In this document: positions 1-64,000 of the stretch, piece by piece
Position numbering within the stretch: position 1 is the first letter of the stretch
Layout: each line of letters begins with the position of its first letter
NCBI RefSeq assembly: GCF_014252095.1
Contig: NZ_CP059210.1
Coordinates: 543,218-607,217 of the forward strand
Origin: Blattabacterium cuenoti
GTDB taxonomy: Bacteria; Bacteroidota; Bacteroidia; Flavobacteriales; Blattabacteriaceae
DNA length: 64,000 nucleotides
Direction: 5' to 3'
The notes under the pieces: generated by a model
Told to the model about the DNA's origin: nothing
Databases searched by the model: none
What the model saw: only the letters and a program-made list of their open reading frames with translations
Program-made: the position numbers and the translations under genes

Positions 1-443
1 TTTAAACAGATATTTTCTAATTTTTTGTATAAAATTTTTGTTTTTTTTTGTTTCAAATACAAAATTTCTTCTAATAAATTTTCTATTGAAATACTTTCCT
101 TTTGGTTATTATCATCATATAACTCTTTAATTTTAGAAAATTTTTGAATATAAATGTTCATGACTTCAGAATGAGAAACCTTTTTTTTAAAATCAATATT
201 TAATTTTATTAATGTAATTATAATATAATTAATTACATCGATAAATGTATCGATAACTTTCTCTTCTTCTACTTCTTGAAATCCTCTTTCTTGAATATTT
301 TGAATACGAACTACTTTAATGAAAATTTGATCTATTATAGAAGATATTTTTATTTTTTTCCATGAAAGATCATAAATTTTTAATTTTTCTTTAAATAATT
401 CTTCACATTTTTTCATGAGAAAATCAATAGAAATATGATTCAT
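1..443 (-). CDS. DUF1599 domain protein, 3' end outside window
   Basis: The minus frame is open from an ATG at 443 to the left edge with no stop, giving at least 147 codons. Near the start the protein has FKEKLKIYDLSWKKIKISS followed by IIDQIFIKVVRIQNIQE, then VIDTFIDVINYIIITLIKL. This is the layout of the Bacteroidota DUF1599 family, where a KDYG.AWR element is followed by SLTDQI.IKA.RI and then INY...AL. Family members usually sit next to folP, as here, with a 46 bp divergent gap. The biochemical role of the family is not established. The second DUF1599 repeat, if present, would lie outside the window. I identified the family from memory of its pattern. Confidence 0.75.
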   Translation of the reverse strand, partial: MNHISIDFLMKKCEELFKEKLKIYDLSWKKIKISSIIDQIFIKVVRIQNIQERGFQEVEEEKVIDTFIDVINYIIITLIKLNIDFKKKVSHSEVMNIYIQKFSKIKELYDDNNQKESISIENLLEEILYLKQKKTKILYKKLENICL

Positions 444-489
444 ATCATTTAATTTTATATATGGATATAGGTGTAAAAATAATTTTTTA

Positions 490-1323
490 ATGACAATTAA
501 TTGTGGAGGAACCTTATTGTGTTTTAAAGAACCAAAAATTATGGGGATAGTTAATTTAACTCCTGATTCTTTTTATGATGGAGGAAAGTTTAAATCCGAA
601 CTTCATATGCTACGACATGTAGAAAATCTATTACAAGAAGGATCTGATTTTATAGATGTGGGAGGTTGTTCCACTCGTCCATGGTCTAAATTTTCTACAG
701 AAGAAGAAGAAATCAAGAGGGTTATTCCGTCTATTCGTTCTATACTAAAAACATTTCCAAATACTAGAATATCTATAGATACTTTCCGTAGTAAAGTGGC
801 TAGAATTGCTGTAGAAGAAGGCGTTTTAATTATAAATGATGTTTCTGGAGGAAATCTAGATAAAAAAATGTTTTCCGTGTTATCGGAATTTAGGATTCCA
901 TATGTATTATGTCATATGAAGGGGATCCCTTTTAATATGCAAAAAAAACCATGTTATCAGAATCCAATCATAGAAATAAACAATTTTTTTTCTCGAAAAA
1001 TTGCTCTTTTAAAAAAATATGGGATCAATGATATAATTCTAGATCCTGGTTTTGGTTTTGGAAAAACATTACAACAAAATTTTCAATTATTAAAACATTT
1101 ATCTTTGCTAGGATTTGGAGATTACCTAATTTTAGTAGGTGTTTCTAGAAAATCTATGATTCAAAAAGTTCTAAGTATTTCTTCCGAAGAATCTTTAAAT
1201 TCTACTTCGATCATCCATACTATAGCTCTCTTGAAAAAAGCTAATTTTTTACGTGTCCATGATGTAAAAGAAGCTGTAGAATGTATCAAACTGGTGCAGT
1301 ATTATAATAGGAATAGAATATAG
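490..1323 (+). CDS. folP: Dihydropteroate synthase
   Basis: FolP condenses 6-hydroxymethyl-dihydropterin diphosphate with p-aminobenzoate to give dihydropteroate, a folate precursor, in the cytoplasm. The 277-residue protein is full length. It shows the TIM-barrel pterin-binding signatures in order: NLTPDSF at 22-28, DVGGCSTRP at 56-64, ISIDTF near 94-99, INDVSGG near 115-121, DPGFGFGKT near 185-193 and GVSRKS near 219-224. The second signature has Cys where many homologues have Glu; this position varies in the family. The ATG at 490 places NLTPDSF at the usual distance from the N terminus. The gene diverges from the DUF1599 gene and runs into cdaA with only 10 bp between, so the two are probably co-transcribed. 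Confidence 0.96.
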   Translation: MTINCGGTLLCFKEPKIMGIVNLTPDSFYDGGKFKSELHMLRHVENLLQEGSDFIDVGGCSTRPWSKFSTEEEEIKRVIPSIRSILKTFPNTRISIDTFRSKVARIAVEEGVLIINDVSGGNLDKKMFSVLSEFRIPYVLCHMKGIPFNMQKKPCYQNPIIEINNFFSRKIALLKKYGINDIILDPGFGFGKTLQQNFQLLKHLSLLGFGDYLILVGVSRKSMIQKVLSISSEESLNSTSIIHTIALLKKANFLRVHDVKEAVECIKLVQYYNRNRI

Positions 1324-1333
1324 TATATTATTT

Positions 1334-2125
1334 TTGTATGAATCCGTTTTTTCATTATTATATTTTTTGAAAATTTCTTTCATTGATATTTTAGATGTTT
1401 TTCTAGTAGCCCTGATTTTTTTACAAATATATAGACTTGTTTATAACACAGCGGCTTTAAATATTTTTTACGGAATTATTGCGACTTTTGTTTTCTGGAA
1501 AATAGTCGAAGCATATGAAATGAAATACCTAAGTATAGTAATGAGTGCTTTTTTTAAAGGAGGTTTTTTAGCTTTAATTATTCTATTTCAACCAGAAATA
1601 AGAAAATTTCTTCTCATAGTTGGGAGCAGAATTTTTTTTAAAAAATTTATTATTTCTCTTTTTAGAAAATCCGGTGTTTCTGTGAAAACAGAAACAATAG
1701 ATAGTATCGTAAAAACTTGTGCTATTTTATCAGGAGATAAAACAGGAGTATTAATTGTTATTCAAATGCATCAAGATATAAAAGAATTTATACAGAATGG
1801 AGATGAAATGGAAGCGAAAGTGAATATTCCTATTTTAGAAAGCATTTTTTATAAAAATAGCCCATTACATGATGGAGCAGTAGTTGTTATAGGAGATAAA
1901 ATAGTAAGAACAAGAGCTATCCTTCCCGTTTCTTACAATAAGGAAATTCCATCTCGTTTAGGTCTTCGTCACAGAGCCGCTATTGGTTTATCCGAAAAAA
2001 CAGATGCCATATGTCTAGTTATTTCCGAAGAAACAGGTTATATTTCTTATATTAAAGATCAAACAAGAACAGTGATTACTAACATTAATAATTTAAAAAT
2101 GAAGTTGGAAAAAGATATTCTGTAG
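1334..2125 (+). CDS. cdaA: Diadenylate cyclase (CdaA/DacA family)
   Basis: This membrane enzyme makes cyclic di-AMP from two ATP. Three hydrophobic helices occupy roughly residues 10-30, 35-53 and 62-85. They are followed by a DisA_N catalytic domain carrying both family hallmarks: DGA at 180-182, inside SPLHDGAVVV, and RHR at 212-214, inside LGLRHRAAIG. The length of 263 is normal for CdaA. No in-frame ATG exists near the beginning. The frame starts with TTG at 1334; the ATG at 1338 is in another frame. The gene follows folP closely, as is common in Bacteroidota. No c-di-AMP phosphodiesterase is visible in the window. Confidence 0.93.
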   Translation: MYESVFSLLYFLKISFIDILDVFLVALIFLQIYRLVYNTAALNIFYGIIATFVFWKIVEAYEMKYLSIVMSAFFKGGFLALIILFQPEIRKFLLIVGSRIFFKKFIISLFRKSGVSVKTETIDSIVKTCAILSGDKTGVLIVIQMHQDIKEFIQNGDEMEAKVNIPILESIFYKNSPLHDGAVVVIGDKIVRTRAILPVSYNKEIPSRLGLRHRAAIGLSEKTDAICLVISEETGYISYIKDQTRTVITNINNLKMKLEKDIL

Positions 2126-2164
2126 AATTTTTTTTTCAAAATTCATTTTTTATAAATTAGATCT

Positions 2165-3466
2165 GTGAAAACACAAGATTTGTATAGATGGTATACTATT
2201 TCTTCCGGGATAGAAATAAATAGTAAAAAAGTAAAAAATGGTTCCATTTTTTTTGCTTTAAAAGGAAAAAATTTTGATGGAAATCAATTTGCTCATGAGG
2301 CGATTTCAAATGGTGCTATGATAGCCATTGTAGATAATATGAAATATTCTTTTCCTCATAAAAACATTTTTTTTGTCAAAAATGCTTTATTTTCTTTACA
2401 GGAGTTGGCTCTCTATCATAGATTAAAACTTAATAGAGTTCCTATTATTGCCATTACAGGAAGTAATGGAAAAACAACGACTAAAGAATTAACAACAGCT
2501 ATTCTCTCTAAAAAATATAAAGTAATTCATTCTACAAAAAAAAATTTCAATAATCATATAGGAATTCCATTAACCTTGTTATCTATGCCTAAAAATACAC
2601 AGATTTCTGTTGTAGAAATTGGAGCAAATCAAGAAAAAGAAATACAAAAAATGTGTTCTATTATTCATCCAAACTATGGATATATAACAAACTTCGGAAA
2701 AGCTCATCTGGAAGGATTTAAAAATATAAAAGGAGTGATTCGTGGAAAATTGGAATTGTATAATTTTTTAAAAAAAAACAAAAAAAAAGTTTTTGTAAAT
2801 GGAGATGACGCTATTCAATTAATTCATAGTTTAGGTATGGATAGATATATTTTTTCGGAAAGAATTAATTCGGATGTAGATGTTCCTATTAAATATTTTT
2901 GGAAAAATACCGATTTAAAATCGGTATTATGTATTAAAGATATGAAAATAGTTTCTTCATTGGTCGGTCCTTATAATTTGTATAATATAGCTTCTGCTAT
3001 AACTATAGGAAATTATTTTAAAGTTCCTTTAAAAAAAATAAAAGAAGCTGTAGAAGACTATATCCCCAATAATTATCGTTCTCAAATTTTAGAGAAAAAA
3101 AATGTAAAAATTATAGTAGATTGTTATAATGCAAATCCTAGCAGTATGAGAGAAACTCTTACCTTTTTTAATAAAATTAAAGGAAATAAAATAGCTATAT
3201 TAGGAGATATGTTAGAATTGGGGGCTTTTTCTAAGAAAGAACATGCGAAAATCATTTCATTTTTAGAAAAAAGCGATATAAATACAATTTTCTTAATTGG
3301 AGAAATATTTTCTTCTACAAATAGAAATTCCTCTAATAGAATCCAAAGATTTTCTCATAAAAATATTTTTATTCAATGGATAAAAATAAATTCTCTAAAA
3401 GCAGATTATATCTTAATTAAAGGATCTAGAAAAAATTCCTTAGAAAGTCTGATTCATTTCATATAA
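2165..3466 (+). CDS. murF: UDP-MurNAc-tripeptide--D-Ala-D-Ala ligase
   Basis: MurF adds D-Ala-D-Ala to the UDP-MurNAc-tripeptide, the last cytoplasmic step in building the peptidoglycan monomer. The 433 residues show the Mur ligase order: an N-terminal UDP-binding region with SRFFAL-like GSIFFALKG, the ATP loop GSNGKTTT near 99-106, NFNNHIGIPLTLL, VEIGANQ, and a C-terminal ligase domain with DCYNANPSSM and ILGDMLELG. Translation most likely starts at GTG 2165, since no in-frame ATG precedes the conserved N-terminal SSGIEINSKKV segment. The 3' end is partly duplicated just downstream (see 3440-3491), and an 11-bp-arm palindrome lies inside the gene at 2906-2928. Confidence 0.95.
   Translation: MKTQDLYRWYTISSGIEINSKKVKNGSIFFALKGKNFDGNQFAHEAISNGAMIAIVDNMKYSFPHKNIFFVKNALFSLQELALYHRLKLNRVPIIAITGSNGKTTTKELTTAILSKKYKVIHSTKKNFNNHIGIPLTLLSMPKNTQISVVEIGANQEKEIQKMCSIIHPNYGYITNFGKAHLEGFKNIKGVIRGKLELYNFLKKNKKKVFVNGDDAIQLIHSLGMDRYIFSERINSDVDVPIKYFWKNTDLKSVLCIKDMKIVSSLVGPYNLYNIASAITIGNYFKVPLKKIKEAVEDYIPNNYRSQILEKKNVKIIVDCYNANPSSMRETLTFFNKIKGNKIAILGDMLELGAFSKKEHAKIISFLEKSDINTIFLIGEIFSSTNRNSSNRIQRFSHKNIFIQWIKINSLKADYILIKGSRKNSLESLIHFI
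2906..2928. repeat. Near-perfect palindrome inside murF
   Basis: The left arm AATACCGATTT and the right arm AAATCGGTATT are exact reverse complements separated by one base. The transcript could form an 11-bp stem (with a minimal loop that would open one or more pairs). Its CCG/CGG core is unusual in such A+T-rich coding sequence. Confidence 0.6.
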
Positions 3467-3491
3467 ATACTTTAGAAAGTCTGATTCATTT
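3440..3491 (+). repeat. 20-bp direct duplication of the murF tail
   Basis: The 20 bases from TTAGAAAG to ATTCATTT occur at 3440-3459 as the last codons of murF and again at 3472-3491, 32 bp later. The second copy is non-coding and supplies the TTTG that serves as the -33 box of the predicted pdhA promoter. Confidence 0.85.
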
Positions 3492-3520
3492 GTAGATTTA
3501 TATCTTAAAGATTAAATTTG
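3489..3520 (+). promoter_or_regulatory. Predicted flavobacterial promoter of pdhA
   Basis: TTTG at 3489-3492, a 20-bp spacer, then TAAATTTG at 3513-3520. This is close to the Bacteroidota sigma-A consensus TTTG-N19-TANNTTTG. It would start a transcript with a leader of about 15-20 nt before the ATG at 3545. It also argues that the TTG at 3518-3520 is part of the promoter and is not a start codon. Confidence 0.5.
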
Positions 3521-3544
3521 TATTACGATAATTTCATAAATTTG

Positions 3545-4549
3545 ATGAAAGAAATTACCACAGAAACTTACTTAAAGTGGTTTCAAGATATGTCTTTTTG
3601 GAGAAAATTTGAGGACAAATGTCGTTCTCTATACTTAAAACGAAAAATTAGAGGATTTTTACATCTATACAATGGACAAGAAGCACTTCCTGCTGGTTTG
3701 ATTCATGCTATGGATATGTCTAAAGATAATATAATTACCGCTTATAGATGTCATATTTTACCTATTTCTATGGGAGTGAATCCAAAAAAAGTTATGGCAG
3801 AACTCCTAGGAAAGGTCACAGGGACTTCTCATGGAATGGGAGGGTCTATGCACATTTTTAGCAAAAAATATCGTTTTTATGGTGGACATGGAATTGTAGG
3901 AGGACAAATTCCCCTAGGAGCTGGAATTGCTTTCGCAGATAAATATTTTAATAGAGATGCAGTTACGCTTACACTTATGGGAGATGGGGCCGTTAGACAA
4001 GGGGCTTTCCATGAAACTTTGAACATGGCTATGATATGGAAACTTCCTGTTGTTTTTATATGTGAAAATAATCAATATGCCATGGGCACCTCTGTAAAAA
4101 GAAGTACAAATATAGAAGAAATTTATAAAATTGGTCATTCGTATGGAATGCCATCTTTTCCTGTAGATGGAATGGATCCTGAAAAAATAGCTAAAGCGGC
4201 TTATACAGCTATTGAAAGAGCTAGAAGTGGAAATGGATCAACTTTTTTAGATATTAAAACTTACAGATATAGGGGACATTCTATGTCTGATTCTGAATCA
4301 TATCGAAGTAAAGAAGAAGTTCATTCCTATAAAAAAAAGGATCCCATTTTGAAATTGAAAAAAATCATTATACAAAATAAGTGGGAAACTATAGAAAGAT
4401 TAAATTCTATTGAAAATAAAATAAAAGAAGAAGTAGATTCTTGTGTAGAATTTGCAGAAAAATCTGATGATCCTTCTTTAGAACATATGTATAATGTTGT
4501 TTATAAAGAATCAAATTATCCTTTTTTGGATAAAGTGATCCCTTTCTGA
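3545..4549 (+). CDS. pdhA: Pyruvate dehydrogenase E1 component, alpha subunit
   Basis: PdhA is the thiamine-diphosphate half of the E1 heterotetramer, which decarboxylates pyruvate and passes the acetyl group to lipoyl-E2. The thiamine motif is visible as GDGAVRQGAF near residue 145, ending with ENNQYAM near 175. The phosphorylation-loop-like RGHSMSD segment follows further on. The frame is open upstream to a TTG at 3518, but that codon lies in a promoter element. The ATG at 3545 gives the family N terminus MKEITTETYLKWFQDM, so I take it as the start (334 aa). pdhC follows after 33 bp. The partner E1 beta gene is not adjacent and must be elsewhere for the complex to work. Confidence 0.94.
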   Translation: MKEITTETYLKWFQDMSFWRKFEDKCRSLYLKRKIRGFLHLYNGQEALPAGLIHAMDMSKDNIITAYRCHILPISMGVNPKKVMAELLGKVTGTSHGMGGSMHIFSKKYRFYGGHGIVGGQIPLGAGIAFADKYFNRDAVTLTLMGDGAVRQGAFHETLNMAMIWKLPVVFICENNQYAMGTSVKRSTNIEEIYKIGHSYGMPSFPVDGMDPEKIAKAAYTAIERARSGNGSTFLDIKTYRYRGHSMSDSESYRSKEEVHSYKKKDPILKLKKIIIQNKWETIERLNSIENKIKEEVDSCVEFAEKSDDPSLEHMYNVVYKESNYPFLDKVIPF

Positions 4550-4582
4550 TTTTATTAGGTTACTTTAAATATCTGAAAAATC

Positions 4583-5770
4583 ATGGCGGAAATAATATCC
4601 ATGCCCCAATTGAGTGATACAATGGAAGAGGGGACTGTAATTAAATGGAATAAAAAAGTAGGAGACAAAGTGTCCGAAGGAGATATTTTAGCAGAAATTG
4701 AAACGGATAAAGCTACTCAAGATTTTGAAATTGATGTTAGTGGAATTCTCCTTTTTATTGGCGTAGAAGAAGGAGGAAAAACACGTGTCAATGATATATT
4801 AGCCATCATTGGAGAAGAAGGAGAAGATATTAGCCATCTTATTAAAAATTCAAAAGAAAAAATAGAGGAGAAAAAGGTAGAAAAAATCCTTTCTAATGAA
4901 AATAGAAAGAAGAAGAAAGACAGGGTTTTTATCTCTCCTTTAGCAAAAAATATGGCTAAAAAAATAGGAATTTCTATCAAAAAGATAAAAGGAAGTGGAG
5001 ATTACGGTCGGATCATTAAAAGAGATATTGAAACATACGAAAAAACATTAGATGATAATAATAGAAAAATAATCCATGATAAAATGAATGAAAAACGGGT
5101 CGTTCTTTCTTCTATGAGAAGAAAAATAGCTGAACATTTAACTCATTCTAAATTTACAGCTCCTCACTATTATCTTATTATTGAAATTGATGTAGAAAAA
5201 ATGATCCAATTAAGAAAAGATTTAAATGAAAAACTCTCTATGGAAGAAAAAATTTCTTTTAATGATATTATTATTAAAGCAGTTGCAATTTCTTTGAAAA
5301 AGAATCCTAATGTAAATGTTTCATGGAAAAAAGAAGAAATAATTTATCATTCTTTCATTAATATTGGAGTAGCCGTAGCAGTAAAAGAAGGATTAATTGT
5401 TCCAGTGATTCACAATGCGGATAAAAAATCATTACTACAAATATCCCAAGAAATCAAAGACAAAGTTTTACGTTCAAAGTCTAGAAAAATAAAGCCTGAA
5501 GAGATAGAAAATAGTACATTTACCGTTTCAAATCTAGGAATGTACGGAATAGAATTTTTTACTTCTATTATTAATATTCCTAATTCTTCTATTCTTTCTA
5601 TAGGAACCATTACAGAAAAACCTATTGTAAAAAATTCAGAGATTTTAATCGGATATGTCATGAAAGTGACTTTATCTTGTGATCATAGGATAATAGATGG
5701 ATCTATAGGAAGTAATTTTCTTCAGCATTTAAAAAACCTGTTAGAAGATCCAATCCTCATATTAATTTAA
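4583..5770 (+). CDS. pdhC: Pyruvate dehydrogenase E2, dihydrolipoamide acetyltransferase
   Basis: This is the core acyltransferase of the pyruvate dehydrogenase complex, which transfers acetyl from lipoamide to CoA. A single lipoyl domain occupies residues 1-75 with the lipoylated lysine K43 in ETDKATQDF. A charged linker is followed by a peripheral-subunit binding domain around 115-150 (ISPLAKNMAKK...GRIIKRDI). The catalytic domain ends in DHRIIDG at 367-373, with the active His and Asp. At 395 residues and one lipoyl domain it is at the short end for the family. It is in tandem with pdhA. Its last 9 bp overlap the convergent terC gene. Confidence 0.95.
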   Translation: MAEIISMPQLSDTMEEGTVIKWNKKVGDKVSEGDILAEIETDKATQDFEIDVSGILLFIGVEEGGKTRVNDILAIIGEEGEDISHLIKNSKEKIEEKKVEKILSNENRKKKKDRVFISPLAKNMAKKIGISIKKIKGSGDYGRIIKRDIETYEKTLDDNNRKIIHDKMNEKRVVLSSMRRKIAEHLTHSKFTAPHYYLIIEIDVEKMIQLRKDLNEKLSMEEKISFNDIIIKAVAISLKKNPNVNVSWKKEEIIYHSFINIGVAVAVKEGLIVPVIHNADKKSLLQISQEIKDKVLRSKSRKIKPEEIENSTFTVSNLGMYGIEFFTSIINIPNSSILSIGTITEKPIVKNSEILIGYVMKVTLSCDHRIIDGSIGSNFLQHLKNLLEDPILILI

Positions 5771-6484
5771 TTTATTTTTTGTAAATTTCCAGGAAATAAT
5801 CATTGGAAATAAAAATATGGCTATGGTAAGAAATGAAAAAAAACTATCCAAAAAAAATTTTTTTTTCGAGAAAATGGAATGTATAAAAGGAGATAATAAA
5901 AGTTTGATCCCAAGTAAAAAAATTACGGAAAATGCTGAATTTTTTAAAAATGGATATAACTCCAATAGTTTCACAAATCCTTGAGCTGCAAATCTCATAG
6001 AGAAGATTCCTATAAAAACCCCTAAAAAAATTAATAAAAAGTTTTCTGATAAAGCTACAGCAGCAAATAGATTATCTATCGAAAAAGCTAAATCCATTAT
6101 TTCTATAGAAAGAAGAACCATCCAAAAAGAATTTCTAAGTTTTCTCTCTTTCTTTTTTTTAATAGAAGAATTTTTGGATGAAAAAAAATAATTTAATCCA
6201 AGATAAATCAAATAGAGTCCTCCTAATGGTTTTAACCACCAAATTTTAATTAAAAAAGAAGCGCATAAAAGCGCAATTCCTCTGAAAAAATAAGCTCCAA
6301 AAATTCCGTATTTCAAAGCTTTTTTTCTATCTTCTTTTTTCAAATCCATAATCATAGAAGCTAGCACAGCAGCATTATCTATTGATAAAATACTTTCTAT
6401 AAGAAATAAATTTCCTATAATGGAAATGGAAATGAGAGGATTTTCCACTATATCTATAATAGAATTTAAGAAAAAGTTCTTCAT
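5762..6484 (-). CDS. TerC family integral membrane protein
   Basis: This is a 240-residue protein with about seven hydrophobic segments. It carries the two TerC-family acidic signatures: ESILSIDNAAVLA near residues 29-41 and EIMDLAFSIDNLFAAVA near 130-146. RFAAQGF follows, near 166. Family members are implicated in metal ion (manganese, tellurite-related) handling or export across the cytoplasmic membrane; the substrate here cannot be read from sequence. The gene faces pdhC tail to tail with a 9 bp overlap. Immediately upstream on the same strand lie the remains of an msbA-like gene, so it may once have been downstream in that transcript. Confidence 0.85.
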   Translation of the reverse strand: MKNFFLNSIIDIVENPLISISIIGNLFLIESILSIDNAAVLASMIMDLKKEDRKKALKYGIFGAYFFRGIALLCASFLIKIWWLKPLGGLYLIYLGLNYFFSSKNSSIKKKKERKLRNSFWMVLLSIEIMDLAFSIDNLFAAVALSENFLLIFLGVFIGIFSMRFAAQGFVKLLELYPFLKNSAFSVIFLLGIKLLLSPFIHSIFSKKKFFLDSFFSFLTIAIFLFPMIISWKFTKNKLN

Positions 6485-6499
6485 TTTGACTATTAAAAA

Positions 6500-7388
6500 C
6501 CTTATAATCTTCTGTATTCTCTAGTAGTTTTTAAATTTGAATATTGATTCCGTCAATAGTTATTTCCTCTTTATTATAATATATGTCCAGGATACATGAC
6601 GAAATAAAATTTCATTTTTAACATGATAATTAGTATTCAAGATTTCAACAATACGTTCTGTATTTGAATATTCGATATGGAATTAAAAGTTTTCCTCCAT
6701 TTACAACACAAGCGGAAAGTTTTCTTTGACATTATTAAAAATATTTCTAATTTTTGTAGAATTTAAAGTTTTTTCTATCACAGAAAACAATTTTCTTAAT
6801 TGATTTTTAGCTTCTATAGCATTATGTTTTAAACTTTTACCTATACCGATGAGAGATATGAAAGTCCCCATTATTAGAAAAAATGCCAATAAAGTTAACT
6901 GAAATAGGAGAACTAATGATGTTGGCTAAATAATTCACCATAAATCCTTCTATTTCATTTACATCATTAGATCATCTTGACATTAATTATCAGAAAAGTA
7001 AAGACAATCCTTTCTGATGAACATCCTTCCGAATATTTCTGACTATAGATGTTCTGATTTCTATCATGAAATATTCAGCTAAATACTTTTAAATATATTA
7101 CGAATAAAAAAAGATTCCAATCGTTTTGATTTTTCCATATTTAATTTATATGAGAAAATTTCTATATAGTCATGAAAATTTTTTTGAATAAAATTAAAAT
7201 AACCATGTTTTTTTATCAGAAATTTCTAATAAAATACTCAATACAGGAGAAATAAATATTATTGATATGACTGAAAATAAAGAGTGTAAAAAATTACATG
7301 ATATATTAAGAATATAATGATCTTTATAAAATTTTGAGTAAGTTAAAATTTTTCCAAGTGCATTAATTTCTTTAAGTACACTGAACAA
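6500..7388 (-). pseudogene. msbA: Decayed MsbA-type ABC transporter
   Basis: Pieces of one flavobacterial MsbA-like exporter can be read in order on the minus strand, in shifting frames. Residues from 7388 give the N terminus (LTYSKFYKDHYILNI...SVISIIFISPVL). Near 7070 comes IRTSIVRNIRKDV. Near 6935-6900 comes SNDVNEIEGFMVNYLANIIS. Near 6845-6700 comes IGKSLKHNA...LFSVIEKTLNSTKI. After an apparent deletion come ERIVEILNTNYHVKNEILF near 6670-6600 and EITIDGINIQ near 6565-6537. There are in-frame stops and several frameshifts. The Walker A segment, the ABC signature and the rest of the ATPase domain are missing, so it cannot make a working transporter. The remaining 7389-7488 is an A+T-rich leader region ahead of secDF with no gene seen. 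Confidence 0.88.
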
Positions 7389-7488
7389 AGATAATTATAA
7401 AATTTTATAAGTAAACGAATAGAAAAATATTCAAAGATTTATTTCATCTCTATTTTTTATATTTTTACCGTAAAACCATGTAAATAGA

Positions 7489-10374
7489 ATGCGTATAAAA
7501 AATTCTTTTACGATTTTTATCGTCTCCTCACTTACTGTTATTTGTTTTTACTACATTCTTTTTAGCCTGTATTTTTATAAATTAGAAAGGAATGCTGATG
7601 TATATTCTAAAGGAAACTTAGAAATCAAAAAAAAATATCTTGAATCCAAAAAAAGAATAGGATTTTTAAAATATAATCATTCTAACGCAAGAAATAAAGT
7701 TTTAAATCTAGGCCTAGATTTAAAAGGAGGAATCAGCTTGATTTTAGAAATATCTGAAAAAGATCTATTAAAAAAATTTTCTAATAATTCCAAAAATCCT
7801 ATTTTTTTAAAAGCATTAAATCATGCAGATCAGGAAAAAGAAAAAAATCCTAATGTAGATTATTTTTCTTCTTTCCTAAATTTTTTTTATAAAAATAAAA
7901 AAAAATTCCAAACGGATTTTTCTATTTCTGATTTTTTTGTAAATAGATCTTATGTAGATGAAATCAACTATACAGATAGAGAACTTGAACAAGTGATTAG
8001 AAAAAAACTAGAATCATCTATTTCGGATACTTATGATATTCTTATATCTAGAATGGATAAATTTGGGGTAGTCCAACCAAATGTGCAAAGAATCAAAAAA
8101 TCCAATCGGATTTTAATAGAACTACCTGGAATAGAAAATATAGATAGAGTAAAAAATATTTTACGAAAAAGAGCAGAATTACACTTTTTAGAAATATACA
8201 ATTTTCAAGAAATTTTTCCTTTTTTTGAAAGGATAAATAAAATTTATTCAAAAAATGAAAAATTAGAACGAGTTGAACCGAATAATTTATCCTATGAAAG
8301 AAAAACTAAGTCTTTCATAAAAATGTTAAATATTTCCAAAATAAAAAAAATGGATAATAATCTTTTTCTAGTAGGATTAGTCCATAAGAAAGAGATGAAC
8401 AAGATTACCGATTTTTTAAACTCTATGGACGTAATGGAATATCTTCCATATACATTACGAAATGTAAAATTTTTATGGGGAGCTAAAACTTATCAAGAGA
8501 ATCAGGAAAAATATGTTCCGTTATTTGCTGTAAAAGAAGAAAATAATTCCTTGGATGGGGATATGATTACTAGTGCATATAAATCTTTTGGCCCTCTTAA
8601 CGAAATATTCATCAATATAAAAATGAATCAGGAAGGAGCTAAAAATTGGAAAATATTTACTGAAAAAAATATTGGAAGAAACATAGCTATAGTTCTTGAT
8701 GATTTAGTTTATACAGTCCCTTTTATAAAATCAGTCATTCCCAATGGGATTTCTCAAATATCTGGAAAGTTATCTTTACAAGAATCCGAAGATTTAGTCA
8801 ATATACTAAGTACTGGTAGATTGCCTACTTCAGTCAAAATAATTCAATCAGAAATAGTGGGTCCTTCTTTGGGAAAGGAAACTATACAGAAAGGAATATT
8901 TTCTTTTTTTATAGCCATTATTTTTGTATTTATTTGGATGTTTTATTATTATAAAATTCCAGGATTATATGCTAACATAGCATTAATTTTTAATTTGTTA
9001 TTTATATTCGGTTTTCTTATTTCCATTAATTCTGTATTAACCTTTCCTGGAATTGCAGGGATCATATTAACATTAGCAATGTCCATGGATTCATATGTTC
9101 TAATTTATGAAAAGATTAAAGAAGATATGAGAAACGGAATTTCTATTCATTCAGCTGTATATAATAGCTACACTTTACAAGGAGCTTTATCATCTATTAT
9201 CGATGGACAAGTTACTACTTTATTATGCGGGATTATCTTATTTTTCTTTGGAATAGGACCTATTAAAGGTTTTTCTACTACCTTAATTATTGGAATTTTT
9301 ACCTCTTTTTTTTCTTCTATATGTTTGGGAAAATTATTTTTAGAGTGGCACTTAAATAAGTATCAAAAAATATTCTTTAGAATATGGAATTCTAATAAAG
9401 TTTCATGGGATTTTTTATCTAAAAGAAAATTTTCTTATGCTATCTCCTTTCTCTGTATTTTAGGAAGTCTTATCTCTTTTTATTATAAAGGATTAAATCT
9501 TGGAATAGACTTTGTAGGAGGTCGGACTTATATTATTCGTTTTGATCGTAAGGTCTTACCAGATCACATTTCTTTTCTTTTATCCAAATATTTTATAGAA
9601 AATGGAAAACCTTCTTTTCCAAAAGTACTTCCTTTTGGAGAAGAAAATAAAATGAAAATAGTAACTAAATACAAAATATGGAATGAAAAAAACCAAATAG
9701 ATCAAGAAATTTTTGAAAAAATGTTTTTGGCATTAAAACCGTATTTTCATACGATAGATTTCCAGGATTTTAAAACTATAGATAAAGATAAAACTTTAGG
9801 AATATTGTCTTCAGAAAAAGTAGAACCAGTTATAGCAAAATATATAACTAAAAATGCTTTTATTTCAATACTTTTGTCCTTATTTGGAATATTTTTTTAT
9901 ATTTTTATCAGATTTAAAAAATGGCAATTTGGTTTAGGTGCTTTGGTTTCTTTGCTACATGATATAATAATTGTAATTGGATTATTTTCTATATTTCATG
10001 AATGGTTTTTTGTTCTAGAAATAGATCAGTCTTTTCTTGCCGCATTGTTAACCATAATAGGTTATTCTATCAATGATACAGTAATTGTGTATGATAAGAT
10101 TAGAAAATTTTCAAGTAAAAAATTTTTTTCTATAAAAGAAATTATAAATAAGGGTATTCATAGTTCTTTAACAAGAACCATGAATACCTCATTTATGACC
10201 ATATTGACCATATGTATTATTTTTTTCTTTGGAGGAACGACTATTCGTAGTTTTATGTTAGCTTTGTTTTTCGGAGTAAGTATTGGAACTTATTCTTCTA
10301 TATTTATAGCATCATCCATAGTATATGATCTTTCTAAAAAAAAAGAAAAAAATGATAAATCCTTTATTTATTAG
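7489..10374 (+). CDS. secDF: Protein translocase SecDF, fused
   Basis: SecDF uses the proton motive force to help pull proteins out of the SecYEG channel. SecD and SecF are fused in one 961-residue chain, as in other Bacteroidota. The SecD half begins with an N-terminal membrane helix and LGLDLKGGISL. It has a large periplasmic P1 region and then SGRLP-like STGRLPTSV with IVGPSLGKETI before its membrane bundle. The SecF half starts near residue 650 with GLNLGIDFVGGRTY and ends with LLHDIIIVIG and GYSINDTVIVYDKIR. The ATG at 7489 puts the first helix at the N terminus. tatA overlaps its 3' end by 23 bp. Confidence 0.96.
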   Translation: MRIKNSFTIFIVSSLTVICFYYILFSLYFYKLERNADVYSKGNLEIKKKYLESKKRIGFLKYNHSNARNKVLNLGLDLKGGISLILEISEKDLLKKFSNNSKNPIFLKALNHADQEKEKNPNVDYFSSFLNFFYKNKKKFQTDFSISDFFVNRSYVDEINYTDRELEQVIRKKLESSISDTYDILISRMDKFGVVQPNVQRIKKSNRILIELPGIENIDRVKNILRKRAELHFLEIYNFQEIFPFFERINKIYSKNEKLERVEPNNLSYERKTKSFIKMLNISKIKKMDNNLFLVGLVHKKEMNKITDFLNSMDVMEYLPYTLRNVKFLWGAKTYQENQEKYVPLFAVKEENNSLDGDMITSAYKSFGPLNEIFINIKMNQEGAKNWKIFTEKNIGRNIAIVLDDLVYTVPFIKSVIPNGISQISGKLSLQESEDLVNILSTGRLPTSVKIIQSEIVGPSLGKETIQKGIFSFFIAIIFVFIWMFYYYKIPGLYANIALIFNLLFIFGFLISINSVLTFPGIAGIILTLAMSMDSYVLIYEKIKEDMRNGISIHSAVYNSYTLQGALSSIIDGQVTTLLCGIILFFFGIGPIKGFSTTLIIGIFTSFFSSICLGKLFLEWHLNKYQKIFFRIWNSNKVSWDFLSKRKFSYAISFLCILGSLISFYYKGLNLGIDFVGGRTYIIRFDRKVLPDHISFLLSKYFIENGKPSFPKVLPFGEENKMKIVTKYKIWNEKNQIDQEIFEKMFLALKPYFHTIDFQDFKTIDKDKTLGILSSEKVEPVIAKYITKNAFISILLSLFGIFFYIFIRFKKWQFGLGALVSLLHDIIIVIGLFSIFHEWFFVLEIDQSFLAALLTIIGYSINDTVIVYDKIRKFSSKKFFSIKEIINKGIHSSLTRTMNTSFMTILTICIIFFFGGTTIRSFMLALFFGVSIGTYSSIFIASSIVYDLSKKKEKNDKSFIY

Positions 10375-10603
10375 TTTCGAAGAAAGTTTTTTCATTATTC
10401 TCATAGCTATTATTATATTTGGCCCAAAAAAAATACCGGAGATAGCTCGTGGAATGGGAGAAGGGATGAGATATTTAAAAAATGCGAAAAATAAAATTCA
10501 AAATGAATTGAGACAAAGTGATATTGAAATAGTAGGAAAAAAAAGATCTCTTCTCAAGCTCAAGAAAGAAAATAAAATACATTCTTCTATAAAACGTCAT
10601 TGA
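10352..10603 (+). CDS. tatA: Sec-independent translocase subunit TatA/MttA family
   Basis: This is a small protein (83 aa from the ATG at 10352) with one N-terminal hydrophobic helix (FFIILIAIIIFG), the FGPKKIPEIARGMGEGM hinge and amphipathic helix, and a basic charged tail. This is the TatA/TatB architecture used to form the pore for folded-protein export. The frame stays open to 10325, but the extra lysine-rich stretch overlaps secDF coding, and MINPLF at 10352 gives the family-like beginning. No tatC is in the window. The gene overlaps secDF by 23 bp at its start and the convergent ppiD-like gene by 7 bp at its end. Confidence 0.85.
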   Translation: MINPLFISFEESFFIILIAIIIFGPKKIPEIARGMGEGMRYLKNAKNKIQNELRQSDIEIVGKKRSLLKLKKENKIHSSIKRH

Positions 10604-12729
10604 AAATGTTTTCTATAATCTTTTATTATTGATTTTTTGATTAATACATTTCCTATATTTTCTAACATTTTTTTCCTCAAAAGAGCATTTAACATTTCTA
10701 TTTCATGGGAAAAATAAGAAGGTTTTTTAGAAGGAAAAAAATGTCTTGATGGTCTTACAAAAAAGACTCCTTTTTCTCCTAAAATTGGTTTAGATGTTTC
10801 ATATAATCTTAAAGAGGAGGCATAACCAACCACTTTTGGTTCGTTATAGTCATTAACCATAGAATCATAAAAATTTATTTTGCAATTTTTTATAATTTTC
10901 TTGGAAAAATAAGATGCTATTTCTTCTAAATTTCTGGTAAAAAATTTCTTTTTTTCCATATTGGATAAAAGCCGATTGATTTTTTCTCTTTTAAGAAAAG
11001 GAATCAAATTATTTTTGATTTCTGGAATAGAAAATCCTTCTTTTTGAATCTTTGAAAGATAAACGATAATATAATCTTTATTGGAAGTAGAAAAAATATG
11101 ACTGTCTCCTTCTTTTCTATTTTTATCAAAAGACCAATCAATAATTTCTTTATCTATTTCTGTTTTCAAATCATCTATATCCCATTGAGTAGATCTAATA
11201 TATTTTAAAAATATAGTTTCATACCCCTCTTTTCTTGCATTATTAATAAATGTATTTAATTTATGATTTTTATTTTTTTCAAAAAATTTTCTGATCCGAC
11301 TATAAAGTTTATCTTCTGTTTCTTTGGATGGAATAAGGGTTTTTACAATTACAGCAAATTGATAAGCAGGTTTTGGGATACTTTTCTCATCTATTTTAAT
11401 AATATGATAACCGAATTGAGTTTCAGTAATCCCTATCATATTTTTTCTATTTTCCGAATCAAAAATATTAAATTTTCCAATAGAATTTTGTTCATTATAT
11501 TTTAACCATCCTAAACTTCCTTGATATTTTTTTGCATTAATTAAATCATCAGATTTTTTTCTCACTAATTCTTCAAATCTAGAAGGATCTTTTTGAAGAA
11601 TTTTATAGACTTTCTGAGCTATCACTTCCGCTTCTTTTTTATTTCTCTTATTGGAAGAACGTATAGCATCTTTATGAGAAATCAATATATGACTAGATAA
11701 AACAGAATCAGAAATCATCTTTTTTCCAATTATTTTGGCCATAATATATGTATGGTTTTCTTTTATAGGACCAAACATACTTCCAATTTTATTATTGTTC
11801 ACAACAAAATTTTGCAAAATAGGAGGAAGATGATTTTTTAAATAGAAATTCGAATCAAAAGGTTTCTCAGACTTCGTCAAAACAAATGTATAATTTTTAT
11901 TGGTTGATTTAAATTTATGAAATAATTTTTCCATTTTATTTTTCATGTTTTTTTCATCTTCCAAAGATGGTTCCGATCTACAAATCGCAAAACTAAGACT
12001 CCTTAAATTTTCTCTCTTATAAAGAAATTTATGTTTTTTAATAAAATTTTCAATTTCATTTTTTCCTATTAAAAACATGTTATATTTGTGTTCTATTTCT
12101 GAATAAGGAATAAAAATATAATCAATGATAGAAAAAAAGTTTTTTTCCTTATAATTTAATTCTCCTTCTATTGAAGAAGTATTTAATCCATACATTAACA
12201 TTTCTACATATTTCTTTGCAAGAATTCTTTTGGGAATACTATTTTTTTCATAGGACCAAATATTCTTTTCTATTTCTATTTGAGGATGGGAAACAGGAGA
12301 TGTATTTTCTAAATTTTTTAGGTATAATTGAAATTTTTTGAGATCTAACTTTCCGAAGTTATCCTGTAATTCTGGAATATAACTATATATAGATTGTTTA
12401 GATATAGCCTCCAAAAAATCTTTTCTTGTGTTTTGTATTCCTAGTTTCACAGCTTGTTGATTTAACAATTTTTCATGAATCAATAAATTCCAAGTTTCCT
12501 TTTTTAAATGGGAATCTGATTCTCCTTGACGAAATTGTTTTAAAAATTGAAAACAATTAACATATTCTTTTATGGAAATATTTTCTCCGTTTACTTTCCC
12601 AATAATACTGGATTTTTCAGTAAAAAATTTAAATAATACATTAGGATCTAATATGAAAGCCAATATGGCTATTCCTATGAGGAAAAATAAAATCCATGTA
12701 TTTTTTCTAATTTTTTCTAAAAAATTCAT
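10597..12729 (-). CDS. ppiD: PpiD/SurA-type peptidylprolyl isomerase
   Basis: This is a membrane-anchored periplasmic folding factor that acts on proteins leaving the Sec channel or bound for the outer membrane. The 710-residue protein starts with a short basic segment and one transmembrane helix (WILFFLIGIAILAFIL, about 12-27). A SurA_N-like helical region follows. A parvulin (rotamase) domain lies near residues 344-452, with SHILISHKD at its start, YQGSLGWL in the middle and FGYHIIKI at its end. A second parvulin-like segment is not clear. The start ATG at 12729 abuts the stop of the gldE-like gene, so the two are in one transcription unit with lptC and ompH upstream. Confidence 0.88.
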   Translation of the reverse strand: MNFLEKIRKNTWILFFLIGIAILAFILDPNVLFKFFTEKSSIIGKVNGENISIKEYVNCFQFLKQFRQGESDSHLKKETWNLLIHEKLLNQQAVKLGIQNTRKDFLEAISKQSIYSYIPELQDNFGKLDLKKFQLYLKNLENTSPVSHPQIEIEKNIWSYEKNSIPKRILAKKYVEMLMYGLNTSSIEGELNYKEKNFFSIIDYIFIPYSEIEHKYNMFLIGKNEIENFIKKHKFLYKRENLRSLSFAICRSEPSLEDEKNMKNKMEKLFHKFKSTNKNYTFVLTKSEKPFDSNFYLKNHLPPILQNFVVNNNKIGSMFGPIKENHTYIMAKIIGKKMISDSVLSSHILISHKDAIRSSNKRNKKEAEVIAQKVYKILQKDPSRFEELVRKKSDDLINAKKYQGSLGWLKYNEQNSIGKFNIFDSENRKNMIGITETQFGYHIIKIDEKSIPKPAYQFAVIVKTLIPSKETEDKLYSRIRKFFEKNKNHKLNTFINNARKEGYETIFLKYIRSTQWDIDDLKTEIDKEIIDWSFDKNRKEGDSHIFSTSNKDYIIVYLSKIQKEGFSIPEIKNNLIPFLKREKINRLLSNMEKKKFFTRNLEEIASYFSKKIIKNCKINFYDSMVNDYNEPKVVGYASSLRLYETSKPILGEKGVFFVRPSRHFFPSKKPSYFSHEIEMLNALLRKKMLENIGNVLIKKSIIKDYRKHFQ

Positions 12730-14028
12730 CTATAAATTATTTTTTTTAAGAAAAACTTCCTCTATTTTATTTTTAGAAACTTTTTTTATTTCCATATTCC
12801 AAGTATCATTAATGATTATTTTTTCTCCATTTTTTGGAATATATCCTGTATGAAAAACAATTAGACCACCTAAAGTTTCATATTCTTCTGATTTAGGAAG
12901 ACCTAAGCTATATTTAGCATTAAGAAAATCAATTTCTAGACGAGCAGAAAATAAAAATTCATTATCATTGAATTTATTTTCCACAAATTTAGTTTCATCA
13001 TGTTCATCTTTTATATCTCCGAGAAATTCTTCTAAAATGTCTTCTATAGTTATCATCCCAGCTGTTCCTCCGTATTCATCTAATACAATAGCTATGCTTT
13101 TTTTTTTCTTAATAAGAAGATCCATGATCTCTCGAACAGGAGTAGTTACATGAACTAATTCTACAGGTCTAATTATAGACTCTATATTTTTTGGGTTCTT
13201 TAAAACTTCCAAATAATGAATATATCCTATAATATTGTCTATATTATTTTTATGAATCAAAATTTTTGAAAGTCCTTTTTCCGTAAATATATGACGAATT
13301 TTATCAATAGAAGAAGTGTATATATTGGAAGATACCATTTCTTTTCTAGGAATTATACACTCTCTTGCCTTTTTTTCAGAAAAATCTAAAGCTTTATGGA
13401 ATATTTCAACTTCAGATTCTACCATACCTTGAATGTTATTTTTTATGTTTTCTGAAACGAAATAACTTAAATCTTCTTTATCAAAAATTTTTTTTTTATC
13501 ATCTTCTTTTTCTCCTAAAATTTTTAAAAAAATATTAGAAATAAAAATAATAGAATTTGTGATAGGATAAAAAATCTTATATATCATATATACTGGAACA
13601 ATAAAAAAGCTTAATAATTCATTGGAATACAGGCTAAATATTATTTTAGGAATAAATTCTCCAATTATGAGAATAATAGTGGCGGATACTACTGTTTCTA
13701 ACAATAAAATGAAAAAAGAATTATCGTGAATTAAAAACCATTTAGAAAGAATATATAAAAATAATTTTTCCATATATATTCCATATATCACCAAAGATAT
13801 AGTATTTCCAATTAGCATTGTAGTGATAAATTTCTTTGGTTTTTTAATACTTTCAGAAAGAAGTTTAGAACGCAAAGATCCTTTCTTTTTTTCTAATTCT
13901 ATTTGAAACAAACTAGAAGAAATTAGAGCCATTTCCATCCCAGAAAAAAAAGCAGATAGAAGTATAGTAACAAAAACTATACTAATATGAAAAATCATAG
14001 GACTTCTTTCATATGGGAAAAATTCCAC
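12730..14028 (-). CDS. gldE: GldE/CorC-like CNNM membrane protein with CBS pair
   Basis: The domain order is a DUF21/CNNM membrane domain (about residues 1-195, with SAFFSGMEMALISSSLF and four hydrophobic helices), a CBS pair around 215-330, and a C-terminal CorC/HlyC transporter-associated domain. The motifs RKEMVSSN and VLDEYGGTAGMITIEDI mark the CBS region. In flavobacteria such genes are called gldE (gliding associated), while elsewhere the family is tied to Mg/Co homeostasis. A non-motile symbiont presumably keeps the ion or envelope function, but this is inference. The ATG at 14028 overlaps lptC by 20 bp; another start at 13998 would remove the overlap. Confidence 0.85.
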   Translation of the reverse strand: MEFFPYERSPMIFHISIVFVTILLSAFFSGMEMALISSSLFQIELEKKKGSLRSKLLSESIKKPKKFITTMLIGNTISLVIYGIYMEKLFLYILSKWFLIHDNSFFILLLETVVSATIILIIGEFIPKIIFSLYSNELLSFFIVPVYMIYKIFYPITNSIIFISNIFLKILGEKEDDKKKIFDKEDLSYFVSENIKNNIQGMVESEVEIFHKALDFSEKKARECIIPRKEMVSSNIYTSSIDKIRHIFTEKGLSKILIHKNNIDNIIGYIHYLEVLKNPKNIESIIRPVELVHVTTPVREIMDLLIKKKKSIAIVLDEYGGTAGMITIEDILEEFLGDIKDEHDETKFVENKFNDNEFLFSARLEIDFLNAKYSLGLPKSEEYETLGGLIVFHTGYIPKNGEKIIINDTWNMEIKKVSKNKIEEVFLKKNNL

Positions 14029-14551
14029 TAATATTTTTTAACCTAATTTTTTTGAAATCTTCAGAGGCTTCCAATCCATTCATTGCATGTAATATTGTTC
14101 CATCAGAACAATAGATAACTGTAGGTAAGTTATTGAATATTTTTTTACGTTTTCTATTCCAGTATATTTCCTCTGTTGTTAACAAATCTCCATTAGGATT
14201 CATAATCATTATCTTTCCTTTAAGATGATAAAAGTATTTTTCAGTTGATTTAACCCAATTTGCACTAAGATAAGTATACTGATCTTTTCCTTTTTCATAA
14301 AGAAATAATTTCAATCCATTTGGAAACAAAGTAAAAATAGGATATTCTTCCATAATTGGAGAATAAATAAAAAACCGAACAAGGCCTTTTTCTTTATATA
14401 AAATACTAGTCTGAATAAAAACTCTATAAGGAATTTCCTTTCTATTTTTTTTATTGAAAATTTCTTTTTTTGTTTCAGAACAAGAAAAAAGAGAAAAAAA
14501 TAACAAAAAAAATATACTTATAAAACTTTTTAGTTTTTTACTTATTATTAT
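14009..14551 (-). CDS. lptC: LptC-like LPS export lipoprotein
   Basis: LptC is the periplasmic bridge component of the lipopolysaccharide transport machine. The sequence has a signal peptide (LKSFISIFFLLFFSLFSC) with the lipobox cysteine, then a beta-rich domain. That domain includes FIYSPIMEEYPIF, LFPNGLKLFLY, GKIMIMNPNGDLLTTEEIYW and DGTILHAMNGLEASEDF, the pattern of Bacteroidota LptC. The frame continues upstream to an ATG at 14653, but that part is merely the reverse complement of tRNA-Phe. Between the tRNA and the signal peptide there is no ATG, GTG or TTG, only three consecutive ATA codons (14551-14543). Initiation there is inferred and the exact start is uncertain. Confidence 0.8.
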   Translation of the reverse strand: MIISKKLKSFISIFFLLFFSLFSCSETKKEIFNKKNRKEIPYRVFIQTSILYKEKGLVRFFIYSPIMEEYPIFTLFPNGLKLFLYEKGKDQYTYLSANWVKSTEKYFYHLKGKIMIMNPNGDLLTTEEIYWNRKRKKIFNNLPTVIYCSDGTILHAMNGLEASEDFKKIRLKNISGIFPI

Positions 14552-14553
14552 CG

Positions 14554-14561
14554 TATTTTTG
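14554..14561 (+). promoter_or_regulatory. Predicted -7 box for tRNA-Phe
   Basis: TATTTTTG matches the flavobacterial -7 consensus TANNTTTG and ends 10 bp before the mature tRNA. No clear TTTG was seen at -33. The element lies in the opposite strand of the lptC start region. Confidence 0.4.
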
Positions 14562-14571
14562 TTCTTTGGTT

Positions 14572-14644
14572 GGTATCTTAGCTCAGTCGGTAGAGCAAAG
14601 GACTGAAAATCCTTGTGTCCCCGGTTCGATTCCGGGAGATACCA
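14572..14644 (+). tRNA. tRNA-Phe (GAA)
   Basis: The cloverleaf reads cleanly. The acceptor GGTATCT pairs with AGATACC and the discriminator is A. The D arm is GCTC/GAGC. The anticodon stem AAGGA pairs with TCCTT and the loop is CTGAAAA, giving anticodon GAA. The T arm is CCCCGG-type with TTCGATT. The 3' CCA is not encoded. The gene lies between ompH and lptC, which are both on the other strand. Confidence 0.97.
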
Positions 14645-14649
14645 TTTAA

Positions 14650-15165
14650 TCAAATGCCTAACTCTTTCTTGACTTCTTCTGTGATGTCTACCCCTTTATT
14701 AACCAATACCCCTTTTCCAGGACTACAATCATCAACTCTTATAATTGTTTGATCTTTATCCAGAACTCTGTGAATAGCATTTTCTATTTTTTTATAGATA
14801 GGATTTAATAATTTATTCTGTTTTTTAGCTAAATCGTCTGCTGCGTTTTTCTGATATGCTTGAGCTCTAGCTTGTAATATTTCCAGTTCTTTTTTAAGAA
14901 TTGGATTTTTATTTTTCTGAAATTTTTCCGCTTTTTTGTGGAATTCTTTTGCCAATTTTTCCAATATATTCTCATGATTTTTACTTAATTTTTCTATCTC
15001 TTTCTGAGCCTTAGAAAATTCAGGCATTTTTTCTACAAGAATCAAACTATTCAGACAAACAATTTTCTGATTGCAATCTTTGAATTGTTGTAAAGACTTT
15101 CCTTTTCCAAATATTCCAAACAACAAAAAAAACAATAAACAATAAAGAATCGTGTTTTTTTTCAT
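14650..15165 (-). CDS. skp: OmpH/Skp family periplasmic chaperone
   Basis: Skp holds unfolded outer-membrane proteins in the periplasm for delivery to the BAM complex. The 171-residue protein has an N-terminal signal (NTILYCLLFFLLFGIFGKG) and a short strand with CLNSLILVEKMPEF, the usual 'D.. ..l..mPe' element. A long charged coiled-coil arm (about 60-130, rich in K and E) follows, and then a short C-terminal strand region (TIIRVDDCSPGKGVLV). Its position directly downstream of bamA on the same strand matches the conserved bamA-skp order. Confidence 0.9.
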   Translation of the reverse strand: MKKNTILYCLLFFLLFGIFGKGKSLQQFKDCNQKIVCLNSLILVEKMPEFSKAQKEIEKLSKNHENILEKLAKEFHKKAEKFQKNKNPILKKELEILQARAQAYQKNAADDLAKKQNKLLNPIYKKIENAIHRVLDKDQTIIRVDDCSPGKGVLVNKGVDITEEVKKELGI

Positions 15166-15166
15166 A

Positions 15167-15196
15167 TAATTATTAATTTTGTAATTATTAATTTTG
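15167..15196. repeat. Perfect 15-bp tandem duplication
   Basis: TAATTATTAATTTTG is repeated twice head to tail (15167-15181 and 15182-15196) in the 61-bp space between the bamA stop and the ompH start. It could affect leader structure or simply reflect slippage. Confidence 0.8.
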
Positions 15197-15226
15197 TATA
15201 GAGTTATAGAATAATATTCTATATAA

Positions 15227-17713
15227 TTATAAATCTTTACCTATAATGAAATGGGTTTTCCATTTTGATTGAATCCCCCTTCCCCCATCTATAGGATAAC
15301 CTAAATCGATTCCAATAAGACCTATTGGTAAACAAAAAAAACGAAATCCAAATCCAAAAGATTTTTTTATTTTCAATGGATGAAATTCTTGATAAGAATC
15401 ACTAATATTTCCTCCTTCTATAAAAAAATTTGTCCATAACTTAGATAAGTTAGAAAAATCCTTAACTAAATAACGAATTTCTAAAACTAATTTATTATAA
15501 ATAACACCACCATTCTTTGGGGTAATATAATCTGAATCATTTATATGAGAAGAATATCCCCTTAATGGAATATAGTCTATATTTTCTAACAATTTGAAAT
15601 CCGTCGTATTTTTTATCCCTCCCATATAAAATTTTTGAAATGAAAACAAATTTTTTGTAGGATATTTTCCTAATATTCCAAATTCTCCACCTATTTTCAT
15701 TATCATTTTTTCTATAATTTTTTTATACCAAAAAGAATTGATCTTAAATTTAAAAAACTCTATCCATTCTGATCTACTTTTTTTAAATAAAATGGAATGA
15801 GGAAGGGTAAATATACTATTCAATTGTATGTTTGATCCTCTTAAAGGAAAAACGAAATCAGGTTCACCTGAAAATCTTTGTAAAGAGATTAAATAACTCA
15901 AATTATTTAATTTGAATAAATTTTTCTCATAGAAAAATTTATCATAATTCATGGATAATTCTATTTTAGTATAGGGGTCTAAAAATGTTAAAAGTTTATC
16001 TAACTTAACGGAAGTCCCTATTCTTTCTAAAAATCCATCATGAGGAATTTTTTCACTGATTTCATTTAAGAAAGGAAGAAAATAAATATCCTCATTATTG
16101 ACCTTTTTTTTGGAATACTTTATATTTAAAGCCAGAGCGGTTGGTTTATCTTTTTCTATCCAAGGTTCTATAAAGGAAAAACCATAAGATTGAAAATACT
16201 TTCCAAATTGACAAGACAATATAAGTTTCTGTCCGTCTCCTTGAGGAATTGGATTCCATGATTTTAACTGAAAAAGATCGCTAAGAGAAAAATTTCCAAA
16301 GTTTAATTGGAGATTTCCAAGCAGTTTATCCTTTCCGTATCCTCCATACAATTGAATTTGATTAGCGCTTTTTTCTGTAACACGCCATTCTAGATCTATG
16401 GTTTTATCATTATTTTTTTGGATATAGGGATATATTTTATTTTTTTCAAAAAAATTTAAATTTATTAAACGAAACAAACTAGACTTTATTTTTTTAGAAG
16501 AAAAAAGATCACCTGGATAAATGTTTAACTCACGTCTAATAACATGATCTTTAGTAATCGTATTGCCTGATATGTGTACTTTATTTATATATACTGGTTG
16601 ATTTTCTTCTATTTTTATTTCTAAATGAATTTTATCATCTTCGATCCTTTTTTCTACAGGGACTATTTTTACAAATAGATATCCTAAATCTAAATAATGT
16701 GAAATTATGCTGGAAATATTTGTGTTTAAAATGTTATTATTAATTCCATTTTTGTTATAAATATCTCCTCTTTTATAGGAGAGGATTTTTCTCAAAAGAT
16801 CCGTTTGTACAATATTATTTCCTATAAAATTAATATCTCCTAAATAATATTTTTTTCCCTCAATTATCTTAATTTTTACTTCATAATCTTCCGTCTCATT
16901 TTTCCATATAGAATCTAAAATTACTTGAACGTCTATAAATCCCATTGATTGATATTTAGATCGAATATTTTTTAAATCATCTTTGATGTTTTCGTACACA
17001 AAATAGGAGGATTTTTCTATGATAGGAATATGGATTTTTTTTCTAGTTTTTTCCATTAAATTGAGTAAATTTTTTGTAGAAAGTGATTGGTTACCATCAA
17101 ATAAAATATTCCCTATCCCAATTCTTTTTCCTTTTTTTACATATATATTTAATATGTTTTTTTTATTTTTAATAATTAATCGACTTTTTATAGACACTTC
17201 AGGGTATCCTTGTTTTACATAATAGTTTTTAATATCATTTTTAATATTTTGAATCAAATGTTCCGTAATTTTATCTCCTGGATGTATCTTTTGTATAGTA
17301 GGAAACTGCATATTTCCTATTCCTTCAACATTTATTTTATGAATTTCTATTAAATCTTCTAAATCAAAAAATAGATCAATTTCATTTTTAGAGATATTCT
17401 TTTTATAGATGGAAATCTTCCCAAAAAGATTACTCTTCCATAATTTTATGATAGCTTGATCCACTTTATTTTCAAGGATAGAAATTTCTTCACCAGGAAA
17501 AAGATGGGATAAATTTGAAACAAAAGAACTGTTATATTTTGTTTTTCCCATAACATAAATATTTCTTATCCTTATTTTGGAAAAAGATTCATGATTTTCT
17601 TGATCGAAACGCATCAAATTATCCATTCTATTTTCTGTTTTAGAATAGGGGATATGCAGAAGAAAAAAAATTAACGAAAATAAGAATAAATTTTTATTAT
17701 CCAACTTTTCCAA
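15227..17713 (-). CDS. bamA: Outer membrane protein assembly factor BamA
   Basis: BamA is the central Omp85 protein that folds and inserts beta-barrel proteins in the outer membrane. A hydrophobic signal segment (LFLFSLIFFLLHIPYS) is followed by repeated POTRA domains to about residue 430, seen as recurring 'i..I.i.GN' strands such as VHISGNTITKDHVIRREL. A 16-strand barrel follows. The lid motif VRGF/Y appears as PLRGYSSH near residue 717, and the last strands contain IGIDLGYPIDGG. The length of 828 is typical of flavobacterial BamA. Its start overlaps the uppS 3' end by 17 bp. Confidence 0.95.
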   Translation of the reverse strand: MEKLDNKNLFLFSLIFFLLHIPYSKTENRMDNLMRFDQENHESFSKIRIRNIYVMGKTKYNSSFVSNLSHLFPGEEISILENKVDQAIIKLWKSNLFGKISIYKKNISKNEIDLFFDLEDLIEIHKINVEGIGNMQFPTIQKIHPGDKITEHLIQNIKNDIKNYYVKQGYPEVSIKSRLIIKNKKNILNIYVKKGKRIGIGNILFDGNQSLSTKNLLNLMEKTRKKIHIPIIEKSSYFVYENIKDDLKNIRSKYQSMGFIDVQVILDSIWKNETEDYEVKIKIIEGKKYYLGDINFIGNNIVQTDLLRKILSYKRGDIYNKNGINNNILNTNISSIISHYLDLGYLFVKIVPVEKRIEDDKIHLEIKIEENQPVYINKVHISGNTITKDHVIRRELNIYPGDLFSSKKIKSSLFRLINLNFFEKNKIYPYIQKNNDKTIDLEWRVTEKSANQIQLYGGYGKDKLLGNLQLNFGNFSLSDLFQLKSWNPIPQGDGQKLILSCQFGKYFQSYGFSFIEPWIEKDKPTALALNIKYSKKKVNNEDIYFLPFLNEISEKIPHDGFLERIGTSVKLDKLLTFLDPYTKIELSMNYDKFFYEKNLFKLNNLSYLISLQRFSGEPDFVFPLRGSNIQLNSIFTLPHSILFKKSRSEWIEFFKFKINSFWYKKIIEKMIMKIGGEFGILGKYPTKNLFSFQKFYMGGIKNTTDFKLLENIDYIPLRGYSSHINDSDYITPKNGGVIYNKLVLEIRYLVKDFSNLSKLWTNFFIEGGNISDSYQEFHPLKIKKSFGFGFRFFCLPIGLIGIDLGYPIDGGRGIQSKWKTHFIIGKDL

Positions 17714-18428
17714 AACGACGTTGTCTTTTTTGATAATTTATTATGGCTTTGAAAAAATCTGTTTTACGAAAATCTGGCCATAAGACTTTCGTGAAATATA
17801 GTTCTGCATAAGCGGATTGCCAAAGCAAAAAATTGCTAATTCTCTGTTCTCCACTGGTTCTAATAAGAAGATCTACATCTGGAATTTCTTTAGTATATAA
17901 ATGATCTTTAAAAGAAGAATTATCTATGTCTCCTAAGGATAAGTGCCCCATACAAACTTTTTTAGCTATAGTTTTTGTAGCTCTTAAAATCTCTTCTCTA
18001 GCTCCATAACTTAATGCTAAAATTAATGTGACAGATGTATTATGTTTTGTTTTTTTTCTAAAAAAAAATAATTCTTCCTGAATGACATCAGAAAATTTTT
18101 CTACCTCTCCTATAGGAATAATTCTTACATTATTATCGTGGATTTCTTCTAAATGATTTTTTAAACTAGAATGAAATAAATGCATTAAATCATCTATTTC
18201 TTTTTTAGGACGATTCCAATTTTCTGAAGAAAAAACGTATAGAGTCATATAAGGGATTCCTAATTCTTTACATCCATTTATGGAATCTCTCACAGATTGC
18301 ATAGCATTATGATGTCCAAAAGTTCTCAATTTCCCTCTTTTCTCAGCCCAACGTCCGTTTCCATCCATAATGATGGCTACATGATGAGGAAGATTATTTA
18401 AATCTATTTTTTCTAATAAATTTTTCAT
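17697..18428 (-). CDS. uppS: Undecaprenyl diphosphate synthase
   Basis: UppS is a cis-prenyltransferase that extends farnesyl diphosphate to undecaprenyl diphosphate, the lipid carrier for peptidoglycan and envelope sugars. The family signatures are all present: HVAIIMDGNGRWA with catalytic Asp22, FGHHNAMQSVRDSI, YVFSSENWNRP, and near the C terminus DLLIRTSGEQRISNFLLWQ and AYAELYFT..LWPDF. The 243 residues are normal. The gene is between nadK and bamA on the same strand. Confidence 0.96.
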   Translation of the reverse strand: MKNLLEKIDLNNLPHHVAIIMDGNGRWAEKRGKLRTFGHHNAMQSVRDSINGCKELGIPYMTLYVFSSENWNRPKKEIDDLMHLFHSSLKNHLEEIHDNNVRIIPIGEVEKFSDVIQEELFFFRKKTKHNTSVTLILALSYGAREEILRATKTIAKKVCMGHLSLGDIDNSSFKDHLYTKEIPDVDLLIRTSGEQRISNFLLWQSAYAELYFTKVLWPDFRKTDFFKAIINYQKRQRRFGKVG

Positions 18429-18498
18429 ACACTTTAATCAACAAATATAAAAGAAAATAAAAAGTAAAAAAATATGGCCTTTTTATTTTTTTCCTCCT

Positions 18499-19383
18499 TT
18501 AATTTCTTTGATCCATTCCCCACAATAATTTTTCTCGTAAAGTTTGATAATATGTATGTTTTTCTTCTTGAATAAGATATATGTAAAATGGAGCTTTTTT
18601 AATGTATAACTCATTATCCTTTTTTAAAGAAGTCAGTCTCGTATCCATAGATAAAGAATAATACTTTCCACGACTATGTATTTTTAAATGCAGTTTTTGA
18701 TGATCTGAAATAATTAATGGACGGGAAAATAAATTATGTGGAGAGATAGGGGTAAGAACAAAATTTTTATTTCCAGGAGTAATAATAGGACCTCCACAAC
18801 TTAAAGAATATCCAGTAGAACCAGTAGGAGTAGAAATAATTAATCCATCAGCCCAATAAGAAGTTAAAAATTCATTATCTATATAAGCATCTATAGTGAT
18901 CATAGAAACTGTTTCCTTACGGAGGATAACGATTTCATTTAATGCAAAATTAAAAAACTGATCATCATTTATGATAGATGTTTCTAACCATAATAAAGTG
19001 CGAGGAATTAAATGAAATTTTTCATGAAAAATTTTATCCATTTTTTTTATAAAAACATCTTTGTTAAAAGTGGCTAAAAACCCTAAATTTCCTGTATTCA
19101 CTCCAACAATAGGAATTCCAGAATCTCTAATAAAAGTAATTGCCGATAGTATGGTCCCATCTCCCCCAAAAGTAAACATTAAACTAAAATCCTTAGTTAA
19201 TTCCTTATAATGAGAAAAAACAGGAAAGTTTAGATTTTTAAACTCTTCAAAAGAAGATAAAATGTTCAAAAAGGATTTTTCAATGTAAATTTCTATAGAA
19301 TGATTGGACACATAGCCAATGAACTGATTCATGTATGGAATATTTTTTTTTCCAAATTTTTGTCCATATAGGGCTATTTTCAT
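18499..19383 (-). CDS. nadK: NAD kinase
   Basis: NadK phosphorylates NAD to NADP. The 294-residue protein has the GGDGT motif (MFTFGGDGTILSA, near residue 73), NTGNLGFLATF, and the central substrate motif STPTGSTGYSLSCGGPI, followed by PISPHNLFSRPLI. The ATG at 19383 gives the family N terminus MKIALYGQKFG. A divergent 137-bp intergenic region separates it from the mevalonate kinase gene. A TAATTTTG element upstream (19437-19430 on this strand) may be its -7 box. Confidence 0.96.
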   Translation of the reverse strand: MKIALYGQKFGKKNIPYMNQFIGYVSNHSIEIYIEKSFLNILSSFEEFKNLNFPVFSHYKELTKDFSLMFTFGGDGTILSAITFIRDSGIPIVGVNTGNLGFLATFNKDVFIKKMDKIFHEKFHLIPRTLLWLETSIINDDQFFNFALNEIVILRKETVSMITIDAYIDNEFLTSYWADGLIISTPTGSTGYSLSCGGPIITPGNKNFVLTPISPHNLFSRPLIISDHQKLHLKIHSRGKYYSLSMDTRLTSLKKDNELYIKKAPFYIYLIQEEKHTYYQTLREKLLWGMDQRN

Positions 19384-19429
19384 TATATATAAATAATTAG
19401 TTTAAAATAACTACAAAAAAGAAAAAATA

Positions 19430-19437
19430 CAAAATTA
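19430..19437 (-). promoter_or_regulatory. Possible -7 box of nadK
   Basis: On the minus strand this reads TAATTTTG, matching TANNTTTG, 46 bp before the nadK ATG. No -33 TTTG was seen at the expected distance, so the call is tentative. Confidence 0.3.
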
Positions 19438-19489
19438 ATCAGTAATTGGTCAATGTTGATTGAAAAAAAAGAATTACTTCATTTTTGAT

Positions 19490-19497
19490 TAAATTTG
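19490..19497 (+). promoter_or_regulatory. Possible -7 box of the mevalonate kinase gene
   Basis: TAAATTTG matches TANNTTTG and lies 23 bp before the ATG at 19521. No -33 box was seen at the right spacing. Confidence 0.35.
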
Positions 19498-19520
19498 TTT
19501 TTCTATATTAAGAATAAAAA

Positions 19521-20477
19521 ATGAAACCATCTTTATTTCCTGCAAAAGTTCTCTTATTTGGAGAATACGGAATAATAGAAAATTCTAGTGGACTTTCAAT
19601 TCCTCATAGTTTTTATCAAGGGACCTTGAAATTCCATTCTAATTTATCTTTTAAAAAAGAGTTTTTACATTCTAATTCTCAATTGGAAAAATATTACAAA
19701 TTTTTGTTTTTTTTGGAACAAAAAAAAAAAAACTTAGCAAAAATTGATCTTAAAAACTTATATGAAGATATTCAAAAAGGAATTTCTTTTCATTCTAATA
19801 TCCCTCAAGGATATGGAATAGGAAGTTCAGGAGCATTAGTTGCCGCTATTTATGAGAAATATGCAAAAAATAAACTCTGTTTAAAAAAGAGAAATATAAA
19901 TATAATAACTCTAAAAAAAATATTTAGTCAAATGGAATCTTTTTTCCATGGAAAAAGTTCTGGAATAGACCCCTTAATTTGCTATTTAAATCTTCCTCTA
20001 CTCATTCGTTCAGAAACAGATATTTATTCCATAGGAATTCCTGACAAGAATAATTTTCAAGAAAAAAAAGGAAAAGGAAGAGGAGCGATTTTTTTAATCG
20101 ATTCTGGTTTTCCCAGGAAAACTTATTCTATGATAGAATTTTTTTTCGTAAAATTAAAACACGATAGTTTTAAAAAAATACTAAAAGAAGAGTTTATGAA
20201 ATACAATGAAAAATGCATTGAAGCTTTTCTAAAAGGAGATTTCAACAATTTACTTAAAAACGTTAAGTTACTTTCTACTTGGGTTTTTCATCATTTTCGT
20301 CCTATGATTCCAAAAAATTTCTGGAAAATATGGGAAGAAGGTCTTTTGACTAATCTTCATTATTTAAAGTTATGTGGATCTGGAGGAGGTGGGTTTATTT
20401 TAGGTTTTACTCCAAATTACGAAATCTCGAGGGAAAAATTAAAAGAATATGCAACAGAAGTTCTTTTTCGTTTTTAA
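19521..20477 (+). CDS. GHMP kinase, flavobacterial mevalonate kinase type
   Basis: This is a GHMP-superfamily kinase. The N-terminal substrate region has KVLLFGEYGIIENSSGLSIP, and the glycine-rich ATP motif 2 is IPQGYGIGSSGALVAAIY (near 95-112). ESFFHGKSSGIDPL (near 145-160) is the region that carries the catalytic residues in mevalonate kinases. LCGSGGGGFILGF near the C terminus is motif 3. Together with the length of 318 this matches the mevalonate kinase of Flavobacteriia, which would phosphorylate mevalonate on the way to isopentenyl diphosphate and so supply UppS and menaquinone side chains. Other mevalonate-pathway genes are not in the window, so the substrate is inferred from family resemblance. 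Confidence 0.8.
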   Translation: MKPSLFPAKVLLFGEYGIIENSSGLSIPHSFYQGTLKFHSNLSFKKEFLHSNSQLEKYYKFLFFLEQKKKNLAKIDLKNLYEDIQKGISFHSNIPQGYGIGSSGALVAAIYEKYAKNKLCLKKRNINIITLKKIFSQMESFFHGKSSGIDPLICYLNLPLLIRSETDIYSIGIPDKNNFQEKKGKGRGAIFLIDSGFPRKTYSMIEFFFVKLKHDSFKKILKEEFMKYNEKCIEAFLKGDFNNLLKNVKLLSTWVFHHFRPMIPKNFWKIWEEGLLTNLHYLKLCGSGGGGFILGFTPNYEISREKLKEYATEVLFRF

Positions 20478-20480
20478 TAA

Positions 20481-21242
20481 ATGATCATGAATCAAAAAAA
20501 GATAGAAGGAGAGAAATTGATCAGATTAAATCATTACTTGTCTAATGCTGGAATTTCTTCTAGGAGAGAAGCAGATAAATTAATTCAATCAGGTCTCATA
20601 GAGGTGAATGGAAAAATCGTTACAAAATTGGGCAGTATAGTCCAGAAAAATGATGTTATTAAATTTCATGGAAATAGAATAAAAAATCAGGAAAATATAT
20701 ATATACTTCTTAATAAACCCAAGGGATATATTACTTCTACTCGTGATCCTTTTAATAGAAAAACTGTCATGAATTTGATCCCAAATTTCCATAACTATAG
20801 AATTTATCCTATTGGAAGATTGGATCGTTCAACTACTGGGGTTTTACTTCTTACTAACGATGGACTGATAACTGAAAAATTAACCCATCCAAAATACAAA
20901 GTCCAAAAAATATATCTAGTGGTATTGAATAAAATCGTTCATGATCAAGATTTAGAGAAAATTAGACAAGGAAAAATATATCTAAATGAAGGAAGAGTAA
21001 AAATAGATTTTATTTATAAATATGCAAAAAATATAGTAAAAATTGGATTACATATAGGATGGAATAGAGTAATTAGACGTATGTTTAAAAAAATTACCTA
21101 TCAAGTAATCAAACTGGAAAGAGTTTATTTTGGAGGATTTACTAATAAAAATCTTAAAATAGGAAATTGGTGTTTTTTAAGTAAAAAAGAAGTAGATCAG
21201 ACTGTAAAAAATTTATTCCATGAAAAAAATAAGCATAATTAA
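20481..21242 (+). CDS. rluB: RluB-type 23S rRNA pseudouridine synthase
   Basis: An N-terminal S4 RNA-binding domain (RLNHYLSNAGISSRREADKLI, about 13-33, then GLIEVNGKIV) is followed by an RsuA/RluB catalytic domain. That domain includes LLNKPKGYITST, the active-site segment YPIGRLDRSTTGVLLLTNDG (Asp at about 114) and GWNRVIRRMF. RluB and relatives modify a uridine in the 23S peptidyl-transferase region; RluB versus RluE/RsuA cannot be fully separated here. The start is ATG 20481, or ATG 20487 two codons later. The gene follows the kinase by 3 bp and overlaps aroQ by 23 bp, pointing to one operon. Confidence 0.9.
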   Translation: MIMNQKKIEGEKLIRLNHYLSNAGISSRREADKLIQSGLIEVNGKIVTKLGSIVQKNDVIKFHGNRIKNQENIYILLNKPKGYITSTRDPFNRKTVMNLIPNFHNYRIYPIGRLDRSTTGVLLLTNDGLITEKLTHPKYKVQKIYLVVLNKIVHDQDLEKIRQGKIYLNEGRVKIDFIYKYAKNIVKIGLHIGWNRVIRRMFKKITYQVIKLERVYFGGFTNKNLKIGNWCFLSKKEVDQTVKNLFHEKNKHN

Positions 21243-21645
21243 TGGTCCTAATTTAAATCTTTTGGGAAAAAGAGAGCCAGAATTATACGGAACAGAAAAT
21301 TTTGTAGATTATTTAAACAAACTAAAAAAGAAAAAAATTTTTTCTGAGATGGAGATTACTTATTATCAAAGTAATCATGAAGGAGAAATTATAGATATAT
21401 TACATTCAATCGGTTTTCAATCAGACGGAATCGTTCTCAATGCGGGAGCTTATACTCATACTTCTTTGGCGATTGCTGATGCTATCAAATCTATTCTTTC
21501 TCCCGTTATAGAAATTCATATTTCAAATATTCATTCAAGGGAATCTTTCAGAAAAAAATCATTTTTATCTTCTGTTTGTCAAGGAACTATTTTCGGTTTT
21601 GGATTAAAATCTTATGAATTAGGGATATTTAGTTTTTCTTCGTAA
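21220..21645 (+). CDS. aroQ: 3-dehydroquinate dehydratase, type II
   Basis: AroQ dehydrates 3-dehydroquinate to 3-dehydroshikimate, the third shikimate step toward aromatic amino acids and folate precursors. The 141-residue chain has the type II signatures: IINGPNLNLLGKREPELYG at the N terminus with the catalytic Tyr, YQSNHEGEIIDILH, LNAGAYTHTSLAIADAI with the catalytic His near the end of the segment, and EIHISNIHSRESFRKKSFLS. The ATG lies inside the end of rluB. The last 27 bp overlap engB on the other strand. Confidence 0.96.
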   Translation: MKKISIINGPNLNLLGKREPELYGTENFVDYLNKLKKKKIFSEMEITYYQSNHEGEIIDILHSIGFQSDGIVLNAGAYTHTSLAIADAIKSILSPVIEIHISNIHSRESFRKKSFLSSVCQGTIFGFGLKSYELGIFSFSS

Positions 21646-22245
21646 AGAAAAATTTTTTTTATAAATCTCGTTAATATATTGGATGATTTTCTCTCTTCCA
21701 CTTCTATTTTTTATGGATACTTTAAAATATTTAGGCATTGAAAAAAAGATTTTTTCAAATTCCTTTTTGAAAAAATCTATATTCTTATTAAGAATCCGTG
21801 GATAAATTTTATCCGTTTTTGTAAAAACAATGCAAAAAGGAATTTGAAAAAATTTCAATTTTTGTATAAAATGTATATCTGATTTCTGAAGAAATATTCT
21901 ACTATCTATCAATAGAAATAGATTAACTAAATTTTTTCTATAAAAAATATAATCCATCATTAATTTTTGTATTTTCTTTTTTTTCTTTTGACAGATAGAA
22001 GAATATCCGTATCCAGGCAAATCAATTAAATACCATTGATGATTGATTAAAAAAGGATTTATGAACTGCGTTCTTCCTGGAAAAGAAGAAATTTTAGCTA
22101 ATTTTCTTCGATTAGTGATCCAATTAATTAAACTCGATTTACCTACATTAGTACGTCCAATAAAAGCATACTCAGGAAAATTATAAAGAAATAATTGATT
22201 TGATTGAATCTTACTCCCTTCAAATTGTACAGAAATAATTTTCAT
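21619..22245 (-). CDS. engB: Ribosome biogenesis GTP-binding protein EngB/YsxC
   Basis: EngB is a small TRAFAC GTPase needed for 50S subunit assembly. The 208 residues contain G1 GRTNVGKSSLINW (near 31-43), the G2 region FPGRTQFI, G3 DLPGYGYS and G4 FTKTDK. The C-terminal SIKNRSGREKIIQYI corresponds to the G5 region. It overlaps aroQ tail to tail. Its ATG lies inside the 3' end of the upstream hydrolase gene (26 bp overlap), so it is probably translated from that message. Confidence 0.94.
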   Translation of the reverse strand: MKIISVQFEGSKIQSNQLFLYNFPEYAFIGRTNVGKSSLINWITNRRKLAKISSFPGRTQFINPFLINHQWYLIDLPGYGYSSICQKKKKKIQKLMMDYIFYRKNLVNLFLLIDSRIFLQKSDIHFIQKLKFFQIPFCIVFTKTDKIYPRILNKNIDFFKKEFEKIFFSMPKYFKVSIKNRSGREKIIQYINEIYKKNFSLRRKTKYP

Positions 22246-23002
22246 GATTTAAATTAAATTTAGAAAGCCATTTTTCTAATATTTTTATAAATTCTCGAGG
22301 ATGTTCCATCATAGGAACATGTCCACATTTATCTATCCAATATAATTCTGAATGAGGAAGTAACCGATGAAATTCTTCTGCGACTTCTGGTGGAGTTACA
22401 TGATCTTGTTTTCCCCAAATCAAACAAATCGGCTGTTGAATAACAGATAAGTCTTTAGACATGTTATATTTCATAGCACTCTTTGCAATATATAAAGTTT
22501 TCATTCCTTTCTTTTTATCATTCACAATGTGAAATACTTCATCTACTAATTCTTTTGTAGCTATTTTAGGATCATAAAAAACTTCTTGAGATTTTTTTCT
22601 AATATATTCATAATTTTCTCTTTTAGGAACAGCATCTCCAAAAGCTTTTTCAAATAGACCAGAACTTCCCGTAAGAACTACAGAATGTACTAAATCTATT
22701 CTTTTTTTTGCTACAATTAAAGCTATATGTCCTCCGAGGGAATTACCTATTAATGTAGCTTTTTCAATTCCTATTTCTATCAATAATTGAATCACATATT
22801 TAGATAAGTTAGAAATATTTGTAAGAAATAGAGGCATGTTATAAAGAGGAAGTCTAGGAATAATTACTTTGTATCCTTTTTTTGGAAAAAAATCTAAAAG
22901 AGCATTAAAATTACTTAACCCACCCATTAATCCATGAAGCAATACCAATGGATGACCGGATCCCTGTTTTATAAACTTTTTTTCATGATTAAGAATGAAC
23001 AT
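22220..23002 (-). CDS. Alpha/beta hydrolase, substrate unknown
   Basis: This is a 260-residue alpha/beta-hydrolase fold protein. The oxyanion-hole segment is GHPLVLLHGLMGGLSNF. The nucleophile elbow is LIGNSLGGHIAL (Ser near 88), the acid region is IWGKQDHVTPP and the catalytic His is in CGHVPMMEHP. Relatives are common in flavobacteria beside engB and are annotated only as hydrolases; esterase, haloperoxidase-like or MenH-like activities are all possible. MenH-like action would fit menD being present in this window, but the sequence alone does not show it. The gene lies between rnc and engB on the same strand. Confidence 0.82.
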   Translation of the reverse strand: MFILNHEKKFIKQGSGHPLVLLHGLMGGLSNFNALLDFFPKKGYKVIIPRLPLYNMPLFLTNISNLSKYVIQLLIEIGIEKATLIGNSLGGHIALIVAKKRIDLVHSVVLTGSSGLFEKAFGDAVPKRENYEYIRKKSQEVFYDPKIATKELVDEVFHIVNDKKKGMKTLYIAKSAMKYNMSKDLSVIQQPICLIWGKQDHVTPPEVAEEFHRLLPHSELYWIDKCGHVPMMEHPREFIKILEKWLSKFNLNHENYFCTI

Positions 23003-23034
23003 AACATATGATGATATATCAGAAATAAAAAATA

Positions 23035-23790
23035 TTAAGTATTTTCTTTACATTTTTTTTGAATAAGAAAATAAGCGGCCTTTGCAGCCATTTCTTCCGA
23101 TTTTTTTTTTGAAGAACCTCTTCCTTCCGTTTGAATTCCACATTCAGATATAGTAAATTTAGAAAAATAAGTGATCACATGTCTATTTTCAATTTTTTCT
23201 TTTTTTTCTCTAAAAGTGTTGAAATTTATAATGAATTTATTTTTTTGAGACCATTCTATCACCCAAACTTTATAACTAGAAATTTCTTTTTGTAATTGCG
23301 TGATATTGACATGATAATGTAATATCTTTTTATAAACAAAATTTTTACAACCTTGATATCCTATTTCTAAATAAATAAATCCTATTAAAGCCTCTAAGGT
23401 ATTTCCTAATATATTCTCAGATATAATAGGTTGATTTTTTTGAAAAAAAACTTCTGTAAAGGGCAATTTTTTAGAAATTTCATTTAAATTTTTTCTGCAT
23501 ACAATTTTAGATCTAACTTGAGTCAACTCTCCTTCTTTTTTCTCAGGAAGTTTTTCACATAAAAAATGTGAAATAATAGAATTCAATATCGCGTCTCCCA
23601 AAAATTCTAATCTTTGAAAATCTAAAAAATAGTTCTTATCTAAAGTCTTTCTTTTTGTCGAAAAACTATAGATGAATACTTTTTTCAAAAGTTTTAAATT
23701 TTTTGGACAAAATCCTAAGATTTTTCTTAATCTACTAACTAAAATAGAATTTTTTTCCTCCTTTTGAAAAGGAATATCATCAGATAACAT
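23035..23790 (-). CDS. rnc: Ribonuclease III
   Basis: RNase III cuts double-stranded RNA, including rRNA precursors. The catalytic signature is QRLEFLGDAILNSIISHFL near residues 57-75. The second acidic cluster is ENILGNTLEALIGFIYLE, and a C-terminal double-stranded RNA binding domain ends with GRGSSKKKSEEMAAKAAY. The 251-residue length is normal, with a short N-terminal extension. It overlaps the fabF 3' end by 11 bp in the order acpP-fabF-rnc, which is conserved in Bacteroidota. Confidence 0.96.
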   Translation of the reverse strand: MLSDDIPFQKEEKNSILVSRLRKILGFCPKNLKLLKKVFIYSFSTKRKTLDKNYFLDFQRLEFLGDAILNSIISHFLCEKLPEKKEGELTQVRSKIVCRKNLNEISKKLPFTEVFFQKNQPIISENILGNTLEALIGFIYLEIGYQGCKNFVYKKILHYHVNITQLQKEISSYKVWVIEWSQKNKFIINFNTFREKKEKIENRHVITYFSKFTISECGIQTEGRGSSKKKSEEMAAKAAYFLIQKKCKENT

Positions 23791-25042
23791 CTAATTTCTT
23801 AAATAAAATACAAACATTATGTCCTCCAAAACCAAAAGTATTACATATACTAATTTTCACTTCTCTATTTATTGCCTTTTTTGGAGTAAAACTAATTTTT
23901 GAATCTATTTTTTTGTCTATATGAAATAAGTTAATAGTTGGAGGGATTATTTTTTTACTTAAAGGAAGTATAGCAGCTATAGCTTCTATAGCTCCTGCTG
24001 CACCCAATAAATGACCTGTCATAGATTTAGTAGAATTAATATCAATATTATAGACATTTTCATGAAAAACTTCTTGAATTGCTTTCATCTCTGCCAGATC
24101 TCCTAAAAGAGTAGAAGTTCCATGTGCATTGATATGATCTACTTCATCATACCCAATTCCTGCATCTTCTATAGCAGTTTTCATAGCTATAACTATTCCT
24201 TTTCCTTCTGGATGGGGGGCGGTAATATGATAAGCATCTCCAGACATTCCAACTCCTCCTATTTCAGCATAGATATTGGCCCCTCTTCTTTTAGCATGTT
24301 TGTATTCTTCCAGAATAAGACACCCCGCCCCTTCTCCTAAGACAAACCCATCTCTATCCCGATCAAAAGGACGTGATGCGGTTTTATAATCCTCATTTCT
24401 AGTGGATAAAGCGTGGAGAGCATTAAAACCTCCTACTCCACTTTGTGTTATAGCCGCTTCAGATCCACCAGTTACCATCATATCAGCTTTTCCCAAACAT
24501 ATTAAATGGTAAGCATCTACAATGGCATTAGAAGATGAAGCACAAGCTGAAACAGTTGCGTAATTAGGACCGTGAAGTCCATAATTCATGGAAATAAAAC
24601 CCGCTGTAATATCTATAAGCATTTTCGGAATAAAAAAAGGACTAAATCTAGGATTTTTTCCTCCATTTACATAATCCGAAATAGATTCTTCTAAATTCAA
24701 AAGCCCTCCTATTCCAGACGACCAAATTACCCCAATACGTTCTTTTTTTTCTTTAGAAAAATTTATTCCACTATTTTTTATAGCCTCAGATGAGGCTACA
24801 ATCCCATATTGTGCACAAGGATCCAGTTTTCTTTGTTCTTTTTTACTGAAAAAAATATCTGGATCATAATTTTTTAACTCACAAGCAAATTTTGTTTTAT
24901 ATTTTTTAGTGTCAAAATAGGTAATAGGTGCGGATCCGTTTTTTCCACTAATAAGAGATATCCAGTATTCTTCTACATTATTTCCTATTGGGGTAATAGA
25001 ACCAATACCAGTAACTACTACTCTATTTAATTTATTTATCAT
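23780..25042 (-). CDS. fabF: 3-oxoacyl-ACP synthase II
   Basis: FabF elongates fatty acids by condensing malonyl-ACP with acyl-ACP. The thiolase fold carries the catalytic triad. The nucleophile is Cys in TVSACASSSNAI (about residue 167 from the start chosen), and the two His are in INAHGTSTLLGD and SMTGHLLGAAGA. GGHNV-type ending NTFGFGGHN is present. The frame is open to an ATG at 25060, but MINKLNRVVVTGIGSITPIG from 25042 is the standard N terminus. acpP lies 26 bp upstream. Confidence 0.97.
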   Translation of the reverse strand: MINKLNRVVVTGIGSITPIGNNVEEYWISLISGKNGSAPITYFDTKKYKTKFACELKNYDPDIFFSKKEQRKLDPCAQYGIVASSEAIKNSGINFSKEKKERIGVIWSSGIGGLLNLEESISDYVNGGKNPRFSPFFIPKMLIDITAGFISMNYGLHGPNYATVSACASSSNAIVDAYHLICLGKADMMVTGGSEAAITQSGVGGFNALHALSTRNEDYKTASRPFDRDRDGFVLGEGAGCLILEEYKHAKRRGANIYAEIGGVGMSGDAYHITAPHPEGKGIVIAMKTAIEDAGIGYDEVDHINAHGTSTLLGDLAEMKAIQEVFHENVYNIDINSTKSMTGHLLGAAGAIEAIAAILPLSKKIIPPTINLFHIDKKIDSKISFTPKKAINREVKISICNTFGFGGHNVCILFKKLDVI

Positions 25043-25068
25043 AAATAAATTAATAATCAATGGTTTAT

Positions 25069-25344
25069 CTAATCAGAATGGGTATCCTTTTTTTCCATTT
25101 TATTTTTTTTCTTTAAAAGATCTTCTATAGCCTGTATAGCTTCACCTACAGTAGTTATCTTTTCTGCTTTTTCATCAGAAATACTAATATTAAACTCCTT
25201 TTCAAATTCCATAATAAGTTCCACTATATCTAAGGAATCTGCACCTAAATCATTAGTAAAACTAGCAGTAGGAAGAATTTCACTTTCTTCTACATTTAAT
25301 TTTTCTACGATAAGGGCTTTGACTCTTGATGCAATATCCGACAT
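25069..25344 (-). CDS. acpP: Acyl carrier protein
   Basis: AcpP carries growing acyl chains on a phosphopantetheine arm. The 91-residue protein has the helix II motif [14 protein letters not shown] with attachment Ser37, and an acidic four-helix profile. The tail ([16 protein letters not shown]) is about ten residues longer and more charged than in most ACPs. It heads the acpP-fabF-rnc cluster. A TAATTTTG element upstream on this strand (25380-25373) may be its -7 box. Confidence 0.96.
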
Positions 25345-25372
25345 AGGATCATAATTTTTGTTTTTTCTTGTA

Positions 25373-25380
25373 CAAAATTA
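25373..25380 (-). promoter_or_regulatory. Possible -7 box of acpP
   Basis: The minus strand reads TAATTTTG, 28 bp before the acpP ATG, matching TANNTTTG. A -33 box at 19-20 bp is not evident. Confidence 0.35.
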
Positions 25381-25402
25381 GTAAACTTTTGTAAATCATA
25401 TA

Positions 25403-25410
25403 TAAATTTG
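25403..25410 (+). promoter_or_regulatory. Possible -7 box of pckA
   Basis: TAAATTTG matches TANNTTTG and ends 46 bp before the pckA ATG. No well-spaced TTTG is seen upstream. Confidence 0.35.
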
Positions 25411-25456
25411 TCTTGGTAAGCAATAGGATTTAGTAGTAGTAGTAATACAATAGAAT

Positions 25457-27043
25457 ATGAGTTCTCTTTCTTTAGAAAATTATGGAATTTTTAATTCTTC
25501 AAACAATTGGCAGTTATCCCCAGAAGAATTACAAAATATAATTGTCCAAAATGGAATGGGTGAAGAAACCCAATCAGGAGTTTTAGCTGTTAATACCGGA
25601 ATGTTTACGGGAAGATCCCCTAAAGATCGATTTATTGTAAAGGATAATATTACAGAAAAGAAAGTTTGGTGGGATGAAAAATTTAATCAACCTTTTGATC
25701 CAAAAAAATTTGATAATTTATATGAAAAAGTCGTCCAATATTTATCTGGAAAAAAGCTCTATGTAAGAGATGGATATCTTTGTTCAGATAAACGTTATCA
25801 AGTAAACATTCGTTCCATTAGTGAATTTCCATGGTCAGATCTCTTTGTACACAATCTTTTTTTTAGAATTTCAAAAATAGAAAAAATTTTACTAGATTGG
25901 TTGTTATTATGTGCACCAGGATTTCAAGCTCATCCAAAAACGGATGGAACACGGGAAAAAAATTTTACCATATTAAATTTTCAAAGAAAAATTATCCTGA
26001 TTGGTGGATCAGGATATACGGGAGAAATAAAAAAATCTATTTTTTCTGTTTTAAATTTTATGCTTCCTACGTATAAAAACGTATTTCCTATGCATTGTGC
26101 AGCAAATATTGGAAAATATACAAAAGACACCGCTCTTTTTTTTGGATTGTCCGGTACCGGTAAAACCACTATTTCCAACGATTCTAATAGAAAATTGATA
26201 GGAGATGATGAACATGGATGGACATATGATGATGTTATTTTCAATTTTGAGGGAGGTTGTTATGCAAAAATACTAGGTATTTCAAAAGAAAGAGAGCCTA
26301 TGATTTATCATGCTATAAAAAGAGGGGCGATGTTGGAAAACGTGGTTTTTAAAAAAGGAACTAAAAAAGTAGATTTTTTCAATGATTCTATCACGCAAAA
26401 TATGCGAATAAGTTATCCTATTTATTTTATAAAAAATATTGAAAAAAAATTATTATCCTCTAATATAAGGAATATTTTTTTTCTAACCTATGATGCTTTT
26501 GGAGTCTTACCTCCTATAGCCAAACTAAATGAAGAACAATCTTCCTATTATTTTTTATTGGGATATACTTCTAAAGTAGCTGGAACTGAATTAAATATAA
26601 AAAAACCCAAGGCAACTTTTTCTTCTTGTTTTGGAGCTCCATTTATGCCTTTACATCCAGTGACATACACAAAAATGCTAATAGAAAAATTAAAAAATCA
26701 AAAAATAAACGTATGGATGGTAAATACAGGATTAATATCTGGAGGGGGTACTTTAGGTTTTCGTATTAAATTAAAAGATACACGAAAACTTGTACAATGT
26801 GCTTTAGATGGATATTTATCTAGAGTTCCTTATGAAAATTATCCGATGTTCAATTTTCAAATTCCTAAGTATTGTCCAGGTGTTTCTTCCGATATTCTAA
26901 ATCCGAAAAAAATTTGGAAAGATAAGAAACTCTATAAAAATCAAGTAGAAAAACTTGTCAAAAAATTCATCAAAAATTTTGATACATATAGAAAATATGC
27001 GGATAAAAATATTCCCTATGAAGAACCAAAAATAGAATTATAG
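25457..27043 (+). CDS. pckA: Phosphoenolpyruvate carboxykinase (ATP)
   Basis: PckA interconverts oxaloacetate plus ATP with phosphoenolpyruvate, CO2 and ADP. It links C4 acids from amino-acid breakdown to gluconeogenesis and PEP supply. The 528 residues hold the ATP-type signatures: NTGMFTGRSPKDRF near 46-59, FPMHCAANIG, the kinase loop GLSGTGKTT at 230-238 and LIGDDEHGW just after. The C-terminal part contains NTGLISGG. The length equals the family norm. The gene is divergent from acpP, with 112 bp between, and its 3' end overlaps ribE by 6 bp. Confidence 0.96.
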   Translation: MSSLSLENYGIFNSSNNWQLSPEELQNIIVQNGMGEETQSGVLAVNTGMFTGRSPKDRFIVKDNITEKKVWWDEKFNQPFDPKKFDNLYEKVVQYLSGKKLYVRDGYLCSDKRYQVNIRSISEFPWSDLFVHNLFFRISKIEKILLDWLLLCAPGFQAHPKTDGTREKNFTILNFQRKIILIGGSGYTGEIKKSIFSVLNFMLPTYKNVFPMHCAANIGKYTKDTALFFGLSGTGKTTISNDSNRKLIGDDEHGWTYDDVIFNFEGGCYAKILGISKEREPMIYHAIKRGAMLENVVFKKGTKKVDFFNDSITQNMRISYPIYFIKNIEKKLLSSNIRNIFFLTYDAFGVLPPIAKLNEEQSSYYFLLGYTSKVAGTELNIKKPKATFSSCFGAPFMPLHPVTYTKMLIEKLKNQKINVWMVNTGLISGGGTLGFRIKLKDTRKLVQCALDGYLSRVPYENYPMFNFQIPKYCPGVSSDILNPKKIWKDKKLYKNQVEKLVKKFIKNFDTYRKYADKNIPYEEPKIEL

Positions 27044-27637
27044 TTTCCTATTCATCGAATTCATATATTCCCGAACGTACTTTCCAAGTATATCATATTC
27101 TATGTTAACAAAATTTCCAATTTTTATAAATTGGAGATTAGTTTTTTCATATGTATAAGGGATTATAGAAACATTAAATATGTGTTGGGTACATTTTATG
27201 ATAGTCAGACTAATCCCATTTACAGCAATGGAGCCTTTTTCTACAGTTAATCCAGATAAATTTTTTTTAGACTTAAAAGAAAATAACCAACTTCCATTTT
27301 TGTTTTCTATATCCAAAACTTTGGCTGTGGTATCTACATGTCCTTGTACTATATGTCCATTAAATCTTTCATTAATTTTCATGCTACGTTCTAAATTAAC
27401 TTTATCTTTTATCTTTAAAACATTTAAATTAGTACAACGTAAAGTTTCTTCTGAAGCAATTACAGAATAAGTTTTATTTTTCACATCTATAATCGTGAAA
27501 CAAATTCCGTTATGAGATATACTTTGATTAATTTTTAATCTATCTGAAAATGGATTTTTCAAAGTAATACAAAGATTCTTCTTTTGATAATCTAATCCAT
27601 GTACTTGAGTAGTACATTCTATAATTCCAGTAAACAT
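27038..27637 (-). CDS. ribE: Riboflavin synthase, alpha chain
   Basis: This enzyme dismutates two 6,7-dimethyl-8-ribityllumazine molecules to riboflavin. The 199-residue protein is two tandem lumazine-binding barrels. The first begins MFTGIIECTTQV. The second starts near residue 98 after GHIVQGHVDTTAKV and contains GSIAVNGISLTI, the partner of NGICFTI in the first repeat. The gene is convergent with pckA and divergent from pdxA. With ribF in the same window it points to self-made flavins. Confidence 0.95.
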   Translation of the reverse strand: MFTGIIECTTQVHGLDYQKKNLCITLKNPFSDRLKINQSISHNGICFTIIDVKNKTYSVIASEETLRCTNLNVLKIKDKVNLERSMKINERFNGHIVQGHVDTTAKVLDIENKNGSWLFSFKSKKNLSGLTVEKGSIAVNGISLTIIKCTQHIFNVSIIPYTYEKTNLQFIKIGNFVNIEYDILGKYVREYMNSMNRKL

Positions 27638-27691
27638 GATTGAAAATTATTCATAATTGTTTTAAATTAAGATATTTATTTCATATTTATA

Positions 27692-28723
27692 ATGATGAAT
27701 TATCGAAAAAATAAAATTAAAGTAGGGATTTCTACAGGAGACCTCAATGGAATTGGAATAGAAATTTTTTTAAAAGTATGTCGTAAAAAAAAACTTTTGG
27801 AATTTTTTACTCCTATATTATTTGGATCTATCAAATTATGTTCCTATTACAAAAAAATTCTAAATATTGAAGTAAATCATATACGAGAAATAAAAAATTT
27901 AAAAGATATTGTAGATTATAAAATAAATGTTCTAAATATTTGGAAAGAGGATATCAAATTTGATTTGATAAAAATTAACCAAGATTCAGGAAAATATCCT
28001 ATTTCATCTTTAAAAAAAGCAACAAAAGCTTTGAAAGAAGGAAAAATAGATGTTCTTGTTACAGCCCCTGTGAATAAAAATTGGATGAATAACAAAGGAT
28101 TTTCTTTTTTTGGTCATACTGAATATTTGCAAAATATTTTAGAGGGGGAATCCCTAATGCTCATGATTCATGATACTTTAAAAATTGCCTTAGTTACTAA
28201 TCACTTACCATTAAAAAATGTAATTCATGAAATTACTGAAAAAAAAATTATAAAATCTATCAAAATTTTACATAAATCTTTAATAATGGATTTTTCTATA
28301 GAAAAACCTAAAATTGCGGTTTTAGGATGTAACCCTCATTCAGGAGAAAATGGATTAATAGGAGACGAAGAAAAAACAAAGATAAAACCAGCTATTGATA
28401 GTTTATTTCAAAAACAAGGATTTTTAATTTTTGGTCCTTATTCTCCAGATGGTTTTTTTGGAAATCAACATTATAGAAATTTCGATGCTGTTTTAGCTAT
28501 GTATCACGATCAAGGTTTGATTCCTTTTAAAACACTAACTTTTAATGAAGGGGTTAATTTCACCGCAGGTCTTTCTCACATACGGACATCTCCAGACCAT
28601 GGAGTCGCATATGATATAGCAAAAAAAGGGATCGCTAATGAAAACTCTTTTGAAGAAGCTATTTTTAGTGCTATAAAAATATTCAAAAATAGAAAGGAAT
28701 ATATGAATGAAAATGGAATATGA
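27692..28723 (+). CDS. pdxA: 4-hydroxythreonine-4-phosphate dehydrogenase
   Basis: PdxA oxidises 4-phosphohydroxy-L-threonine for the ring closure of pyridoxine 5'-phosphate (DXP-dependent vitamin B6 route). The 343 residues show GISTGDLNGIGIEIFLK at the N terminus, the TAPVNK motif, FFGHTEYLQ with a metal-ligand His region, MYHDQGLIPFKTLTFNEGVN and the terminal RTSPDHGVAYDIAKKGIA. The second metal ligands in these His-containing segments are intact. The start is ATG 27692, with a second ATG directly after. The gene is convergent with atpC, 12 bp apart. pdxH also lies in the window. Confidence 0.95.
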   Translation: MMNYRKNKIKVGISTGDLNGIGIEIFLKVCRKKKLLEFFTPILFGSIKLCSYYKKILNIEVNHIREIKNLKDIVDYKINVLNIWKEDIKFDLIKINQDSGKYPISSLKKATKALKEGKIDVLVTAPVNKNWMNNKGFSFFGHTEYLQNILEGESLMLMIHDTLKIALVTNHLPLKNVIHEITEKKIIKSIKILHKSLIMDFSIEKPKIAVLGCNPHSGENGLIGDEEKTKIKPAIDSLFQKQGFLIFGPYSPDGFFGNQHYRNFDAVLAMYHDQGLIPFKTLTFNEGVNFTAGLSHIRTSPDHGVAYDIAKKGIANENSFEEAIFSAIKIFKNRKEYMNENGI

Positions 28724-28735
28724 TTATGATCTATT

Positions 28736-28972
28736 CTATAAAATAATAGAAACCATATTCTTTTTTACTTGTAAGATTCCACCTTCTATTTTTATTTCCA
28801 AATCTTTTCTATCATAGATAGGTTTCAATTTTAATACTCCGTCTTTTAATATAGAAATAAATGGAGCGTGATTTTCTAATATTTGAAAATAACCATTTAA
28901 TCCAGGAGCTACAATAGATACAACTTTATTTTGATAAAAGATTTTTTCTAAATTGATAATTTTTACTTGCAT
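28736..28972 (-). CDS. atpC: ATP synthase epsilon subunit, short form
   Basis: This is the central-stalk subunit of F1. Only the N-terminal beta-sandwich domain is present (78 residues: MQVKIINLEKIFY, VVSIVAPGLNGYFQILENHAPFIS, then a GGILQV strand). The two-helix C-terminal domain that inhibits ATP hydrolysis in E. coli is absent. Short epsilon subunits are usual in Bacteroidota. The gene follows atpD by 15 bp. The other ATP synthase genes are not here, in line with the split atp clusters of this phylum. Confidence 0.93.
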   Translation of the reverse strand: MQVKIINLEKIFYQNKVVSIVAPGLNGYFQILENHAPFISILKDGVLKLKPIYDRKDLEIKIEGGILQVKKNMVSIIL

Positions 28973-28987
28973 GGAAACAAAGATTTA

Positions 28988-30578
<1,591 letters not shown>

Positions 30579-30598
30579 AAGATAAAAAGACAAAAATT

Positions 30599-31558
30599 TT
30601 GAAAGTTTATTCATTGATTGATGAATTTTCATCCTTTTCTCCATGTGTATTTACACTTGGTTTTTTTGATGGAGTTCATAGAGGACATAAAAAAGTTATT
30701 CAAAATTTAATTGTTCGAGCAAAAAAAGAAGAAAAATATTGCTCCGTTTTGCTGACTTTTAATCCACATCCCAAAGAAGTTATCAATCCAGGAAAGAAAA
30801 TACTTTATTTAAATACTCTTTCTGAAAGAATATGTCATTTACGAAAAACTGGAATAGAACATTTAATTATTCATCCTTTCACTATGAACTTTTCAAAATT
30901 AAGCACAAAAGATTTTTTACAAAAAATTTTGTTTTCTAAACTAAAGATTAAGCAAATTATTACTGGATATGATTCTCATCTTGGAAGAGACAGAGACGCT
31001 TCTTCTCATCAACTAAAAAAATTTTCTCAAATTTATGGATTCAAGCTTTACCAAGTCAGTCCTCATAAAATAAAAAAAAAAATTATAAGTTCCACTTATA
31101 TACGAACATCTCTTATGAAAGGGAACATAGAATGGGCTAATAGAGCTTTAGGGTATTTATATACCCTTTCTGGATATGTCATAAAAGGAAGAGGAATAGG
31201 AAGAACCTTAAATTTTCCAACTGCTAATGTTCAAGTAGATAAAAAAAAACTGATTCCGAAAAAAGGGGTGTATGCTGTAAAAATTAATTACTTGAATCAA
31301 ATTTATCAAGGAATGATGAACATTGGAATATGTCCTACTATTAACTTAGTTAATAAGGAAATCAAAATAGAAGTACATATTTTTGATTTTCATCAAAATA
31401 TATATGGTAAAAGAATTGATATTTTAATCGTTCAAATTTTTCGTGATGAAATGAAATTCCAAACACTTCATGACTTAAAAAGACAAATAAGTCAAGATAA
31501 AATGAATATAAAAAATTTTTTTAACCAAATTATTTATGGTGATAGAAAAACTAGATAA
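30599..31558 (+). CDS. ribF: Bifunctional riboflavin kinase/FAD synthetase
   Basis: RibF phosphorylates riboflavin to FMN and adenylylates FMN to FAD. The N-terminal nucleotidyltransferase domain has TLGFFDGVHRGHKKVI near 19-34, TFNPHPKEV and GYDSHLGRDRDAS. The C-terminal flavokinase domain has GRGIGRTLNFPTANV near 197-211 and KKGVYAV. The 319 residues are normal. The first codon is TTG at 30599 (MKVYSLIDEFSSF); no ATG lies nearby in frame before the conserved domain. It overlaps the following nuclease gene by 23 bp. Confidence 0.94.
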   Translation: MKVYSLIDEFSSFSPCVFTLGFFDGVHRGHKKVIQNLIVRAKKEEKYCSVLLTFNPHPKEVINPGKKILYLNTLSERICHLRKTGIEHLIIHPFTMNFSKLSTKDFLQKILFSKLKIKQIITGYDSHLGRDRDASSHQLKKFSQIYGFKLYQVSPHKIKKKIISSTYIRTSLMKGNIEWANRALGYLYTLSGYVIKGRGIGRTLNFPTANVQVDKKKLIPKKGVYAVKINYLNQIYQGMMNIGICPTINLVNKEIKIEVHIFDFHQNIYGKRIDILIVQIFRDEMKFQTLHDLKRQISQDKMNIKNFFNQIIYGDRKTR

Positions 31559-34237
31559 AATTATTCAACATTTGTTACTTCAAGAAAAAAGCATAAAAAA
31601 AAAATTTCTATTAGTTTCATCGGAGAACTTTATTGTAGAATATATTAGAAAAAAATCCTATACGAATTTGAGTCATTTTCCTGAAATTTATACAATGGAT
31701 AAATTTATTGAGAAAATCTCAAAGTTATCTCCATGTTCTGTAAATCAGATTCTTTTTTATTTTTTTTCTCTATTAAGAAATAAGAATAGTGTTTTATCGA
31801 AAAATTTGAACAATTTTCTGAATTGGGCTCCTAATATTCTAAATGATTTTCAAGATTTAGATATTCATCTGATCAATGTTGAGGGTTTTTTTTCTGACAT
31901 TATTTCCACGGAAAAAATAAAAAACTGGCATATAAATCCTTTGGAAAAAGTGGATGTAAAAGAAAAAAAAAATTTCTATTTTGGGAGGAAATTTATAAAT
32001 ATTACAACCTTTTTCAAGAGGACCTATTAAGAAAAGGAATAGGTTATAAAGGGCTCCTATTTAGAATAGCTATTTCTCGTTTAAAAAAATTTCTCTCCAA
32101 AGAAACGGATGTGAAAATAATCTTATTGATTTATAAATTCAATCTACTTTCTGAATATGAAAAACTTTTTATAAAAAAAATTATTCAATTAAATCAAGAT
32201 TCTATTCAATTACATAGTATAGGCGATATACAGATAAAAAAATCTGATGATTTTTTTATCAATATCCAGAATAAACCAATATGGATTAATAATCCACAAA
32301 ATAATCTAAAAATCATCAGCGTTTCTAACGAAATAGAACAAGTTAAAATAGTAGAAGAATTAGTTGATAAACTTATTAAAAACAGACAAGAACCATCTAA
32401 GATCGTTCTTGTCTTAGGAGATTCCTATTTAACTTTTCCTTTATTACATTCTATAAAAAAAATTTCAGGAATCTATCCATCTATATCCATAGATTATCCA
32501 CTAAAAAATCTTCCGATTCATTATACTTTAGATTCAATTTTTCAGCTATTATTAAAAAAAGAAAAATTAAAAAAATTTTCTAAAAAAGATATACTAAGAG
32601 TTTTATTAGATGGATATATCCAAAAATTTTTCCTTAAAAAGGATCTTTCTTTTATAGAAAAATTAGAGATAGAAGATTCCAATTTTATTTCAGAAGAAAA
32701 TATAAACAAATATTTATTCAATAATAATCTAAATATCATTTTTCAAATCCAAACTCATAATGCTAAGAAAGTTTTTTTTGGTCTTATGAGTTTTATTAGA
32801 AAATTAAAAAATTTATTTTTTCTAAATACAAAAAAACATCTGTTAGAGTTAAAATTTCTATCTGAATTAGAAAATTATATGCAAAAAATAAAAATTTTAA
32901 TCAGAAAAAAAGAATGTTCTTTTTTTGGAATAAAAGACTTATTTAATGTTTATCAGCAATTTATAAAAATAGAAAAAATTTCTTATATACAGAAAAATCC
33001 AAAAGGGATTCATTTAATAGGATTTTTAGATTCTTATTTTGGAAGTGTTGAAACCACAATTATGACTTCCGTTAATGAAGGCGTGATCCCCCCAAATAAA
33101 GAAGAAAACTATTATAAAACATTAATTCCCAATGATATTAGAAAAAAATTTAAATTATCTAGTTCTCAAAAAAATGAGAATTTTTATTCTCATCATTTTC
33201 AAGATCTTTTGGAAAATTCAAAAAATATTTATTTGATATATAAAAATCAACCTGATGAGCTAAATTCTGGAGAAAAAAGCCGTTTCATTCATCAAATAGA
33301 AATGATTTCAAACTTCTCCATAAAAGAAAGAAAAGATCATCCACTTATTCTAAGTACTCAAATCTCTCCCATTGTAATAAAAAAAACAAATTCCATGATT
33401 CAACGTTTATATGAACTAGCTACTCATGGTCTATCTCCTTCATCCATCCATTTGTACAATTATAATCCTCTTCTTTTTTACTACAAAAAAGTACTTGGAC
33501 TAAACATAGAAAAAACATCTCTTAAACAAAGAATAGGAAAAATTATACACAAAATCTTGGAAGTTTTATATCATCCTATTAAGGGAAATTTTATTACTAT
33601 AGATAGCATTGATACAATGAAAAAGAATTATGAATCTATTATAAAAAATATAATATCAGAAAATAAAAAAAGTCTAGAAGAAAAAAATCAGTTAATTAAT
33701 TCAATAGTAAATAATTACATAAAAAATTTTATTTCTTGGGAGGAGAAAACCTTTTATAAAGGACATAAAATTTTTATCAAAGAATTAGAATACAATATGT
33801 CAACTCTATTAGATATTGGATCGAATAAAAAAGTTAATTTATACGGAATCATAGATCGTATAGATGAATGTGACGGAACTATACGTATTCTTGATTATAA
33901 AATAGGGATATCAAAAATAAATCAAATCCATATTTCTTTAAGAAAAATAGAAAAAATTTTTCAAGATCCTCATTATGGAAATATTATGCAATTATTTATT
34001 TATATGTATTTATGGTTGAAACCATTTCATGGTTGTAAAAAAAATCCTCCACTTATAGCTCTTGTCTCACCTGAAAAAAATAAAAAAAATTCTATAAAAA
34101 CCATTCCTATAAATTTTTTTCATCAAATTACATATGAAAATTATATAAAAGAATTTTTACCATATTTAATGAATAGAATTTATGAAATTTTGGATCCAAA
34201 AATTCCAATAAAAGAAAAAAAAATTAATGATTTTTAA
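31536..34237 (+). pseudogene. AddB-like PD-(D/E)XK nuclease, frameshifted
   Basis: Two frames together make one flavobacterial AddB-like protein of about 900 residues. The first runs from ATG 31536 to a stop at 32030. The second carries on from about 31973 (FLFWEEIYKYYNLFQED, IGYKGLLFRIA) to 34237. The switch point is a run of ten A at 31963-31972; one extra A (or two fewer) would restore the frame. The C-terminal part holds a Cas4/RecB-type nuclease core with HKILEVLYH and NLYGIIDRID...IRILDYKIG, including the Asp and the D-x-K pattern. The protein would process DNA ends for recombination. Transcriptional slippage on the A run could still give full-length product, so it may be a working gene. 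It overlaps ribF upstream and leuB (convergent) downstream. Confidence 0.8.
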
Positions 34238-35285
34238 TATAATTTTCTATATAATCTCCCACTTCTTCAGTAGAAAAAGAATTTTTTTCATCTAGAATAA
34301 TATCTTGAGTGCTTATTTTTTCTTGGATAGAGCTTTTTACAGCTTCTTCTAAAAGATTTTTTTCTTGAGGCATTTCAAAATATTCTAGCATCATAGATAC
34401 GGAAAGTATACAACCTAATGGATTGGCGATATTTTTTCCTTTTGCTTGAGGATAAGATCCATGTATCGGTTCAAACAATGATTTTTTATTCCCAATAGAA
34501 GCAGATGGAAGGAGTCCTAAAGAACTAGTTAATATACTGGCTTCATCTGATAAAATATCTCCAAACATATTATCCGTTAAAATTACATCAAATTTTCTAG
34601 GATTAATAAGAATTTGTATAGCTGCATTATCTATATATAAGAATTCTAAATCTACATCAGAATAATCTAAAGCCATTTTTTGAATTACCTCCCGCCATAA
34701 CCTAGATGTCTCTAGGACATTAGCTTTATCAACCAAAGTCATTTTTCTATTACGAGAACGTGCTGCTTTAAAAGACATTTCGCCAATACGTTCAATTTCT
34801 TTTTTTGAATACACACAATAATCATATGCTTCTTCTCCATTTTTGGAACGACCTTTTTTTCCAAAGTAAATTCCTCCTGTTAATTCTCGATATATAACAA
34901 AATTAACTCCTTCTAATTTTTTTTCTTTTATAGGGGATTTATTAACTCTTGGATAAGTAACTATAGGACGAATGTTACAATATAAGTCCATTTTTTTTCT
35001 AAGTTTTAATAATCCGTCTTCTGGTCTCATTCCTCTTGGATAAGAATCGTATTTTGGATCTCCTATAGATCCGAATAAAACAGCATCTGATTTTAAACAA
35101 CTATCTATAGTTTCTTTTGGCATTGGATTCCCAACCGTTTCTATGGCTTTAGCACCTGCTAAGACTTTTTGATAAGAAAACTCATGATGAAATTTATCCC
35201 CAATTGAATTCAAAGCTTTTATAGCTTGTTTGATAACTTCTGGTCCTATCCCATCTCCTTCGATTATAACAATATTCTTTTTCAT
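34224..35285 (-). CDS. leuB: 3-isopropylmalate dehydrogenase
   Basis: LeuB oxidatively decarboxylates 3-isopropylmalate to 2-ketoisocaproate, the third leucine step. The 353 residues contain IIEGDGIGPEVIKQA at the N terminus, the substrate loop LLKLRKKMDLYCNIRP, VDKANVLETSRLW with the catalytic Lys, and the metal-binding DNMFGDILSDEAS. The NAD-binding FEPIHGSYPQAKGKNIANP follows. The start ATG overlaps the leuD stop by 4 bp, so the two are translationally coupled. It is the last gene of leuACDB. Confidence 0.97.
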   Translation of the reverse strand: MKKNIVIIEGDGIGPEVIKQAIKALNSIGDKFHHEFSYQKVLAGAKAIETVGNPMPKETIDSCLKSDAVLFGSIGDPKYDSYPRGMRPEDGLLKLRKKMDLYCNIRPIVTYPRVNKSPIKEKKLEGVNFVIYRELTGGIYFGKKGRSKNGEEAYDYCVYSKKEIERIGEMSFKAARSRNRKMTLVDKANVLETSRLWREVIQKMALDYSDVDLEFLYIDNAAIQILINPRKFDVILTDNMFGDILSDEASILTSSLGLLPSASIGNKKSLFEPIHGSYPQAKGKNIANPLGCILSVSMMLEYFEMPQEKNLLEEAVKSSIQEKISTQDIILDEKNSFSTEEVGDYIENYIKNH

Positions 35286-35881
35286 ATTTTAAAGAAATTT
35301 GTTTTTTTTTCAAAATTCTCTATGTCATTTTTAATAGAAACTAAAAAATCTATATCGTCATAACCATTGATAAAACAATTTTTTTTATATGGATGGATAT
35401 AAAATTTTTCAGAAATTCCTACTTCCATTATTGTAATAAGTTGTTCGATTAAATCGACTTTAATATTAGTCTCCGGTTTTTTATTAACTAGATTAAATAA
35501 ATTTTGTAAAAATTTTTCGGATATTTCTACAGTAAGTAATCCATTATTTAATGCATTTTCCTTAAAAATATCAGCAAAAAAACTAGATATCACTACTTGA
35601 AACCCATAATCAAAAAGAGCCCAAGCCGCATGTTCACGACTAGAACCACAACCAAAATTTCTTCCTGATAAAAGAATTTTTCCAGAAAAAAGTGGATTAT
35701 TTAAAATAAAATCTTTTTTCAAAGATCCATCGTTAGAATACCGCCAGTCTCTAAAAAGATTCTTTCCACATTCTTCACGTTTAGTTTCTTTTAAAAAACG
35801 AGCGGGGATAATTTGATCTGTATCTATATCCTCCACAGGCAAGGGAATCGCTTTGCTTGTTATGACAGTAAATTTTTTCAT
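35282..35881 (-). CDS. leuD: 3-isopropylmalate dehydratase small subunit
   Basis: LeuD is the swivelling domain subunit that completes the LeuCD isomerase. The 199 residues have VEDIDTDQIIPARFL near the N terminus, the GRNFGCGSSREHAAWAL loop that contacts the substrate, and ISSFFADIFKENALNNGLL. It lies 3 bp after leuC and overlaps leuB by 4 bp. Nothing appears missing relative to the family. Confidence 0.96.
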   Translation of the reverse strand: MKKFTVITSKAIPLPVEDIDTDQIIPARFLKETKREECGKNLFRDWRYSNDGSLKKDFILNNPLFSGKILLSGRNFGCGSSREHAAWALFDYGFQVVISSFFADIFKENALNNGLLTVEISEKFLQNLFNLVNKKPETNIKVDLIEQLITIMEVGISEKFYIHPYKKNCFINGYDDIDFLVSIKNDIENFEKKTNFFKI

Positions 35882-35884
35882 AGA

Positions 35885-37264
35885 TCATACATATTTTTTA
35901 ATATCTACAATTTTTCCTTCAATCGCTATGATAGAAGCGGTTAAAGGACTTACTAATAGGGTCCGAACACCTGGTCCTTGTCTTCCTTCAAAATTTCTAT
36001 TAGACGTAGAAACACAATACTCTCCAAAAGGAATTTTATCCTCATTCATTCCTAAACAAGCCGAACATCCTGGTTGACGAAATTCAAATCCAGCATTTTT
36101 AAAAATTTGATCTAATCCTTCCTTTTTTGCCTGTTGAATAACTCTTTGCGATCCAGGAACCACCATAACGGTTACATGACTAGCTTTTTTCTTTCCTTTT
36201 ACTACAGAAGCTACTAATCGTAGATCTTCTATCCTAGAATTTGTACAACTTCCTATAAAAATATAATTAATGGGTTTCCCAATTAGAGATTCTCCGGATT
36301 TAAATCCCATATAAGACAAAGATTTTTTTTGTTGAAATTCAGTTAATTTAGGGATACGGTCATAAATTTTCATTCCCATTCCAGGGTTTGTTCCAAATGT
36401 AATCATCGGTTCAACCTCTTCAGCATCTAGGACATATTCTTTATCAAAAATTGCGTAATCATCTGTTTTTAAAGTTTTCCAATACTCCAAATGTCTTTTA
36501 TGATATTTTCTTTTTAAAAAAGTATGATTTTTCAGATAATCAAAAGTTATTTTATCTGGAGCAATTAATCCACCTTTTGCTCCCATTTCAATACTCATAT
36601 TACAAATAGTCATTCTCCCTTCCATACTCATATTTTTAATGATAGGTCCCGTATATTCTATAAAATACCCAGTTCCTATATCTACACCAAGCTTGGATAT
36701 CATGTATAAAATAACATCTTTTGGAGTCACCCCTTTTTTCAAAGATTTCCCTTTTAATTGAATTCTCATCTGTTTCGGTTTAGATACTAATAGACATTGA
36801 CTAGCCATAACCATGGCTACTTGACTAGTTCCAATTCCAAAAGCTATACTTCCAAAAGCTCCATGAGTAGAAGTATGACTATCGCCACAAACTATAGTCA
36901 TTCCAGGTAATGTTAAACCTAATTCTGGACCCAGAACATGAACAATTCCATGATTTTTATGCCCTAATCCATACAACGTGATTCCAAATTTTTTACAATT
37001 TTTAATTAATAAATCTATTTGTTTTTTAGAAAGAGGATCTGAAATAGGTAAATGTTGATTAATAGTAGGAACATTATGATCCGCCGTGGCTATAATTTTT
37101 TCTGGTCTAAAAACTGGAATTTCTCTTTTTTCTATTTCTGAAAACGCCTGAGGACTAGTGACTTCATGTATATAATGCCTATCGATATACAGAACATTTA
37201 CTCCATTTTCAAATTTTTTTACTATATGTGTTTCCCAAATTTTATCAAACAATGATTTTGACAT
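35885..37264 (-). CDS. leuC: 3-isopropylmalate dehydratase large subunit
   Basis: LeuC binds the [4Fe-4S] cluster that isomerises 2- to 3-isopropylmalate. The 459-residue chain has [20 protein letters not shown] and the Fe-S ligands: one Cys in [13 protein letters not shown] and two in [12 protein letters not shown]. The N terminus [13 protein letters not shown] is canonical. It follows leuA by 2 bp. Confidence 0.97.
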
Positions 37265-37266
37265 GA

Positions 37267-38487
37267 CTAAACAACATTTATTCTTCTTCTACCATTATTA
37301 CCATTATTATGTAATATGCGTTTTTTCTTAATATTTGCTTTTTCTAAAATAATCTTTAATTCTTTATCTTCAATTTCTTTTTTTCTATCTGCATAACTTA
37401 AAAAAATAGAATAAACTAAATCCAAAGAATTTTTACTTAAAACATATCCCAATTTTTTATAACGATATGCCAAAGCCGCCCTTCCACTCCTAGCTGTTAA
37501 AATAATTGAAGATTGATCAATTCCAACATCTTCTGGATTGATAATTTCATAAGTTTCTCTTTTTTTTATTACACCATCTTGATGAATTCCTGATGAATGA
37601 GAAAAAGCATTGACTCCTACAATGGCTTTATTAGGCTGAACTTTCATTCCCGTACATTTTGATACCAAATAACTTGTTTCGGAAATAAGCTTTGTTTTTA
37701 TATTTGTAAATAAATTTAAATGAGAATTTTGTCTAATGATCATTACTATTTCTTCTAATGAGGTGTTTCCAGCTCTCTCTCCAATTCCATTAATGGTACA
37801 TTCTACTTGTTGAGCCCCATTCATAATCCCAGATAAAGAATTAGCTGTTGCCAATCCTAGATCATTATGACAATGAGTAGACAATATGATTTTATGAATT
37901 CCTTTAACATTTTCTTTCAAAAAACGAATTTTTTTTCCATATTCTTCCGGTAAACAATAACCTGTAGTATCTGGAATATTAATTACCGTAGCACCATATT
38001 TTATAACTGTTTCACAAATTTTTGCTAAAAATTCATTATTAGTACGCCCTGCGTCTTCTGCATAAAATTCCACATCTTCCACGAATTTTTTTGCGTATTG
38101 AACCGAAAATTTTGCTTTTTCTACAATTTTTTCTGGAGTGCTATTAAATTTATAACGAATATGACAATCAGAAGTTCCGATTCCAGTATGGATTCTAGCT
38201 CTTTTCGCATCTTTCAACGCGTGTCCAGCTACTTCTATATCTTTTTCTACGGCTCTAGATAATGCACAAATAATGGGTTCTGAAATAGATTTACAAATCT
38301 CTTTTACAGATTGATAATCTCCTGGACTAGAAGTTGGAAATCCAGCTTCAATCACATCAACACCCAAAGTTTCTAATTGTTTAGCTAACCTTACTTTTTC
38401 TTTAGTATTTAATTTACATCCTGGAACTTGTTCTCCATCACGCAGTGTTGTATCAAAAATTTGTATTCTTTTCTTTTCCATACTCAT
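37267..38487 (-). CDS. leuA: 2-isopropylmalate synthase, catalytic core only
   Basis: LeuA condenses 2-ketoisovalerate with acetyl-CoA as the first committed leucine step. The TIM barrel has [17 protein letters not shown] at the N terminus, the metal His pair in [15 protein letters not shown] and NGIGERAGN, and a linker with [15 protein letters not shown]. The chain stops soon after (about 406 aa from the start used). The C-terminal LeuA dimer domain that binds leucine for feedback inhibition is not present. Short LeuA forms also occur in free-living flavobacteria. The frame is open to 38535, but [18 protein letters not shown] fits the family better. It is the first gene of leuACDB. Confidence 0.94.
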
Positions 38488-38625
38488 TGGATTATTTGAT
38501 AATTCCAAAACTATTTTTTCCAAAAAGAAAATCATATCAAATAATTTACATATTTACAATATCTAATTGATAAAACTATTTTATATTTTATTGTCAATCA
38601 AATCAAATAAAAAAATATAATTACA

Positions 38626-40176
38626 ATGTCAAATCATAATAAATTAGATCATCTTTTTTTATTGATTCAGTCTTTATCAAAATCAGAAAAAATAAATTTT
38701 AACCTTTATGCAGGTCGTATAAAACGAAATAAAAATGCAAAGTTTATAAAACTATTTGAAATTATGAGTAAAATACATTGTTATAATGAAAAAAAAATTT
38801 TGAAAAACACTCCTATAAGAAAAATACAATTATCTAATATAAAAGCCCATTTATATAAGCAAATTTTAATTAGTCTCCGATTACAACATACTGAAGAAAA
38901 CTACGATTTACAAATACGTGAATATTTAGATTTTGCTAAAGTTTTATACAACAAAGGTTTGTATATACAAAGTTTAAAATTTTTAGGAAAAGCAAAAATC
39001 ATTGCTAGATGTTATGAATCTAATACTATTCTTTTAGAATTAGTGGAATTTGAAAAAATGATAGAATCTCAACATATAACTAGAAGTCTTTATTCTAGAT
39101 CTGGAGAATTATCTGTAGAATCCAAAGAACTAATTGAAAGAATTCAATGTCATGACGCTCTATCTAGTCTTTCCTTGGAATTATACGGATTATATTTAAA
39201 AGTTGGATACGTGAGAAATGAAAAAGATAAAATATTTATAGAAACTTACTTTCGTACTAACCTTCCAAAATTTGATATCGAAAAACTTAGTTTTTATGAA
39301 AAATTATTTTTATATCAAGCTAAAGTTTGGTATCATTATATTAGACAGGATTTTATCATGTGTTATAGATCATCATGTAAATGGGTAGAATTATTTAAAA
39401 ATCATGAAAAAGCAAAAAAGATGGCTCCTGTAAGCTATCTGAAAGGATATCATTATTTGTTAGATACTTTATTTTATTTAAATCATTATTCTAAATTCAC
39501 TAAAGTTTTAGAACAGTTTGAAAAGGAAATTCAAAATGAAAAAATAATTTTAAATGGAAACACTAGAATATTAATTTTCATGTATAAATATACTAATCGT
39601 ATCAATAAACATTATATGGAAGGGACTTTTTCAGAAGGAGTGAAAAAAGTGATCCCTCCATTATTAAAAGATTTTCATAAAATTTCTAATCGTTTGGATT
39701 CTCATTATATCATGGTCCTTTATTATAAAATTTCTTGTTTATATTTTGGAAGTGGAGATAATCAAAATGCTATTTTATATTTATTAAAAATTATGGAAAA
39801 TCAAGAAAAAAATATACGACAAGATTTACAATGTTTTGCCAGGCTTTTACATATAATCGCTTGTTACGAAAGTGGATTAGATGAAAATATGGACAAAAAA
39901 ATTCAATCCGCATATAAATTTTTTATTCAAATGGATGATTGGTACATTGTCCAAAAAAAAATTATCCATTTTTTTAAAAATTTAGGAAATGTCTATCCAC
40001 ATCAAATTAAAGGACAATTCAAAAAATTGAGAGAAAGACTCATGAAATATTCTGATCATCCTTATGAAAAAAGAACTTTCTTGTATTTAGATATTATTTC
40101 TTGGTTAACTTCTAAAATAGAAAATAAATCTGTGGAGATGATTGTAAAAGAAAAATTTCTAAAAAACCATTGTTAG
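38626..40176 (+). CDS. Conserved Bacteroidota helical-repeat protein
   Basis: This is a 516-residue, mostly alpha-helical protein without signal peptide or membrane helix. The N terminus (DHLFLLIQSLSKSEKINF...FIKLFEIMSKI) and IKAHLYKQILISLRL are strongly reminiscent of a conserved but uncharacterised family found throughout Flavobacteriia. YNKGLYIQSLKFLGKAKIIA and the later YLLKIMENQEKN segments look like TPR-type helical hairpins. I know no biochemical function. It is transcribed away from leuA, with about 140 bp between the two starts chosen. Retention in a reduced genome suggests a useful scaffold or regulatory role, which is inference. Confidence 0.8.
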   Translation: MSNHNKLDHLFLLIQSLSKSEKINFNLYAGRIKRNKNAKFIKLFEIMSKIHCYNEKKILKNTPIRKIQLSNIKAHLYKQILISLRLQHTEENYDLQIREYLDFAKVLYNKGLYIQSLKFLGKAKIIARCYESNTILLELVEFEKMIESQHITRSLYSRSGELSVESKELIERIQCHDALSSLSLELYGLYLKVGYVRNEKDKIFIETYFRTNLPKFDIEKLSFYEKLFLYQAKVWYHYIRQDFIMCYRSSCKWVELFKNHEKAKKMAPVSYLKGYHYLLDTLFYLNHYSKFTKVLEQFEKEIQNEKIILNGNTRILIFMYKYTNRINKHYMEGTFSEGVKKVIPPLLKDFHKISNRLDSHYIMVLYYKISCLYFGSGDNQNAILYLLKIMENQEKNIRQDLQCFARLLHIIACYESGLDENMDKKIQSAYKFFIQMDDWYIVQKKIIHFFKNLGNVYPHQIKGQFKKLRERLMKYSDHPYEKRTFLYLDIISWLTSKIENKSVEMIVKEKFLKNHC

Positions 40177-40532
40177 TTAATTTCCTTTATTAATAAAAAA
40201 GTTCTAAAAAAAAGAATCATAAAATATGAAAAAATAAAATCCAAAAGGGTCTTAAAAATATTCAAATATTCTAGGATGAAATAAAAAAATACAAAAATAC
40301 TAAAAAAAAACTTTACAATTCCACCTACAATATAAACAAATATAGCTATATTGGGTTTTTTTTTTATGGTAAACAACAAAAAAGAGAAAAAAAAACTACT
40401 GAGAGGTAATAAAAAAATATATATTTTTAACAAAGAAAAATTTTTTTCAAAAAAAAGAAAATTACTAACTATATGAATGCAAGAAAAAAAAACAGTTAAA
40501 AGATTATAAAGTATAATTTTTTTAATCATCAT
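40173..40532 (-). CDS. DUF6168-like small membrane protein
   Basis: This is a protein of about 119 residues with four hydrophobic helices: ILYNLLTVFFSCIHIV, IYIFLLPLSSFFFSFLLF, IAIFVYIVGGIVKFFFSIFV and LLDFIFSYFMILFFRTFLL. The order and the GGIVKFFFSI.VFF and FLIPYF...FFE.F-like ending match DUF6168, a flavobacterial membrane family often encoded beside the F0 genes. Function is unknown; an AtpI-like helper role is only a guess from context elsewhere. The frame is open to 40556. A start at 40532 or 40529 (MIKKII) looks more like relatives. It is convergent with the helical-repeat gene, overlapping by 4 bp. Confidence 0.65.
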   Translation of the reverse strand: MMIKKIILYNLLTVFFSCIHIVSNFLFFEKNFSLLKIYIFLLPLSSFFFSFLLFTIKKKPNIAIFVYIVGGIVKFFFSIFVFFYFILEYLNIFKTLLDFIFSYFMILFFRTFLLIKEIN

Positions 40533-40598
40533 GGAAAAATTCGTTGAATTGTACAAAATTCCATAAAAATAAAATAATGTTATTTATTAATTTTTTAC

Positions 40599-41876
40599 AT
40601 GAAAAACATTATTGATGAACTCTCCTGGAGAGGATTAATAAAAAATAAAGTTCCTGGCGTAGAAAAACAATTAAAAAAACGTACTACTATGTATGTAGGT
40701 TTTGATCCTACATCAGATTCTTTACACTTAGGTAGCTTACTTCCTATTATTATATTGATACATTTTCAAAAACTTGGACATAAATCGATAGTGTTAATTG
40801 GAGGAGCTACAGGTCTTATAGGAGATCCGTCAGAAAAAAAAAATCAAAGAGTTTTTTTTAGTCTAGAAGATTTACAAAAAAATACAGAATCTATAAAAAA
40901 ACAACTATCTAAATTGCTAAATTTAGAAAAGACAGAATTATTAAATAATTTTAGTTGGATAAAAAAAATATCCCTTTTAGATTTTTTACGAAATGTAGGA
41001 AAACACTTTCCTATAAATTACATGATGTCTAAAGATTCTGTAAAAAAAAGAATTTATAACAATAAAAAAAACGGAATGTCTTTTACGGAATTTTCTTATT
41101 CTCTTATACAAGGATATGATTTTCTTTATTTAAATCAAGAAAAAGACTGTCTACTTCAAATAGGTGGATCCGATCAATGGGGGAATATTACTACTGGAAT
41201 AGAGTTGATTAAAAAAAAAACAGGAAAAAAAGCATATGGAATAACATTTCCTTTAGTGACAAAATCTGATGGCATCAAGTTTGGAAAAAGTGAAAAAGGA
41301 GAAAATATCTGGTTAGATAGAAAACGTACTACTCCATACAAATTTTATCAATTTTGGATGAATGTTTCAGATAAAGAAATTGAAAAATTTATTAAGATTT
41401 ATACTTTTTTTTCAAGAGAAAAAATAGAATCTTTGATTTTAAAACATAGAGAAAATCCTGAAAAAAGATTTTTACAAAAAAGAGTAGCGGAAGAAATCAC
41501 TCAATGGGTTCATGGAAAGAAAGCTTATGAAGAAGTAGTTAAAATATCGCATGTTTTATTTTGTAAAAAGTATATCAAGGACCTCTTACTTACTTTAGAT
41601 GAAAAAATATTGTTCTCTATATATGAGAATATTCCACATATGAAACTTTCTTATCAAGAATTTGAAGAAGGAGTTTCTTTATTAGACGTTTTGAAAAAAA
41701 GCAGTCTTTTTTCTTCAAAAAGTGAAGCAAATCGTGCTTTGAATTTAAATTCCATTTCTATCAACAAAAAACTCGTCAAAAAAAATATTCTTCTTCAAAA
41801 AGAAAACTTAATAGGAAAAAAATATATTTTATTTCAATTTGGAAAAAAAAACTTTTTTATTATCAAAGTTGAATAA
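40599..41876 (+). CDS. tyrS: Tyrosyl-tRNA synthetase
   Basis: TyrS is a class I synthetase charging tRNA-Tyr. The 425 residues contain the HIGH-equivalent in FDPTSDSLHLGSLLP (near 36-50), the tyrosine pocket QGYDFLYL and QIGGSDQWGN, and the KMSKS-equivalent KFGKSEKGENIW near 227-238. A C-terminal S4 RNA-binding domain (LLDVLKKSSLFSSKSEANRAL) follows. It converges with era, with a 2 bp gap. Confidence 0.96.
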   Translation: MKNIIDELSWRGLIKNKVPGVEKQLKKRTTMYVGFDPTSDSLHLGSLLPIIILIHFQKLGHKSIVLIGGATGLIGDPSEKKNQRVFFSLEDLQKNTESIKKQLSKLLNLEKTELLNNFSWIKKISLLDFLRNVGKHFPINYMMSKDSVKKRIYNNKKNGMSFTEFSYSLIQGYDFLYLNQEKDCLLQIGGSDQWGNITTGIELIKKKTGKKAYGITFPLVTKSDGIKFGKSEKGENIWLDRKRTTPYKFYQFWMNVSDKEIEKFIKIYTFFSREKIESLILKHRENPEKRFLQKRVAEEITQWVHGKKAYEEVVKISHVLFCKKYIKDLLLTLDEKILFSIYENIPHMKLSYQEFEEGVSLLDVLKKSSLFSSKSEANRALNLNSISINKKLVKKNILLQKENLIGKKYILFQFGKKNFFIIKVE

Positions 41877-41878
41877 AT

Positions 41879-42796
41879 TTAATATCCAAATCTTTTTAAT
41901 ATTTTGTAATCAGAACGCAAATTTTTGCATATTTTTACATTTAATTTTAGCCAAACCTTTTTCCTAAAAAATTTTTCTATTCCTTTTATAGATAAAGCTC
42001 CTAATTTATTTATATAATTCCCTTTTTTTCCAATTAGAATACCTTTTTGAGAATTCCTTTCTACATAGATAGAAGAAAATATATGTAGAAACATTTCATT
42101 TTCCTTAAATTTTTCTGTGAAAACTTCTACAGAATAAGGAATTTCTTTTTTATAAAGAAGAAATATTTTTTCTCTAATTATTTCATTCACAAAAAACCGT
42201 TTTGATCTATCAGTCAAGACCCCCTTAGGATAATAAGGAGGATGTTCCGATAATAAATCTAAAATCTTATCCATTAATAAATCTTGATTGATATCTTTCA
42301 ATGCAGATATTGGTAATATTTCTGAATGAGGAAAAATTCTATGCCAATAATTGATTGTCTTATATAATATTTTTTCATCACATTCTACTCCAATTTTATC
42401 TATTTTATTGATTAAGATAAGAAAAGGTTTATTTTTTTTTATATTTTTCAGAGAATTCAAAATAGAAAAATATTTATCGGAAATAAAAAATTTTCCTATT
42501 TCTGTTGTAAACAAAACAATATCAGAGGATATGAATGATTCTTCTATATATTTCATCATGATTCTTTGCATAAAGAATGGGGTTTTTATCATCAACCCAG
42601 GAGTATCAGAAAAAATAATTTGCGCATTATATTTATCCACTATTCCTACTATTCTATGACGAGTTGTTTGTGGTTTATGTGTAATGATAGAAAGATTTTC
42701 TCCTACAAGAGAATTCATTAATGTAGATTTTCCTACATTAGGAAATCCTATAATGTTTACAAAACCAGATTTATGTATTAATTTTTCTTTGCACAT
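41879..42796 (-). CDS. era: GTPase Era
   Basis: Era binds the 3' end of 16S rRNA during 30S maturation. The G domain has G1 GFPNVGKSTLMNSL, G3 DTPG and G4 NKID. The C-terminal KH domain has GILIGKKGNYINKLGALSIK followed by VWLKLNVKI, which separates Era from Der and EngB. The 305 residues are normal. The ATG lies within the clpB 3' end (26 bp overlap), so it is probably read from the clpB transcript. Confidence 0.95.
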   Translation of the reverse strand: MCKEKLIHKSGFVNIIGFPNVGKSTLMNSLVGENLSIITHKPQTTRHRIVGIVDKYNAQIIFSDTPGLMIKTPFFMQRIMMKYIEESFISSDIVLFTTEIGKFFISDKYFSILNSLKNIKKNKPFLILINKIDKIGVECDEKILYKTINYWHRIFPHSEILPISALKDINQDLLMDKILDLLSEHPPYYPKGVLTDRSKRFFVNEIIREKIFLLYKKEIPYSVEVFTEKFKENEMFLHIFSSIYVERNSQKGILIGKKGNYINKLGALSIKGIEKFFRKKVWLKLNVKICKNLRSDYKILKRFGY

Positions 42797-45407
42797 TCAC
42801 AGAATCAGATTGTCTAAATACAATTCCTTGTTCTTTAAAAAAATCCACTAATATTCTATTGTTATCATGTATTTTTCCTTTCAATATTTCTTTAGAAAGA
42901 TTGTTGAGGATATCGTGTTGAATAACCCTTTTTAAGGGTCTTGCTCCAAAATGTGGATCATAACCTTTTTCTGATAAATAATCTATAGCTTCATTAGTTG
43001 CTTCTATATGAATATTTTTATGAGATAATAAATTAGCAAATTTTTTCATTTGTAATTTGACGATTTCTTTAATCTCTTTTCTAGAAATAGGTTTAAATAA
43101 AATGATTTCATCAATTCTATTAATAAATTCTGGTCTCACTATATTCTTTAACAAGTCTATCAAAGTATTTTTTGTTGTTTCCATTCTATTGATAGATATT
43201 TCCGTGTCTAAATTTTCCTGAATAATATCTGATCCTATATTGGAAGTCATGATAATAATTGTATTGGTAAAATTGACAGTACGACCTTTATTATCTGTTA
43301 ATCTTCCATCATCTAAAATTTGTAAAAGAATATTAAATATATCTGAATGAGCTTTTTCTATTTCATCTAAGAGAATAACGCTGTAAGGACGTCTACGTAT
43401 GGCTTCTGTTAATTGTCCACTTTCTTCATATCCAATGTATCCAGGAGGAGCTCCAATAAGTCGGCTTATAGAATGACGTTCCATATACTCACTCATATCT
43501 ATACGGACCATGTTATTTTCGTTATCAAACAGATATTCGGCTAATGTTTTGGCTAATTCTGTTTTACCCACACCGGTCCCCCCCATAAAAAGAAAAGAAC
43601 CTATGGGCCTTTTTTCATCTTGAAGGCCTGCTCTAGAACGTCTTATTGCATCTGCAATAGATTGAATGGCCTCATTTTGACCTATAACCCTTTTATGTAA
43701 TTCTTTTTCTAAAAAAAGTAATTTTTCCCTTTCACTTTTCAACATTTTAGTAATTGGAATTCCAGTCCACTTAGATACTACCTGAGCTATATCTTCTTTA
43801 GAAACTTCTTCTTGAATCATTTTTTTTCCTTTATTCTCCTGCTTTTTTAATTCTATTTCAAAAGATTTGACTTTATTTTCTTCTTCTTTAATCTTTCCAT
43901 ACCTTAGTTCCGCCACCTTTCCATAGTCTCCAGATCTTTCTGCTTGTTCTGCTTCAAATTTGAAATTTTCTATTCTTTCCTTAGCCTTTTGGATTCCTTC
44001 AACTAAATCCTTTTCTTTTTTCCATTGAACTTGTAATCGCATTCTTTCTTCATTCAATTTTGCTAATTCTTTTTTTAAAAGAACCAATTGTTTTTCATCT
44101 TTTTCTCTTTTGATGGCTTCTATCTGTATTTCCATTTGCATAATTTTCCTATGCAAAACATCCAATTCTTCTGGTTTAGAATTAATCTCCATTCTAATTT
44201 TTGAAGCGGCTTCATCAATAAGATCAATAGCTTTATCCGGTAAAAAACGTTCATTAATATAACGCTGAGACAATTCTACGGCTGAAATAATAGATTCATC
44301 TTTAATTCTCACTTTATGATGACTTTCATATTTTTCTTTAATTCCACGTAATATGGATATAGCATCAGTGACTGAAGGCTCATCTACATATACTTGCTGA
44401 AATCTTCTTTCTAAAGCTTTATCTATTTTAAAATATTTTTGGTATTCATTTAAAGTCGTTGCTCCTATAGCACGAAGTTCTCCTCTCGCCAATGCAGGTT
44501 TTAGAATATTTGCAGCATCCATGGCTCCTTCTCCACCTCCAGCACCTACCAAAGTATGTATTTCATCAATAAATAAAATAATTTCTCCATCTGAAAAAGT
44601 TACTTCTTTTACAACAGATTTAAGACGTTCTTCAAATTCTCCTTTATATTTAGCTCCTGCAATGAGAGAAGCCATATCCAATGAAAAAACTTTTTTATCT
44701 TTTAAATTATCTGGAATATCTCCATTAATAATCCGATGAGCTAATCCTTCAGCTATAGCGGTTTTCCCTACTCCTGGTTCTCCAATTAAGATAGGATTAT
44801 TTTTAGTTCTTCTGGATAAAATTTGTAAAACTCGACGAATTTCTTCATCACGTCCAATAACAGGATCTAATTTTCCTTTAGATGCCCATTCATTAAGATT
44901 TTTTGCATATTTATTTAAAGCATTATAAGTATTTTCTGCTGTTTGAGAAATAATATTTCCGCTTTTTTTTCTAATATTTTCAATCGAAATTTTGATCTTA
45001 AATTCTGTAATTCCTTGATCTTTTAGGAATTTAGAAGTAGCATCCGAAGTCATAAAAATTCCATAAAAAATATGTTCAACAGAAATAAATTCATCTTTTA
45101 ATGTTTTAGCATAATTTTCTGCTATATTGAACATTTTTGTCACTGAATGACTTAAATGTTGTTGAGTTACTGTTCCACTTACTACTTTAGGATAAAAAGA
45201 TATAATTCGATCCAAACCGATCATAAGTGTTTGATGGTTAATATTTAATTTTTTTAGAAAAAAAGGAATGAAACTTTCTTCTTTTTCTAAAAGAGATTTT
45301 AAAATATGTGCATTTTCAATTGAAGGTTGATTATTTTTTAAAGCAATGTTTTGTGCTTCTTGTATTATTTCTTGAGTTTTTATAGTAAATTTATTATTGA
45401 AATTCAT
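42771..45407 (-). CDS. clpB: Chaperone ClpB (Hsp100 disaggregase)
   Basis: ClpB is a hexameric AAA+ machine that rescues aggregated proteins with DnaK. The 878 residues hold an N-terminal Clp repeat domain (to about 150), AAA-1 with GEPGVGKTAIAEGLA near 205, a coiled-coil middle domain (about 405-535), and AAA-2 with FMGGTGVGKTELA near 605 followed by the C-terminal sensor domain. Both Walker B motifs (ILFIDEIHTLVG and ILLDEIEKAH) are intact. No CIRCE-like heat-shock operator was seen upstream. The gene is divergent from prfB. Confidence 0.97.
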   Translation of the reverse strand: MNFNNKFTIKTQEIIQEAQNIALKNNQPSIENAHILKSLLEKEESFIPFFLKKLNINHQTLMIGLDRIISFYPKVVSGTVTQQHLSHSVTKMFNIAENYAKTLKDEFISVEHIFYGIFMTSDATSKFLKDQGITEFKIKISIENIRKKSGNIISQTAENTYNALNKYAKNLNEWASKGKLDPVIGRDEEIRRVLQILSRRTKNNPILIGEPGVGKTAIAEGLAHRIINGDIPDNLKDKKVFSLDMASLIAGAKYKGEFEERLKSVVKEVTFSDGEIILFIDEIHTLVGAGGGEGAMDAANILKPALARGELRAIGATTLNEYQKYFKIDKALERRFQQVYVDEPSVTDAISILRGIKEKYESHHKVRIKDESIISAVELSQRYINERFLPDKAIDLIDEAASKIRMEINSKPEELDVLHRKIMQMEIQIEAIKREKDEKQLVLLKKELAKLNEERMRLQVQWKKEKDLVEGIQKAKERIENFKFEAEQAERSGDYGKVAELRYGKIKEEENKVKSFEIELKKQENKGKKMIQEEVSKEDIAQVVSKWTGIPITKMLKSEREKLLFLEKELHKRVIGQNEAIQSIADAIRRSRAGLQDEKRPIGSFLFMGGTGVGKTELAKTLAEYLFDNENNMVRIDMSEYMERHSISRLIGAPPGYIGYEESGQLTEAIRRRPYSVILLDEIEKAHSDIFNILLQILDDGRLTDNKGRTVNFTNTIIIMTSNIGSDIIQENLDTEISINRMETTKNTLIDLLKNIVRPEFINRIDEIILFKPISRKEIKEIVKLQMKKFANLLSHKNIHIEATNEAIDYLSEKGYDPHFGARPLKRVIQHDILNNLSKEILKGKIHDNNRILVDFFKEQGIVFRQSDSVNVQRKINT

Positions 45408-45524
45408 AATAAAAGTTGAATTTTTAATAGAAAATTAGTTCCATATATTTCTGGATGAATTAAGTTTTTCCAGAATTTACAAAAAATTCAAGAATTAATA
45501 GAAAATAAGTGTTCTAACTTAGAT

Positions 45525-45562
45525 GTAACTATTTTTTAGTTACGAAAATATTGATTTTCGTA
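45525..45562 (+). promoter_or_regulatory. Two overlapping hairpins in the prfB leader
   Basis: Hairpin 1 is GTAACTA (45525-45531), loop TTTTT, TAGTTAC (45537-45543). Hairpin 2 is TACGAAAAT (45541-45549), loop ATTG, ATTTTCGTA (45554-45562). They share 45541-45543, so only one can form fully at a time. Hairpin 2 ends two bases before the prfB ATG and would hide the start. A switch controlling RF2 translation is an inference. Confidence 0.5.
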
Positions 45563-45564
45563 TC

Positions 45565-46668
45565 ATGATAAAAAATGAAGATATTCAATTTATTTCAGAA
45601 AAAATTAATAACCTTCAGGAGGTTCTAAACATAGATCAAATTCAAGAATTTCTTGAGAAAGAAGAAAAAAAAATTTTAAATCCAAATTTTTGGAAGAACT
45701 GTCAAAAAGCTAAAAATTTTACAAAACGTTTGCATGCTATGAAAACATGCATAAAAGATTTTTTTGAATTAAAAAACGCTTTAGAAGAATTGGAAATTTT
45801 ATTCTCTTTATCTAAAGAAGAAGATTTAGAAAAAGAGGTTAAAATTCAATTCCATAAAACAGAAAAACTTTTGTCAAATATAGAATTTAAAAATCTTCTT
45901 TCGGAAGAAGAAGATATTTTGAACGCTATATTGCAAATTTCCTCTGGAGCAGGAGGAACTGAAAGTTGTGATTGGACTTCTATGTTAATGAGAATGTATA
46001 TTATGTGGGCTGAAAAAAATAAATTTTCTGTAAAAAACATTCATCATATTCCTGGAGATATCACAGGAATCAAATCTGTAACTTTAGAATTAGATGGATT
46101 ATATGCTTTTGGATATTTAAAAGGAGAAAATGGAGTTCATAGATTAATACGTTTATCTCCATTTGATAATAATTCAAAACGTCATACTTCTTTTTCTTCG
46201 GTTTATGTATATCCTTTAGTAGATAAAGACATAAATATAAACATTAACATATCTGATATTCAATGGGAAACATTTCGTTCTAGTGGATCTGGAGGACAAA
46301 ACGTCAATAAAGTGGAAACTGGAGTCAGATTACGTCATCATCCTACGGGAATTATTATTGAAAATACAGAGACCCGTTCGCAAATGCAAAATAGACAAAA
46401 AGCATTGCATTTATTAAAGTCTAGATTGTTTGAAATAGAAATTTCAAAAAAAAATGAAAAAAAAAACAAAATAGAATCCAGTAAAAAAAAAATTGAATGG
46501 GGATCTCAGATTCGAAATTATATCATGCATCCTTATAAATTAGTCAAGGACTTACGAACAGGTTATGAAACTAAAAAAATCCATTCTGTAATGAATGGAG
46601 AAATAGATATTTTCTTGAAAAAATTTTTGGTATACAATAAAAAAATAGAAAAAAAGGAAAAAGAATGA
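45565..46668 (+). CDS. prfB: Peptide chain release factor 2
   Basis: RF2 ends translation at UGA and UAA. The 367 residues include the stop-codon recognition SPF in [16 protein letters not shown], and the catalytic GGQ at 243-245 in [14 protein letters not shown]. The gene is read in one uninterrupted frame: it has no in-frame TGA near codon 22, so the programmed +1 frameshift used by most bacterial prfB genes is absent. A Shine-Dalgarno-like AGGAGG remains at the expected place (see 45617-45630). The divergent 157-bp region to clpB contains the overlapping hairpins. speA follows after 59 bp. Confidence 0.95.
45617..45630 (+). other. Vestigial RF2 frameshift signal
   Basis: AGGAGG at 45617-45622 is followed two bases later by CTA AAC at codons 21-22. 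By alignment from the conserved Trp at codon 43, these are the positions of the CTT TGA C shift site in E. coli prfB. The stimulator-like purine box remains while the shift site and stop are gone. Confidence 0.45.
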
Positions 46669-46727
46669 AAAAATTAAAAATTTTTAAACCCTATTTTTAT
46701 TTAACCATAAAATTAATTTTTCTTTAA

Positions 46728-48119
46728 ATGAAAATTCTCTATGCAGATCTTATCGATCAAACTTTTGATTTTCCTACCGAGGAATTTTCTCTAAAAAATA
46801 ATCTTCTAGAATTTCATGGAATTCCACTCATGGAGATGATTCAAAAATATGGAACTCCATTAAAGTTTACTTATTTACCAAAAATATCTAAAAACATACA
46901 AAAGGCTAGAAAATGGTTTGAAAAGGCGATTCATTCTAATAATTATAATAATAAATATACTTATTGTTATTGCACAAAAAGCTCTCATTTTTCTTTTGTA
47001 TTAGAAGAAGCATTAAAAAACAATATTAGTATTGAAACTTCATATGCTTATGATATAGAAATTGTAAAAAATCTTTATAAAAAAGGAAAAACAAATAAAG
47101 ATATTGAAGTTATTTGCAATGGGTTTAAAACTCATAATTACATAGAAAATATATCATATTTGATTAATAATGGTTTTTATAACACTATTCCTATATTGGA
47201 TAATTCCGATGAATTGGAAAAATTGAGTTTTTTTATCCATTATCCATTTAAATTAGGAATTCGAATTGCCTCTGAGGAAGAACCAAAATTTGAATTCTAT
47301 ACCTCCCGTTTAGGAATAGGATATAAAGACATCATTGTTTTTTACTTGAATAAAATAAAAAACAATCCAAAAGTGGAACTAAAAATGCTACACTTTTTTA
47401 TAAATACGGGAATTAAAGATACGGCTTATTACTGGAATGAACTTTTTAAATGTTTACATATTTACGCTAAATTAAAAAAAATTGCTCCAGAGTTAGATAT
47501 TTTAAATATAGGAGGGGGGTTCCCTATTAAAACCTCTATGTCGTTCAAGTATGATTATGAATACATGACTAATGAAATCGTTTATCAAATAAAAAAATTT
47601 TGCCAAGAAGAAAATATTTCAGAACCTCACATATACACAGAATTTGGAGCTTATACAGTTGGAGAAAGTGGAGGAATTATTTATAGAATACTTAGTCAAA
47701 AAAGGCAAAATGATAGAGAAAAATGGAATATGATAGATAGTTCTTTTATGACGACTCTTCCTGATACTTGGGCTATTAGTCGGAGATTTATTATGATGGC
47801 TATAAACCGTTGGAATGATTCTTATGAAAGAGTTTTTTTAGGAGGTTTAACGTGTGATAGTGACGATTATTATAATTCTGAACAGCATATGAACGCCATA
47901 TATCTTCCTCTTTTTCGAGAAAATCCTCCACTTTATATTGGTTTTTTTCATACTGGAGCCTATCAAGATACCATCAGTGGATATGGAGGAGTCCACCACT
48001 GTTTAATCCCACAACCTATTCATATTTTAATTGATCATGATGATCAAAAAAAATTAGTATATAAAATATTTCGTCATTCTCAAAATCCTGAAGAAATATT
48101 GAAAATCTTAGGTTATTAA
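46728..48119 (+). CDS. speA: Arginine decarboxylase, flavobacterial short type
   Basis: This is a fold-III PLP enzyme predicted to convert arginine to agmatine. The catalytic lysine is K84 in YCYCTKSSH. The PLP phosphate-binding glycine loop is LNIGGGFP, and a C-terminal GLTCDSDD supplies the active-site Cys and Asp from the neighbouring subunit. The 463 residues are shorter than E. coli SpeA (about 650) but match the flavobacterial form, which is usually encoded beside agmatinase, as here. Ornithine or diaminopimelate decarboxylase are less likely given the family look and the neighbour, but the substrate is inferred. It opens a run of same-strand genes, speA-speB-cmk-fabG-menD. Confidence 0.85.
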   Translation: MKILYADLIDQTFDFPTEEFSLKNNLLEFHGIPLMEMIQKYGTPLKFTYLPKISKNIQKARKWFEKAIHSNNYNNKYTYCYCTKSSHFSFVLEEALKNNISIETSYAYDIEIVKNLYKKGKTNKDIEVICNGFKTHNYIENISYLINNGFYNTIPILDNSDELEKLSFFIHYPFKLGIRIASEEEPKFEFYTSRLGIGYKDIIVFYLNKIKNNPKVELKMLHFFINTGIKDTAYYWNELFKCLHIYAKLKKIAPELDILNIGGGFPIKTSMSFKYDYEYMTNEIVYQIKKFCQEENISEPHIYTEFGAYTVGESGGIIYRILSQKRQNDREKWNMIDSSFMTTLPDTWAISRRFIMMAINRWNDSYERVFLGGLTCDSDDYYNSEQHMNAIYLPLFRENPPLYIGFFHTGAYQDTISGYGGVHHCLIPQPIHILIDHDDQKKLVYKIFRHSQNPEEILKILGY

Positions 48120-48138
48120 GGTGATTAATAAAAATATT

Positions 48139-49008
48139 ATGAAAAAAAAAACATTCGCAAAAATTCCTATAAAATATGCAACTCTTAAAACATCTCAAAT
48201 AATCCTTATTCCTGTTCCATACGATTATACAGGGACATGGAAAAAAGGATCTAAAAAAGGACCTAAAGCTTTTTTAGATGCCTCAGAACATATGGAATTA
48301 TATGATATAGAAACTAATTCTGAAGTATACAAAAGAGGAATTTTTCTTGTTAACCCTTTTGTAAATTCTTCAATTTCTTCCAGAGAAATGGTAAAAAAAG
48401 TTTATAATGTTACTAAAAAGTATCTTTTAAAAGAAAAATTTATTACTTTCATTGGTGGAGAACATTCCATTTCCATAGGAAGTATCAGAGCTTTTGGAGA
48501 AAAATATACTAATATGAGTATTCTTCATATGGATGCACATGCAGATTTACGTCCTATCTATAATGGAGATCCTTATAATCATGCATGTTCTATGCATGAA
48601 GCCTCTACAAAATATCCTGTAATACAGATAGGAATTCGAAGTATGGATATTTCAGAAAAATCGTACATCCAAAATGGGAACATCTTTTATTTTCATGAAA
48701 TTTATCAAAATGATTTATGGATGAAAAAAGCTATTAAAAGACTATCTGAAAATGTATTTTTAAGCATAGATATAGATGTTCTTGATCCAAGCATAGCGCC
48801 TTCTACAGGAACTCCAGAACCAGGAGGTTTATCTTGGTACACAACTTTAAAATTTTTGAAAATGGTTTTTCAAAAGAAAAAAATTATAGGTTTTGATATT
48901 GTAGAACTTTTACCAAATGAACGAGAATTTTCTACAGATTTTTTAGTCGTTAAACTTTATTATAAACTATTGTCATACAAATATGAATTAATAACTTATC
49001 AATCATGA
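48139..49008 (+). CDS. speB: Agmatinase (ureohydrolase family)
   Basis: This manganese ureohydrolase is predicted to split agmatine into putrescine and urea. The binuclear metal site is complete: the His in GGEHSISIGS, the DAHADLR segment, and SIDIDVLDPSIAPSTGTPEPGG. Arginase and agmatinase share these ligands; the adjacent speA and the N-terminal IPVPYDYTGTW segment favour agmatinase. Blattabacterium genomes are often annotated with an arginase, which could be this gene's orthologue. The frame extends to a GTG at 48121, but ATG 48139 gives the usual N terminus. Its stop overlaps the cmk start by 4 bp. Confidence 0.87.
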   Translation: MKKKTFAKIPIKYATLKTSQIILIPVPYDYTGTWKKGSKKGPKAFLDASEHMELYDIETNSEVYKRGIFLVNPFVNSSISSREMVKKVYNVTKKYLLKEKFITFIGGEHSISIGSIRAFGEKYTNMSILHMDAHADLRPIYNGDPYNHACSMHEASTKYPVIQIGIRSMDISEKSYIQNGNIFYFHEIYQNDLWMKKAIKRLSENVFLSIDIDVLDPSIAPSTGTPEPGGLSWYTTLKFLKMVFQKKKIIGFDIVELLPNEREFSTDFLVVKLYYKLLSYKYELITYQS

Positions 49009-49706
49009 ATCAAAAAATGATCATAACTATAGATGGATATTCTTCTTCTGGAAAAAGTACTTTATCTCAAGCGCTTTCTAAGAAATTATCATACTCCCAT
49101 ATAGATACTGGAGCTATGTATAGAAGTATTACTTTGTTAGCTATTAGAAAAAAAATTTTCAACAGTGATTTATGGAATGTCAAAAATTTTATACCTATTT
49201 TGAATAATATAAATTTCCAATTTAAATGGAATAAAAAATTGAATCAGACAGAAATTTTTTTAAATCAAGAAAACGTTCAATCTGAAATTAAGTCAATAGA
49301 AGTGACAGATAAAGTCAGTTTCATCGCAAGAATTCCAGAAATTCGGGAAAAATTATCAGAAATCCAAAAAAAATTTGGGAATCAAAAAGGGGTTATTATG
49401 GAAGGAAGAGACATGGGGTATAGAATTTTTCCTCATTCAGAATTAAAAATATTTATGAAAGGATCTATAAATGTTCGCGCTCATAGAAGATATCAAGATT
49501 TTCAAAAAAAAGGAAAAAAAGTTTCTTATGAAGAAATACGAAGAAACATTTTTCATAGAGATATGATGGACATTTCTCGTAAAGTTTCTCCACTTCAAAA
49601 ACCTATAGATTCCGTAGAAATAGATAATACATTTCTTAATGTTGAAAAACAGTTAGATCTTGTACTTCAATTGGTAGATAAGATTAGAAAAAAAAAGAAA
49701 ATATGA
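49005..49706 (+). CDS. cmk: Cytidylate kinase
   Basis: Cmk phosphorylates CMP and dCMP. The P-loop is ITIDGYSSSGKSTLSQAL near 6-23, followed by HIDTGAMYRSIT with the CMP-binding Arg, and GVIMEGRDMGYRIFP. The C-terminal lid has RAHRRYQDF and RDMMDISRKVSPL. The 233 residues are normal. It is coupled by ATGA overlaps to both the agmatinase gene before it and fabG after it. Confidence 0.95.
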   Translation: MNQKMIITIDGYSSSGKSTLSQALSKKLSYSHIDTGAMYRSITLLAIRKKIFNSDLWNVKNFIPILNNINFQFKWNKKLNQTEIFLNQENVQSEIKSIEVTDKVSFIARIPEIREKLSEIQKKFGNQKGVIMEGRDMGYRIFPHSELKIFMKGSINVRAHRRYQDFQKKGKKVSYEEIRRNIFHRDMMDISRKVSPLQKPIDSVEIDNTFLNVEKQLDLVLQLVDKIRKKKKI

Positions 49707-50437
49707 AACTTCTAGATGGAAAAATAGCCATAGTTACAGGTGGTTCAGGAGATATAGGAAAATCTATAGTGAAAACATTTGTAAAACATGGAGCCTATGT
49801 TATTTTTACATACTTTTCATCAAAAAAAAACGCTAAAAAATTAGTGAAAGAATTAGAAAATTCTGCAGAAGCTTACGAAATAGACCTAAAAGATTTAAAT
49901 TCTTCTAAAACCTTTGTTCAAAGAGTTATAGACAAATTTGGAAGTATAGATATATTAGTCAATAATGCTGGAATTATAAGAGATAATTTTTTATTTAGAA
50001 TGTCTGAAAAAAATTGGGATACAGTTATTCGTACTAATATTTATTCTGTTTTTCATCTGACTAAATATGTCATATTTCCTATGATCAAACAAAAAAATGG
50101 AAGCATCATTAATATGAGTTCCGTTATAGGAATAACAGGAAACTCTGGACAAACTAATTATGCGACATCCAAAGCTGGAATTATTGGTTTTACTAAATCT
50201 ATAGCTAAGGAATTAGGAAAAAAAAACATACGTTGTAATGCCATTGCTCCTGGATATATTTCTACGAAAATGAATTCTTTTTTTTCTCAAAAAACAAAAG
50301 AAAATTGGATAAAGAATATTCCATTAAAAAGACCGGGAATTCCTCAAGATGTGGCTAACTGTACTCTATTTCTAGCCTCGGATTTATCCAATTACATAAC
50401 TGGATCTGTTTTAAATGTTAATGGAGGACTAATTTAA
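49703..50437 (+). CDS. fabG: 3-oxoacyl-ACP reductase
   Basis: FabG reduces 3-oxoacyl-ACP in fatty acid elongation. It is a classical short-chain dehydrogenase of 244 residues. The dinucleotide motif is IVTGGSGDIGKSI (near 9-21), followed by NNAG. The catalytic Ser is in NMSSVIG and Tyr/Lys in NYATSKAG. APGYIST and a C-terminal VNGGLI ending are typical of FabG. The start overlaps cmk by 4 bp; menD begins 5 bp after the stop. Confidence 0.93.
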   Translation: MKLLDGKIAIVTGGSGDIGKSIVKTFVKHGAYVIFTYFSSKKNAKKLVKELENSAEAYEIDLKDLNSSKTFVQRVIDKFGSIDILVNNAGIIRDNFLFRMSEKNWDTVIRTNIYSVFHLTKYVIFPMIKQKNGSIINMSSVIGITGNSGQTNYATSKAGIIGFTKSIAKELGKKNIRCNAIAPGYISTKMNSFFSQKTKENWIKNIPLKRPGIPQDVANCTLFLASDLSNYITGSVLNVNGGLI

Positions 50438-50442
50438 TTTAA

Positions 50443-52143
50443 ATGTACTCAAATAAAAAGATTGTACAAAGTTTAGGAGAAATCCTAAAAGCTAAATCCA
50501 TATTTCATATAATAATCTCTCCAGGTTCTAGAAACGCTCCAATAATTATTCACTTCACACAACATAAAGACTTTAAAACTTATAGTATTGTAGATGAACG
50601 TTGTGCAGGTTTTTTTGCTTTAGGAATAGCTCAAAAAATAAAGAATCCAGTAGTTCTTAGTTGTACTTCTGGATCTGCTGTTGTTAATTATTATCCTTCA
50701 GTGACAGAAGCTTTTTATCAAAATATTCCACTTATTTTTCTTACAGCAGATCGTCCTAAAGAAATTATAAATATTCTAGAAGGACAAACCATTCATCAAG
50801 AAAATATTTTTCAAAACCATGTAGAATTATCTATTCAATTAACAGAAGATGAATCAAAATTAGGATTATGGTATAATGAAAGATTAATCAATGAATCTAT
50901 TAATAAATGTATCGAAAAAAAAAAACCGATACATATTAATATTCCATTTTCAGAACCTCTTTATGAAACCACTGAATTTTTACACGTAAAACCTAAAATT
51001 ATCAATACTTTTCCTGTAAAAAATTGTATTGAAAAACCTAAATATTATCAAAAAGAAAAACAGATATGGAAAAAATCTAAAAAAAAAATGATTTTGCTAG
51101 GTTTATATAATAATACAGGAAAAAAATTAGAAAAAATTTTAAATAAATTAAGTAAAGATCCTTCCATAGTTATTTTCACGGAAACTACATCTCATGTGTA
51201 CGGAAAATTTTTTTTCTCCTGTATAGATCAACTACTTTTCAGTATGAAAGATACTGAATGGATAAATTTAAAACCTCACATTTTATTAACTATTGGTGGA
51301 AATATTATATCCAAAAAAATAAAGTATTTTTTAAGAAAAAAACCTCCTAAGTATCATTGGCACATAGGAGAAAATAATGATGTAAATAATTACCCAGATA
51401 CCTATTATAGACTAACCACCTATTGGCCTATAGAACCAGAATTTTTTTTCAAAATATTTCATTTTTACAGTTTAGAAAGTTTAAAATCATCGGATTATCG
51501 ATATAAATGGGAAAAATTGAAAAAATGTAGAAGAAAAAAGAATGACTCTTTTTTAAAAAAGGAGAAAAGTTTTTCAGATCTCAAAGTTTTATTTTGCATA
51601 TTCAAATCTATTCCTAATCATTCAGTTTTACAATTAGGAAATAGCACGATAATAAGATATTATCAACTTTTTGAGAAAAAAAACCCCTCCATAAAATCTT
51701 ATTGTAATAGAGGAACTTCTGGGATAGAAGGAAGTGTTTCTACTGCGATAGGTTATGCGGTTAGTAGCAAAAAAAAGGTAACTTTAATTATCGGAGACAT
51801 AAGTTTTTTTTACGATAGTAATGCCTTATGGAATAATTATATTCCAAATAATTTTCGACTTATACTTATTAACAATGGAGGAGGTAGTATTTTTAGATCT
51901 ATTTCAGAATATAAAATTCCTGAAAAAATATTCAATTTTTTTGAAACAAAACATCTTTTTACTGCAGAAAAAATTTGTGAAATGCATAATTGGAAATATG
52001 AAAGAATATCCAATAAATTCTCTTTGAAAAAGAGTTTAAATATTTTTTGGAATAAATCGGATGTTCCTTGTCTACTAGAAATAAATACTCAAAAATCTAA
52101 AAATGCAAAAATTTTGAAAAAATATTTATCCTATCTTTCTTGA
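50443..52143 (+). CDS. menD: SEPHCHC synthase MenD
   Basis: MenD is the thiamine-diphosphate enzyme that joins 2-oxoglutarate to isochorismate in menaquinone biosynthesis. The N-terminal segment SPGSRNAPI and SCTSGSAVVNYYPSVTEAF carry isochorismate- and ThDP-binding residues. Near the C terminus are NRGTSGIEGSVSTAIG and the ThDP metal-binding region ending in NNGGGSIFRSI. The 566 residues are normal. It is last in the speA-speB-cmk-fabG-menD run and overlaps the convergent sanA-like gene by 18 bp. Other men genes are outside the window. Confidence 0.95.
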   Translation: MYSNKKIVQSLGEILKAKSIFHIIISPGSRNAPIIIHFTQHKDFKTYSIVDERCAGFFALGIAQKIKNPVVLSCTSGSAVVNYYPSVTEAFYQNIPLIFLTADRPKEIINILEGQTIHQENIFQNHVELSIQLTEDESKLGLWYNERLINESINKCIEKKKPIHINIPFSEPLYETTEFLHVKPKIINTFPVKNCIEKPKYYQKEKQIWKKSKKKMILLGLYNNTGKKLEKILNKLSKDPSIVIFTETTSHVYGKFFFSCIDQLLFSMKDTEWINLKPHILLTIGGNIISKKIKYFLRKKPPKYHWHIGENNDVNNYPDTYYRLTTYWPIEPEFFFKIFHFYSLESLKSSDYRYKWEKLKKCRRKKNDSFLKKEKSFSDLKVLFCIFKSIPNHSVLQLGNSTIIRYYQLFEKKNPSIKSYCNRGTSGIEGSVSTAIGYAVSSKKKVTLIIGDISFFYDSNALWNNYIPNNFRLILINNGGGSIFRSISEYKIPEKIFNFFETKHLFTAEKICEMHNWKYERISNKFSLKKSLNIFWNKSDVPCLLEINTQKSKNAKILKKYLSYLS

Positions 52144-52713
52144 TTTTAAAGATAAAAAAATATCCCATATAGCTTTGATTCTAGCTAAGATTTCTCTAAA
52201 TTGTGTTTTACAATCAAAAGAGAGACTTTTAGCGTTAAAACCTATGACATCTAAACCGAAACAATTTCCAATGAATATGGCTCTTTCATTATGAAATCTT
52301 TGAGAAATTATAGTAAACTTTTTTTGATTAAAAACTTTATAGACTCTTAATACAGAATGTATAGTGCTGATTCCAGAAAAATCTTCATATATAAAATAAT
52401 CGGGGATTCCCTTACTTATTAATTCTTTTTTCATCATTTTTGGTTCATTATAATTCTTTTCTCTATTATCTCCACTTACGATAATATAACGAATTTTTTT
52501 CTGATAAAACAGAAAACAAGCGGCATCTATCCTATATTTAAAATAAGCATTTAATCCCCCTCCATGCAAATACTTAGAAGTACCTAAAACGACTCCAAAT
52601 GTATTATATGGAATTTTTTCAATATTATCATAGCTTTTTCTTATAGCCCATAAACTAATTCCTAGATAACAAATAACTATGATAAAAACTATAATAAAGA
52701 ATATACGTTTTAT
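52126..52713 (-). CDS. sanA: SanA/YdcF-like DUF218 membrane protein
   Basis: The protein has an N-terminal membrane helix (RIFFIIVFIIVICYLGISLWA) and a DUF218 domain. Domain segments are NTFGVVLGTSKYLHGGG, YFKYRIDAACFLF, YIIVSGDNREKNYNEP and ISQRFHNERAIFIGN, the flavobacterial SanA pattern. SanA is linked to envelope barrier function; the enzymatic activity is unclear. The frame runs from a stop at 52722-52720. The first possible initiation codons are ATA at 52713 and later ATA/ATT; no ATG, GTG or TTG lies before the conserved GVVLGTS strand. The first standard codon (TTG 52569) would remove that strand. The start is therefore uncertain. It follows secA directly on the same strand. Confidence 0.75.
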   Translation of the reverse strand: MKRIFFIIVFIIVICYLGISLWAIRKSYDNIEKIPYNTFGVVLGTSKYLHGGGLNAYFKYRIDAACFLFYQKKIRYIIVSGDNREKNYNEPKMMKKELISKGIPDYFIYEDFSGISTIHSVLRVYKVFNQKKFTIISQRFHNERAIFIGNCFGLDVIGFNAKSLSFDCKTQFREILARIKAIWDIFLSLKSRKIG

Positions 52714-52735
52714 GGTTAGTTAACACAATCGTATT

Positions 52736-55700
52736 CTAAAAAAGATCGTCTTCTATGATCCATTCTCCCTTTTCTAAAAAAAAATCCACTTGTTTAAATT
52801 TTATGTTTTTAGTTTCTCCTGTAATTAGATGACGGATATTAATTCTATTATTTCTTCCTAATTTTTTCCCATTTTTTCCTTTCAAAAAAGGATCTATCAT
52901 TCTAGGATGATTTGGAATACATAAAATATCACTTTTCATTATAATAGACTTCAGCAAAAAAGAAATTACCTGTTTGTTAATTTCATAAACTCTTTCTTGA
53001 AATAAATTAAAAGCATTTTGCTTATAAACAATCAGAGGATCTTTTTGTTCAAAAACTGCATTTTGCACTGAATATCGCAAACTATCCATTTCTCGTAAAT
53101 GTTCTTTCCATTTTTCATCTAAAAAACACAATATAGTTTTTTTTTCAAATATAGAGAACAATGATAATCCACGACTATCATAAATTTCTTTTAAGCTTGA
53201 TACAGAACTAATATTGTTGATTCCATCCGTAAACATAACCTGAATTTGATAATCAGTTTCGTCCTTCTCTATTATATGAGATATAACAGGAATAATTTCT
53301 TTAAAAGCTATTCTTTCTTTTTTTTTCTCATAAAAATCTATAATAAGATCATGAAGATAATTGATACAATCACGTTCTTTATAAGAAAAAAATTCACTCT
53401 CTTTTATAGGAAATACAAGTCCAAAAGTTTGAATGAATTCATATTCCAAATTTTTAAAATCATTCAAAGATTTGTTCAACAATATCATATTGTCTAATAA
53501 AACATAGATCATATTAGAAATATCTAAACTTAACTCTTCTCCACATAAAGCATTTCTACGTTTTTTATAAATAAATTCTCGCTGTTTATTAATAACATCA
53601 TCATAATCTAGCAAACGTTTACGTATACTAAAGTTATTATCTTCTATTTTTTTTTGTGCTCTTTCTATAGATTTTGTTAATAAAGGATGTTGAATAATAT
53701 CTCCTTCTTTATGTCCGAAACGATCCATTAATTTAGAAAGTCTTTCTGAATCAAGAAATAAACGAATTAAATTATCTTCTAGCGATACATAAAACTGAGA
53801 AGAGCCTGGATCCCCTTGACGTCCAGAACGTCCTCTTAATTGATTATCTACCCTTCTAGAATCATGTCTTTCCGTACCTAAAACAGCTAAACCTCCATAT
53901 TTTACGACTTCATTCGAAAGCTTTATATCCGTCCCTCTTCCTGCCATATTGGTTGCTATAGTGACTGATCCAGGGAGTCCTGCTTTCTCTATAATTTCCG
54001 CTTCTTTATCATGTAATTTAGCATTTAAAACATTATGTGCTATTTTCCTAAATTTTAAAGCTCTGCTAAGAAATTCAGAAACTTCAACAGATGTGGTTCC
54101 AACAAGAACAGGACGTTGTTCATATTTAGATAAATGAATAATTTTTTCTATAATTGCGTTATACTTTTCACGTTTTGTTTTGAAAACTAGATCTTGTAAA
54201 TCCTGTCTTTGCATAGTTTTATGTGTAGGAATGACTACTACGTCTAATTTATAGATATGCCAAAATTCTCCAGCTTCTGTTTCTGCAGTTCCAGTCATTC
54301 CAGAAATTTTTTTATACATTCTAAAATAATTTTGTAAAGTTATGGTAGCAAAAGTTTGACTAGAAGATTCTATTTTTACTTTTTCTTTAGCTTCAATAGC
54401 TTGGTGAAGACCATCTGAATAACGTCTTCCTTCCATAATCCGACCAGTTTGTTCATCCACAATTTTCACTTTTCCATCCATAACTACATAATCTATATCT
54501 CTTTCAAATAACGTATAAGCTTTAAGAAGTTGATTAACAGTATGTATACGTTGTAATTTGACAGTAAAATTTTTTAAAAGATTTTCTTTTTCTTTTGTTT
54601 CTTTCTCTTTTGAGTGATTTTCTTTTTCTAATTCAGTAATTTCCACATTAATATCAGGTAAGACAAAAAAACCTACATCTTCTACATTTTTAGATAGAAA
54701 TTCAATTCCTTTATCTGTTAATTCTACAGTATTATTTTTTTCATCAATGACAAAATAAAGATCTTGATCTACTTTATGCATATCTCTACCATTATCTTGT
54801 AAATATTGACTTTCCACTTTTTGTAAAAGCAAACGTATTTTATCTTCACTTAAGAATTTAATCAATGATTTTTTTTTTGGTAAACCACGGTAAGCCTGAA
54901 AAAGTTTAAAACCACCTAATTTTTTTTCTCCAGATTTAATTAAATTTTTAGATTCTTGAAAAAATTTTGTAATTTCTATATTTTGTTGATTAACAATTTT
55001 TTCTACTTTATCCTTTAATAATTTAAATTCCTCTTTATTATCTTTATGAGGGTGAACTGGTCCTGATATCACTAAAGGAGTACGTGCTTCATCTATTAAA
55101 ACAGAATCAATTTCATCTATAATAGCATAATTCAAATCCCTTTGAACTAATTCTTCTTTAGAACAAGCCATATTATCACGTAAATAATCAAAACCAAATT
55201 CATTATTAGTTCCATAAGTAATATCCGCTTGGTAAGCTTTTTTACGCATATATCCATTAGAAGATGGATAATTATCAATACAATCCACTCTTAATCCATG
55301 AAATTCCATTAAAGGAGCCATCCAATTAGCATCTCTTTTAGATAAATAATTGTTTACTGTAACAATGTGAACTCCCCTTCCAGATAGAGCATTTAAATAA
55401 GCAGATAAAGTAGCCACAAATGTTTTTCCTTCTCCAGTTGCCATTTCCGCTATTTTTCCTTGATGTAAAACTACTCCTCCCATTAATTGAACATCATAAT
55501 GAACCATATCCCATATGATAGATTTTCCATATGCGTCCCATTTATTCTTCCAGATCGCCTTATCATTTTGCAATAAAACATAAGATTTTTTTTTTGACAA
55601 TTCCTTGTCAAAAAGAGTAGACTTGACTATAAGTTGCTTTTTTTCTTTAAAACGTTTAGCTGTTTCCTTAATAACTGCAAAAGCTTTGGATAAAAGATTC

Positions 55701-56020
55701 ATCAAGACTTCTTTTTCCGTATTGTAACATTCTTCTCGCAGTTTTTCTATTTTCAAGTAAATTTCCTCTAAAGTACTTATAGAATAAGATTTTTCCTTTA
55801 TTTTTTTAATGAAATATTTTTCCTTTTCATAAAATTTTTTTGTAGCCTCTTTTATGATCTCTTTAAATTTTTTAGTGCTATTCCTTAATTCATCATCTGG
55901 TAAAAAAGATATTTTTTTTTCTTCTTCTTTTATATGAATGATGAATTTTTTTACTTCTTGAAGATCTCTCTCATTTTTATTTCCCAATAAATTTTTTAAT
56001 ATTTTTTTAAAAAAACTCAT
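52736..56020 (-). CDS. secA: Preprotein translocase ATPase SecA
   Basis: SecA is the motor that drives secretory proteins through SecYEG. The 1094 residues show the Walker A segment AEMATGEGKTFVATLSAYL near 190-208, helicase motif II DEIDSVLIDEARTP, and TNMAGRGTDIKL plus NQLRGRSGRQGDPGSSQFY in the second nucleotide-binding fold. Insertions typical of Bacteroidota (about 1100 aa) are present. The C terminus ends in QVDFFLEKGEWIIEDDLF, with no CxCxS..CH zinc tail. The neighbouring DUF2795 gene is 31 bp upstream on the same strand. Confidence 0.97.
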   Translation of the reverse strand: MSFFKKILKNLLGNKNERDLQEVKKFIIHIKEEEKKISFLPDDELRNSTKKFKEIIKEATKKFYEKEKYFIKKIKEKSYSISTLEEIYLKIEKLREECYNTEKEVLMNLLSKAFAVIKETAKRFKEKKQLIVKSTLFDKELSKKKSYVLLQNDKAIWKNKWDAYGKSIIWDMVHYDVQLMGGVVLHQGKIAEMATGEGKTFVATLSAYLNALSGRGVHIVTVNNYLSKRDANWMAPLMEFHGLRVDCIDNYPSSNGYMRKKAYQADITYGTNNEFGFDYLRDNMACSKEELVQRDLNYAIIDEIDSVLIDEARTPLVISGPVHPHKDNKEEFKLLKDKVEKIVNQQNIEITKFFQESKNLIKSGEKKLGGFKLFQAYRGLPKKKSLIKFLSEDKIRLLLQKVESQYLQDNGRDMHKVDQDLYFVIDEKNNTVELTDKGIEFLSKNVEDVGFFVLPDINVEITELEKENHSKEKETKEKENLLKNFTVKLQRIHTVNQLLKAYTLFERDIDYVVMDGKVKIVDEQTGRIMEGRRYSDGLHQAIEAKEKVKIESSSQTFATITLQNYFRMYKKISGMTGTAETEAGEFWHIYKLDVVVIPTHKTMQRQDLQDLVFKTKREKYNAIIEKIIHLSKYEQRPVLVGTTSVEVSEFLSRALKFRKIAHNVLNAKLHDKEAEIIEKAGLPGSVTIATNMAGRGTDIKLSNEVVKYGGLAVLGTERHDSRRVDNQLRGRSGRQGDPGSSQFYVSLEDNLIRLFLDSERLSKLMDRFGHKEGDIIQHPLLTKSIERAQKKIEDNNFSIRKRLLDYDDVINKQREFIYKKRRNALCGEELSLDISNMIYVLLDNMILLNKSLNDFKNLEYEFIQTFGLVFPIKESEFFSYKERDCINYLHDLIIDFYEKKKERIAFKEIIPVISHIIEKDETDYQIQVMFTDGINNISSVSSLKEIYDSRGLSLFSIFEKKTILCFLDEKWKEHLREMDSLRYSVQNAVFEQKDPLIVYKQNAFNLFQERVYEINKQVISFLLKSIIMKSDILCIPNHPRMIDPFLKGKNGKKLGRNNRINIRHLITGETKNIKFKQVDFFLEKGEWIIEDDLF

Positions 56021-56051
56021 TAAATACTATGATTAAAATATAAACAGATAA

Positions 56052-56285
56052 TTAAAGTTCATATTCATCTCTATTCCAATAAAAATCTTCGTCATCACGT
56101 GGATAATCCGCCCATATATCTTCTATGGATTCAAAAACTTCTCCTTCTCCATTTTCTAATTGTTGAAGATTTTCCACGACTTCTAATGGAGCGCCAGTGC
56201 GAATAGCAAAATCAATTAATTCCTCTTTTGTTGCTGGCCAAGGGGCATCTTCTAAATGAGAAGCTAATTCTAAAGTCCAATACAT
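56052..56285 (-). CDS. DUF2795 domain protein
   Basis: This is a 77-residue, strongly acidic protein: MYWTLELASHLEDAPWPATK, ELIDFAIRTGAP, VVENLQQLENGEGEVFESIE, DIWADYPRDDEDFYWNRDEY. The DAPWPATKEELIDFA segment and small size match the DUF2795 family, which is widely conserved in Bacteroidota. It has no signal peptide or membrane helix. Its function is unknown. It precedes secA in the same direction by 31 bp and could share its transcript. Unlike most of the window, the gene has few A runs and its protein is highly conserved in composition, suggesting strong constraint. Confidence 0.85.
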   Translation of the reverse strand: MYWTLELASHLEDAPWPATKEELIDFAIRTGAPLEVVENLQQLENGEGEVFESIEDIWADYPRDDEDFYWNRDEYEL

Positions 56286-56341
56286 ATATGAATTATATTA
56301 AAAAAATCCCAAAAATTTTTTTGCAAAGAAATGACATTTAT

Positions 56342-56359
56342 TTGATTTTCAAAAATCAA
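56342..56359. other. 18-bp inverted repeat between DUF2795 and fmt
   Basis: TTGATTTT and AAAATCAA are perfect complements with only two bases between. It sits in the 151-bp divergent region, 57 bp ahead of the DUF2795 start and 78 bp ahead of fmt. With so small a loop it looks more like a protein-binding site than a stable RNA hairpin. Confidence 0.4.
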
Positions 56360-56436
56360 TAAACTTTTTCACATACAAGATAAAATTAGTGTATTTAAAT
56401 TACAAATAATTTGATATTATTTTAAACATATATAAG

Positions 56437-57393
56437 ATGAAAAAATTTCCTAGAATTGTATTTATAGGTTCTACTCCTTTTTCTTTCTTCTCTTTGAAAG
56501 AATTATATACTCGAAAATATAATATTGTAGGAATAATCACGACTCCTGATCCTCCATTTTTTAAAAAAAAAAATTCTTTTCCTATCAAAGAATATGCTTT
56601 AGAAAATCATATTCCTCTTTTACAACCAAAAAATCTTTTGGATTATTCTTTTTTGAGAAATTTTACAATGTGGAAAGCAGATATACAAATTGTTGTTTCT
56701 TTTAGAATTTTACCTATAGAAATTTGGTCTTATCCAAAAATGGGGACTTTTAATTTACATGCCTCACTTCTTCCTCAATATAAAGGAGCTGCCCCTATAA
56801 ATTGGGTTATTCTCAATGGAGAAAAAAAAACTGGATTAACTACTTTTTTTATTTCTAATCAAGTAGATTCTGGAAATATTCTTTTGCAAAAAGAAGTAGA
56901 GGTAAAAAAAGATGAAACGGCTGGAGAACTTGAAGATAAATTAAAAAAGATTAGTGGATCTATAGTTAGAAAAACATTAGAAGGAATTTTACAAAAAAAA
57001 ATTAAACCTATTCCGCAAAAAATCATAAGTTCTTCCTTATTAAAATATGCCCCAAAAATATCTCCTATAGATTGTAAAATTCATTGGAAGGAAAATTCTA
57101 TAGATTTTATTTATAATAAGATAAGAGGACTTAGTCCTCATCCATCAGCATGGACAACATTATTTTTTCATAAAAATAAATTTGTAAGATTCAAAATTTT
57201 CTTTGTAAAAAAAATACGAAAAGTACACAATTTTCCAATTGGATTAGTCATCCTTTCTTCCTGTGAAATGAAAATTTCTGTAAAAGAAGGATTTATATCT
57301 GTGATTGAAGGACAAATAGAAGGGAAAAAAAAAATGAATATAAAAAACTTAATTAACGGAATACAAATAAGAAAAAATCTTTTTGTTCGATAA
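56437..57393 (+). CDS. fmt: Methionyl-tRNA formyltransferase
   Basis: Fmt formylates initiator Met-tRNA using 10-formyl-tetrahydrofolate. The 318 residues have IVFIGSTPFSFFSLKEL at the N terminus. The formyl-binding signature is FNLHASLLPQYKGAAPINW near 105-123, with the catalytic Asn-His, and the Asp is in FISNQVDSGNIL. The C-terminal domain has IRGLSPHPSAWTT. It is divergent from DUF2795. Folate supply is consistent with folP in the window. Confidence 0.95.
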   Translation: MKKFPRIVFIGSTPFSFFSLKELYTRKYNIVGIITTPDPPFFKKKNSFPIKEYALENHIPLLQPKNLLDYSFLRNFTMWKADIQIVVSFRILPIEIWSYPKMGTFNLHASLLPQYKGAAPINWVILNGEKKTGLTTFFISNQVDSGNILLQKEVEVKKDETAGELEDKLKKISGSIVRKTLEGILQKKIKPIPQKIISSSLLKYAPKISPIDCKIHWKENSIDFIYNKIRGLSPHPSAWTTLFFHKNKFVRFKIFFVKKIRKVHNFPIGLVILSSCEMKISVKEGFISVIEGQIEGKKKMNIKNLINGIQIRKNLFVR

Positions 57394-57442
57394 CAAGTAT
57401 TTTTTTTTACTACATAAGGCGTTTTATCCATAATAAATCTTT

Positions 57443-57450
57443 TATATTTG
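57443..57450 (+). promoter_or_regulatory. Possible -7 box of hup
   Basis: TATATTTG matches the flavobacterial TANNTTTG element and ends 46 bp before the hup ATG. A TTTG at -33 was not found, so only half of the consensus supports it. Confidence 0.35.
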
Positions 57451-57496
57451 TTATCTGAGTAAATAAATGTTTTATAGTTAATTCAATATATATTTC

Positions 57497-57763
57497 ATGA
57501 ACAAAACAGAATTGGTGAATTCAATAGCTGAAAAAACAGGGATGACGAAAATAAAAGCAAAAAACGTTACGGATGCATTTATTGAAACGGTTATTGAATC
57601 CCTAAAAAAAGGAAATAAGGTTACCTTAGTTGGATTTGGTACCTTTTCTGTTGTAGAAAGAAATCCAAGAAATGGGGTTAATCCTAGAACAGGAAAAAAA
57701 ATTTTCATTCCAGGAAAAAAGGTCGCTAAATTCAAAATAGGCGCAGAATTAACAAATTTGTAA
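57497..57763 (+). CDS. hup: DNA-binding protein HU
   Basis: HU is the small nucleoid protein that bends DNA as a dimer. The 88 residues show MNKTELVNSIAEKTGMTK, the helical dimerisation part, then VTLVGFGTFSVVERNPRNGV with the DNA arm and NPRTGKKIFIPGKKVAKFK. It is full length and canonical. A promoter-like TATATTTG lies upstream and a strong hairpin terminator follows. Confidence 0.96.
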   Translation: MNKTELVNSIAEKTGMTKIKAKNVTDAFIETVIESLKKGNKVTLVGFGTFSVVERNPRNGVNPRTGKKIFIPGKKVAKFKIGAELTNL

Positions 57764-57776
57764 TTTTATTTTTTCC

Positions 57777-57820
57777 ATAGAAGATAAAAGTGCTACACTA
57801 CTTTATCTTCTATTTTTTTC
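57777..57820 (+). terminator. Rho-independent terminator after hup
   Basis: ATAGAAGATAAA (57777-57788) pairs perfectly with TTTATCTTCTAT (57802-57813). Inside, AGTG pairs with CACT around a three-base loop. The stem is followed by a run of seven T. The U tract lies only on the hup side, so it serves hup and not the convergent pdxH. Confidence 0.8.
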
Positions 57821-57831
57821 TTCCTTTTTAG

Positions 57832-58482
57832 TCAGGGAGATAATCTATACAGATTCCATTTATTAGTTTTAGTTAAACTGTAAACCAATCTATCATGAAG
57901 TCGATTCGGTTGTCCTTGCCAAAACTCCATTTTATAGGGTTTTACGATATATCCCCCCCAATCAAAAGGACGTTTTATTATATTTTTTTTAAAGAAAGAA
58001 CTCCACTTTCGATATTGAATCAATAAATGTTGTTTAGATAAAACAACAGTACTTTGTTTAGAAGCCCAACATCCTACTTGATTTTCTATAGGTCTTTTAG
58101 AAAAATATTCATCTGATTGATTTTTTGATAATTTCATCACATTTCCTTTAATGAGAATTTGCCTTTCTGTATTTGGCCAATAGAAAGATATACATACTTT
58201 TGGTCTTTTTTGAATGGATCTACCTTTAAGGCTCCGATAATTTGTATAAAAAATAAATCCCTCTTCAGAATACATTTTCAGCAAAACTATCCTTGTTTCA
58301 GGAACTCCATCTTCTCCTATAGTTGAAATCGACATAGCATTATATTCTTCGTTGACTTTATGAATATTTTTTTCTTCTTGAAACCATTTATGAAATAATT
58401 TGAAAGGATCTAAAGGGACCTCTGTTTCTATCAAAGAATTTTTTTTATAAATTTTCCTATAATTACTTAAATCAAAAATCAT
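57832..58482 (-). CDS. pdxH: Pyridoxamine 5'-phosphate oxidase
   Basis: PdxH is the FMN-dependent oxidase that makes pyridoxal 5'-phosphate from PNP or PMP. The 216 residues have the family order: NAMSISTIGEDGVPETRIVLL, the FMN-binding GFIFYTNYRSLKGRSI, QILIKGNV, and a C-terminal WGGYIVKPYKMEFWQG followed by NRLHDRLVY. It completes the pathway that includes pdxA. It is convergent with hup and divergent from the CAU tRNA. Confidence 0.95.
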   Translation of the reverse strand: MIFDLSNYRKIYKKNSLIETEVPLDPFKLFHKWFQEEKNIHKVNEEYNAMSISTIGEDGVPETRIVLLKMYSEEGFIFYTNYRSLKGRSIQKRPKVCISFYWPNTERQILIKGNVMKLSKNQSDEYFSKRPIENQVGCWASKQSTVVLSKQHLLIQYRKWSSFFKKNIIKRPFDWGGYIVKPYKMEFWQGQPNRLHDRLVYSLTKTNKWNLYRLSP

Positions 58483-58505
58483 AATATTTTATGTAAGAAA
58501 TGTTG

Positions 58506-58524
58506 ATTTGATTATATATCAAAT
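58506..58524. other. Inverted repeat upstream of pdxH
   Basis: ATTTGAT and ATCAAAT flank five A/T bases. It sits 24 bp ahead of the pdxH start, in the divergent region shared with the tRNA. The half site TTGAT...ATCAA recalls Crp/Fnr-type boxes, but the spacing differs from the Fnr consensus. It may be a chance A+T palindrome. Confidence 0.3.
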
Positions 58525-58597
58525 AAAAATATATTAACTTTATTACACAAGAAGTTCTCGATGCTTGTTTCATTATTTTTCATTATTATTGATATGA

Positions 58598-58671
58598 TGC
58601 GTGATAGCTCAGTTGGTTAGAGCGTTGGATTCATAACCCAGAGGTCGGGGGTTCAATTCCCCCTCACGCTA
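58598..58671 (+). tRNA. tRNA with CAU anticodon (Met or Ile2)
   Basis: D arm GCTC/GAGC, anticodon loop TTCATAA (CAU) and T arm GGGGG/CCCCC form well. The acceptor pairs GCGTGA with TCACGC, but the first pair is T1 with T72 under the usual numbering, and the anticodon stem TTGGA/CCCAG has an A31-C39 mismatch. The D arm has the C11-G24 pair of an elongator. Elongator Met, lysidine-modified Ile2 and an unusual initiator cannot be told apart by eye. CCA is not encoded. dnaN lies immediately downstream. Confidence 0.9.
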
Positions 58672-58703
58672 TCATGTTAATGTGTAAAGTTAAAAAGTAT
58701 AAC

Positions 58704-59852
58704 ATGCACTTTTCCATTTCTAGCTTTTCTCTTTTACAAGAATTATATTTTTTACATAAAATTATAAATACTAAATATCCTCTTTTTAAATTCAAAATTT
58801 TTGGAAAAAAATTGCTAATCATGGTTTCTGATTTAGAAAATCATTTGGTTACCGCGGAGATACAAGTATATGTAAAAAAAACTTCCGAAGAAAAAATAGC
58901 TATTCATCCAAAATTGATGATAGAAATTTTAAAAACTTTTCCGAATGAAACTGTTTTTATCAAAAAAGAAAAAAATACACTGAATATTTATTCTGAACAG
59001 GGAGACTACCCAATTCCTATTATCTGTCATGAAAATAAAAATAGACATTATATAACTATTTTTTCCAGTATGGAAAATTTTGAAAAAGGAAAGACTTTGA
59101 AAATTACTTTATTTTCCAAAATACTTTTAAAAATTTTGAATAAAACTTTGTTTGCTACAGGAAATGAGGAAATAAAACCTGTTATGAATGGAGTTTTCTT
59201 TCGATTTTCTCCAAAAGGATCAACTTTTGTTTCCACAGATACTTATAAATTAGTTAAATACACATTAAAAAATGTTAAATCTAATCAATACATAGAGTTT
59301 ATTATTTCGAAAAAATCCCTTAAAATACTTAAAAATATTTTATTTAATGAAAAAAAAAGTGTGACTATTGAATACAAAAAAATGGGAATGCTCAAATTCA
59401 ATTTTGAAACTAAAACTTTTCTATGTGAACTAATAAACGAAAAATATCCAGATTATCATTCTGTTTTTCCTAAAAAGAAAGATATTTCATTTATTATTAA
59501 TCGTCTTTTTTTTTTAAATTCTATTAAAAGAATATCTCTTTTTTCTAAAGAAAAAACAAATTTTATTCGATTTAATTTCATTGACAATACATTAAAAATT
59601 TATGAAGAAAATACAAAAATTTCTATTTTTTCAAAAATTCGATGTAAATACATCGCTGAATATTTTCGAGATGAATCCATAATAAAAATGGGTTTTAATT
59701 CAAAATTTTTAATAGAAATACTATCCTCTTTTAAGGAAGATTTTGTTAGTTTTGAACTCTATAGTTCAAATAGAATGGGTATTTTAAAACCATATTCTTC
59801 TTCAAAAAAAGAAGAATCAATTTTGATATTGATTATGTCTATAATAGTATGA
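58704..59852 (+). CDS. dnaN: DNA polymerase III beta subunit (sliding clamp)
   Basis: DnaN is the ring clamp that tethers the replicative polymerase. About 382 residues form three clamp folds. Recognisable parts are LKITLFSKILLKILNKTLFATG (second domain start), MNGVFFRFSPKGSTFVSTD, KYPDYHSVFPKK, and the C terminus SILILIMSIIV in place of the usual ..L.MPv.L tail. The open frame begins at 58674, directly after the tRNA, but MHFSISSFSLLQEL from ATG 58704 is the usual start. The stop overlaps the pheT start (ATGA). The dnaN-pheT link suggests co-transcription, possibly with the tRNA. Confidence 0.93.
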   Translation: MHFSISSFSLLQELYFLHKIINTKYPLFKFKIFGKKLLIMVSDLENHLVTAEIQVYVKKTSEEKIAIHPKLMIEILKTFPNETVFIKKEKNTLNIYSEQGDYPIPIICHENKNRHYITIFSSMENFEKGKTLKITLFSKILLKILNKTLFATGNEEIKPVMNGVFFRFSPKGSTFVSTDTYKLVKYTLKNVKSNQYIEFIISKKSLKILKNILFNEKKSVTIEYKKMGMLKFNFETKTFLCELINEKYPDYHSVFPKKKDISFIINRLFFLNSIKRISLFSKEKTNFIRFNFIDNTLKIYEENTKISIFSKIRCKYIAEYFRDESIIKMGFNSKFLIEILSSFKEDFVSFELYSSNRMGILKPYSSSKKEESILILIMSIIV

Positions 59853-61930
59853 GAATTTCATATAATTGGCTTAGAAAATATATTTCTATTGATCTTAGTG
59901 CAAAAAAAATATCAGATATTTTAACGGAAATAGGTTTATCAGTAAAAAATGTAATAAAAAAAAAAATAGGAAAAACAGAAGATTCTATTTTGGATGTAGA
60001 AATTACTCCTAATCGTTCTGATGCAATGAGTCATTACGGAATAGCTCGTGACTTATATGCTGTTTTAACATTCCGCGGTTACAAAACCCATTTATCAAAA
60101 CCAATAATAAGTAATTATCCAAAAGATATTAATAAAAAATATAGTTTTAAAATTTTTATCGAAGATAAAAATAAATGCAGAAGATTTTCTGGACTGATTC
60201 TTTCTAAAATAGAAACAAATTCATCTCCGAATTGGTTAAATAACCAATTAAAATCTATTGGAATCAAACCCATCAATAATATAATAGATATCACCAATTT
60301 TGTAATGAATGAATTAGGACTACCTATACAGGTTTTTGATATGGATCAAATAGAAGGAGAAAGCCTTATAATAAAAAACGTAAAAAATAAGATTTATTTC
60401 AATTCCGAAGATAATCGAAAAAGAATACTCAATGAAAAAGATTTTATCATTTCTGATAAAATAAAACCTCTATCCATAGCTGGAATTATAAATGAAACTA
60501 ACTTAAATATTAATATAAAAACTAAAAATATTTTCTTAGGATGCGCCTATTTTAATCCTTTAGATATCCGTTCTATTGGAATCAGACACATGATAAAAAC
60601 GGATGCTAGATTTCGATTTGAAAGAGGAGTAGATCCTAATCTCACAGTATATGCTTTAAAAAGAACCGCTTTTCTTATAAAAAAAGTTACAAACTGTAAC
60701 ATGAGTTCTGATATAATGGATATTTATCCTAATCCAATAGATCCTTTTACAATAAAACTTCGTTATCAAAAAATACATGATCTTATCGGAAAAAAAATTT
60801 CCGAAAAGATCATCAAAAAAATTTTATTACTACTTGAAATAGTTATTCTTGATGAAAAGAAAAAATCTTTGCTAGTTCTTGTTCCTCCTTATAGAATAGA
60901 TGTACAAAGAGAAGTAGATTTAATAGAAGAAATATTACGCATTTATGGATTAACCAAAATAAAAATCTCTAAAAAAATACAAATTTCTCCACTTCCAAAT
61001 TTTTTTTATAAAACAAAAGAAAAAATCCAAAAAACTATTTTCAATCAATTAGTAAATTATGGTTTTCAAGAAATTATCAATCCTCCTCTCATAAGTCAAA
61101 ACAAAGATTCTTTATTATTGAATTTTTTTTTCAATAGAGAAGAAATCAGGATTTTAAATCCTTCCAATAAATCCTATAATTCCATGCGTTCCAGTTTATT
61201 ATTTGGAATGATCGATAGAATAAAACATAATTATAATAGAGGAAATCAAAAAATAAAATTCTTTGAAATAGGAAAAATTTATTATAAAAGGAATCATCAA
61301 TTTTTAGAAAAAACCTATTTAAGTATTGCTTTATCGGAAAAAGATAAAAACAAAAAAAAAATCATGGAACAAAAAAATTCTTTGTTCTTTGATTTGAAAG
61401 GAATTATAGAACAAATTTTTCAGAGAATTGGGATTTTCCATTATACTCAGATAAACTCTACTCATCCTTTTTTAAGAGAAAGTATATCCATCAAATATAA
61501 AAATAAAAATCTAGTAGAATTAGGAAAATTAAAAGAAAATTTCTTCAAAGATCAGGAAGTTTTTTATGCGGAAATAGATTGGGAATATTTGATTTATATA
61601 ATTCAAAAAAAAAAAGTAATATTTGTTCCCTTTTCTAAATATCCTACTTCCAAAAGAGACTTATCATTCTTAGTGGATAAAACCATCTCCTTTGAAAAAA
61701 TTTATCAGTTAATAAAAAAAAAAGAAAAAAATTTGATCAAAAAAATTAAGATATATGATTTATATGAAGGAAAAGATTTACCAAAAGAAAAAAAATCCTA
61801 TACAATAAGTTTCTTTTTTGAAAGTCAAGAAGAAACATTAACAGATTTGATGATGTATGAAGTGATGAAGAAAATAGAAAAGTTTCTAAAAAACGAGTTA
61901 GGAGCAAAAATTAGAGGAATATCTCAATAA
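59849..61930 (+). CDS. pheT: Phenylalanyl-tRNA synthetase beta subunit, lacking OB domain
   Basis: PheT is the beta chain of the (alpha-beta)2 synthetase for tRNA-Phe. After MRISYNWLRKYISIDLSAKK and the short IGLSVKNVIKKK strand, the chain goes straight to DVEITPNRSDAMSHYGIARD (about 49-68). In usual PheT about 105-110 residues of EMAPII-like tRNA-binding OB domain lie between these segments. The B3/B4 editing region (RRFSGLILSKIE, NNIIDITNFVMNELGLPIQVFD), the B5 domain (YQKIHDLIGKKIS), the catalytic-like core and the C-terminal anticodon-binding FDX-ACB domain (YPTSKRDLSFLVDK) remain. Total 693 residues versus about 800 in relatives. The alpha subunit gene is elsewhere. Confidence 0.95.
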   Translation: MRISYNWLRKYISIDLSAKKISDILTEIGLSVKNVIKKKIGKTEDSILDVEITPNRSDAMSHYGIARDLYAVLTFRGYKTHLSKPIISNYPKDINKKYSFKIFIEDKNKCRRFSGLILSKIETNSSPNWLNNQLKSIGIKPINNIIDITNFVMNELGLPIQVFDMDQIEGESLIIKNVKNKIYFNSEDNRKRILNEKDFIISDKIKPLSIAGIINETNLNINIKTKNIFLGCAYFNPLDIRSIGIRHMIKTDARFRFERGVDPNLTVYALKRTAFLIKKVTNCNMSSDIMDIYPNPIDPFTIKLRYQKIHDLIGKKISEKIIKKILLLLEIVILDEKKKSLLVLVPPYRIDVQREVDLIEEILRIYGLTKIKISKKIQISPLPNFFYKTKEKIQKTIFNQLVNYGFQEIINPPLISQNKDSLLLNFFFNREEIRILNPSNKSYNSMRSSLLFGMIDRIKHNYNRGNQKIKFFEIGKIYYKRNHQFLEKTYLSIALSEKDKNKKKIMEQKNSLFFDLKGIIEQIFQRIGIFHYTQINSTHPFLRESISIKYKNKNLVELGKLKENFFKDQEVFYAEIDWEYLIYIIQKKKVIFVPFSKYPTSKRDLSFLVDKTISFEKIYQLIKKKEKNLIKKIKIYDLYEGKDLPKEKKSYTISFFFESQEETLTDLMMYEVMKKIEKFLKNELGAKIRGISQ

Positions 61931-61938
61931 AAAAAATT

Positions 61939-63408
61939 CTATATAAACTGAGATAAGTTTATTAAAATTTTTCTCATTCCGGTTTCTTTTTCTATAATTT
62001 TTGAAATCTCTTTTATAGGAACTCTTTTTTGTAACATCGAATCTCTATATCTCATTGTTACTGTATCGTTATCTATGGTCTCGTAATCTATGGTAAAACA
62101 AATAGGAGTTCCAATAGCGTCTTGTCTACGATATAGTTTCCCAATAGATTCTTTTTGATCATAAACTAATCTATAATCTATTTTCAAATCTTGAAATATT
62201 TTTTTTGCAATTTCTGGTAATCCGTCTTTTAAAACTAACGGAAATATAGCTGCTTTTACAGGTGATAAAAAGGGTGGAATTTTTAGGACAATTCGTTCCA
62301 TCCCATTATCCAATTTTTCTTTCTTAAGAGAAGAAGAATATATAGCAAGAAAAAAACGGTCTAAACCTAATGAAGTTTCTATTACATAAGGAATGTAGTT
62401 TTCTGGATTATCTCCAAAAACTCTTAATTTTTTTTTGGAAAAAAATTCATGTCTTTTCAAGTCGAAATCTCTACGAGAATGGATTCCTTCAATCTCTTTA
62501 AATCCAAAAGGAAAATTAAATTCTATATCCGTTCCTGCGCTAGCATAATGAGCTAGATGATCATGATTCCGCAACTGATATTTTTTATCTCCCAAATTTA
62601 ATTCTAAATGCCATTTTAATCTAATTTTTTTCCAATATTCATACCATTTCATTTCTTCCTCCGGAAGAATAAAAAACTGCATTTCCATTTGTTCAAATTC
62701 ACGCATTCTGAAAAGAAATTGTCTTGCCATAATTTCATTTCTAAATGATTTTCCTATTTGAGCAATTCCAAATGGAATTTTTTTTCTACTAGATTTTTTT
62801 ACAGAAAAAAAATTAGAAAATATACCTTGAGCTGTTTCTGGACGAAGAAATAAATCTCCTTTTTCTTCTTTAATCTTAAACATCATATTAAATGAACGAA
62901 TATCTGTCCAATTATTCGAACCACATATAGGATCAGAAATATTTAATTCGTCAATTAAAACACGAATATCTAATAAATCCTTTTTTTTTATAGATTTATC
63001 TAAACGAGATAATATTTTTTCATTTTTACGATTTCTGATGACTTGAGAAGTTTTTTGTTCTTTTTGCATAAGATTTATCTTCTCTCTAATTAATACCTCA
63101 GGACTATATCTTTTCTTAGAATCTTTGTTATCAATTAACAATTCATTAAATTTCTCAATATGTCCAGATGCTCTCCAAATATCAGAATGCATAAGTACAG
63201 AAGAATCCAATCCTACTATATTTTCATGAAGTTGAGTCATTGATTTCCACCAATATTTTTTGATATTATTTTTCAATTCTATTCCGTATGGTCCATAATC
63301 ATATACTGCATTTAATCCTCCATAAATTTCACTAGAAGGAAAAACAAAACCGTAGTTTTTAGCATGAGCTGCTAAGAAATGGAGAAAATGATTGTTTTTC
63401 TTCATCAT
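61939..63408 (-). CDS. glyS: Glycyl-tRNA synthetase, single-chain type
   Basis: This is a class II synthetase of the dimeric bacterial/eukaryal type, with no separate alpha and beta chains. The N terminus has FVFPSSEIYGGLNAVYDYG and YGPYGIELKNNIKKYWW. Motif 2 is IGKSFRNEIMARQFLFRMREFEQME near 230-254, followed by the HYASAGTDIEFNFPFG substrate region and motif 3 IETSLGLDRFFLAI. The C-terminal anticodon-binding domain has DAIGTPICFTIDYE. The 489 residues are normal. Two adjacent ATGs (63408, 63405) are possible starts. It ends 8 bp from convergent pheT and follows trxB. Confidence 0.96.
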   Translation of the reverse strand: MMKKNNHFLHFLAAHAKNYGFVFPSSEIYGGLNAVYDYGPYGIELKNNIKKYWWKSMTQLHENIVGLDSSVLMHSDIWRASGHIEKFNELLIDNKDSKKRYSPEVLIREKINLMQKEQKTSQVIRNRKNEKILSRLDKSIKKKDLLDIRVLIDELNISDPICGSNNWTDIRSFNMMFKIKEEKGDLFLRPETAQGIFSNFFSVKKSSRKKIPFGIAQIGKSFRNEIMARQFLFRMREFEQMEMQFFILPEEEMKWYEYWKKIRLKWHLELNLGDKKYQLRNHDHLAHYASAGTDIEFNFPFGFKEIEGIHSRRDFDLKRHEFFSKKKLRVFGDNPENYIPYVIETSLGLDRFFLAIYSSSLKKEKLDNGMERIVLKIPPFLSPVKAAIFPLVLKDGLPEIAKKIFQDLKIDYRLVYDQKESIGKLYRRQDAIGTPICFTIDYETIDNDTVTMRYRDSMLQKRVPIKEISKIIEKETGMRKILINLSQFI

Positions 63409-63435
63409 ACAAAGAAATGAAAATTTAGATAAAAA

Positions 63436-64000
63436 TCAACAAAAACATAAATATTTTTCCAAATCTAAAGCTGCCATACATCCTGTTCCAGCAGAAGTGA
63501 TAGCTTGGCGATATGTAGGATCTTGTACATCTCCTGCAGCAAATACTCCTGGTTTATTAGTACTAGTACTTCCTTTTTTTACAATGATATACCCTCTTTC
63601 ATCTAAATTCAATTGATTTTTAAACAATTTCGTATTAGGAGAATGACCGATAGCAATAAACAAACCGCTTATTAAAATAGTTCTACTAATTTTATTTTTA
63701 GTGTTCAATATCTGAATTCCTTCTAAAAAATCATTTCCCATAATTTTTGTAATCTGAGAACAAAAAAATATATTCACATTATTTATTTTTGAGATTCTAT
63801 ATTGTAAAGCTTTGGAAGCTCTGAAATAGTTTTTTCTAACTACTAAATATACATTTCTGCAAATTTTTGACAAAAAACTAGCTTCTTCTAAAGCTGTGTC
63901 TCCTCCTCCTATAATAGCTACATCTTTTCCTTTATGAAAAAAACCATCACAAGTAGCACAAAAAGAAACTCCTAATCCCAAAAATTTTTTTTCTTCATCC
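63436..64000 (-). CDS. trxB: Thioredoxin reductase, N-terminal part outside window
   Basis: TrxB uses NADPH to reduce thioredoxin. Only the C-terminal 188 or so residues are visible, and the frame is open through the right edge. The redox-active CATC is in SFCATCDGFFHKGKDVAI. The NADPH-binding GGGDTALEEASFL follows, then VVRKNYFRASKA and the terminal FAD motif GVFAAGDVQDPTYRQAITSAG. All key residues of this half are intact. It lies 27 bp upstream of glyS on the same strand. Confidence 0.95.
   Translation of the reverse strand, partial: DEEKKFLGLGVSFCATCDGFFHKGKDVAIIGGGDTALEEASFLSKICRNVYLVVRKNYFRASKALQYRISKINNVNIFFCSQITKIMGNDFLEGIQILNTKNKISRTILISGLFIAIGHSPNTKLFKNQLNLDERGYIIVKKGSTSTNKPGVFAAGDVQDPTYRQAITSAGTGCMAALDLEKYLCFC

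Follow-up and report, generated by a model that had tools for sequence, protein, structure and literature searches.

Remains of an MsbA-like ABC exporter gene beside terC in a Blattabacterium genome

We report that the longest non-coding stretch in a 64,000-nucleotide segment of a Blattabacterium genome (the window; positions 543218-607217 of the 630,985-base genome G000) holds the remains of a gene for an MsbA-like ABC exporter, here called exporter A. The pseudogene is real and well supported, and its decay is a case of parallel gene loss that is ordinary in kind. The features of the window that concern us are the following.

5762-6484, minus strand: TerC/YkoY-family membrane protein, intact, the anchor gene (PF03741 170.3 bits; TIGR03716 221.8 bits, above cut-off)
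6485-7488, no strand assigned: spacer that held the exporter A gene
6500-7367, minus strand: pseudogene of exporter A (MsbA-like ABC exporter), with pieces left of codons 1-449 out of about 611 (tblastn, block alignment to the near relative G051, intact orthologues at the locus)
7367-6734, 6733-6706, 6700-6685, 6686-6630, 6629-6577 and 6570-6500, minus strand: remnant blocks, from alignment to the intact G051 gene
7489-10374, plus strand: intact 961-aa ORF on the other flank (ORF listing), which we take to be SecDF
14009-14536, minus strand: probable LptC, start uncertain (TIGR04409 27.2 bits, E 2.4e-6, cut-off 38 not reached)
15227-17626, minus strand: BamA, with POTRA repeats and an Omp85 domain

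When inter-ORF stretches were measured between ATG-started ORFs of at least 90 aa, the spacer, at 1004 nt, was the longest in the window, as the original prediction had stated. The second-longest stretch lies at 32031-32785 (755 nt). A translated search (tblastn) of 6485-7488 with the intact orthologue from genome G013 (P0001) recovered three ordered segments, in which 7367-6891 corresponds to residues 4-186 (146 bits), 6874-6734 to residues 208-252 and 6667-6581 to residues 345-385. Among 300 dinucleotide shuffles none scored above 23.1 bits, so that the anticipated similarity proved significant. Alignment to the intact gene of G051 extended this to six ordered blocks comprising codons 1-249, 263-272, 297-302, 331-354, 366-384 and 426-449. 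All five peptide fragments that had been reported in MsbA order on the minus strand, broken by stops, frameshifts and deletions, were present, with EITIDGINIQ falling within the last block. Although the remains had been given the limits 6485-7488, these are the bounds of the spacer, and the recognizable part occupies 6500-7367.

The catalytic core of the protein is gone. Walker A was lost together with codons 385-425, and codons 450-611 are absent from the remnant, which removes the signature and Walker B, both of which lie beyond codon 449. Relative to G051 we counted 17 indel or gap events, 12 of them not multiples of three, and the best match of the remnant is interrupted by three TGA and five TAA codons. 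On the minus strand of the spacer, the only ORFs reaching 60 aa encode 62 and 64 aa (6701-6889 and 7194-7388). The region therefore combines the marks of a pseudogene: ordered similarity to a gene of the same locus, a broken frame, lost catalytic motifs and, as described below, relaxed constraint.

The TerC gene is present in all 49 Blattabacterium genomes and served as the anchor for comparing the locus. Among the loci of all 48 relatives inspected, 34 carried an intact copy of A and 14 did not. The proposed comparison of related strains thus returned an intact orthologue adjoining terC in 34 of 49 congeners; the gene is absent in intact form from 15 genomes, namely G000, G002, G008, G011, G015, G017, G018, G020, G022, G042, G043, G044, G047, G048 and G062. 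In the first 24 relatives an ORF of 595-615 aa stood at the locus in 16, and the first 120 aa of the presumed SecDF matched the loci of 18; at the locus, SecD was not seen next to TerC in the six others (L093, L096, L097, L098, L099, L100). In G044 the TerC-family gene itself is split into two overlapping pieces with stops (G044:C1:522606-523275).

Beyond the genus, 25 genomes drawn from the order were searched for A at E<=1e-100, and G000 was the sole miss. Since all 24 other genomes of this draw have A, the gene is ancestral and usually kept; even G064, a strongly reduced member of the same family with a contig of 344,793 bases, still has it. On a tree of six flanking proteins (1912 columns, several nodes poorly supported) A was lost at least nine times under four rootings, with G000 and G062, which are joined with support of 0.942, treated as one loss. 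The loci without intact A form a decay series. Counted from TerC to the next ORF of at least 150 aa, the spacers measure 1654 nt in G018, 1363 in G062, 561 in G008 and 447 in G042, and A is detectable in these four. In the remaining ten the spacers range from 420 nt down to 88 (G002) and 74 (G015), and the locus comparison detected no trace of A. The window and its sister G062 carry 17 and 18 events, respectively, none identical in position and length, and codons 18-66 and 120-221 are missing from the G062 wreck. The two genes may have been inactivated independently, or they may have shared a first lesion that has since been erased; with no lesion in common, when and how often inactivation occurred near this node is uncertain. 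Among the 34 open copies, the H-loop histidine is replaced in five (G001, G005, G009, G010 and G045; the G005 copy is truncated near the H-loop, making its reading uncertain), as it is in G064 (L186), so a copy that is open may still lack ATPase activity.

Where A is intact it is under selection, with an omega of 0.065-0.237 in eight close pairs, similar to or below that of most of its flanks. In local alignment blocks to G051, the remnant differs at 18/256, 20/259 and 33/256 sites of codon positions 1, 2 and 3 (0.070, 0.077 and 0.129), compared with 83/1666, 32/1666 and 231/1662 in the pooled flanking genes. Change at positions 1 and 2 is raised over the flanking genes (Fisher p=0.0018) and lies below the neutral expectation of equal rates (p=0.017), and the ratio of positions 1 and 2 to position 3 is 0.57 versus 0.14-0.35 in six intact pairs. 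Because this divergence falls between flanks and neutrality, the data fit a gene that was constrained first and free later, having been inactivated part-way along this branch. A fully neutral remnant (0.213, 0.189 and 0.208 at the three positions) was rejected, as the global alignment behind these values had misplaced the 3' half. Of the recent loss of an MsbA-type exporter that had been proposed, the loss therefore stands, and it is recent in the relative sense defined by these two tests.

We next consider what kind of exporter was lost. Intact orthologues combine an ABC_membrane domain (PF00664, 131.5 bits) with an ABC_tran domain (PF00005, 114.8 bits). They share this fused architecture with MsbA (E. 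coli K-12 msbA, b0914), and their best curated NCBIfam family is MsbA_lipidA (TIGR02203), which they match with 447.9 bits, below the equivalog cut-off of 602. In contrast to the LSGGQ signature of MsbA, 33 of the 34 Blattabacterium copies have LS(L/M/I)GQ. An exporter tree was built from 16 of the 34 Blattabacterium A proteins, 21 of the 24 orthologues from the order (three were missed by the ORF filter), E. coli MsbA, MdlA, MdlB, CydC and CydD, and two further exporters, B and C, from three genomes; it placed E. coli MsbA at a node with support of 0.215 and gave it no supported grouping with A. At positions 78, 148, 296 and 299, which we take to form the lipid A pocket of E. coli MsbA, residues 78 and 299 are basic in 34/34 intact copies and residues 148 and 296 in 0/34. 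LpxA (PF13720), LpxB and LpxK were found in none of the 49 genomes, in searches whose controls gave matches. As the cut-off is missed and the three Lpx proteins are missing, we describe A as MsbA-like and refrain from assigning it to MsbA. Without these lipid A genes, the original inference of an LPS exporter is not supported.

The LPS-transport bridge and the two exporters B and C were also examined. The genes concerned are these.

L101:1217-1954: LptB, found in G000
G000:C1 18220-19434: LptD
G000:C1 257431-258483 and 333321-334547: LptF/G
G000:C1:614511-615272, and L179, L180, L214: LpxC-FabZ fusion
L101:3305-5038: exporter B, near lptB
L102:2781-4535: exporter C, beside two ORFs that are presumably groL and nusB

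LptF/G was found in 43/49 genomes and LptD in 36/49, although the 13 genomes lacking an LptD match are not trusted as losses because such barrels diverge fast. The earlier statement that lptC and bamA persist holds for BamA; the LptC candidate of the window, below its family cut-off, is a probable one. In pairs with G000, omega was 0.149-0.283 for lptF/G, 0.188-0.196 for lptB and 0.394-0.407 for lptD. The LPS-transport bridge is retained without lipid A synthesis, and it survived the loss of A. LpxC is present in 37/49 genomes and is fused to FabZ where inspected. In pairs with G000 the LpxC part of the fusion is looser (omega 0.255-0.284) than the FabZ part (0.095-0.160), and in G000 an LpxC motif has Glu for Asp at a residue that we take to be a zinc ligand. 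The fusion may be retained for FabZ alone. Loss of A does not follow loss of LpxC, which is missing from 5/15 genomes without A and 7/34 with it.

Each of the six genomes that have no LptF/G is missing A as well (hypergeometric 3.6e-4, with kinship ignored); a crude branch-length correction gave 0.014, a post hoc value confounded by small genome size. LptF/G was lost at least four times, always in lineages also without A. This co-absence hints at a shared route. The idea that A is an obligate feeder of the Lpt system is weakened, as 9/15 genomes without A keep LptF/G and the lpt genes are constrained in G000. It is conceivable, though we hold it only tentatively, that in Blattabacterium an MsbA-like pump and an Lpt bridge serve a lipid other than lipid A, and that this route is being dismantled piecemeal. 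An Lpt system without LPS has a published precedent in Borrelia burgdorferi: Lpt orthologues are likewise retained there without LPS, with the difference that glycolipids have been proposed as their cargo (PMC10353723). Papers that mention Blattabacterium together with msbA or LptD concerned, judging by their titles, mite-associated bacteria and stink-bug symbionts.

These data allow the main alternative to be weighed, namely that the lost gene was MsbA proper, the LPS/lipid A flippase, and that an outer-membrane LPS pathway was left without its inner-membrane step. The family match, the two invariably basic pocket positions, the persistence of LptB, LptF/G and LptD in G000 and the joint absence of LptF/G and A would all agree with it. 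Against it stand the missing LpxA, LpxB and LpxK, the unreached equivalog cut-off and the continued constraint on Lpt genes in a genome that has lost A. In addition, a modelling paper describes two Blattabacterium strains as unable to make LPS completely (PMC3287516). We consider this alternative unlikely.

The proposed check for an intact msbA paralogue elsewhere turned up exporters B and C, both intact in G000 and 31-32% identical to A. In the exporter tree C joins E. coli MdlA (support 0.997), and its Walker B is of the Asp-Asp type; B carries an MdlB-like LSxGxKQL signature and is placed there with support of 0.229. Both are strongly constrained, with an omega of 0.075-0.146 for B and 0.099-0.119 for C in the three pairwise comparisons among G000, G051 and G062. 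Their features suggest an MdlAB-type pair, a heterodimer encoded far apart; B and C are absent from the same 6/49 genomes (G007, G009, G010, G020, G021 and G048), as expected of such partners. The likeness to MdlA/MdlB (SmdAB) belongs to B and C, which stand at separate loci, and not to the pseudogene. Since C groups with MdlA and the pair looks MdlAB-type, neither is an evident MsbA copy. As a simple rule, mutual substitution of A and the B-C pair was rejected, given that four genomes keep A without B and C and two lack A as well as the pair.

A second alternative is that the remnant still functions, its small ORFs encoding a shortened membrane protein or the region acting as a regulatory RNA. 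Both ORFs are indeed open, and position 3 changes more than positions 1 and 2 across the remnant as a whole. Within the ORFs, however, differences from G051 are spread evenly over the codon positions (5/4/6 and 11/8/10, from the global alignment, whose 3' half is unreliable), the deletions in G062 take out most of the first ORF, and no trace of A can be detected in ten of the 14 further genomes that lack an intact copy. We regard a functional remnant as very improbable. Although the sequence is known from a single assembly, it is scarcely credible that errors of sequencing or assembly have disguised an intact gene, when half of its length is gone, base substitutions are relaxed too, both neighbours are intact and an independent wreck occupies the same place in G062.

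The remnant is thus very probably an ordinary genome-erosion pseudogene of an ancestral flavobacterial MsbA-like exporter, whose loss was tolerated in a genus that no longer has the lipid A pathway. What A carried and why it was lost we infer as follows. Judged by its family, intact A would have been an inner-membrane homodimer that drove the outward movement of an amphipathic, lipid-like cargo with ATP. After the split from G051, as the alignment shows, many small deletions took away portions of the membrane domain along with Walker A and the entire catalytic C-terminal part. The host of the gene is an obligate insect endosymbiont, in which such decay would proceed by ordinary genome erosion. 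With lipid A synthesis absent, the cargo of the pump may be at most dispensable or replaceable. The absence of lipid A cannot by itself account for A being dispensable here and not elsewhere, because intact A is strongly constrained in genomes that are likewise without LpxA, LpxB and LpxK, and seven of the 34 genomes that keep A have no LpxC either.

Gene loss across Blattabacterium is reportedly the subject of a study in Mol Biol Evol 2021. A possible parallel within the genus comes from the symbiont of Periplaneta fuliginosa, whose published pseudogenes include 'ygaD', a gene for an ABC transporter ATP-binding protein (PMC6039017). The exporter A locus is a further example of an insect endosymbiont losing a gene in parallel lineages, and among the relatives the stages of decay form a clear series. 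It also exposes a contrast, in that an exporter and an LPS-transport bridge are protected by selection in bacteria without lipid A synthesis. What other cargo such a pump and bridge can move may thereby be put to the test on a defined genome set.
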